Part shown: positions 1 through 64,000 of the stretch, in pieces | How positions within the stretch are numbered: the first letter of the stretch is position 1 | How the letters are laid out: every line of letters starts with the position of its first letter | Source of the DNA: Daphnia carinata | Lineage: Eukaryota > Arthropoda > Branchiopoda > Diplostraca > Daphniidae | DNA: 64,000 nt | Direction of reading: 5' to 3' | Assembly (NCBI RefSeq): GCF_022539665.2 | Contig: NC_081336.1 | Span: forward strand, 8,036,778-8,100,777 | The notes under the pieces: generated by a model | What the model was told of the DNA's origin: nothing | Database searches by the model: none | What the model saw: the letters and a program-made list of their open reading frames with translations, nothing else | Translations under genes and position numbers: made by a program

Positions 1-165
1 TTTCAAAAGAAACACGCACCCTTGACTCTTAATATTTGTGCTCTCTTCGTTTTTTTTTTTTTTTTACGATAAGAACGGGAAAGAAAAAAAAAACGCGGTC
101 TTTGGAACTCGTAACAGCTGCTATGTAGCCTGGAAGTTAATACGACGATTGTGTGTGTGTGTGTG

Positions 166-3100
166 TCACTGTTGGAGAAGAAGGAGGTGGTTTCCTTCGC
201 GCCGAGTCAGGCCTTTCAGCGCTGGCTTGCAATCCGATTTGTGCGTCGGCCAATCCGCTACTTGGCATTCCCTGTAGACATTGGTGGAAAAAAAAAAATA
301 AATCGATTCAATCAAGCAAACGGGAGCAAAAGAAAACGTTTTCTTTTTCCCGCCTTACTTGCTGCAATAATGCTGACATCGGCAACGTGAGCAACGATGT
401 TGGGCCTGTTTGTTGCACAGCGTGCAGGTCGAAGTGGCGGTCGTACACGTTCGGCGATTGATTTCAGTTGCTGATGATGTTGTTGGCACAGTTGCCTTAG
501 CAGTGCAATGGTTGAACGTTGTTTCCAGGTTTTCCGGATCATAAATAGCCGCCAACCTTGTTTTTTTTGTTTTTTTTTTCGTGAAAAATATATGCAAACG
601 GTACATCATTAGCAGCGAATGAAATACGATGACGGCAGAGATAGATTTAAAAATAGCTGAAAAAAAAAAATACCTTTGAACGGTTTCGGGTGATTCGTCA
701 CTGAGAAACTGTCGCTGTCCATCAAGGATGGCTGTCCATTTGACGGCCAGCTGCTTGAGCAAGAGCTGTCTCATTTCGGCCACAAGTTCTAGGATGAAAG
801 GCTTCTGGGTGGGGCCTGAATGACGCCAAACTTGATGGGCGCCGACAACCGAAAGCTGCACCAGCCACTGTTCAAAATCGGCCAGCGGTGGAATTTGATC
901 GATGACGTAATTATTCAAACTGGAACGCAACTGTTCATTGCGCAAAGCAAAAAAAAAAAAAAACATAAAGACGATGAGACCAATCAAAGATAAAGTTATT
1001 TACAAAAAAAAAATCGAAATCTAACTTTGAGCAATTGCTGGCAACGGAAGTCGTTGAGTTCGTACTTGCGCGGAGCTACGGGACTCATCAGAAGCGACAA
1101 AAGGAGGAGCCAGAGGTGAGCAGCTACTGGATGAAGTTGCCCTACGTTTGAGCCGGATGCTTCGTCGTCAGTGCATGGGCGCCATTGACCGTTATCGTAG
1201 ATTTCGGCTCTTTCGTCGTCGTCTCGACTTCCGCTGTCATCGCTGCCCATACGTCGTCGTTTTTCCTGCCGGATCCACGGTTGCTGGTCCATCAGCTGGA
1301 CCGCCAGCAGGGGCACGTCCGTCGTTGTAAGCATCCGGGATGTTACTATTTCAGACAAACTTGGCATCCAAAAATACACACATAGTATCAAACGTCATTA
1401 AAACAAAAAAATAGATACAATACAGTTAGTATATGTCGAGGAACTTGTTTTTTTATTATTATACTATCTCAAAAATATCCGCTTTCAAGTGAGATTTAGT
1501 GCGCCATTCCTTCATTCGATTGTCTGCAACGTCACGGAACCGGTGTTCAACGACTTGCGTAAAGAAAAAAAGAGTAAAAAAAAAAAAAGGGACGAAAGCA
1601 AAAATTTAAATTGATGTTATCAGTTATAGTGCATAGTAACAGGTTTTTGGAAATGCGTCCTTGTAGCGACATAAAAAGTTTGGGGAGGAAAGAAAAAGAA
1701 AAGGATGGCCCGTAAGAGGATCGAACTCATGACCTCCGCGTTATTAGCACGGCGCTCTAACCAACTGAGCTAACAGGCCGTTGCACTTGCCAACATCAAA
1801 CGCAGGTAAAAACAATCGCTAATCTTACAAAAATAAAGGATGAGATGGACTAGTTTTCAAGAAAAAAAAAAAAAAAGAAACTAAATTTAGAAAAGAAAAA
1901 AACAGAATTTTTAAATGATAAAGTAAAATAAAGTTCACCCGCCAACAGCATCTCGTATTCCCCAGCGGTCACCCATCCAGGTACTAACGAGACCCGGTCT
2001 AACTTGACTTCCGGGAGCTGACGAGACTGGCTAACGTTCTACATGGCTGTTGACAATGAGTCGTATAATTTAATTGAGCAATCTCAACCCACGGCAAAAA
2101 AAAAAAAAAACTAAATAAATACATGTTTTCTGTCTACATTTTTTTTTATGCGTCACGAGACCCAGACGCAGATTGGCACTGATAACAAATAGTCTGACGG
2201 ACAGACCATATTGATTCATAGTCCAGATTCTCGCGTCAGGGACACTCAAAGCTCGTTAAATCGCAATCAGATTGTCTTCATTATAAAAGCTTTATCTGAT
2301 TACTCATTAGTAGGGCGGCATTGTGTTGTTTCCACAACCCTTTCTCTGCATCGGACTTTGTCGGCTTTTCTTTCCCAAATGGCTACCTACTATGTCATTC
2401 ACACGCGATTTGTTTCGAAACGCAAAACACACACACACAAAAAAAAGGAAAAAAAAAAAAATATATACAGTAATGCTGGCGCCTTGTGTCTTTATAATAT
2501 TCACATGGGCGGCGTACTGAAAAACCCAGTGAATTTTATAATGACCCAAGTCGAGAGAAAATGACATAGAGAAAGAGGACTTCCCCGCTCATTATCCATG
2601 ATTTATTTTAAGTGGCGGATTATTACTTGTCTGCATGACCGGCGAGAAAGCGCAGAATGGCGATGCAGCGGATGGCGATGTTGGCCTCCAAGTGGCTGAC
2701 GTCCAGGTGCTTGAGGAGCGGGCTGTCGGCCAAGGACGGGTTCCTCGGCGCTGCCGTCGCGGCCGAACGCAAGAGCGTGCGGTGGCAATAGTCGATCAAG
2801 TCGACGATCGAGTCGCCCAGGGCTTCGCATGCGGCCGAATGGTACAGCAATAGCTCCAGCAAGCTAATGACTGCTCCTTCGTGGTACAGCTGCCAAAACA
2901 ATAAGGTAAAAGGGGAATTGTCTTGCATGTGAGAAAGGCTTTTGTCTCTTTCCTTTTCTTTTGCTCGTTTTACAAGGCTTTTGTTTTCGGACACACAGGC
3001 AATCATAAGAGTGAGGAGGCTCTCTTCGTTATTGTTATTCTATGACGACTCACCACCGTGTAAATCATCAGAGGTGAAAGGGAAGTCTCTGTCTTGAGCA

Positions 3101-4093
3101 AGTGAGGCAAGATTTCCTCCCTCCATATTTCAATCAGAATGGCATCGTAGACCAGCAGGGATACCTGTTTTGTGTGGTGACAAAGTGGGGAGGAAAAAAA
3201 GAAAAGAAGTGAAATCGTTATTATGTTTGTTGTTTGAATATGGCAAGCCATTCAAAAATGTTTCTCACCTAACACGTAAAGGGATTGATCATGCGAACAA
3301 GGAAAAACACACATTCATAATTATCTACAACTATACATCAATCGTTTCCTAGAAAACGCGGGGAGGTTTGTTGAAGAAAGAGACAGTGTGGGTCAGACGA
3401 TTGCAAAACAGGTCATTCAATTTCTTCCTTTAGCTATTCTTTTTTTTTTTTTTGCTAGGAAATCCGGCATATTATTTACGTCATCCGTCAGTGGGCGGGG
3501 TACTAAAGAAATAGTGGTGGAAAGAAAAAAAAAAGCCTCCCATTTCGTCATGTCTGACGGAGAAGAATTTGTTTAGACTGCGTTGACGTAGCGATTGCTG
3601 ATGTTTTGTCTGGTTTTTGTCTCAACAGCGACTGCACGAAGGGTGAGGTATATATATATATAATAACATTGTCAACAAACTAGGGAGCAGACGATGTAAT
3701 GAGGCAAATTTCTGCTATCGATCCAATAGGGCGCCATTAAGACCAATTTGACGGTGACATGAAATTGAGTTTAAAACGTTATCTGTTAAAATGTGTTGCA
3801 CATACTTTCTCTGCAACCATTAATTTAGAGTAGACAGTCTCTTCTTTGAGTTGAGCCGTCTGCGAGACAGCCTTGAGCGATAACTGGACCACTGCTTGAT
3901 GATGAGACAGCCATCTAATGAATAAAAGTGGGGCAATGAACGATACGAGTCCCTCATTATAATTCCGCACAAGCTCGAACGATATCAGAAACAATATATC
4001 TGTCTTTCTTCTTTTTCCCTACCTGTCAGATGCCAATTCGTCCAGTTGACAGAGTCGAGTCTGTTCTATCAGTTGATCTTCTTCGTAATCCAT
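166..4093 (-). CDS. Zmynd10: ZMYND10 (zinc finger MYND domain-containing protein 10)
   Basis: Eight exons give one frame of 483 codons (482 aa; human is about 440): 4093-4023, 3914-3806, 3164-3054, 2889-2627, 1359-1026, 930-674, 556-359 and 271-166. All introns are GT-AG. Recognised from blocks shared with human ZMYND10: the DxIVDLIDYCHRTL stretch in exon 4, the DVPLLAVQLMDQQPW stretch in exon 5, and a C-terminal MYND finger at about residues 426-462 with the full CxxC...CxxC...C...C...H...C ligand set, split across the last two exons. In animals ZMYND10 acts in the cytoplasm as a co-chaperone for preassembly of axonemal dynein arms. Here that would mean sensory or other motile cilia, or sperm; this is family knowledge. 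ATG 4093 is the first codon and matches the family's N-terminal helical region. Intron 4 hosts two Pol III genes. Confidence 0.9.
1706..1779 (-). tRNA. tRNA-Ile (AAT anticodon)
   Basis: A 74-base cloverleaf read on the minus strand. The acceptor stem GGCCTGT pairs with ACGGGCC (one G-T pair), followed by discriminator A. The D arm contains TAGCTCAGTTGG (A box), the anticodon loop CTAATAA gives anticodon AAT, and the T arm contains GTTCGATCC (B box). Runs of T directly downstream on the minus strand fit a Pol III terminator. No intron is seen. It lies inside intron 4 of ZMYND10 in the same orientation. It appears intact and functional. Confidence 0.95.
1941..2054 (-). rRNA. 5S rRNA, diverged variant or pseudogene
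   Basis: The minus strand reads as a 114-base 5S rRNA. Terminal strands GTCAACAGC and GCTGTTGGC pair as helix I. The 3' half keeps the highly conserved GTTAGTACCTGGATGGGTGACCG segment (internal control C box). The 5' half, including the A box equivalent, is clearly diverged from typical arthropod 5S, and the gene is several bases shorter than the usual 118-120. It may be a variant gene or a decaying copy. It sits about 160 bases upstream of the tRNA-Ile, same strand, in the same ZMYND10 intron. Confidence 0.7.
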
Positions 4094-5659
4094 AATAATT
4101 TAATGAGCAGCTGAATTTATAATGCCAATTGCGAAAGCCAATGCCAAAAGGAAACACAAACAACTGCGGAATTGATAAATTCTAGGATTTTGTTATGTCC
4201 TAGACCACATTCCGCAGACGACGCTGAAAGACTAAACGAATCTTAACGGTTAATAACGGGAGCATGGATCTAATAAAAGTTGAGCATCGATTCAACAAAC
4301 TTGTCCTGTCTCTATTTTATTTATTTTTGTTTTTTAATAAATGAGGAAAAACGTTACGTGAGAGCCATGGCAACGGCCAAGGAAGAAAAACGATCGATGA
4401 AAAAAGGCTGGGCACTTTGTAATCAAGGGATCAAAAAACCTTCCATGGAAACACACACAACGTTCGTACGTAGCCGTACGTGTTTAAATAATGTGTCTGA
4501 CTTGCATCCGGTGTTTATTATCACATGAACCATTACAGTACACACATATGTATATATTAGATATCTATAAATGTATGTACGCACACACACTTTTATTCGT
4601 CATTTGTTTTTCTTTTTTTCCTGACAAAAATTCTCGAAAAAAATTCAATCGTTTTTTTTTTTTGAATTTGCTGGGATTTCGCCATTGAAACAAAAAAGAA
4701 TTATTTTCTAAGTTTTTCTTTTCAAATTGAACATTTGTATTTTTTGTTTGGTTGTTGTTGTTTTTTTTTGTTTGTTTTTTTTTGTTTTTGTTTCGTGTAC
4801 AAAGAAGACAAAAAGGAGAGAGAAATTATGGAGAAAATAATAATAATAAAAGAAACTTTGATATCGGCTGCTGGTCTACACACACACAGGCACACACAAT
4901 TATACATTACTTTTGCCATAAATGTTGTGGTTGTTTTAGAAGTGATTTGAATTTTTTGTTTTGTTTTTGTTAAATTTTTCCTTGCGTTGGGGGGGGGGGG
5001 TTGAGGTTTCTTGTCTGTTTGGAAAGGAGGATAAATCTATTTTATAGTTAAAAGATTCAGATGAAGAGGGGGAGGGGGGTCAATTTGGGCATGGTACGGT
5101 GAAAAATTATAAGTAATAAATCACATTTCACGAGTGCGGATTGTATTATTATTATTCCGAATTTCTTTTTGCCTTTTTTTTTAAATTTTCCTTTTTTTTT
5201 TATTGATTTTCGGTGAGCGCAATAAGAAGTTTTGTTGAAGCAGAGACGAAAACAAGTAAGAGATTACCATGATTACAAATGGTAGGTGTAGAAGATGGGG
5301 GGACAGGCATGGCGGGTCCAATTCGAAGATGAGGGCGGGGTTGTTTTATTTATATAGGAAACATTTGTTTTAAAACAAAACACGGGTACGTGTGTGTGTA
5401 TACATTTTTCCGAAAAAAAAAAATTGGTATTGTTTTTTTTTTTTTCAACAACAACGGAACAAAAAATGAAATCGACACAAATTTTAAAATGGGGGAGGAC
5501 AGCAGAGAGATGGGAAGGGGGTAGGGGGAGTCGATATTTATCACAACAAATGATCCAGTAATTTTTTTTTTTTAGCGCAACAGCAGCAGCTCTCTGGATG
5601 GTCTCATCGAATTAAAAAACATGGGATTTAAAAAAAAAAAAAATTCAATTTCCAACATC

Positions 5660-5698
<39 letters not shown>

Positions 5699-7428
5699 TG
5701 CACAAAACGAATCTCTCCACAATCTATGTAAATTGATTTTCATCTCTTTTTTTTTTTTGGTGTGTGTTCTATTTTCAATGTTTTTTTTTTTTTTGTTTTA
5801 GCGTTTCCAACGTCTCCGGACGGAACACAGACACTGGACAAATGACAAACGATGACAAAACAACGATATTCATGAAGCCCCATCTTTCCAGTCTGTCTCT
5901 TTTAATTTACATTAAATCCCACCCCAAAAATCTAGATTTTTTTTTTTTTTCGTTAACTTTCTTTTATTAAAAAAAAAAACAAAAAACATGACGTTTGGAT
6001 TATCACGCCAAAATGCGAGGAGGGAGAGACCCCCCACCCTCCCAAACAATCGTGAAAAACCCCCAAAAAATTTCTCTTTTTTAAAAAAAAAGAAAAGAAA
6101 AGAAACTGATTAAATAACGACGTACAAGATTGTGGAGAACATTTTCGTGAAGTGAAACATGAAACGAAAAAAAAAATAAAATAAAATAAAATATAAAATA
6201 CATACATTAAGGAGGAGGGCGGGTGAGGACAAAGACTTTATGTATCCTCTTGATTTTCTTCCCCTTTTCTGGAGAAGCATAAACACATGCACTTGGCGTT
6301 CACACTCGTTTCTTTTCGTTTTTGTTTTTTTTTAGGTTCCTCACTTGATATATATATATACACACACGTACACACAATCACGCTTGCAATCACGGCTGGT
6401 CCCGAGCTGCTTGTTTTTTTTATCGTCTTCCATTTTTCATTTGATGAATTTTTCATTTTTTGTTTTTTGTTTTTTCTTTCAAATCAGAAAACAAAAACAA
6501 AAAAACAAAAAAACAAATCATATGGTAGGGCGTGGCGGAGAAGCCGACCTTTTTAAACATAATATTAATGTGATAAAACAAATGAAGTGAGAGGCGATAG
6601 GGGGGGGGGGGCATATTGTGAAGATGCGTATTCACGGAGGACAAAACAAAAAAAGTCAATTTAAAAAAAAATAATAATAATAACAAAAACGATCGAAATC
6701 AAACAAAAAGGGGGAGGGGCGAGAAGACGTAAAAATTGGTATAGAAAGCCCGAAGGTATACAGTAATATAATTATAATAGAAATAGAGGCCTAATTTTGT
6801 TTTTCTTCTTCTCACACCAAACAGGTCGTGTTGTGTGGATGAGGCGGATGTCACCAACTGTCCAGCATCAATTTTTAAATTTATTTTTAGTTCACCACTT
6901 TTTTTTTTTTTTTTTTTTTTTTTTTGCGACGCAATATTCTTCAGCACTGGGGAGAGCCACGAAAATGGGCAGTTCGGAAACGGAAAAAAAAAAAGAAAAA
7001 TTATATTGGCCCAGAAAAAAAAAAAAGGCGAAAGAAAAAAACGAAGAAAGAAAGCACAAAATGGGTGTGTAACGTGTGTAGGCGTTTCGTATGAGAGAGA
7101 GAGAGAGAGAGAGAGAAAAAAACAAAACAATAATAATAATTCCTTTTCCAGCTAACCAATACTTTGGACACACGCACAATGAAAGACTTTGAGATACTCT
7201 CCGATCAGCTTCCGGTTTACCCATCCCCTTAAAGCCACCCAAAATTGAAGAACTTGTCTTGTTGTTATTTGTCCCTATAAGCGCAAAACCACACACACAA
7301 CACTTCCGTCCCATCCGCCAAAAATTTCCTTTTTCAAATCCACCAATATTGTTCGTTCTGCCTGTTGGTTCTTTTTCTTTTTTTTTTTTTCATTTAAATT
7401 TATTATTATTTTTTTTATGTATATATTC

Positions 7429-7465
<37 letters not shown>

Positions 7466-7487
7466 GATTGTTTTTTTCTTTTTTCTT
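4094..7487. other. Intergenic / probable 3' UTR, low complexity
   Basis: No supported gene. It lies between the start of ZMYND10 and the stop of the Ser-rich gene (both minus strand), so much of it may be the latter's 3' UTR. It is dominated by A and T homopolymers, including about 30 A at 5667-5696 and about 23 T near 6899-6925, plus (GA)n at about 7094-7116. Reading frames here are made of F/K homopolymer translations and are not believable. Confidence 0.6.
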
Positions 7488-10400
7488 TTAGAGGTCCCGT
7501 CTGGTTTGACTCGACGTATTAGAAGATGATGAAGAATAAGTGGTAGAGGCGGAGGCGCAGGGTACAACCGGCAGACTGGCGAGTTTACTCCGACTGGTGC
7601 CGCTAGATGGCTCGCCTGTCGACAGCGGATAATTGTTATTGTTATTGGTACTGTTGTCCTGGTGGTGTTGTTGACGTTCGGCCAGCGTCGCACTCGCCCA
7701 CCTACCGCCACTGGTGGATTCAACAAATCCCGCGTTGTCCACTCCTCCTCCTCCACCGCCGGCCGTGGCCGTCTGACTCGAACAGCTGATGGCAGCCGCC
7801 GTAGCAGACGACGTCTTGGGACTCGACGGGTGGACTCGATCGCGAAACGAACGCACGCACGACTTGACGGCCGACTCCAACGTTTTCGTGTTGGTGGTGG
7901 TGGTGGTGGCGGCAGCACCAGCAGCGGCAGAGCAGGCCGCCACTGCAGCAGGAGGAGGAGGAATAGAAAACTGTTGATGTTGGTGCTGATGAGACGGCAA
8001 CGGAGGCGGAAGCGGCACCATGACGGCCAACATGTTGCACGAGGACGACGAACCAGCCGGACACGAAGCCGCGTCCGGCGGCGGCTGCTGGAGACTGCTG
8101 CCCGTGCTCATACTCTTACTCCGGGTGACGATCGGCTGGCCGTGAATGTCCAGGAGTAATCGCGTGCTGCTGGCCGTGGCCGTCGGAATCGAAAACAAAT
8201 CCTTTTTACTCTCGACACTGTGTTGTTCTTTTTGTTGTGGTTGTTGTTGTTGTGGTTGTTGTTGTTGTTGCTGTGGTTGGTGGTGATGCGGACGGCCGGC
8301 TAAATGCCTGTAGGCGTAGCCACCACCGCTGCTCCCGTAACTGCTGGACGACAGGGAGCTGGTGGAACTGCTGTACGACGCCGACGTGCAGCAATAGACG
8401 GCCATGATGGACGACGAGGACGATGAAGACGATTGCGAATTGGTAGACGACGAGCACGACGGACCGGCCGTTTTCGAATGGCCGGCACGACCGGAACCGG
8501 ACGCAGGATCCGTCAGGATGCTTTCTGAATTGCAGCGGAATGGTGGAAAGCTGGTGGGAGTTTCGTGCACCGTCCGGTTGGGTGGCGGCCGGATGCACTC
8601 CTGATAAATTTCACTCTCCTAATGATTGAATTTTTTGGGGTTTTTTTTTTTTTTTATAGAAAAATCCAATTAAGACGGGCACAATTAGCATAAGAAATGC
8701 AAATGCAAAATGCAAAACCTGATCGTGGTCGCGGATGCGGAGTCGAGCGGACGATCCGTAAGGTTTCTCCTCGCCATCGGGTAAGGTGGGACACGTGGGC
8801 AAGTCGAGAGCCAAATCCCGTTTGACCGACAGGTTCCTTTCGGCCCGTTGGGCCGCAGCGGCCAGGGCCGCCTTGGTCGTCGCCACCGATTCCGCCGTAA
8901 GGTCCAATGGCTTTTTCTTGCCTTCTCCAGTCACTGGAATCTACAACATTAAATTGAAATTTTCATTCTTCGAAATTGAATTTTTAAAAAGAAAAATCAA
9001 TAATGGATGAGCAGAGAGAGGGAGGAAGTCGGGATCTAACCGGAAGGAAAGGCTGAAATCTCTTGTGCTTTAAATTCTTCTTCATTAAAAAATGATTGCG
9101 TTTATTATTAGCCGGCCTTGATTGGCGTCCTTGTTCGTTGGGCTCCTTCTTCTTCTTGTTACGCGACAACACTTTTAAAACGGTCATCCAAAATTCCTGC
9201 AAGATCCTTGCGCCCCCGAATTCCAATGACGTCACCACTCGCATTTCACTTCCTTTCAGTTCCGTTCGCCCCACCCCAACGCCAAACAAAAACAAATCGT
9301 TAAAAAACAAAGGAACGAAACGGAAAAAAAAAAAATAAATGTTGTACAGGAAAAACGTTCAGACACGTCCGTTCGTCTGCCCGTCTCGACAGTGTCTGTG
9401 TGTGTGTGTGTATGCACCTTTTTTTTGCTATGAAACACACACACACACACACACAATGTGGTTATTACACAGACACAGACACACACACACACACGAGGCC
9501 CCCCGTCTGCGGGCGATAAGTGCGTCAAGTTGAGAGTACAAGTGACGACGACGACCTTTCGATCCTGGCCAGCCTTGCCCAGGCCTCCTCCTCCCACTTT
9601 ATTTCCCGTCTCTGCGTCTTTCTTTCTTTTGATTTTGTACCATTCTGGAATTTGCTCGTCTGGCCAAGGGAGGGGAGAGGACGGATCGGCGACGTCAATA
9701 CAGACACTTGCATGTCTGTGAGTGTAGCAAGGGGGTAGGGGAGGGCAGTCAATGCACGTGTACTTTTTCTTATATATGTGTGTGTGTCTGTGTGTGTGTG
9801 TGTGTGTTGGGGCTGCTGTGTATAAGAGTCTCTCTTTTCTTTCTTTTCTTTCTTTTTTTTTTTTTCCTACTCTCTGGCCGGTTCCAGACACAGACTCAGA
9901 CAGACACAGACATAGTACCTAGACGGCTGGGTTTTTGCTGGGTTGGGTGGACCAACCACCCACCCACCAGCTCAAAAAAAAAAAAAAACGGGGGTAGGGA
10001 GAATTTTTCGTTTCCTTTTTTTTTTTTTTTTCCAAATGAAATATTGGCCAGTAGAGCGTCGGTAGACGACGACGTCATCCTTTTTTTTTTTTCATATTAA
10101 AAATCATCGATTAAAAATGCGTCTTTTTCAAATACGAGACGGGTATTTTGGAACACACAAAAAAAAAGAGAAATTAAAAAAAAAAAAAAAGGATAGAAAA
10201 TGTCTAATATTTAGACGTTCGGCGGGACCCGACATCGCCCCTTCAGGGGGAGAACAACAAAAAAAAAAAAAAAGGTGGGAGGAGTAAAAGCCAACGCCCC
10301 TCCCCAAACGTCTAGACATTCCCAGCCGTCGACGGCGGCATTTAAAAAAAAAAAAAACCGGGCGGACGCGCACACACACACACACACACACACACGGATT

Positions 10401-10882
10401 TTATTATTATTATTTTTTTTTTTAATCAACTAGAAAAGAAAAAAAAACAAAGAGGGTCTATTTATTCTTGTTGTCTAACATGGCTGGTAGGTGTCGCCCC
10501 GCGCACACACCGGGGTCCGCCGGTAAAGGTGTAGGCAAGGTCAGGGCAAGCAACAACAACAACAACAAAAGACGATAGAACTTACCCGAAAGAAAGCGTG
10601 ACGCTCGTCTTTTGGCGTCTGTTTGGGTAAGAGTTGTTGCAAGTGGTTGTAGTGGTGGTTGTGACGGTGGTGTTTCTTGGCGCCGGTGGGCGACGGCGAC
10701 GAAGACGAAGGCGGAGACGAGGAGGGAGACGATGAGAGCGAAGACGAAGACGATGAAAAGAACGAGCCCGCCGCCGCTGCTGTTGTTGTTGTTGTTGTTG
10801 CCGTTGTTGTCGATGTCGACGATTGGTGGTGATGAGATGACGGAACTGAAGGGGCGGATGACGACCACGATCGGGCCCCCAT
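7488..10882 (-). CDS. Uncharacterised Ser/Gln-rich protein
   Basis: Four exons join in phase (10882-10586, 9196-9041, 8940-8719, 8618-7488) to 602 codons. I do not recognise the family. Exon 1 encodes a Ser/Thr/Pro/His-rich tract. Exon 2 encodes a basic stretch beginning EFWMTVLKVLSRNKKKK. Exon 3 is helical and Ala-rich, ending in SSARLRIRDHDQ. Exon 4 opens with ESEIYQECIRPPPNRT and continues into long poly-Ser, Gln/Pro, Gly and Ala/Thr runs, ending QTRRDL. Long homopolymeric tracts suggest a largely disordered protein, perhaps a cytoplasmic tail or scaffold. Exons 3-4 are the best supported. The 5' end is uncertain: exon 1 is open in all three minus frames, and an alternative frame encodes a transmembrane-like segment. 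An in-frame TAG just upstream of ATG 10882 supports this start for the Ser-rich frame. Confidence 0.5.
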
Positions 10883-13353
10883 CTCCTATTCGATTCCTTT
10901 GCCTTTTGGGGTTTTCTTTCTTTCTTTCTTTCTCCTTTTTTTTTTGCGATTCGTTCTTCATCCAATTGACGGACGATGATAACATCAACGTTCGATCAAC
11001 TTGCACCACCAGGAGGAGGAGGAGCCCTTCTGCAACCTGCCAATCCTGACAGACAACAAAACATGCATCATTAGATTTCGGTGGGGCCAGACATTTAATA
11101 ATTTTTTTTTTGTTTTTCAAGACATGGGACACAGGTTGTCATCATTTCTTATTTTTTCGTGTCTAATTTGAATAACGCCAGTGGTACGTTTTAACGTGCC
11201 AGAGAAAATTCACGCTCTCTTCTTGTTTTGTTTTTGTTTTTTTTTTGTTGGCAAAAAAAAACAAAAAAATCGGGGGGTTGGGAATGGTGGGCGGAGATGG
11301 GAAAAGAAGAGAATGAAAATCGGTGGAAGAAAAAGAGAGACGGGCCAAGGCCGCCCGTCGAAACACATATATACACACAAGGCTGTTTGAAGGCGAGCTG
11401 ATGGCCGCACGCGCTCGTAACTGGCCCTCGTTCTTTTTTCCCCTTCATTTTCAATTTTTTTTTTTTCGTCCCCCTTACTACCCAGATCTGCCGTACTTTT
11501 CGCTGACTAAATATAGACACACAAAACGAAGAAACGGGCCAAAAAAAAAATAAAATAAAATAAAAAATTATTAGGGATTTTGTTTTTAATTCCCACCCTA
11601 TTTTCGTAAAATAATTTTTTCTATTGGATAAAAAAAAAAAAAAAAAAAAATCGAATGAAATTTGCTACTTCCTACCCCCGGCAAATGATCTCATGGATGA
11701 ATCATCAACACCTGTCAAATGTTTCGCGTTGTCCCAAAAGAAAAATAAGTTTTGGATATTTTTCCCAACAAAAAAAAAAAAATATACAAAGTGTGTTAAA
11801 TGAATAAATCAAATTGAAGAGAAAAAAAAAACAAATTAAGGAAATCAAAATGCTCTGCGTGAAAAGACCTTCAGGGTTCGGAAATAACTCAGAGACGCGG
11901 GGCCACTTTCGCCCTGCACATACGCATTCCACGTACACACTTGAAAAACAAATAAAAACAGCTGTTTTTTTTTTTTTGTTTGTTTTTTTGTTCAAACGTG
12001 ACGTGATTTGAACTCTGCATCCGCCCCATTCGAATTCAAATTTTGCAAATTGTTTCGGGAATATTAGAAATCAAAGGGGGGGGCAGTGGACTGTTAACTA
12101 TTTAGGAGAACGGCCGAAGAGAGCCAATGTGTATTTTTAAAACACCCCAACCTCTTCGTGAGTCGTTTCACGTTTGGTGTTTTCGTCACAAGCAAAGAAT
12201 TTATTTATTTTTTTTTTTTTTTACAAATAATTTTTTTTTTTAAGGGAAAAGACAGAAGGCGTCGTTTCATTCCCCTTCTCTCCCACCTTTATTTTTTTTT
12301 TTTTTTGTTGATGTTAGTCGTCGTCGTAAAAGAAGATCAGCTGTTTTGTGTCGAATCGAATCCACTGGAACTCGTCCAGGACACACACGAACGCATTCAC
12401 ATTCTTTCAAGTGTGTCTGTGTGTGTGTGTGACGACTTTTGGATGGAGGGCGGGACCGACGGCGACAACCCCCCCTCCCCTTTAAAAAATTTACCTTTCA
12501 ATGTTTTCTTTTTAACGCAAAAAAAAAAAACTGTCCCCCTCCCCCTCACCTTAAAAAAAAAAATTCATTTTCATTAGGGGAATGCATTGGAAAAATTGGC
12601 ACCGCTGTAAGGTGGAAACAAAATACAGTACACGCACGCAGACTCTCTCTCTGTGCATGATTAAAAAAGGCACGGAGTACGGCGGTCCTTGTCTATACCG
12701 ACCGGAGGGCAACATTAACAACAACCAGGTTTTTCTCTTTTTTTTTTTTTCTTTCACCTTCTGGTCACATCCGCATACCTGCTAAACGAAATTACTTATT
12801 CACGTGAATTGAAAAAAATAAATAAATAAATAATCGAGGCATTTGAAACTTGCTTTGTTATACATTTAAAGACAAACAGAAAAAAGCTAAACAAAATTCA
12901 CGCTCTCTCCGTGACTGGATCGATACTCGTGTGCCCGTCTTTGTCTCTCTCTCTATCGGACACGAAAAAAAAAAAAAAAAGAGGCGTATGTCTGGCATCA
13001 TTGGATATGTATGGAAGAGAGGGGGATGTTGTCCTAAACAGCTGATCGATAAAATAGTGTGTGTGTGTACTCGCTCCCCCTAAACAACGGCACAACGGGC
13101 TGTGTGTTTTATATTATTTTGAAAACGTAAAAAGAATGGGAGAAGAAACTAAAAAAAAAAAAAAAAAAGAAATTATTATTATTATTGATGAAAAATAGTT
13201 GGAGAAAAATCCCGCCAGGAGGAGCCCCCGTTTTTATGGATGTTATTTGTGACTCTGCTTGGTTAGTTTCGGTTGGTTAGGCGTGTGTGTGTGGGTGCGG
13301 CTGAATGCGCCGTGACGTCATCCGGCCGTGACCGTCTAGACACTCGGCCGTCA

Positions 13354-13407
<54 letters not shown>

Positions 13408-16400
13408 TAAGGAGACCCTCTCTCTCTCTTTTTCTCAAAGGAGCGCACGCGCCTCCAATGCCTCCAGCACACACACATACAGAATGTCTGTGTCTATGTT
13501 TGTCTTTTTTTTTTTTTTTTTCCGCCGGATAAAACTGGAAATAACCAACCCTTTAACATTTTTCTGTGTGTGTTTCCTTTATGTACTAAAATAGTTGTTC
13601 ATCAAAATTCGATTTGAAATGCATTGATCATTACCAAAATGTTGTTGTTGAAGTTGTGCTCCTCAGGAGCCATGATGTGATCGTGTTGTAGTGTCCAGGT
13701 TGACGACACGTTGGGCCACAAAGACCATGATCTTTTTCGATTTGCTTTTTTGAAAAACAAATAAAGCAAAAAAAAAAAAGAAACTTTTTTTTGCGGTGCA
13801 ATTTGGTCCTGGAAATTCCTGAACGTAAAAAAAAAAATAAATAAATAAATAAAATGCAGACAATGTCAGAACGGAATTCAGACCAACAAATCCCAATAGC
13901 TTCTCTTCGACCCATAAAGCAGAAAGATATTAAAAAAACCTTGAATCCTACCACCCACTCCTTTTTGGCCAGCACAAAAAAAAAAGTTACTGTTATTATT
14001 AAAAAAAAAAAAAAGAAAAACTTTCTTTTCATTTTTTTTTTTTTCTTTTTCCCCAAATTGTGGTCATAATTTTATGGGGTTTTCTTTCTGGGCAATCTAA
14101 ACGGGCCCCCATTTCATTCGAGGGTCTTTGGGTACGCGACCGAACCCTAGTTCTTTTATATTACCCAACATGTTTTCTTGTTCCAAACGACTACCAGAAG
14201 AAGAAGAAACTAATAAAGAAAAAAAGAAAGAAAAGCAGGTGATAATAGCCACGGCCTGCGTCGAGACGGCCATCGAACCGAATTTTTTTGGGCGCCATTT
14301 TGTTGAAAACAGAAAAAAAAAAAACATGGACACAAATTTTGAACCGCAAACCTATAAAAGGAACTTTTATCCTTCGGCAAGGTTGTGTCCGTTCCTTTAT
14401 TTTCTATCCTCTATGAATAACACACCCAATATATGCTAGACTTTGCACAGTTTCACGCCATTTTTGTTTTTGTTTTCGCACAAGGCTCTGACCTTCTATC
14501 CCCCCAAAAATTCCCTTCTTCCACCCATCGAACACAAGAAAAAACGACCACGTGTTCTAGAAAATCTGAATCATCCCATCGAACAAAAAAAGAAAAACAG
14601 AATAAAATGAAAAACCACTTACAATCACGATGCACGTTTTCCAGGAAAGAAACCACACACACACACAATCTCGAAATTTTAGGAACACACACACAAAAAA
14701 AAAAAAAAATTAAATACTAAAGTTCTTTTTTGGCTTTCGAATGGCGGCAGCTGCTTTTCTTTCAGACTCTCGTGAGATGAAACATGGAACTTTTATTTTT
14801 GGTTTGGGAGAAACAATCACACATTCACACACACCACGCACTGGCACAATTACACACACACATCGTAACGCGTAGAAGTTACACGAAAAAGAAACAAAAT
14901 CTTTCTTTTCCTTCTTTTTCTTTTTGGCCACAACGAGGAATGGGCGTCTACACGACCCAAAGGTTCTCTCACGAATGAACACGAAATTTTTCGCCGGCCG
15001 AGACGAACTCCACTATGAAGAGTGTGTCTGGCTCTTTTCTTTATAATTCCCTGTTTTTTTTTTTTCTTTTGTGCGTTTGCTAGCGCCGCCACCAATTCAA
15101 CACGAGGTAGCCCCTCCTAATGGGCCATCTAGCGGCAAATATTGACATACTTTTTTTTCAGACTTCCTTTTTTGTTCGCCGCAAAAAAAAAACTAATCAC
15201 CCTCATGTTCTTGTGAATCAACTGCTAAAATAAGCAAAAAAAAAATTTTCTGTGCACACCGAAATGGCAAAAAGCGATTTCTACGCATAAAAGAAAAGGT
15301 CTGCACACACGTACAAAAAAATAAAAAGAAAAAAACGAATCGTGACGACGTCATGACGTCGTCCATGTTTTTCTCTTTTCAACTTCTTCAGCTCCTTTTA
15401 GTCTGAGTGGCTCTGTTGACTCTCCTTGGTACCCAGATTATAAGATGGCCTCCCCCTGCTTTCAAACAACGCAACCAAAATGGAGAGAGCCCAATGGTTT
15501 TGTCTCGGTCTCTCACCTCTTTTTTACGACATGGTTTTATTTCTTTCTTTTGGGCAGAGGAATAAAGGAGAGACAAACTTTGGGCCGTTGTGGTGTGCCT
15601 TCGTCTAGGCCCGTCCTACCTATCCTTAAGTCCTTATGTCTAACGACACGTTCGTACACAACGAACCTAACTAAATCATCCCGGCCCCCTTTCTTTTTTT
15701 TTTTTTTTTGTATACATCTATTTTCTTTTCTTCTTTTTGACTGAATTTACAAATATATACAGACAACACACACATTAGGAGCCGCGAGGCAAGTCAAATT
15801 CGACCATGTCGTCTAGACTGCGGTACCAGCTGTATCAAGATATAATACAGTACGAATCCTAGTTGCAACATTGTTCGGAAATTACGTTTCCGCGGGTCGC
15901 GTGCTGTTCAGATTTTCGCTTTTACAGAGCACGACTAATGTTTTTTAAGTTCATTTTACACAATTTCGCAATTCTGGAAACATGTGCCTATTCCAATCGT
16001 TTTTCACATATCTAAAGTGACTAGCGAGGTGAAGCGGAGAAAAAAAAAAAAGAGCCCAAAGACGGCCGAGGAAATGAGGAAAAAAAAAATGGCCGAAGGT
16101 GATGCAGTGTGTGGGTAAATACCTCGAAATAGACCAAGTTCCCCTCCTCCCTTTTGAAAGAAATCACATCACTGTGCCAATATGACATTCCTGTCTGATA
16201 TGCCCAAGCAGCCAAAAGGGAGGATCCCTAAGACCCCACCAACGAAATTCCATGTGACATTAACGCAACACATAACACGTTTTGTATCCTATTATTTGTT
16301 TCCCTTCTTTTTGTGTGCGTGTGTGTAGTTTTTGTTCGCCTGTCATTCGGCATTTCGTGTGTGTGTCTGAATCAGGAACATATCACATCATAAAGGACTG

Positions 16401-18974
16401 CCACATTTTTGACGGGGAAATTCTAAGAAAACAATCAAAACATGTCTTCTTGATTTTAACTAATTATTTTCGTATGCAAGCATAGAATGTCGTCTCGGCA
16501 TATGAACTCTCGCCACCGAAAATAAAATTCCCACCAAAAAAATGTGTTCTTTCACCTTCTCAAAACAAAAAAGTTGGGAGGGGGGAAAGGTGGTTCGATT
16601 ACAAATTCGAATAGCAAAAGGAAAACTCCACTACAGCGTGTCGAGGACCAGGTGAGTGACTGAAAAGACACCAACAAGAAAAAAACACGAGAGGGAAATT
16701 TTGGGTTCAAACATTTGATGCCAATGGCGACACTGCCATAAAGGACCGGTGAAACAAGATCAGACATTCGCGACCAGAGGGAGGAAGGTCCGATCAATGA
16801 CTTTCTCAGACATGCAGACTAGACGGCTCATCGTCCTTCTCTTTTGTCTTGATCGCGTCGTCTGCAATCATCACGTGGTGCGTTCATGTATATAGCAGTG
16901 GGGGACAGACAGACAGACAGACATGCTTCGTAACCAATAAAACAAAAAAGAAGAAAAAAAAAAACAAAAAAAGGGAAAATCTCGACACAATGTCTGAGCT
17001 ATAAAACCCTGTGTGGGTCGGCGGATTACTGATCCGCGGATCTCGGGCCTGTCTACTACGACATGGCTGACTTATTTCTTCCTAGTACCACGTAACACAC
17101 AGAGCACTGGGAAACCCAGACACACGCCGCGGAAGCAATGGCGTACAATCTTGTATTCCACCGGCCTCGTTAGACTCGTTTCAATTCCAACGTTGCCATT
17201 CTATTAAATAATGATAAAAAAAAAAAAAGAAAAAGTGTTCCTAACTCACCAAACTAGACAAGTCTACAAGTCTTTGACCACTTTACTTTACTACCTAGCT
17301 TAGCAGTTCCTTTTTTAAATTCCCTTTCGGCCTTTTTCTTTTATTGTTATTTTGGTTATTTGTCCTGTCTGTGTAGACAAGCAGACGACCTTGTTCTGTC
17401 TCTGTCGTCGCCCAACATGAGACAAAATAATCACAGAAATGTCTCTTTTTTTTTATTCTTTCATTTTCTTCAGATATCACCTGCAACTCCCTCACTGGCA
17501 AAATATAAAAAAAAAATTTTTGCATTTGGCGTACATTATGAATCACTCCAAAGAATTGCATGACATCTGGTGGGGACTCCTTTTTTCCCTCCATTTGATG
17601 ATACGTCGTCAATCACAACAAAAGCTCACCAACAGACACTGTGTTATTGTAACTGCTGTTGGATGTGAAATTTCACACATTGTCTCGTTACATAATCACC
17701 GGAAACGAAATTTGATGGACATCCAGGTGAGTATGACAGCGAGAGGACACAGTCAAAAAAATATTACAGCCACGAGAGAAAGTCTCTCACCGTAAAAAAA
17801 AAAAAAAAAAAATTCAGGACACAACATTACTAGTCTACTACCAATTTGACTTCTTTTTTTTCCCTTTTTTTTTTATACATGGACGGACTTGATGGATGTT
17901 GTCCGGTCTCGTGAATCTAACGGCCATTCATCTCCTCCACAAAATAACCCAAAAAAAAAAGGCTAGGGAATAAGCAATTCAGAGGGAAAAAGAACGTGCA
18001 GGAAATGAATCAAACTGTCAACAAAACCTCCCCTCGTCTTTAAACAAAAACGGAGGATATTGATAAGGGGAAAAATAGAAATGAAGGGAAGGGGGGGGGG
18101 GGGGACCGGATGAAAAACTGTTCACACACAAGACCAGACAATATGGCGGCGGCACGAGAACAAAAAAAAAAAAGAATTGGCATTAAAAAAATATGTACAA
18201 TAAAAACGGGAAAACCTGCGTGTGTGTGTGCGACATAGAGAAAACGAAAAGAAAGAACGTCTAGTATGTCTGTTATGGAGAGAGAGCCCGGAAAATCGGG
18301 TTGACGTGTACAGTTTGAAGCAGACGGCCCAGCGCAAATACCAAGAAAAAGACGGGCGTAGCCGTTGTTTTATTTTCGGAGTCGTGGCTGCTGGCGAGAG
18401 CCTTTTGCTGCAAGTCAAGAAACCCCACTAAATTTCAAACTCCTCTCAAGAGTCAAGATAGGAGAGAGAGAGAGAGAGAGACTGGAGACTTTTAGGTGGC
18501 CGCAGGCATTGCACCTCATGGCCATTCGATGCCTCCAACCATGTCTTTTTGGTTGTCTACCAACAAAAAAATAAACTACTCGTCTTATATATTTTCTACA
18601 GTTCACTAATGGCGACAAGAAGAAAAAGCTCGAAATAGAATCACATACAGACACACACGGCCACCACCCCCTCACCACCCACGTTTTTCTTTTTTCATTC
18701 CCGAAAAATTTAAAACGCCGTTTCAAAATGACTCGAAGCCAGTCCATCACTGCACAAAATGTCTTCTGTAATAAAAAAAATAAAAAAAAAAGAAAACAGA
18801 AAAGTTGAACAGCGCTGACATCTAGCGGCGAACATAGACTTTGGAGTTTTATTTTTTATTTAATTTTTTTTTTTTTTTATTATTGTTTTTAAGACGTGAA
18901 ACCAACGGATTTTGCTGTTTAAATGAAATCATAATTGGGAGGAGAGATTTTGTTTTAGTGTGGGAACATTGTCT
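10883..18974. other. Long low-complexity region, no clear gene
   Basis: About 8 kb between the Ser-rich gene and UTP4. It contains many A/T homopolymers, CA/GT microsatellites and pyrimidine tracts. The only coding-like piece I would flag is a short minus-strand open segment at 13673-13635 (ATG to a GTAATG donor, 13 codons, MAPEEHNFNNNIL), which could be an upstream exon of the Ser-rich gene. The rest probably holds 5' introns or UTRs of the minus-strand gene and UTP4 3' flank. Confidence 0.5.
13356..13406. repeat. (CA)n microsatellite
   Basis: An uninterrupted CA dinucleotide run of about 50 bases. It is the longest of several CA/GT tracts in the left half of the window (others near 9438-9454, 9776-9807, 10370-10394 and 24570-24590). 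Confidence 0.9.
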
Positions 18975-21965
18975 TTAAACACCGAAGCGTTTCTTGTAGA
19001 GGGCCGGCGGCAGGTGTTTCTCCAGCGCCAACGGGCTGACTTCGACGGCCACCAATTCCCCGCCTACATCAAGGGCACCAAAGTAGGCCAGATGTTTGTA
19101 TTTCTTCGACATGCCAAAGCACGAAGAAGATGATCCGCCACCAGCCGTCGACATTTTCTGTTGCTGGGCTGCTGAAGGCGCTTTGAAAGCGACGGGCGGA
19201 GCGTCCAGGCTGTCCTCGGTGCCCGTATCGAATTTGGTGATCTTGGCATCCGGCTCAGAAAATTCCTATCGACAGAAAAAAGAAAAATGTTGAACTAAAA
19301 GAGCGCCCGCCCAGGGTCAACGAGAACGAAACATACAAGCGGTCATCAACTTCTCAAGTTTTTCCGAGAAAAACAACGACGACACGCGTCAACGACAACA
19401 TGTTTAGGATGCGACACGACACACATCACATTTGTTTTCTTTTCATTTTGTCTCGTTTTTACCTTGTTCTTGTCAATTGTGTAGATGACGCTGTCGTCGT
19501 GTAGGATAATGACGTCCGGGTGTCGGACATCGAATGTGATGTGGCGGACGGCGCACGATCGGTTCAGCCATTGAACCGGCAGATGTTCCGATAATTTCTT
19601 GGAAAAGCTTGTGTACTGACGATTGGCAACGTCGTATTCGACGATCTTGTGATCGGCGTAGGCCACGACCATAAGGTCGCACGACGGGTTGAAGGCCAAA
19701 GCAGTCGGATGACTCTGATAGCGGGGCAACGTCACGTAGATTTTGAACGATTGCACATCGAGCACGACAACGTTGCTCTTGTGATCGGCCACGGCGGCAA
19801 AACGGCCATCGCTCGAACAGTCCATCAAATGGATGCAGTCTTCCATGACGAATTTGCCATTGGTCGTCTCCTTGTTGAACGTGTGGACGAGTTTCATCGG
19901 CTCTGTGCTCGAAACATCGACCAACTGCAACGTCAATTTCGGTGTAGCTAATAGTAGCCGGGCCGAGTTGGACCCCGATTGATGGATGAACATCATCCGG
20001 TGGCAGGTGCTGACTTCTTCCGGTGGCAACAACTTCTTCAATTGTAATGTCCCTGCAGACTGTTTTTTTGTTTTCGAAAATAGAAGGGCAACAAATAAAA
20101 ACAAATGGCAAACAAACAAACAAAACATGTTTCACATTTGTCCACGTCAACGGACGTGAAAAAGGGGAACAACCAAGAAGACAAAATAAATACCTGAATG
20201 AAATGATAAATGTAGACGTTGGACTCGGTGGCGTAGGCCACGTAATCGCCAGCGGGTGACACGGTAGCGCAGACGATCCATTCGTCATCTTTAGCCTTCA
20301 GCTGCAGCAGACGGGCAGGCTCTTGAGATAGTTTCAAAAATGTATTGGCGCTGAGCTGGTGGGCGCTCGGGGCGGCCGCGCCCAGCTGCCACACGTCCAA
20401 CGACGTCGGGTAGCGTAGCAGCAGCTGTCGTTTGCCGTGAGCCATCTGCACGCACGGCGCCTGTACGTATCCCGAAATAACAACAACAACCGTGAGCCAT
20501 CATTATTCAAGCAAAGTCAAATTTTACTTTTTGAAAAACAACACTTTTTTTCTTTTTCTTTAAAGGTACCTGAGGTAAGGGCGGGTATCTACTTAACGCC
20601 TTTGGAGGATATGATGAGATGCAAAGATACGCATCCACGCCTTAAAAGAAACGAGAAGACGGAATGTGTGTTTCAAACGTGTCTGAACATTTAAAAAACG
20701 ATCGTTTTCACATACCTCCGGATAATAATTTGGGACCGGCTAGGGCCAAGCTGCGAACATCGTGTGTGTGAATGGCACGTTGCACAGATCGAATCCATTG
20801 ATCTCGACCTCCAGCACTTACACGAGCAAAAAGCACTATTACCGGGTCGACTCCTGTAAATGTAATTTCAAATGAATCGTTGTCACGCTTTTCAAAGTTA
20901 ACTTCCAGTTCCAAAACTGAAAGTGCAAGGTAAGTTTCAATTTACCGGCAGAGTACAAAGTCTTTTGGTCGTCAGACAGGCAAAGGCAGAGCACATCGGC
21001 TTTGTGAGCGTTGACTTCGTCTATCAGAGTGCCCAATTTGCCGTTCCAAAAGGATGTCATTCCTCTTGAATCGCCAGTGATGATGACGAAATCGTCGGTG
21101 ATCGCAATGCACCAAACAAGCGTTTCCTATTACAAAACAAGACAGACAAAAGTTACCCTTTATCTAGCCCGTGCCGAATGTGTTAAGAATTTACCTTGAA
21201 ATGGTCGACTCGGCCAAGAGATAGGCGATTGACGGCGTGACCAGTCTGTACGTTCCACACTCGTATCGCATTGGAGCTTCCAGTGACGATAAAGTCGCCA
21301 GAACTGTGCCACGATAAAGAGAGGATGCGACCTAATAATTTGAGTTATGCCAAACATTAGCACTAGCTACACAAAAGTAAATGAACTGATTAACAAGGAT
21401 CTGCTCACCTTCTTGTTTGTCCATCGTTTTAAAGAACATTAAGCTTTCCTCATAAATTTCAAACAAGCAGACATATCCTTCTTCAGTTCCAGCCTATAGT
21501 GATATGACATTGTAAGTTATGTAAAGAAGTAAGTGGCACTTAACAGTAACTTGCCGCCAAGTGTGTATGGGCCTTATTGACTGCCAGACACCATGCAGAG
21601 CCTGATGTGACAGCATAGCTGGCTTTAGGTGAAAGTGCAATCAGGTCATACTCAACCACAAAACCATGTAGACCCGTGGAAAACAACCTGCCCTTCGACC
21701 ACACGAGTGCTTCGATAGAGCCTTCCGTGGAACCAGGTATTAACTTTTCAATGTGAGGTGAATGTGTCATATTCCATATTTCTATGCTATTGTCTGATCT
21801 AATCAAATTTAGGAGAGAAAGGAATGAAACTGGCAAAGCGTTAAATATTACTCCATAATACCTGGAAAGAGCTAGCCGGTTCGACTCGAAAGCCATGCTG
21901 TGTATCGCTTTGGGTTCAACATCATAGAATCTCGTACTGTGAATTCTAAAAAGATTTCTATCCAT
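18975..21965 (-). CDS. Utp4: UTP4 / cirhin, WD40 protein of the small-subunit processome
   Basis: Ten exons read in phase to 705 codons (704 aa; human cirhin 686): 21965-21862, 21798-21555, 21493-21409, 21331-21195, 21126-20946, 20853-20716, 20640-20570, 20460-20194, 20059-19463 and 19265-18975. Recognised from cirhin blocks: the N-terminal HSTRFYDVEPKAIHSMAF, SDNSIEIWNM, LFSTGLHGFVVEYDL and THDVRSLAL stretches, the long WD40 repeats in exons 8-9, and a C-terminus ending YKKRFGV (human KKKKFGT). In eukaryotes UTP4 is a nucleolar t-UTP component needed for 18S rRNA maturation. Intron 2 begins with GC (GCAAGT donor) rather than GT; all other introns are GT-AG. ATG 21965 is the family start. Confidence 0.93.
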
Positions 21966-24900
21966 TTTTTTTAAAGAAACACAACACGCGATGCCGAGAA
22001 CTACGAAATTCAATTAAACGTCACACTTTTACAAGAGTAAAAAAAAAAATGTTACAAATTCTGCTTCAAAAGTCATAACCACGTTTTCTTTTCTAGCAGA
22101 CGCACGCGTGTTGCCAAGACGCCATTTCCATCTAGTGTCTACGATACGTACCAGGTGTTGATAACCGATTTAAAATAGAAAACCAAACTAGGTTAAAAGG
22201 GAAATCGGTGTATTTAAAACCAATAACAACCATAATTCACAACTTCAACTATAAATGAAAAATAATATAAAATGTTTTCTTATATTTAAGTCAAACTAGA
22301 TCTGAAACAATGGCCATGGGATTAAACCATTTGTCTACTTACCTTTAATAACACAAGGATAAGAAGCGAAAACAACTTACTGTCATGCTGATATCTGAAC
22401 GAACGCTTGCCAATGCGGAAAGGTGGACGAGAATAAAAGTTGAACTCTCCAAGGCCTTGCACACTGAAACGGATTAGAAGCCGGTAAAGCCCAGAAAAAA
22501 CAAACAGTCGACTTGTGTTCCAGTTGGCAGTGCAAGTGATTACAATGTCGTGTGAGACCGACCTCTTGGCTGCAAATCTTCTTTGCTCGATGCTGTGAAG
22601 GTGAGTATGCGTCGTCGTAAGTAACGTATATAATTCTCCTTCTATATTATCCTTGTGTCAAGATTGTGTTAGTTTCTCAACGCCCCCCTGAACAAAGTGG
22701 TAACACGAGCGAATGCTCAAAACAAGAAAACAAACTCCCGATGGGCATTGGTACGAACGTATTACGACGTCACAGCAAAAAGGCGAGTGGGTAGAAGAAA
22801 CCCACGCCATCTCGTCAGCGTGAAACCAGAGTATCAGTACACAGTTCCAGTTCAGCCAAATAAACAGAATAATAATAAATTCTTAGTAAAAGAACTTGAA
22901 CAAGTTCAAGCGATCTATGGGCGACATATTTTGTTCTGCCCCACTTACCAGTATATCCCCTCACCACTCGGCTACATGGATTTGATTTAACACCGATGAT
23001 TTCATAACGTCGCAACGTCACGTTTGACCTATGCATGTCAAGGGAGGCCCCACTGAAGTTTAACACGCAGAAATCAATACGTTTCAGGCCGTGAATCCTT
23101 TAAACAAACATTAGCTTTGCACTTACCATTTACAGATGGCACCGTCGTAAACACAATAAAGGCTAAAATAATTAATCACAGTACGAAACTAAATTACGAC
23201 GATTACATCTCGCACCTTTCAAGTTCAGTTTCGTCTGCTAGCAGACGACATTTCCCATACGACGCCCAGCAAATCAATCAGCAGAGTGGGGTACCATCGT
23301 GATAACCGCAAAATCCCCTTTCTTTCTAGCTTTGACGCAACACGATAAAAATTGCCTTGATTGACACTCGAGAAAACAAACTTATCCTCAAGTAGTTCTT
23401 TTTATTTCCTTTGTAAGATTAAGTTTCGCTCAAACGTCCAGCTGGCGAGTTTGGGTAAACACACTCACGCACGACTCTATGATTCATTCAATCTGAAACT
23501 TTATCCCGACATGTACTTGATGTTTAATCAGCCACCACTAACCCACAATGCAAGTAATAAATTTAAAAAAAAAAAAAAAAAAGCTCATAGATTCATTTTC
23601 TTTTAGTGCCTATTTCCCCGACTGATTGGTGTTCTCACAAGGTCCCGAACACAGAAATATGTCGTGACTCTCACACTTCTCCAGAAAAGAAAAAGAAAAA
23701 AGAGACACGGCCACTCTTTTCGTGTTATGTTGTCAAAGAAAGAAAAGAAGGGGAGGACGCTGATGGAACCAGCTGTCAACAGCTGGGCCCGTCCCGCTCG
23801 AAATATAACAGCGGTGTTTTGATAGCCACCAACCCTAACCAATCCCCCTCCCCAAAGACGTTGGTTCTTAACCCGTGTTTTCCCTCCCATCTCTTCGAAA
23901 AAAAAAAAATCTTCTTGTCCGTTAGCTTCCGTCTCTTTATTTTGTTTTACAGCCGGGCGACAAGCCGCGGTGCCCCCACAGTCTTCCTCTCAACATCACA
24001 AGCTGTAACAACCTGTTATTCTTCTTCTTTCTTTTTATTTTTTTTTTTTGGGTTGTCTTTCTCAATACATACAAAAAAAAAAAAAAAAGAAAAAAAAGGC
24101 CTTTTGGGTTAGTTTTTGTGGCTGTCCACATTCTTTCACGATAATCGATTTGCGTGTTACTCATTCGGAATGCAATGCCCTTTGGTTTGATTTGTAAATG
24201 AGAAAAGTAATCGGATTCAAATACGTTCGGATTTTACAGAATTCTTGGAATGTTTTTTTGTGTGTGTGTGTGTGTGTGTGTTCGGTAGACAAGTCAAAGA
24301 AAAAAGTCAGCTGGGCATGATGACCTTTCTTTTTGGCTCTACTTCCTCTCGGAAGAGAAGCGCTAATACCCCAAGTGTTAAAAAGGTCTCCCCCCCCCCT
24401 CTCATTTTAACAAGGGATATGAACATCGGGAGTGTCCGGAACATCTTCTTCCCACCCAAAATGAATTTTTTTTTAAATCCCACAAAATAGTACCAACAAA
24501 ATCGGAAACAGGATGTGTCCCACAAAAAGAAGAACGTCCGCCATTGATGCACACACAAACACAAACAAACACACACACACACACACACAAAAACAACCCC
24601 CTAAATAAATTCGCAAAAAAACAGCTGGTTTTTATCAAAGAGCTGCGCCAAAAAAAAAAAAAAATTACAAATTATACAGCCGTCCCTTTTTTATATTCCG
24701 CCTTCTCCGTTATGTTTTGCGAGACTCGTCGTCGGCCCTCTTGTTTTTGAACAAGACTTTAGGGGGACAGAACCGCGAAAATAAAAAAATGGAGCATTGG
24801 GATGCTGTTGTATAGTCTATCAATAAATAAATAAGGCCATCGGCAAGTCGCGCCAGCCCCAGAATATAATAGTAATAATAATAAAAATAAGGCGCAAATT

Positions 24901-26655
24901 CAAAAAGACAAGAGCGCGGGGAAGAAAAACGTCATAAAAGAAAGGCCCCCCTCTCCAGCCCCGTAAAGTACAAACACAACAACATCGCCTTGTTAAAACT
25001 AAATAAAAAATCTACACTAGACACACACGGTGTGAAACTCCGATGTTCTTCTCTCCCGAAAAAACAAAACAAAACAAAAACAAACGAAAATATTCAAATG
25101 CGTAGAGTGACGTACTCTGTCGAAAAACAAGGCATTATAACACGCACGCATCTCTCTGAAAAAAAAAAACTCGTCTTCGCTTCGTCGCACAACAAGCAAA
25201 AGCAATAACGACCTTCTTTTATTTTTCAAAAGAAAAAAAGAAACTCATTTCGAAATGATTGTCGTTTCGAAAACGCGCAATAAATAAAACACTCATTGGC
25301 TCTTAATTATTTGGCTTCGGCACAATCGATTGATCTCAGTACTCCCCCTTCCACGCTCGTAAAACATGTCTAATGAAATTCGAGGTACGACACAGTTAAA
25401 CGTTAAACACGTTATTTGGTCATCTGCCGATGGAAGAAATCCGCTTCCAAAGTGGTCCACGGAGATTGGCGTTTGACTAGTATAACAACAACTTCAAAAA
25501 ATAAAAAAAAAAAAGAAAGAAAAGAAAATCTTTAACAACGAGCTGGCCACATGTTCCCAGCTGCCGAGAGAACTTGTCTTATTCGCTCTCAGAAGTTTTT
25601 TAACAAGATCCTGGCGTCGCCCTATACACTCCGCCTCCTCACACACACACACACAGAGAGTAGTAGACGTTGTATACATACAGCACTACGGCCATAAAAC
25701 TATCGCAAAGAACAGCGCGTACCGCCAGTCTTGCCCGTTCTGCCGAGTCGGACACATCAGTTTTTAAGTGGGGGACGGGGAAAAAAAAAACAGTTCAAAG
25801 TGAAATTATAGAACTCGATTAAAGGAAATTTGAATCCAAAAAAGACGTTCGTGTGGTGAGAGTTTTCATCGTTGCTCCTGTTTAGTGTGCCCTGCGTGAA
25901 TTTTTTTTTTAGCATGGCGCCACAGCAGGCCGATGCAACAGGTAAAAAACGAGTTCACATTTGCATAACGCCTTCGAAATTGAGTAGGAAAAAAAAAACG
26001 AACTATTTCGAACCTTTCATTTCCCAAAAACGAAACACGAGCCCCTCTTTCGTAAGTTCTCTTTCTTTCATCTGGTCAGTCCCGAGGCTACGTATACATA
26101 GAGTCATCATGAGACCGTCAATCTGTACACACACACATCACAAGCGTGACCGGTTCGTGAGCGCTAACACGCGTTCGCCGCCAGCTCAAAAAGCTTTACC
26201 CTTATTTGTTCCAGTCGCTATACATTTCTTTTGAGGAAAGAGAAGGGGAGAGAGAGAGAAACCTAACGAGCCGATATACATTTTTACAGCTGGGCGACCA
26301 TTAATAAATGACAAGTTACGCCCCGTAACGTAATTAGTCGGTGCCAATACGCACACACACACACACACACACGTAGAACATTATAATACACACAACGAGG
26401 GCAAAACCTTTTCTCTTTTTTGTTTGAAACATTTAAATAATAATAATAAAAAAGCTCGTTATTACAATACGTAAATTGACCGAAACTTGTTTTTCCATAT
26501 TGTTATGTTAAAGGCGTCCGAGTTACGACCTGATGTATGTCAGGGGTTTGAATGTTTTTAAACGACACACCCCCGCAAAATTGGGCGTCTTTCTTAACGT
26601 GATTTTCTAAAAAAAAAAAAAAAAAAAAATCAAAAAAAAAGGGGGAAAACCAAAG
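21966..26655. other. UTP4 / RTK intergenic and probable RTK 5' region
   Basis: No complete coding gene. On the plus strand a strong splice donor (GAAG/GTGAGTATG, exon end 22600) follows a short upstream ORF beginning at the ATG near 22546. A pyrimidine-tract acceptor precedes a mini-exon at 25913-25941 that ends at a GTAAAA donor in the phase of the receptor kinase exon 2. These could be 5' exons of the kinase gene, making it divergent from UTP4. The remainder is low-complexity DNA. Confidence 0.45.
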
Positions 26656-29528
<2,873 letters not shown>

Positions 29529-30442
29529 AGTTTCATCCTCCAGTTCAAATACGAAACGAGGACTTGAAAAAAACCCAGTCATATCTTCAAAAAAAAAAAA
29601 AACAGAAACATTTTTTTTTAAAAACAGACGATCGAAGAAGAAGAAAACTAAACTAAAATCTTATTTAATTATTGTCTTACTGTTGTTCATACGTTCATTG
29701 TTTTACCTGGTGACGTTTGTGTATGTTGGTGATGTCGCGTGGAAAAAAAAAAGAAAAAAAATTTGGAAAAAAAAGGACGCACGTCGTGCACAGTTTTATG
29801 TCGATTAAAAAAAAAAAATACGAAAATGTGATCAAAAACACGAATGGATAATCAAAAATTATTTTGTTTTGTTTTTTATGTGTGAGGGGCAAAAGAAATC
29901 AGCATGAAAGGACTGCAGTAGGTGAAAAAGAAAAACCTCTAACTTATTCGGTCTGAATGTGGCTCCTTGTTTGATAGAATTGGGTTGAAGAAAATAATAA
30001 TCAAATTGTTTTTTTTTTGTTACTTGACACCATTAAAAAAAAATTCGCGACTTCAAGTCAGGAAAGAAAAACGACGATGACAAGACGAGCAAAAAAAAAG
30101 TTTGGGGGTAAATCGACGAATTCGAACCTACCGCATAATTTTTAAGGAAAGAGATGGAAGAAAAAATGCAAAAAATTATGAACGAAAAAAGAAAAAAACA
30201 TCGGCCTAATGTCTTCCTTTGGTTGTCATGTTGAAGAATCTCCGGGCATTTAAAAAAAAAAAAAAAAAAAGACTAAATTTTAATGTCTTGTTCTCATTCC
30301 GTTTTTAAATAGCTCCTTTTCTTTTAAGTTGTTTGTTTGTGTGTGTGTTTTTATGTATCGTTTCCCTTCCCCCTCATCGTCATTTGTTTTTTTGTTTTTT
30401 TTTTGAATGCTTTTCGTTTTTCTTTTGGAAAATGTTCTTGTT
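29529..30442. other. Convergent 3' regions of the RTK and NCOA5 genes
   Basis: A/T-rich sequence between two stop codons on opposite strands, with several poly-A and poly-T runs. It presumably holds both 3' UTRs and polyadenylation sites. No gene is seen. Confidence 0.6.
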
Positions 30443-33233
30443 TTAAAAGCGTTTGCCCATGCCGTAATAACCGCCCGGCTGTTGTTGTGGCTGCATTGGC
30501 CGGTGGGAAGAGTCTTGTTGTTGCCTGGCGCCTCCCGGTCCAGACTGGTAGTGTTTCATCATGTTGGGGCCCGTTGGTAAGAGGCCGTCGGCCAGGCCAC
30601 CACCGCCTTTCGGTCCGTCCGAATGTCCGGCAGAAATATCGTTGCCCGATCGCTGTTGCTGCTGTCCGGACGAGCCGACTTCTCCGGCCGCGTTCCACGA
30701 CGCGTTCAACGCCGACGAGTTGAGATGAGGAGCCGGAACGGGGGCAGGGACTGGGCCTGCGCCCACAATGCCAGCCCCGACCCCGCCCGCGCTAGAATTG
30801 AGAATGCTAAGTATCCTCTGTTGCAACTCCATTGGATTGTCTTGGCCGCCAACGCCCGGCGCAGCTCCACCGGAAGAGTATCCGCCTGATGAATCAATTT
30901 CGACCAAATGATTAGATGTCGCTCGTACGCGAGAAGCAAAACAACAATGACATACCGAGGAGATAAGCCGGTTGGCTACCGGCCAGACCACCACCACCGC
31001 CAGCACGGGCTTCTTCTGCCATCTGTCGGTCGCGTCTGTCGCTCAAATAGCGGATGAGACGGTCGTATTCGACGATGGTTAAGGGTCGATTCTCCTGCAA
31101 CAAATTGATGAGCGTTTGCATGTTGGAATGATGGGGCTCTAGTCCGGCCTGCATCTGCATTCCGCCTCTGCCTCTGGAATCGGAGGCCACCGAGTCCATC
31201 AAACCTCCGCGTTGTTCCACTCCGCCGAGGCCACCACCTCGGCCTCCTCCACCCTGTTGCTGCTGTTGATAACGCTGCAAGGACGACGACAACAGGGCGA
31301 AAGCATCCTCCACCGGAATGTTCCGGTGCTCTGATACATCCCCACGCACACATTTTTATTTGGTTTCAAAAAAGCTTTGGGTTTTTTTTTTCAGAAAAAA
31401 AACTTAAATTTCGCTCACACAAAAAGCCAAAAAATTGTTTCTAAAAAAACCCTCGCGATTGTTTTCAAAAAACGAAAAAATTTGTGGAAAAACGACGTAC
31501 GGCTCATTTGAGCCGTGAAAAGAAGGAAAAAACGACGATGAAACACGACCCGAAAAAATAAAAACTCTGGCCCCCATTTAGTGGGGGAAAATGACCCGAG
31601 GTCTCGAATATCTCTGGCCTGACCAGAGAGCAGATTAAATCCCAGCAATACTGAGAGGGAATAAGTACAGTCACAAAAACAAAACACTCGAATCATTTGA
31701 ACAAACGTCAACCCCTCTCGTAAAAGAAAAAAGCCTTTTTCGCTCTTTCAAAAACAGTTCACATCATTCGCAGGCGTCTGTAAGTTGCACATAACGCTTA
31801 ACCTGATGACCTCAACCGTCAAAAACGTCTAACAACCATAAGAAAAGTTCGGTAGTAAACGCCACCCTATTTTCATATGCCAAACAAATCGTGTGTTCGA
31901 TCAACAAAGAATTATTTAAAGGAAAAACGATCCCTGAGAAAAATCGATGGTAGGAAAAAGATGGAAGTAGAATATAAAAAACATGACTTACCTTCTGGTT
32001 GGCCAAAGAGGATGTTGAGGGTGATGCTGCCGTGCTCTTGATTGAGGGGAGACAAGACGATACCGTAAAGTGTGCCCCGAGACGACAAATCCCCTAGCAC
32101 CTGACGGATGGGAATTTCTTCGTGAGGGAAGAGGACGTCGACAGCCAAGCCTTGAGCACGAATGCGGCTCTCAATTCGTTCGGCGTACTGCCTTAGAGGA
32201 CCGGTTTTGGAAGTGACAACGATTTCTACTTCGTTGGCCATGTTCATTCCGCTAGGTTTCGGTCCCGGGCCGCCACTGTCAATTGAAATGAAAAAAACGA
32301 GTGTGAAAAAAGAGGATTCAAATTCAAGGTTTTTTGTACGTACCCGAAATTTCCTCGGTGATCTCCTGGTGGAGGAATAAACGAGTCTCTGGGATGCATA
32401 TCTCGCTCACGTTCCATGCCATAGGGGTCTCCATGGTAGGGATCCATCATGTCCATTTGGTCTCTGCCCCAATCACGTTGTTCTCTCCCGTCAAAGTCGC
32501 GAGATGGGCGATCCAAATCACGGTGGGGAGGACCTCCACGCATAAGCATTTCGGGATCTCGTCCTCTGGGAGGCATATCTGGCTCCCTACCACGCATGGG
32601 CATATCAAATTCTCTTCGTCTGATGGGCGAACGATCTCGATAATTGCCAGGATCGGGGCCACCTCCAACGCTTCCGCCTCCACCACCCCCAGCATTGCCA
32701 GGCATGGGAAGTCCATCTTTCCCAGATTTTACATTTTTCACATCTAAGACAAACATATGCTAAGTAAGATGCAACTACGCTAACATGTTTACACTCTCGA
32801 CTGCAACTTACCCATTCGGTGAGCCAAGATTTCCATATTCTGGGCTCCCCTAATGGCGTTCTCTGCACTGATTTCATCAGCATACTGAATGAATCCAAAG
32901 CCTTTCAGAATGGATATGCCTAAGTCGAAAGATGACATGCATAATCTAACATGAACAGACAAATCAAACACCCAAGATCTTACCCATAATGTGTCCAAAT
33001 GTGCTGAAATTCTCCTCTAGCAACTCTTTGGTGAGTCTTGGGTCATTGGTGGGAAGGTTTCCCACAAAAATACGTGCACTGGCCATGGATGCGTCAGAAG
33101 TGTGATTTGAAAGTCTGTCTCCTCCTCTTGGTGGGCCACTATCCCTGGCACCACCTCGTCCTCGTCCACTGTCCATTTCTCGTCCGCCGGAAAATCTTCC
33201 ATTGCCCACACCACGTCCACGCCGAAAACTCAT
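30443..33233 (-). CDS. Ncoa5: NCOA5-like RRM protein (nuclear receptor coactivator 5)
   Basis: Six exons in phase give 620 codons: 33233-32984, 32919-32812, 32743-32344, 32275-31992, 31330-30956 and 30885-30443. Order: an RGG-type N-terminus; an RRM (about residues 54-119) with RNP2 IFVGNL and RNP1 KGFGFIQY; an Arg/Asp/Met-rich region in exon 3; the NCOA5 core in exon 4 (VEIVVTSKTGPLRQYAERI ... GIVLSPLNQEHGSITLNI); a short helical segment LINLLQENRPLTIVEYDRLI matching human LINLLADNRYLTAEETDKII; and a Gln/Gly-rich tail. Family members are nuclear RNA-binding cofactors. The added RRM is what I recall for insect NCOA5 relatives rather than the human protein. The ATG at 33233 directly precedes the RGG region. 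Confidence 0.85.
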
Positions 33234-33747
33234 TTCGATTCTGATTTTCAAAAATATGACAAGTTGAATCAACACATGTTTTTGTATGGAAAATGGCAAT
33301 GGTGGTGTCCAAATTATTTATATTAATAGCCAGTGAGTTAAGGTACAAAATAATACAGTAAAATAATGGCATACCTGTTAATAAAATGGTAAGACGTTTC
33401 ACTTTGAATGAAAAGCCGGGATCTTTTTTATGTTTACTGCTTAGCGCGAATGGCGTCCAAAAAGCTAAATCTAACCAACGTTGCCAATTCGGACCAAACA
33501 AATCTGGCAGCGTCTCCTTCTGGGAAATGCAATAGCAGACGCCACGACGCGCTCCGGCGCTCGTCTAGCTTCGCCTTAGCAGTGCCTTGAGGCAGAAGAA
33601 TAACGAATGATATGCATACAAATGCATTATTATATTAAAATTGAGCCAGTTTTTGGTATTTCCTCATCAAAATTTATTTTTATTCAACACATCACGATAA
33701 AAAAAATATATTTGAATAAAAAAAAAAACGTAAACAAAGGGCACGAT
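33234..33747. other. NCOA5 promoter / TAF2 3' flank
   Basis: A 514-base gap between the NCOA5 start and the TAF2 stop, both on the minus strand. It should contain the NCOA5 5' UTR and promoter and the TAF2 3' UTR. No coding potential beyond short chance frames. Confidence 0.6.
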
Positions 33748-36700
33748 TTAAAAAGTAAGCCCCATGTCGGGCGAAGGAGGAGCTGAACTATCGGAGCTCA
33801 ACGCCGTCACATCTTCCTTCTGTCGGTCCTTGTCGGCTTTTTCTTTTTCTTTTTTCTCGCGATGGTGCTTATGTTTGTGTTTATGCTTGTGCTTTTTCTT
33901 CTCCTTCTTTCGCTTCAACTGTAGAATAATTAAACCAGTTTATTATGAGATAACCAGTTATTATTTTTAAATGCCATTAAAAGTGAAAATACCTTTTTAA
34001 GGCTATCAACACCCAATCCAGGCAGAGATTGAGATGTGTCTGAAAAGCCGCCAATATCCAGCGTAGTGGACTCTGTGTCGGTAACTGTTTGTTGAACCAA
34101 GACTTCCTGTGTTGGAATGTATATTGAACAACTGTTAGCATACTGATTAAAAAAATTAATTAAAGCTGTCACTCGAACCTTAGTTATGCCCGCCACAACT
34201 TCCACAGACGCGACAGACATTCCGTCTTCACCAAATCCCGAACCTGGAACACTAACTTCCATATCCATATGAGATAAGCTATCCTGTTGTGACCAAAATA
34301 ATACACTTTCACTTTTAATGGATTGCCACAAGTATATCAGTATGTTTAAAGAATCTTACGCGATGGGTCAATCCAGGTATTTCGGCACTCTCCAAGGCCG
34401 TTGGTGGAGCCTCGGCCACTCTTTGGTACATGGCACCTGACAGGCACGGTGGCTTTCGACGGCCGTACAGGCAATTATAAAGGTCAACGATATCATTACG
34501 AAGCATAGCATCGTGTGATAATTCAGTGCTAAAAAACAATATCATAATTTATTAATAGTTATTAAAAAATAAAGTCGTAGCACGAAGGTAAATACTTCAT
34601 AAGTTTCCATAATCGCTCCATGACGGGTATCGTGTCCAAACGACTACCTCTACCACGTTCGAATGGTGGATTGCTGGCCAGCATTGTTAACAACTCGTGT
34701 CTCACTCTAGGCTCTGGATCGTTTTCGATAATATCGAGAAGAAATTCCCAATCCGACATGCGAGAATCGGCTTGGACAACTTCTACCAAAGCTTCCAGGG
34801 CTGAGACGCGGACATCTGATGATTTTTGTTTATAGAATTTAGTCTATCAAATGAACAAATTAAAATAAATAGTACCATGAAATTGTCCGTATTGTGCATA
34901 GCTTTTAAACAAGTCCGACTTGCTAGGTAGTTGTCCGCACTTTTGAAGTTTACGGATGGTGCGCAAACACCCGACAGTCACTGCAAACTTGTAGGTGGGC
35001 AAAAGTTTTTCCAAGTTCAACGCGCGGGCGACTTCTTCCAAAACTTGGTGTGTTTCTTTCGTCACAGATTCTGGCGTCAGCGAAGCCCTACGAATCAATA
35101 TTATCAAACGATGAAATTCTAAGAATGCCATTTCGGAATGTTTGCAATTCTTACGCTGACTGTGCGACAAAGGCAACAACAGGCGAGGCCGTGTTTCCCA
35201 AAGCTTCAATTAGAGCAGCTCGGTACCAGCAGTCCGACAGGCGATTTTTCGTGTTGTCGTTGTACTTGAACAAATCTAAAAGGAAACGCAAGACTTCCTG
35301 TGGGCAGACACCCAATGCATTTCTGAGTTGTGCCATCGCCACAGGGATAGTCTATCCGTTATAAAGGAATAGTTTATGATTTCTTATCTAAAATAAATAT
35401 ATCGAGATCTGATAATACTTTTTGTAAAAAGTAGTGCTGAAAGTTGGCAAAGTTGTTCTGGCGGACAATGTGTTGGCATGAAAACGAACCGAAGAGTTTC
35501 CTAAAAATCATCAACATAGCAGGCGGGCCTGCCCAACTCGACACCATTCCATTTGCTACCTGTCACAAAACACGACACCCAACAAATGAAGAGATATGGA
35601 AACGATAATTTTAATAATAGAATTTACTTTGGCCAGACAGAATGCAGCATCACAGCGAACTTTGTAAAAACAATTTTCATTTTCGATTATGTCTGTCAGT
35701 GCCAAACGAGTGGCTGGGGTAGCAAAACGTTCCAGTGCTGTCACAGCTTCCATCTATTTTGCAATATAAATAATAACAAAAAATGTTTGAATACTTCTTA
35801 GTAGACAAAACATTCATGAGTTCCAAACCTGTGCTGTCACATCTCTTTCATGTCGGAGCTGGTACTGCCACTGATAGTCGGGTTGTGAGATCTCAACGGC
35901 TCTGAGCAGGGACATGTCGGGATCGAGACGTATCCACAAAACAGGAGAATCGGCACTAGAATACAAGTAGATTAGAAATTACTTACACGAATACGTTTAG
36001 AATTGAAAATGAATAAAACAGAAAACTAACTCCATGGCAGAAAGATCCATATCGACTTCTTCTCCAGTGCATAATGGAATCTTTTTCTTCTTGTTGCGAC
36101 GAGATTTCGAGTGGCACGTGAGGTCATTTTTGGCCACAGATGATTCGATTTGTAACGTGTGACGGAACGTACCGTCAAGTTCTTGTAACGCCACGACAAG
36201 GGGACCGACGTACCGTCGCAAACCGCGAGCTGGTTGCGCTCCGCTAGCTGCGTCTTGTCGAATCTCTAATTCCACCGTGTTCCTACGTTCAAATCGAATG
36301 TTGTAAAATAAACAAATGCATTACAAACAATTGGTACTCGTTACGGACCTTTTACGGTTGAAGACAAAGCTCAGCTGAAACCGAGCGTGACCTCCTTGGC
36401 GGACCCAAGTATCAACAAAGACGCCAATGTCTTTTCCGGTTACAGTAAAAATAGCTTTTGCAAATGTGGCAGTCGATATCAACATGGCTCCCCATTGGTT
36501 GGCTTGGCATTTTTGTTGTGATGCCTGTACTGCAAGTGACAGTTGTTTGTTGAACACCTAATGAAAAATGTTGGTACACATTTCTGAAGAAAATGGGTAA
36601 TGTTCCAACAGACCTGGATTAGAAGCGGTTGACCGATTCGCAATTCCAGCATCCGTAAAACCAAGTGAGCCTTCTTGCGCATTATTTTTGCGTGGCGGGG

Positions 36701-38591
36701 TGTCACCGTGTGAGCGGAATGTGGCCAAAAGTGAAACGAATCTGGACTGCGGATAGGTTGTTGACCACCGCCTGAAGTGGGAACAGCACTTCCAGGAGGC
36801 TTGCTGGCGTCAAGAATGATTCCGCCAACTTCTTCCTCATAACGAATGACTTCATCCAGTTCCTATCAAATCGAAACGTTTAGTTGCCAGTAAATAGTAA
36901 ATTCTAAAGACAAATACACTTTACCTGATGAATCCAGTGTCGGTATTCATTGTTACCAAAGAGTTTCTTCATATGAAGGCCGGATAAGTAAGACGAGATA
37001 CCTTGTGTTAGCCAAGCATCATTCCAACCCTGGCGGGATAGGAAACAAGTATAGAACTGTTCTGCAACAGCAATTGAGATCACATTTCGTGAGGCGTACG
37101 TCTGTTCCAGGTAGGGAGTTGACTGCAAAAGTTCCATGTTCATGATCGATAGGGTGGAAAACGAACTGCAATCTCTGCGAGGCAAACCATATTTGTTTGG
37201 TGACTGAAATAAAAGTAAAGCACGTGTGTTTTTGGTTCCTTACTTGGAGGCCACGTCGACATATACTGTCTTACAGAATGAATAAGGGTATCGGGTACCG
37301 AGAAGCTCTTCGTAGAACTCAAAAGTTTCATGGACGTAACGGGCTGTCGCACGTAGTAAAGGCATCAGTGGAGGAAGGCAAAAATGAGTCAACTCTTGCA
37401 TGTAGGGATCCACCAAAATTTCAAACGGCCTAGCATAAATGTGAATGTAAGATTGATTCTTATTAAAGGATAATTAAATCCATAGTTACCCGACAGCTAA
37501 TCCAATGTTAGGTGCCGCTGTTGGCATGGAAAGTACATAGTGAAACGTTTTGCGTCGAAGGTCTTGCGTGTAAACTACCTCTGTTAAGTCACCACACGAG
37601 ACAGCCGTCATGGAGGCATCAACGGTGAATTCAAGTTTCCAAGTGCAGACCTGGTTTGTGTATGACAACCATGGTATAACAAAAGGCTTGTGATTTTTAA
37701 GTGAAGCATCTACTGACCTCTGAGAATGAGTCGATGCAAGGAAACCATAGGCGTGCCGAATTTTCCCATCCGTAGGAAAACATGTGAGCACATCGCTATT
37801 ACAGATACGCTGGAATAATTTTTTTTATTTGTGCAATGAATCATTCAAATACCTCTGCCAATGTTCCCTCCCCAGGAGGCACAACAAAATGAAGTCCACC
37901 TGCAGGTTGCTCCAAAGAAAATTCTATACCAATTCTTAGAGAACGGCCTTCTGTCATCAAATGCTGTGCTTCTGAAGGTATTCTGATAACAAGTTCACCC
38001 AAGTTTGCATCAGGATCGGTAGAAGAAACAGCTTCCTGATGTGCAGGTGTAAAAACTTCAAGACTTTTTCTTTTGTTAACAAAATAAAGATAGGATGTTT
38101 AGTATGTGTTCAGTGCAAGGTTTGAAGCTGGCAACTTACGTTGAGGTATCTGAACAGATTTCTTGGGTTGGATCAAAATACTGAAACTGCAACTCTAGAT
38201 TGTCATTCAGGGTGATTTTATATATTCTACATTGTTTTACATTTAGAAATACTTGACGGAATTCTTTCTGTGGGAGTAGTGTCAATTCAACAAAGCCCTA
38301 AGAGAAACAAAAATCAGCAAAGAGAAACCAATAGAATTTACCGTTCAACATACAATAACACTCTTTGTTTGAAGATTGATTCCTGTTAAGCTCAATATTT
38401 GATGGGCTGCAAAAAGAGGGTAACATGTGATAATTTTATTTAAATACAATAAATAAGTGGTTTCAAATACCTAATTTGTAAGGCCGTTGAGGAATTGTCG
38501 GCCCAGAAACGCTAAGAGAGCTCGAATTGGATACATCGTTGTCTCTTTCTGGCACCTTTTCTCGTTTGATTTTGGGTATTTTTTTATCCAT
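33748..38591 (-). CDS. Taf2: TAF2, TFIID subunit 2
   Basis: Twenty-one exons join in phase to 1172 codons (1171 aa; human 1199): 38591-38471, 38406-38354, 38297-38140, 38069-37853, 37795-37718, 37650-37490, 37429-37244, 37174-36925, 36862-36614, 36557-36349, 36282-36031, 35955-35829, 35753-35628, 35559-35419, 35351-35155, 35087-34876, 34815-34596, 34528-34360, 34283-34179, 34106-33993 and 33918-33748. It matches human TAF2 throughout: [59 protein letters not shown], and a Lys/His-rich tail. The M1-aminopeptidase-like part lacks the HExxH zinc motif (VAEQF at that place), as is known for TAF2, so it is a scaffold and not a peptidase. Role: promoter recognition (Inr) within TFIID in the nucleus. 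Confidence 0.95.
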
Positions 38592-39201
38592 TTTCTATCA
38601 AACTCTCAGGCAATCAATGATTCATTATAGTTTTTCCCATAACACAATAAATAGAGAAACACAGGTTCACAAACTTGAGCAAGCCACAACAGCCGATTGC
38701 GCGCCGACGATGCCGCCACTGCATAACATTCGTCTGCTAATGAGTTCGAATGCTACCTGGTTTGCACTTTGAGGATCGTTTTCTGTCCATTACCATTTCG
38801 AATATAGATGTTCAATTAAAAAATGAGGCATTTCAAGTACCTAAGCTGTCGCCAAATGCTACTCTAGTTCTTTTGTTTTGATTTTCAAACCTGAAAGATT
38901 TCTTCCGGATGAAGCAATTGGGCGACATTATCTAGAAATGTGTTTGTCTATGCCGGGTACTTGTTAAATGCGTAAAAAAATTTGTGCGAAACAAAAAAAA
39001 GGGCTAATAGCTCACAAAGTAATTTGTTTTTACTGTACTCCATATTTGTTTGAACTAGATGAAACCATACCAATTATAATTTATTCTTATTCGTGTACTG
39101 TTTCCTTTCACATGAACATTTCAGTGGACGGTCTTGATACAAATAAAATAAATTCATTAGTACCACATTAACATGACCGTAAGGAAACGGATCTTTTCTG
39201 C
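38592..39201. other. TAF2 promoter / CAP gene 3' flank
   Basis: 610 bases between the TAF2 start and the stop of the CAP gene, both minus strand. No gene is seen. It presumably contains the TAF2 promoter and the CAP 3' UTR. Confidence 0.6.
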
Positions 39202-40376
39202 TCAAGCGCATAATCCGTCATTGTTTTTGGTCCCTGCTGGGCAGGCAGATCCAGCCGATCCTTGGGCATAGACAGGCCCATTGATAAAATTTCCCGAAGG
39301 CCCATAATTGCAGACGTAAAATTTATTGTAGGGAAGCTTTGGCCCAAAAAGCTGAAACCAATAATAAATGAATTAAGTTCACACGTCAACGGAAATTGTA
39401 ATATTTCGTTTTTTACAGCCGTGGATTTGTAGTAGGCGACTCCACACCCAACGGTGTAGGTATTTGCCCATACAACTTGCGTATAGTGACCAATAGCACC
39501 TGGAGGGTTCGGTATCGGTGGATTAGGGCTCAACCTGAATTTAAAAAAAAAAACATTAATAAACATTTAACGAGCACTTGATATACATAATTAGCTGTTT
39601 TACTTACGGGAAGTTTTTAACGTAAGCGCTTTTCATGTAAAGCACTTCATCGTACCACGCCTTGACGGCCGTGTTCCAGTCAGACGTTCCCAAATTATCA
39701 ATGGAAGATCCAGAAATGTAAAGATTTTGGCCAACAACGAAGCGTACTAAACAAGTAATGGAAAGTCGGTGACTTTATAATTTGATCACGTCAATTGTGA
39801 ACCATTTCCCAAGCTTCGTGATGCACTATAATGCTTACCAACATTTCTGCAAGCGTCATGCTTGTAGACACATTGTTGGGCGTGCGTTTGGGCCATAACG
39901 GCGAGCTCGTTGTCCCATTTCTATCGAACAAAGGAGATCAAAAACGAGAGATAAATGGCATGCAGATCTTAAGTCATATTGGGAAATTTAAGTACCAATT
40001 GTCTCATATTGGAAGCTGGTGGTTGAGGACCTGGATTCCCACGAGCCTCGAGTCCCTTTGCTACCTGGCGTCTGTAATTGTTATGCGCGTTCAAGATTGT
40101 GGTGATTTCAGCTGCACTAATGGTGGATTTAATTGGATATGCCGGCTGGCAAGCAGCTCCCCAACTAGTATTCTAATTCGAATGACAACAAAGTCGCTTA
40201 CTTTATTATAGAAAATGTCAATTGTTATTATTTTGAGAATACGTTACCGAAAACTTGCACAGAGTGTTTTCTCTAGGCACACGGCAACTACTTATGCGAC
40301 AGTAGGAATTCTGTGCTTGGCTAACACCTGCCACTGTAAGCAAAACTGCGCTCACAAACGTTAAAATTGCCATCAT
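39202..40376 (-). CDS. Secreted CAP-domain protein (antigen 5 / venom allergen 5-like)
   Basis: Six exons in phase give 265 codons: 40376-40248, 40172-39996, 39920-39839, 39746-39608, 39534-39417 and 39351-39202. Order: signal peptide (residues 1 to about 21, [21 protein letters not shown]); a Cys-bearing N-terminal segment; then a CAP/SCP domain with [11 protein letters not shown], the CAP1 signature [21 protein letters not shown] and the CAP2 signature [11 protein letters not shown]; and a short Cys-containing C-terminus. The size suits a single-domain antigen-5 type protein. Family members are extracellular with varied roles (venom, reproduction, immunity); a specific function cannot be given. 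The start is the first of two adjacent ATGs, directly ahead of the signal peptide. Confidence 0.92.
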
Positions 40377-40439
40377 TTACCTCCAACAATATGCCTCTTG
40401 AAAATACAAAAAAAAACAATCAACAGCTGCTTAAAAATC

Positions 40440-40920
40440 TTTATTTTTGAAGTCTATTACCTTGCAAAACCAATGACGAGCTATGTTTGTAGAATGAGAA
40501 GTGGTGTTGGTAGCCTCCTTATAAATGCATTCAACAGCAACCGAGTCCTGGTTGCTAGCCATTCTGCCCAGCCGATTGGGTTGAACGAGAATGAACAGGT
40601 GTTGCAAATGACAACAGACGTGCGCTATAGGACGATATAGAGGAAAAGTAATTTTCAATTGAGTTGCGGGTAATCTTTTGACAGTTGATCAAACATAGGC
40701 AACGTGTACCTGGATATCCAACAATTATTTAAACAATTTGGTGCTATTCTGTGGCAATATAGCGCCTTCCCTCAATAGCAAATACAGTAGTGGACGAAGG
40801 GTTTATAGAACATAAATAGGTTTAGCTGAAAAACGATTTAAAATATGATGCACATAAATCCAGCCTCCATCGCGATAAACAACCCGCATCCTGTGAACTG
40901 ATGAAGCAGAAACAAATATT
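40440..40920. repeat. Duplicated intergenic block, copy 1
   Basis: A block of roughly 480 bp, including the CAP promoter, that recurs with high similarity at about 54841-55310 and in part at 55500-55735 and 47800-47905. It includes the recognisable landmarks CCCAGCCGATTGG, CAACGTGTACCTGGA and GTGGCAATATAGCGC in the same order each time. Confidence 0.8.
40492..40523 (-). promoter_or_regulatory. CAP gene core promoter (TATA + Inr)
   Basis: On the minus strand TATAAGG (40523-40517) and an arthropod-type initiator TCATTC (40497-40492, A+1 at 40495) are spaced so that the TATA begins at -28. A GCAAG/GTAAT donor about 35 bases downstream suggests a short noncoding first exon with an intron before the ATG at 40376. 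This promoter is part of the duplicated segment found again at 54841-54930. Confidence 0.65.
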
Positions 40921-41340
40921 CAAGCTCTAATTTCGTAGTCAGTTTTTCAAAAAAATTAAAGAATAAATTGGTGAATACAAATGAAAAAAAAGTGAATGGT
41001 AATCTAGTGCTATCTGAAAGTGACGAGCTTATCCAACCACAAAAACTGACACGAACGTTTCGTGATAATAGAGTTGAATCGGTTCTGCCAAGCAAGCTCT
41101 TATCAGGCCAAGTGATGGCCCGTGCACTGACTGTGACGACCAACACTAGCACGAAATATCAGTTCGAGTTTCCCTATCAGGACAATCGTTTTTTTAAACG
41201 CCAACAGTTCGGAACCTTCGTCAATTTAAGAGAAAAATTCCGAGTTAGTGTAATAGAGAAAATCGCGGTTTAAGGAAGAATAATAAGTAGAGTAGTGAAA
41301 ACTTAAGTGAAAAGTTTGGGTCACTAATTACCACCTGAAA
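40921..41340 (+). promoter_or_regulatory. 5' region of NACHT copy A, duplicated with the gene
   Basis: From about 41020 to the ATG at 41341 this sequence aligns closely with 48054-48383 in front of copy B, and its last ~130 bases also with the region in front of copy C (before 56518). No TATA box is seen; a TCAGTT initiator-like element lies at 41160. Promoter activity is inferred from shared conservation and position. Confidence 0.4.
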
Positions 41341-42777
41341 ATGACGAATAAAAGAGATCATTTAAACAAAGTTAAAGGGCGTGACGCACCTGCCAAGAAG
41401 ACCCGAAAAAACCTTGCAACCATTGCTCAAACTCCACCGTTGGCCGGCGCGTCGTCGTCTGTCGTTTCTGTTCCAGAAGAGGCCACGGAAGTTGCTCAGG
41501 GATTGAGAAAAACCAATCATGGTATTAGTTTCCAACTGAAGCTTTTGATGCTCTTCTTGATACGAGGAATCCAAGCCGGCTACGCCTTCCGACTGGGTAC
41601 CGAAATGGAAGATCTCGGAGGTAAATTTGATGATATAATTTTCCAATATGAAGTCGACGATGGTGGCAAACGTCAAGTTAACAGATACCTGCAAGCAAAA
41701 CACAAACAAAACGGGTCGGTGAAAATAACGGCAGGACAGTTGTTCAACGAAACAGAAGGCGATTTCAGCCTGTTGAAATACTTCAGCTCGTATTGCGGCA
41801 TACTATCACGAGGGGATGACATCCAGGACTGCATTATAGGCACCAACATTGGCTTCAACTCGAACAATCTACTAAAAAAAGGAATTCAATTGATACGTGT
41901 CAGCACTGACGATGAAATGTTCAAGTTTAGAAGACACCGAGTTGCCCGTTATAAAATCAAAATCGATCTAGGTCATACCTTCTTGGGAAAATTGCGAGAA
42001 GTTAACTTTGAAGATCCTGCTACAAAGTCGAAAAGGAATGCAACCGATGACGAGATTGACGGTTTTTTAGACAAGCTCGTCTTTGTCGTCAACATGCCCA
42101 ACGAAGTCGAATTGGGAAAGATACTTACAGAAGAAGTCGGAAAATACTACGAAGTGAACGAAGCAGATTTCCAATCGGATTTCATTCTTAGAAACATGTG
42201 GGATTGGTTCAAGCTGAAAAAATCTGAATTTTTGACATCAGAACAAGGAGAAGAGATATTACAACAAGGCAAACAAAAATTAAATGCTTTACGTACAACG
42301 TCTGTTTCAATCAATTACCAAATGAAACTGCAAGAAACGATAGAATTCAATGCTGTTGCAATTGATGAAATGAAAGAAAAATTGAAGATGCTGTTGGATT
42401 CACCAAACAAAATCGAGCGAATCAAAACTGCATTCCCCAAACTCACTGCAGTTAAAGTAAGCGCAGCTCTAAAGAAAATCGAAAAATTCTTACCTTTCAC
42501 AGATAGCTACTTGATGTCATCATCCAAAGGCTTAAAAACAAATTTTACAAACGTCAAGGATGCATTAAAATTAGAAACTTGTCATCAACTTCTCGTTGTC
42601 GTTTGCGAAGACGGTCATTCGGAAAATGACAGTGACGAAAACTTAATCGGGGACAATCAACTAACAAATAAAAAAGTGATCATTTTATGTGGCAATGGCA
42701 TTGCAACACCAGACGATCTCAAGTTCACAGACTTAAGTCACAACTGCATGGAGAAATTACTTGACAAGCAAGTTTAG
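41341..42777 (+). CDS. Copy A, part 1: PD-(D/E)XK-like nuclease (DUF4297/Cap4-like) domain
   Basis: An open frame of 478 codons with no intron, ending at TAG 42775-42777. After a basic, Ser/Pro-rich leader (residues 1-55) comes the conserved core GISFQLKLLMLFLIRG, then GGKFDDIIF (D97-D98) and, about 20 residues on, YLQAKHKQ (Q118-x-K120), followed by GDFSLLKYFSSY. The spacing of the acidic pair and the QxK motif is that of PD-(D/E)XK nucleases of the DUF4297/Cap4 kind used as effectors in bacterial anti-phage systems. The remainder (about 160-478) is predicted helical. The next codons continue the same frame into the NACHT part, and copy C shows that the two parts were once joined. Assignment to the nuclease superfamily is by motif and recollection only; nuclease activity is untested. 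Confidence 0.7.
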   Translation: MTNKRDHLNKVKGRDAPAKKTRKNLATIAQTPPLAGASSSVVSVPEEATEVAQGLRKTNHGISFQLKLLMLFLIRGIQAGYAFRLGTEMEDLGGKFDDIIFQYEVDDGGKRQVNRYLQAKHKQNGSVKITAGQLFNETEGDFSLLKYFSSYCGILSRGDDIQDCIIGTNIGFNSNNLLKKGIQLIRVSTDDEMFKFRRHRVARYKIKIDLGHTFLGKLREVNFEDPATKSKRNATDDEIDGFLDKLVFVVNMPNEVELGKILTEEVGKYYEVNEADFQSDFILRNMWDWFKLKKSEFLTSEQGEEILQQGKQKLNALRTTSVSINYQMKLQETIEFNAVAIDEMKEKLKMLLDSPNKIERIKTAFPKLTAVKVSAALKKIEKFLPFTDSYLMSSSKGLKTNFTNVKDALKLETCHQLLVVVCEDGHSENDSDENLIGDNQLTNKKVIILCGNGIATPDDLKFTDLSHNCMEKLLDKQV

Positions 42778-45700
42778 TTTCAAGGAACAGTTCAAACTGT
42801 TCGTAATCTAATTGGAAAAGGTAACGGAGACGAGGTCATCGACGATAATTCCATAGAGGAATTGCTAGTAGGTAAGAAAGTTGTCAACATTCCTTTACAT
42901 GATTTCGTCCCACCATTTGACGAAGAACTCTACATCGAAAGAGACATCATCTTACCGTTCGACGATACGTTTTTTGACGAACTAGGAGTTGAAACCTACT
43001 GCACCCGAGACGATCTGCTGAAAAAGTTGAAGATCACCGTGCGAAACAACATCGAATGGTTCGTCGAAAACGAAGAAAAACAAGAGTTATGGGATAAAAT
43101 CAAAAAGATTTGGGGGAACAGACGTCAATCAGCTGACACTGCATGGCTGGCTAGCAGACTACTCGAAAAAGACTTAACACCGTCAGAAGAGTGGGAGAAT
43201 CGGGTAGTCGTTGTATCGGATATTGCCGGAACTGGTAAATCCACCTTGTTAACGAGCTACTACAAAAAAATGAGAAACGAGAAACCGGATAACTGGATTA
43301 TTAAGATGGATTTGGTTGATCATATTGGAGCCCTGCATCAGTTTAAATCGGACGAGATTGTCCAGCCGTTAGATGCAATCCAATTTTTTATCGCAAATAT
43401 ACCTAATGTGAGAGAAAGTTCCTTTGCCCAGTCTTTGCTGAGGCACAGGTTGAAGACGGGAGATAGGATTGTTCTCATGTTGGACGGATTTGACGAGATC
43501 GACAGCCAATGCCAGGCCAAATGCATTTCCTTGATCAAAGCAATCAGATTAACGAAATTTAATGCGCTTTACATAACTACCCGACCACACTCGAACGAAG
43601 CACTCCAAGATTCGTCGTTCCAGCTTGCCTATACCTTGAGAGATTTCAGTCAAGAAGATCAAATCAATTACCTTTCTGGATATTGGAAGAGACAATTGAA
43701 AATGGATGAGGATACAAAAGTAAGGTCCATTGCAACATCCATAGTTGATAGTTTGTCGAAAAGCTTAAAAGGCAACGAGAGATCTTTTATCGGAATCCCG
43801 TTACAGTGCCACATTGTCGCAGACTGCTTCGAGTCGCAAGTTGACGACATCATTCAAAACGGATGCAATTTAGAACCACTTCTTCAAGATATCGACTCCA
43901 ATTTAAAGCTGGACACTTTGTACAAGCGACTGTTCAAGAAAAAGCGTGAAATTTATCGAGAAGAAAAAGCCAAAGTGCAGCAAGTGCACAATCACATTCT
44001 TCATAAATCTGTAAAAGTTACAATGGAATGTTTAGAGATTTACCTAAGATACTTAGCTGTAAAGACAATCGTCACCGATCAGACGCACATCGATTGTCTT
44101 TTGGGTAAATCTATTGAGTCGGCAGCCACAATCGAACAACAACATAAAGAACGAGAAAAAGGTAGCGTTCGTTTTGGCTTGTTAACGCTTAACAGGAAAG
44201 GTGAATATCAATTTTTGCATGGAACCTACGCCGAGTACCTGATGGCCAATTACTTGTACGAAGGATTTCGTCTTGAAGAAGATCTTCGCAACAAGCTGCT
44301 GGATGAAACACGAACCAGAGAGTTGATCAGTTCAGAAATCTTGGTTGATTCGCAATACCAAGGTGTACAGCTTTTTATGGATTGCATGCTGCACGAGATA
44401 GTCAATCGTAAAGATTGGCATCTCATGTGGCGTGTGCAAACCGATCCAAGTTCAAATTTCAACAGTTTCCCCACTCAATTTACTTATTTCACAAAAGACT
44501 TGTATCGCGTGTGGATGCAGAAAGGTACTCCCAACGCTTTGGCGGTGTCTGTTGTCAGATACCACGCCAACATATTTGAATTGTTAAGCACATTTGCCGA
44601 TTTGGCGCTGGAAAAAGGACAAATTCTAGGACTGATGAACCCTCTTTTCTACCATTTGAAAGACAACCAGAGCAAGCAATTAGCCCAATTTTATCAAAAG
44701 CATAACTTGCTAACTTTCTTTTGGGAACGGAAATTGGATGGATTCCAGCGACTTCTTGGTTGGTACCAAGGCCTAAGCGCCTTAAACAAGCGCACTCAAG
44801 CGTATTACACAATTCTCATCGCAAAATCAATATATATGTACGCACCAAAACTGAACTTTCAAGACACCCAATCAGAAAAGGGCCAAAAAAAGCAGAAGGA
44901 ATTTTGTACCCAGTTACTTGAGTTCATGATTCAAAACCGGAGCACTGTGGAAAAACACATTACACGGGTACAGCAAAACACTGACGGCCTATTTTTCGAA
45001 TGGCATCTAGTGCTGAAATCTTTCCTTCGCTACGAGTACTACGACAGCCTTTTGGAACCGCTGGTGCGATTTATGTTACAAACAACTGATGACAGCGCGT
45101 TAGTGTTCATTCTTAACGAGACGTTTACAAAACACAAAGATGTTTTCGAACGTGCGAAAGTTGAGAGACTGTCTAATATCTTAATAGAAATGGAACGAAC
45201 TGATATTTTAGCTCGATTGCCACGGGAAATGATCGGTTTGGTCCGCGAGGTATTTCAATGCGTTTACAATTATCACCAACAATGTGACAGAAGGATATGG
45301 CTACCGGAATATGATTCGGACGTAATGACCCAGTTGCAAACAATGGTGTTTGCAGGTGAGACAACAGCTGTTCAACGTATACTTGAAAAAGTCTCTGAAG
45401 ATTTGAATTCCAACGATCGTGAAACGAAAAAAGTGGCGGATGAAATTGTTCATTACATGACGTACAGGTGCGGAACTAATCCTTACACGTTGGCTTACCG
45501 AGCAGCAGTTTGCGGCCAAGATGAAATGTTTCGTGTCATGCTGCGATTCGTGAACAACGTTGTTCCTAATGACAAGCTGCAAACTGCGTTAATCAGCAAA
45601 AATGGATTTCTTCACGGTGCCTTCTGGGACTCTATTTTATATGGGACAATTGAAACGTTACAGTTAATCATGAAGGCTGTTAAAGAAATTATGGGACCAG

Positions 45701-47379
45701 ACTCACAATTGAACCTCGTCAAATCCAAGCGTTTGGGAATTGCTCTTGGAGTGAGAGAGGTTCTTGTTGGATCGGAATTTGTTCCTGCATTCCCCAATTT
45801 CATTAATATCCTGGCTAAGACAATAATTGAGAATAATCCTGACGGTTACAAATACTTGCACGATTTGATCTTCCACGACGAAAGAAACATTATCTCACTG
45901 AAGTCTCTCGATGCACAACATCTTTCTGGGTTGATGTCTGTCAACGGACGCGAAAATTGGATGAAACGTTTCTTGGATGCCGCAATAAAAGTCCCCGACG
46001 TCTTTATCTCTTCACTAGAAGGCGGTCTTCTGGTCAAATTCAATAACGAAGAGCTTCGGTGTTTTCTGACAGCGATCACTTCAAATTTAGATCAGTCGGC
46101 AATATCGATTAGCGTATGGGCAAAGCTCGTCCGTGGCTTGTGCAAGAGCCCAGCATATGATAGTTGCGTACTTTGTTTTAATAAAATGTTCAAATACATC
46201 CCGGAAAAGTTAGGCGAACAGGCTATCGAAGAGCTCATCCTCATTGACAACGATTCCACGGTCGAATGGGTCGCACTACGAGGATACACAGAGCTTTTGG
46301 AATCCATGTTGGCTGGATTACCAACAGCAAAACAAGAGATGTTAAGACAACGTCTAGCGAATAACAAACACCAAGAGGGGTTCGAGAAATTCCTATCCGA
46401 TGTCCCGACAGGCGGGGACAGGCCTCAGTGTTATTCCAATACGGTCAAGGTAATACGGTATTGCCTAGAAAAAGGCAGCAAAGAACAATTGTCAAAATTT
46501 GCCAAATCTGCCACGCTCGTCTACGAAATCCAAGGGAAGAAATTTAGTATTTGGAATACCTTCAACGACACAATTTTTACCAATGAAGCTAGCTTTCATA
46601 GAGACATAAGGGAGATCATTGAATTTATGGCGGAGAAACTGGATGTAGATGACATTAAAATACTTATGCTTCACGACGACATAGGTAAAGGTTCCTTCTT
46701 TCTTCGACTTATCCTTTGGGAAGGGGTTCGCTTCGCCTGGGAAATGATAGACTGTTTACCAGCAAATGTGCGAGAGCCGTTCAACATCTATTTGAAAAAC
46801 AATGGACCTCAAATTATTCACAAAATGTTTTTCTCGAAAAGCACGGAAACGCTGATAGCAAAAATGCGCAAACGAGGTCGGCAGTATTCGGTAAATATTT
46901 TGCAGTTCTACCTGGATAATGGAAACCAAGCGCAATTAGCGCAATTTATGGAAACCATCACATCCATACGTTACGTTGGGAGCGCCAAACGTAGTTTGTG
47001 GGGTGCCGCAAGCCTACACATGTTGACAATCGACGACACTATCAACGAGTTTCTCGAATGTATTTCCCAGAAGCTGAGCAAGAAAGCAGTGAAAAAATTG
47101 GTGTTGCACAAAGACAACAATGAGCTAGACGTCGTCATGATTTACGCATTGCGGAAGAGTTGGCCGGAAAGATGCATTGGCATGTTTACCCATTTGGACG
47201 ATGAAGGTCGCGATAGAGTTCGTCATTTGGTCGCATCACTTCCATCCCATACGGATGTCGAAAGCTACGGTTATCAATTGAAAGAAAATTGGCACACAGT
47301 GGTTAATGATTCCCCTCTTCCTCCTTCATTTCAACAACAATGCAATGAAATTTGTGTACCACTTCCCCGTCGCATATGA
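42778..47379 (+). CDS. Copy A, part 2: NACHT NTPase with C-terminal helical repeats
   Basis: Open in the same frame as part 1 from the TAG to 47379; the first ATG is at 42862 (1505 codons). Numbered from that Met: Walker A GTGKST at 123-128, Walker B IVLMLDGFDE at 203-212, a sensor TTRP at 239-242, and a winged-helix-end motif FLHGTYAEYLMANYLY at about 452-467. All are typical of NACHT/STAND ATPases. The following ~1000 residues have no catalytic motif and consist of degenerate helical repeats, some ankyrin-like (NPYTLAYRAAVCGQDEMF). In STAND proteins such regions sense the ligand and the NTPase oligomerises; applying that here is inference. Single exon, unlike all neighbouring conserved genes. 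Expression as one protein would need the TAG to be read through. Confidence 0.8.
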   Translation, partial: FQGTVQTVRNLIGKGNGDEVIDDNSIEELLVGKKVVNIPLHDFVPPFDEELYIERDIILPFDDTFFDELGVETYCTRDDLLKKLKITVRNNIEWFVENEEKQELWDKIKKIWGNRRQSADTAWLASRLLEKDLTPSEEWENRVVVVSDIAGTGKSTLLTSYYKKMRNEKPDNWIIKMDLVDHIGALHQFKSDEIVQPLDAIQFFIANIPNVRESSFAQSLLRHRLKTGDRIVLMLDGFDEIDSQCQAKCISLIKAIRLTKFNALYITTRPHSNEALQDSSFQLAYTLRDFSQEDQINYLSGYWKRQLKMDEDTKVRSIATSIVDSLSKSLKGNERSFIGIPLQCHIVADCFESQVDDIIQNGCNLEPLLQDIDSNLKLDTLYKRLFKKKREIYREEKAKVQQVHNHILHKSVKVTMECLEIYLRYLAVKTIVTDQTHIDCLLGKSIESAATIEQQHKEREKGSVRFGLLTLNRKGEYQFLHGTYAEYLMANYLYEGFRLEEDLRNKLLDETRTRELISSEILVDSQYQGVQLFMDCMLHEIVNRKDWHLMWRVQTDPSSNFNSFPTQFTYFTKDLYRVWMQKGTPNALAVSVVRYHANIFELLSTFADLALEKGQILGLMNPLFYHLKDNQSKQLAQFYQKHNLLTFFWERKLDGFQRLLGWYQGLSALNKRTQAYYTILIAKSIYMYAPKLNFQDTQSEKGQKKQKEFCTQLLEFMIQNRSTVEKHITRVQQNTDGLFFEWHLVLKSFLRYEYYDSLLEPLVRFMLQTTDDSALVFILNETFTKHKDVFERAKVERLSNILIEMERTDILARLPREMIGLVREVFQCVYNYHQQCDRRIWLPEYDSDVMTQLQTMVFAGETTAVQRILEKVSEDLNSNDRETKKVADEIVHYMTYRCGTNPYTLAYRAAVCGQDEMFRVMLRFVNNVVPNDKLQTALISKNGFLHGAFWDSILYGTIETLQLIMKAVKEIMGPDSQLNLVKSKRLGIALGVREVLVGSEFVPAFPNFINILAKTIIENNPDGYKYLHDLIFHDERNIISLKSLDAQHLSGLMSVNGRENWMKRFLDAAIKVPDVFISSLEGGLLVKFNNEELRCFLTAITSNLDQSAISISVWAKLVRGLCKSPAYDSCVLCFNKMFKYIPEKLGEQAIEELILIDNDSTVEWVALRGYTELLESMLAGLPTAKQEMLRQRLANNKHQEGFEKFLSDVPTGGDRPQCYSNTVKVIRYCLEKGSKEQLSKFAKSATLVYEIQGKKFSIWNTFNDTIFTNEASFHRDIREIIEFMAEKLDVDDIKILMLHDDIGKGSFFLRLILWEGVRFAWEMIDCLPANVREPFNIYLKNNGPQIIHKMFFSKSTETLIAKMRKRGRQYSVNILQFYLDNGNQAQLAQFMETITSIRYVGSAKRSLWGAASLHMLTIDDTINEFLECISQKLSKKAVKKLVLHKDNNELDVVMIYALRKSWPERCIGMFTHLDDEGRDRVRHLVASLPSHTDVESYGYQLKENWHTVVNDSPLPPSFQQQCNEICVPLPRRI

Positions 47380-47591
47380 TCCAATTAGGACTTGAATAAA
47401 ACCCACCATACTCATGGAAAGAATGCTTTACTCACCGAAACATCAGGTATGGGCCACAATGGAGAGAGCAGGACATGCATCTGTAATGGTAGACAAACAA
47501 AGCAAATAATCAGTAGATAGTTGGAAACAAAGCAAGTTCCAAAACTTTTCAACAGGCTGGATAAAATAAAATAAAAAATTACTACTATCAA

Positions 47592-47774
47592 GAAAAATTG
47601 AACTTCCGCCAGACCTGCTCGACGGAGTCCCTCGCCCTGCACAACCCAAATTTAACTGTCAACGTACTGTACGTGGACGCGCCAATTATCAGCAGTGCTA
47701 CCGCTTTGTCGAAGTTAAAAGATAAATACTGTACTACTGCTGAATACCTGGAACAATCTGCATTTTTTAAATAA
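47592..47774 (+). pseudogene. A4GALT-like exon fragment, copy 1
   Basis: It encodes LNFRQTCSTESLALHNPNL and continues through VNVLYVDAP, then decays to a stop after about 60 codons. It matches the N-terminal part of the A4GALT-like gene at 62.8 kb (LNFRQACSVESLALHNPNL). It lacks the DxD region and cannot be a functional enzyme. It follows NACHT copy A and is carried along in the duplication. Confidence 0.75.
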
Positions 47775-48383
47775 AAAAAAAAACAATTAAGAAAACTGCT
47801 TAATCATTTCTATTTTTGAAGCATATTACCTTGCAATAACGATGACGTGGTATGTTTGTAGAAAGATAATGAAAAGTAAACAGCCCACATCCTGTGAAAT
47901 GATGAAGCATAAGTAAATGTTTAAGTTAAAGATTCGTAGTCATTTTTTAAAGAAATTAAAGAAAAAATCAGTGAATGTGTTTCTACGAGGCAATCAGAAT
48001 CTTAAAAGGGAAAAGTATAGGGGGAAATAAATGAATATTTGGTAATCTTAGGCTATCTGAAAGTGACGAGCTTATCCAATAACAAAAACGGATACGAACG
48101 TTTCGTGATAATAAAGTTGAAACGGTTCTGCCAAGCAAGATCTTATCAGGCCAAGTGACGGCCCGTGCCCTGACCGTGACGACCAACACTATCACGAAAT
48201 ATCAGTTCGAGTTTCCCTTTCAGGACAATCGTTTTTTGAAACGCCAACAGTTCGGAACCTTCGTCAATTGCAGAGAAAAATTCTAAGTTAGTGTAATAGA
48301 GAAAATCGCGGTTTGAGAAAGAATAATAAGTAGAGTAGTGAAAACTAAAGTGAAAAGTTTGCTGTACTAAATACCACCTGAAA
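47775..48383. other. Duplicon junction and 5' region of NACHT copy B
   Basis: From about 47775 the sequence resembles the CAP first-exon/intron region (poly-A, then GAAGCATATTACCTTGCAA) but breaks off near 47866, losing the Inr and TATA, then rejoins the common block at CAGCCCACATCCTG. From 48054 it is the promoter-proximal copy matching 41020-41340. No gene is seen. Confidence 0.65.
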
Positions 48384-49823
48384 ATGACGAATAAAAGAGA
48401 TCATTCAAACCCAGATACAGGGCGCGGCTCACCTGCCAAGAATCCTAGGAAAAATCAAGCACCCAGTGCTCCGCCGCCGTTGTCGTTGGCCAGCACATCG
48501 TCGTCTGTCGCTTCTCCTCCAGAGGTGGCCCCGGTAGTTGCTCAGGGATTGAGAAAAACCAATCACGGTATCATTTTTCAATTGAAGCTTTTGATGCTCT
48601 TCTTGATACGAGGAATCCAGGCCGGCTACGCCTTCCACCTGGGCACCGAAATGGAACGTATCGGAGGTAAATTTGATGATATAATTTTCCGATATAAAGT
48701 CGATGGTGGCAAACGCGAAGTTAACAGATACCTACAAGCAAAACACAAACAAAACGAGTCGACGAAAATAACGGCAGGGCAGTTGTTCAACGTAACAGAA
48801 GGTGATTTCAGCCTCTTGAAATACTTCAGCTCTTATTGCGGCATACTATCACGAGGGGATAACATCCAGGATTGCATTATATGCACCAACATTGGCTTCA
48901 ACTCGAACAATCTACTAAAAAACGGAATTCAATTGATACGTGTCAGCACTGAAGATGAAATGTTCAAGTTTAGAACACACCCAGTTGCCCGTTACAGAAT
49001 CAAAATCGATTCAGGTCATACCTTTTTCGGAAAATTGCGAGAAGTTAACTTTGAAAATCCTGCTAATAGAAAGTTGAAAAGGAATGCAACCGATGACGAG
49101 ATTGACTGTTTCTTAGACAAGCTCGTCTTTGTCGTCAACATGCCCAACGAAGTCGAATTGGGAAAGATACTTACAGAAGAAGTCGGAAAATATTACGAAG
49201 TGAACGAAGCAGATTTCCAATCGGATTTCATTCTTAGAAACATGTTGGATTGGTTCAAAAAGAAAGAATCTAAATTTTTGACATCAGAAGATGGAGAGGA
49301 TATATTTCAAGAAGGCAAACAAAAATTAAATGCTTTACGTACGTCGTCTGTTTCAATCAATTACCAAATGAAACTGCAAGAAACGATAGAATTCAATGCT
49401 GTTGCAATTGATGAAATGAAAGAAAAATTGAAGATGCTGTTGGATTCACCAAACAAAATCGAGCGAATCAAAACTGCATTCCCCAAACTCACTGCAGTTA
49501 AAGTAAGCGCAGCTCTAAAGAAAATCGAAAAATTCTTACCTTTCACAGATAGCTACTTGATGTCATCATCCAAAGGCTTAAAAACAAATTTTACAAACGT
49601 CAAGGATGCATTAAAATTAGAAACTTGTCATCAACTTCTCGTTGTCGTTTGCGAAGACGGTCATTCGGAAAATGACAGTGACGAAAACTTAATCGGGGAC
49701 AATCAACTAACAAATAAAAAAGTGATCATTTTATGTGGCAATGGCATTGCAACACCAGACGATCTCAAGTTCACAGACTTAAGTCACAACTGCATGGAGA
49801 AATTACTTGACAAGCAAGTTTAG
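48384..49823 (+). CDS. Copy B, part 1: PD-(D/E)XK-like nuclease (DUF4297/Cap4-like) domain
   Basis: 479 codons, a tandem duplicate of 41341-42777 at +7043 bp, again intronless and again closed by TAG (49821-49823). The nuclease signature is preserved (GGKFDDIIF ... YLQAKHKQ ... GDFSLLKYFSSY). The first ~310 residues differ from copy A at roughly one position in ten; the last ~160 residues appear identical. The N-terminal leader differs most. The net length difference of one codon keeps the frame, so both copies have been coding since they split. Confidence 0.7.
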   Translation: MTNKRDHSNPDTGRGSPAKNPRKNQAPSAPPPLSLASTSSSVASPPEVAPVVAQGLRKTNHGIIFQLKLLMLFLIRGIQAGYAFHLGTEMERIGGKFDDIIFRYKVDGGKREVNRYLQAKHKQNESTKITAGQLFNVTEGDFSLLKYFSSYCGILSRGDNIQDCIICTNIGFNSNNLLKNGIQLIRVSTEDEMFKFRTHPVARYRIKIDSGHTFFGKLREVNFENPANRKLKRNATDDEIDCFLDKLVFVVNMPNEVELGKILTEEVGKYYEVNEADFQSDFILRNMLDWFKKKESKFLTSEDGEDIFQEGKQKLNALRTSSVSINYQMKLQETIEFNAVAIDEMKEKLKMLLDSPNKIERIKTAFPKLTAVKVSAALKKIEKFLPFTDSYLMSSSKGLKTNFTNVKDALKLETCHQLLVVVCEDGHSENDSDENLIGDNQLTNKKVIILCGNGIATPDDLKFTDLSHNCMEKLLDKQV

Positions 49824-52800
49824 TTTCAAGGAACAGTTCAAACTGTTCGTAATCTAATTGGAAAAGGTAACGGAGACGAGGTCATCGACGATAATTCCAT
49901 AGAGGAATTGCTAGTAGGTAAGAAAGTTGTCAACATTCCTTTACATGATTTCGTCCCACCATTTGACGAAGAACTCTACATCGAAAGAGACATCATCTTA
50001 CCGTTCGACGATACGTTTTTTGACGAACTAGGAGTTGAAACCTACTGCACCAGAGATGATCTGCTGAAAAAGTTGAAGATCACCGTGCGAAACAACATCG
50101 AATGGTTCGTCGAAAACGAAGAAAAACAAGAGTTATGGGATAAAATCAAACAAATTTGGAGGAACAGACGCCAATCAGCTGACACTGCATGGCTGGCTAG
50201 CAGACTACCCGAAAAAGACTTAACACTGTCAGAAGAGTGGGAGAATCGGGTAGTCGTTGTATCGGATATTGCTGGAACTGGTAAATCCACCTTGTTAACG
50301 AACTACTACAGAAAAATGAGAAACGAGAAACCGGATAACTGGATTATCAAGATGGATTTAGTTGATCATATTGGAGCCCTGCACCAGTTTAAATCGGACG
50401 AGGTTGATCAGCAGTTAGATGCAATCAAATTTTTTATCGCAAATATACCTAATGTGAGAGAGAGTTCCTTTGCCCAGTCTTTGCTGAGGCACAGGTTGAA
50501 GACGGGAGATAGGATTGTTCTCATGTTGGACGGATTTGACGAGATCGACAGCCAATGCCAGGCCAAATGCATTTCCTTGATCAAAGCAATCAGATTAACG
50601 AAATTTAATGCACTTTACATAACTACCCGACCACACTCGAACGAAGCACTCCAAGATTCGTCGTTCCAGCTTGCCTATACTTTGAGAGATTTCAGTCAAG
50701 AAGATCAAATCAATTACCTTTCTGGATATTGGAAGAGACAATTGAAAATGGATGAGGATACAAAAGTAAGGTTCATTGCAACATCCATAGTTGATAGTTT
50801 GTCGAAAAGCTTAAAGGGCAAGGAGAGATCTTTTATCGGAATCCCGTTACAGTGCCACATTGTAGCAGACTGCTTCGAGTCGCAAGTTGACGACATCATT
50901 CAAAACGGATGCAATTTAGAACCACTTCTTCAAGATATCGACTCCAGTTTAAACCTGGACACGTTATACAAGCGACTGTTCAAGAAAAAGCGTGAAATTT
51001 ATCGAGAAGAAAAAGCCAAAGTGCAGCAAGTGGACAATCACATTCTTCATAATTCTCTAGAAGTTCAAATGGAATGTTTAGAGATTTACCTAAGATACTT
51101 GGCTGTAAAGACAATCGTCTCCGATCAGACGCACATTGATTGTCTTTTGGGTAAATCTATTGAGTCGGCAGCCACAATCGAACAACAACATAAAGAACGA
51201 GAAGAAGGTAGCGTTTGTTTTGGCTTGTTAACGCTTAACAGGAAAGGTGAATATCAATTTTTGCATGGAACCTACGCCGAGTACCTGATGGCCAATTACC
51301 TGTACGGAGGATTTCGTCTTGAAGAAGATCTTCGCAACAAGCTGCTGGATGAAAAACGAACCAGAGAGTTGATCGGTTCAGAAATCTTGGTTGGTTTGCA
51401 ATACCAAGGTGTACAGCTTTTTATGGATTGCATGCTGCATGAGATAGTCAATCGTAAAGAATGGCATCTCATGTGGCGTGTGCAAACCGATCCAAGTTCA
51501 AATTCCAATTTCCCCACTCAATTCACTGATTTCACAAAAGAATTGTATAGCGTGTGCATACAAAAACGTATTAACAATGCTTTGGCGGTGTCTGTTGAAC
51601 GATACCACGCCAACATATTTGAATTGTTATGCACATTTGCCGATTTGACGCTTTCAAAAAAACAAATTCTACAACTGATGATGCCTCTTTTCAGCAACGT
51701 GGATTGGGCAATGCAATGGACGCCAGCTAAGCGTAACTTGCTAGCTTTCTTTTTGGAAAGGAAATTGGATGGATTCCATCGACTTCTTGCTTGGCATCAA
51801 GAAGTCTTTGGCTTTCAAAAAAACGACTATTACACAAGTCTCATCGCAAAAGCAATATATGTGTACGCACCGTACCTCAACCTTGAAGACCCCCAATCAG
51901 AAAAGGGGCCAAAAACGCAGAAAGAATTTTGTTCCCAATTACTTGAGTTCATGATTCAAAACCGGAGCACTGTGGAAAAATACATTACACGGTGGCCCAA
52001 ACAATATCGCAGCCTATTTGCCGACTGGCACCTAGTGCTGAAATCTTTTCTTCGCTACGAATACTACGACAGTCTTTTGGAACCGGTCGTGCGACTTGTT
52101 TTACAAACAACTGATGACAGCACGTTAGTGTACGTTGTTGAAGAGACGTTTACAAATCACAAAGATGTTTTCGAACGTGCGGCGGTTGAGAGACTGTCTA
52201 ATGTCTTAATAGAAATGGAAAGAACTGATATTTTAGCTCGATTACCACGGGAAATGATCGGTTTGGCACCCGGGCCATTTCAATGCGTTTACAATTATCA
52301 CCAACAATGTGACAGAAGGATATGGCTACCTGAATATGATTCGGACGTGATGACCCAGTTGCAAACAATGGTGTTTGCAGATGAGACAACAGCTGTTGAA
52401 TGTATACTTGAAAAAGTCTCTGAAGATTTGAATTCCAACGATCGTGAAACGAAAAAAGTGGCGGAGGAAATTGTTCATTACATGACGTTCAGATGCGGAA
52501 CTAATCCTTACACGTTAGCTTACCGAGCAGCAGTTTTCGGCCAAGATGACATGTTTCGTGTCATGCTACGATTCGTGAACAGAGTTCTTCCTAATGACAA
52601 GCTGCAAACTGCGTTAATCAGCAAAAATGGATTTCTTCACGGTGCCTTCTGGGACTCTATTTTATATGGGAAAATTGAAATGTTACAGTTAATCATGAAG
52701 GCTGTTAAAGAAATTATGGGACCAGACTCACAATTGAACCTCGTCAAATCCAAGCGTTTGGGAATTGTTTTTGGAGTGGGAGAGGTTGTTGTTGGATCGG

Positions 52801-64000: not shown

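Follow-up and report, generated by a model that had tools for sequence, protein, structure and literature searches.

A Daphnia gene family joining a predicted nuclease domain to a NACHT NTPase and long helical repeats, with a possible NLR-like role

Does an animal gene that is laid out like a bacterial Avs anti-phage protein encode an immune receptor with a nuclease as its output? In Avs proteins, a nuclease is followed by a STAND NTPase and a long helical sensor, and DNA is cut after conserved phage proteins have been recognized. The window, the whole 64,000-nucleotide stretch of Daphnia carinata DNA that was analysed, carries a tandemly duplicated gene to which the initial annotation had assigned this plan. 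We found its motifs (the FDD...QAKH core, GTGKST, DGFDE and TTRP) at the claimed places in copy 1, and the claimed duplicate as copy 2 (Table 1). The explanation that we favour as a whole, with moderate confidence, is that a nuclear Daphnia gene family for nuclease–NACHT–helical-repeat STAND proteins has three members in the window, two of them interrupted and the third truncated.

Table 1. Positions of the features of the three copies, counted from the first letter of the window
Feature	Position	Strand	Remarks
Copy 1, part 1	41341..42774	+	478 aa, terminated by TAG 42775..42777
Copy 1, part 2	42778..47376	+	1533 aa, same frame as part 1
Copy 1, disordered leader (residues 1-56)	41341..41508	+	pLDDT <50 over residues 1-56
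Copy 1, predicted Cap4/DUF4297-like PD-(D/E)XK nuclease domain with Tox-REase-8 motifs (residues 57-212)	41509..41976	+	limits set in present analysis
Copy 1, HGISFQ motif	41518..41535	+	
Copy 1, KFDD, with predicted metal-binding D98	41623..41634	+	second D kept in 174/174 proteins
Copy 1, QAKHK, with Q118 and predicted catalytic K120	41692..41706	+	Q and K kept in 174/174
Copy 1, linker (residues 213-478)	41977..42774	+	helical, then alpha/beta
Copy 1, in-frame TAG	42775..42777	+	frame open here in P0041 and P0043 (both D. magna), copy 3 and paralogue P0001
Copy 1, NACHT NTPase	43198..43692	+	PF05729 E 2.5e-8; fold searches
Copy 1, GTGKST	43228..43245	+	
Copy 1, LDGFDE	43480..43497	+	
Copy 1, TTRP	43576..43587	+	
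Copy 1, region after NACHT, counterpart of what we take to be HD1-WHD-HD2 of animal NLRs	43693..44703	+	alignment range
Copy 1, long helical region, presumed sensor	44704..47376	+	part 2 model helical to residue 1150
Copy 2, whole	48384..54410	+	
Copy 2, nuclease domain and linker	48384..49820	+	TAG at 49821..49823; 89% identity to copy 1; D/Q/K retained
Copy 2, NACHT and helical region	49824..54410	+	88% identity to copy 1; no additional stop until end
Copy 3, nuclease domain and linker	56518..58392	+	no interruption at TAG position

Structures were predicted with parts 1 and 2 of the window copies modelled separately. The N-terminal model matches the fold of the Cap4, DUF4297 and Avs3 effectors, and the D and QxK are placed within this endonuclease fold as in the Cap4 nuclease. 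In the structure alignment, the lysine of QAKHK in copy 1 coincides with the lysine that is absent from 7yia, the K74A mutant of Cap4. The three predicted catalytic residues are conserved across the aligned proteins and form the only invariant alignment columns; the aspartate first proposed, D97, is kept in 162 of 174 proteins and yields to its neighbour D98, kept in all 174. The initial annotation was to be abandoned if the fold proved different or the motif residues were not conserved; because an endonuclease fold is predicted and its catalytic residues are conserved, neither was found. A CARD, PYD or death fold was also sought at the N-terminus, where the predicted nuclease fold was found instead.

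A common fold proves no activity, and the lysine is substituted at one locus of the D. carinata genome, as might be seen if the domain bound nucleic acid or mediated assembly while partner proteins carried the output. We consider this non-catalytic role improbable, since binding alone gives little reason for precisely the three predicted catalytic residues, and no others, to be invariant.

Part 1 matched no Pfam family at E-values up to 1 and did not reach the curated score of PF14130. Profile–profile comparison with PF14130 was in register, with Prob 1.2 and P 0.042 in one direction and Prob 0.5 and P 0.12 in the other (69 sequences), and a 3-sequence profile gave Prob 0.4. The PADLOC models, including those of described Avs systems, returned no family for either piece at E-values up to 1. 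The predicted fold is common to the Daphnia head and the Cap4/DUF4297 proteins (HerA-DUF4297, Lamassu LmuA and Hachiman), yet without a match to PF14130 or PADLOC. No NACHT is known among the partners described for those proteins (SAVED, HerA and LmuB). Avs3 superposes on residues 55-478, over 342 residues and with an rmsd of 18.4, probably due to a differing placement of domains.

The claimed NACHT is borne out by PF05729, which scores 34.4 bits in part 2 of copy 1 against a cut-off of 26.7; the paralogues P0001 and P0012 also exceed the cut-off, and P0041 and P0043 lie below it (23.6 and 23.9 bits). The claimed long helical repeat likewise agrees with the model of part 2, in which helices, interspersed with a few short strands, extend from about residue 290 to the end of the model at residue 1150. 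Ank_2 is above cut-off in P0001 and P0012 and not in part 2 of copy 1, and LRR families were absent from all five proteins scanned (part 2, P0001, P0012, P0041 and P0043). The C-terminal thirds are 34-37% identical, and only the leader is lower.

In fold searches, the NACHT and the region following it align with animal NLRs over model residues 8-642, with a NACHT followed by WHD and HD2 as in NLRs, and the NTPase part scores 13.5 against animal NLRs and 9.8 against Avs4. The Avs-like plan survives as a domain order, found in a single chain in P0001 and with the TAG in between in the window copies; a kinship to Avs is not supported as claimed, as the NTPase part is closer to animal NLRs and PADLOC gave no match. 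The genes also differ from those of Avs in being animal nuclear ones. Like NLRC4, NOD2 and NLRP3, the Daphnia proteins have this NACHT and following region, an expansion and a divergent C-terminus, but they carry a predicted nuclease head in place of the death fold and helical, partly ankyrin-like repeats, with no LRR in the five proteins scanned.

Neither copy 3 nor the TAG common to copies 1 and 2 appeared in the initial annotation. The frame comprises 2,011 sense codons with one stop only, seen in two copies, and dN/dS between the two is 0.49 in part 1 and 0.61 in part 2; together with the 16 N-domain loci of the D. carinata genome, this pattern is more than chance. The stop would separate the nuclease and linker from the NACHT, and the window copies may at present yield the nuclease half at most, both halves through read-through or re-initiation, or nothing.

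For the window copies only, we give about even chances to their being dead or dying pseudogenes beside a working cluster, gene conversion having spread a newly arisen stop between them. The identical TAG lies within at least 600 bp free of differences between the two copies (42335 to 42934), and its position is open in copy 3 as well as in the D. magna relatives. Downstream of copy 3, the scoring of 30 among 47 candidates listed no NACHT match, and a look at the three forward frames of 58301-63500 gave no NACHT motif. The roughly 2,000 codons of each copy that are free of any other stop or frameshift, and the dN/dS of 0.32 in the NACHT-bearing third, speak against decay; they are not decisive, because a recent stop would give the same picture. 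Alternatively, the TAG could be functional, so that one gene yields, by read-through or separate initiation, a short nuclease–linker protein as well as a receptor half. It is common to both copies, whose halves are both open and constrained, but neither the D. magna relatives nor the seven paralogous frames that continue into the NACHT contain it, and we regard a functional TAG as very unlikely. Because the window copies are interrupted, the working receptors are likely the uninterrupted paralogues about 1 Mb away. In the uninterrupted paralogue P0001, the N-domain, NACHT and ankyrin matches occur in one chain.

The family had also been put forward as a candidate for an undescribed innate immune system; 'undescribed' is too strong, since its domain and its NACHT homologues both appear in published work. 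In the sections consulted of Zhang et al. 2012 (PMC3482391), Tox-REase-8 has the motifs GxxxQ, DD and QxK along with ankyrin and TPR partners, is found in Wolbachia, Daphnia, mosquitoes, ants, beetles and Trichoplax, and is read as an endosymbiont toxin passed to animals; those sections do not mention NACHT. Compared by motif list, the corresponding motifs of copy 1 are HGISFQ, KFDD and QAKHK, conserved in relatives; the domain described there as a toxin here heads an NLR-like protein family. The excerpted text of Bordenstein 2016 (PMC5062602) reports arthropod homologues, including Daphnia ones, of a (pro)phage WO NACHT, and an N-terminal region of gwv_1093 (137-aa alignment) common to mosquitoes, ants, beetles, mealybug and bee, to which it assigns no nuclease. 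From this distribution, the gwv_1093 region may be the same domain as the Daphnia N-domain.

The N-domain also occurs in large proteins of Wolbachia, Mesenet and Rickettsiella, alongside ankyrin, NACHT, OTU or latrotoxin-C families. Their ankyrin or NACHT architecture makes a transferred toxin a serious rival: the Daphnia genes could derive from Wolbachia-like effectors and be kept as a secreted or reproductive toxin, a selfish element or a relic, rather than as ligand-gated immune receptors. Besides the published view of Tox-REase-8, this origin is consistent with the N-domain tree, where the 13 named bacterial rows do not form one group and well-supported branches force at least three label changes, and with the domain's presence in 22 of 262 genomes from the order of a Midichloriaceae MAG, two of which (G001 and G002) were already known to carry it. 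Of 398 genomes drawn from the phylum of that MAG, 1 carries the domain, and this is G001 itself, the centre genome. The 33 named Daphnia rows, however, form a single group across six species; the region after the nuclease appears, from its model, to fold most like animal NLRs; and the excerpts of PMC5062602 favoured transfer from arthropod to phage WO by parsimony, while allowing the reverse. The expansion, the constraint in the NACHT-bearing third and the C-terminal divergence also fit receptors, and we consider a captured toxin rather unlikely.

What the computation establishes is the anatomy, a conserved nuclease core, the predicted folds and the expansion. The claim of an NLR-like nuclease effector is supported in part, by the predicted fold, the conserved residues and the Avs-type order, and gives way on the Avs kinship of the NACHT, on novelty and on the interrupted window copies. 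We think it reasonably probable that the nuclease–NACHT–helical-repeat proteins act as NLRs with a nuclease output instead of a death-fold adaptor. Avs and Cap4-type effectors serve as the model for DNA cutting triggered by assembly. The resting protein would be closed; its variable C-terminal repeats would bind a foreign or danger ligand, leading to nucleotide exchange at the NACHT and assembly. Assembly would gather and switch on the N-terminal nuclease domains, which may cut foreign DNA or the cell's own, causing cell death.

More tentatively, arthropods might possess a class of NLRs with a Cap4/Avs-type nuclease effector that kills or cleanses the infected cell without caspase or gasdermin. 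It would have expanded and diversified in Daphnia, acquired an eIF2-alpha kinase link at one Daphnia locus and, from one arthropod to another, changed both its switch (NACHT or NB-ARC) and its repeats (ankyrin or TPR). The nuclease, of which intracellular bacteria such as Wolbachia have versions, would have passed repeatedly between them and their hosts. According to the consulted portion of a 2024 survey (PMC11508797), Arthropoda NLRs lack an N-terminal effector domain, and Arthropoda are excepted from the phyla possibly having an inflammasome. If the proposal is true, a Cap4/Avs-like nuclease in that vacant place would give arthropods a direct-killing receptor, show an antiviral design of bacteria at work in an animal and provide a common frame for two earlier puzzles, the 'toxin' nucleases of animals and the NACHT proteins that also occur in phage WO. 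Since the enzyme domain sits within a receptor, the idea of an immune sensor that kills directly deserves to be tested, and Daphnia magna is a tractable species in which close relatives are uninterrupted.

We confirmed the proposed arrangement of a nuclease-like domain, a NACHT and a long downstream region in tandem copies, each with a TAG between its frames (see table). The best reading is an arthropod NLR variant with a predicted nuclease effector, represented in the window by interrupted copies.

Family members in the window, NACHT-bearing loci in the 108 Mb genome, and a kinase-linked locus (C1, C5 and C6 are contigs)
Feature	Position	Content
Copy 1	window 41341-47379	478-479 aa frame from ATG, TAG, then another 1,528-1,533 aa without change of frame (ranges cover copies 1 and 2)
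Copy 2	window 48384-54410	same layout as copy 1, lengths within the same ranges
Copy 3	window 56518-58392	first half only; open through the TAG position
NACHT loci	C6:8.95-9.36 Mb	20 loci
NACHT loci	C6:8036778-8100777 (window)	2 loci (window copies)
NACHT locus	C1	1 locus
NACHT locus	C5	1 locus
Kinase-linked locus L040	G000:C6:2779500-2789400	PF00069 (protein kinase) in three successive frames, within 1198-4569
L040, next frame	2815-4569 of L040	runs into nuclease-like domain and linker
L040, tandem second copy	C6:2787064	QAN in place of QxK

The predicted nuclease fold of the N-terminal domain is strongly supported. Using hmmsearch, we compared a 19-sequence profile with PDB sequences and obtained three matches up to E 10, the top two being the bacterial effector Cap4 (7yib, E 0.0027; 7yia, E 0.061). 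FDD falls over FDD and QAK over QIK; the lysine aligned to K120 is missing in 7yia, a K74A mutant by its entry title. The third match (E 0.4), to an inner core/tail protein of a phage, is probably fortuitous.

The motif residues are kept across family members. In an alignment of 54 sequences (the three window copies, the uninterrupted paralogue P0001 and 50 relatives from a protein search), eight columns were invariant, including the predicted catalytic residues D98, Q118 and K120 (copy 1 numbering). A second search used 14 distant members as queries, and the best 120 of its 285 matches were taken. The domain was found at E <= 1e-3 in 174 of the 177 collected proteins, and not at that threshold in P0021, P0026 and P0117. 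Across the 174 proteins and 115 columns at least 80% filled, exactly three columns are invariant, namely D98, Q118 and K120, followed by columns at 99.4%. Gathering the set with profiles of the domain builds in part of this conservation, but not the coincidence of the invariant trio with the predicted catalytic residues.

The frame is open at the TAG position in P0001 (2,128 aa from its ATG), in copy 3 and in two proteins of D. magna, P0043 and P0041. These two are the nearest relatives among the sequences compared (81% and 79% identical to copy 1 before the TAG, 62% and 47% after it). The TAG sits in a tract of at least 600 bp without any difference between copies 1 and 2, and identity in the adjoining steps of 200 bases is 92.5% and 97%; the simplest reason for this tract is late copying or gene conversion. 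Between these copies, dN/dS is 0.49 before the TAG and 0.32, 0.83 and 0.53 in successive thirds after it. Constraint is evident in both halves but, were the stop recent, would tell little about the present. For this reason the window copies, which may be dying, are treated apart from the family. Other members also carry internal stops, for example the C1 locus and C6:9155875. Identity between copies 1 and 2 drops to 79-84% at window 44535-45132 and near 46133, which are local divergence hot spots in the presumed sensor; all other steps after 41538 are 89-100% alike.

Grouping 52 matches to the region after the TAG gave at least 24 loci with a NACHT stretch, a lower bound because 30 of 47 candidates were scored. 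No NACHT following copy 3 was among the matches listed for this search, nor did the plus strand downstream of it show a NACHT motif. The N-terminal domain is present in 16 frames of the genome. Within the sequence examined, seven of these continue in-frame into the NACHT Walker A, and every one of the seven lies at C6:9.03-9.36 Mb.

Across the pairs formed by 15 Daphnia-clade proteins (105 overall, 91 in the leader), the N-terminal domain is 62% identical, the NACHT 54%, the region that follows it 51%, and the linker and pre-NACHT regions 45-46%. The leader stands at 25% and the C-terminal thirds at 34-37%, the aligned fraction there declining to 0.63. This pattern would be expected if effector and switch were kept while the sensor diverged; relaxed constraint would produce it as well.

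The initial annotation assigned the gene the architecture of bacterial Avs receptors. Its working plan is indeed Avs-like, but the family is not matched by the Avs models tested. Its switch is NLR-like; no LRR family was found in the five proteins scanned, and a predicted nuclease fold stands in place of a death fold. A 2024 survey describes arthropod NLRs as lacking the N-terminal effector domain (PMC11508797), and a single NACHT tree in a 2013 paper lists 42 proteins from Daphnia and mouse (PMC3584848). The portions consulted of PMC11342252 and PMC8195603 hold no description of the window's gene family.

The main competing explanation is a toxin captured from a symbiont. Zhang et al. (2012, PMC3482391) define Tox-REase-8 by GxxxQ, DD and QxK, report it in Wolbachia, Amoebophilus, Daphnia, mosquitoes, ants, beetles and Trichoplax, and regard it as a toxin moved into animals. 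Bordenstein (2016, PMC5062602) describes a shared N-terminus for gwv_1093, and a NACHT that arthropods, Daphnia among them, have in common with (pro)phage WO. Our tree of the N-terminal domain (174 rows, 127 columns; root for drawing only) has too few columns for many forks and its bootstrap is not settled. A single branch (100/97) separates all 33 named Daphnia rows, plus 17 unnamed ones, from the rest. The 13 bacterial rows that carry names do not form a single group, with seven changes on the tree, at least three forced by well-supported branches. One Wolbachia row adjoins the beetle Brassicogethes (100/97), two others with two unnamed rows adjoin the bug Rhynocoris (100/96), and several arthropod rows have long branches.

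The best 120 of 285 matches include many metagenome proteins and a range of arthropod orders (Planococcus, Neodiprion, Onthophagus, Hypothenemus, Contarinia, Hermetia, Anopheles, Rhynocoris, Adelges, the millipede Chamberlinius and others). Symbionts contribute 11 Wolbachia rows, of which 10 have the domain, two from Mesenet and one from Rickettsiella. Two short peptide patterns, run against the genomes of 84,980 bacterial and archaeal species, matched 123 times and yielded three confirmed loci, a floor because the patterns are narrow; these lie in MAGs named Midichloriaceae, Mesenet and Chlamydiae, the last match being 39 residues at a contig end. Profile matches occurred in 22 of 262 genomes from the order of the Midichloriaceae MAG (two known beforehand); among 398 genomes sampled from its phylum, the one match was the centre MAG itself.

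Partners of the domain vary, comprising NACHT or NB-ARC and ankyrin, TPR or other helical repeats. PF02338, which we take to be an OTU-type protease family, stands alongside it in P0141, P0151 and the weevil protein P0164, and residues 1-90 of P0061 read by eye as an OTU-type protease region. The D. sinensis protein P0002 (2645 aa annotated) joins PF16494, PF03160 and PF01699, presumably sodium/calcium-exchanger families, to a receptor of the window family, probably through gene-model fusion.

At L040, the main kinase frame is nearest eIF2-alpha kinases (PERK, 2.8e-24, then GCN2 and HRI; PKR lower). The next frame carries the nuclease-like domain of the window proteins, D and QIK intact, plus the linker, and has no NACHT. 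By eye, its start reads as the kinase's last segment, which Pfam did not report, and we infer a spliced kinase-nuclease fusion. The tandem second copy is seen from the last kinase-like segment onward.
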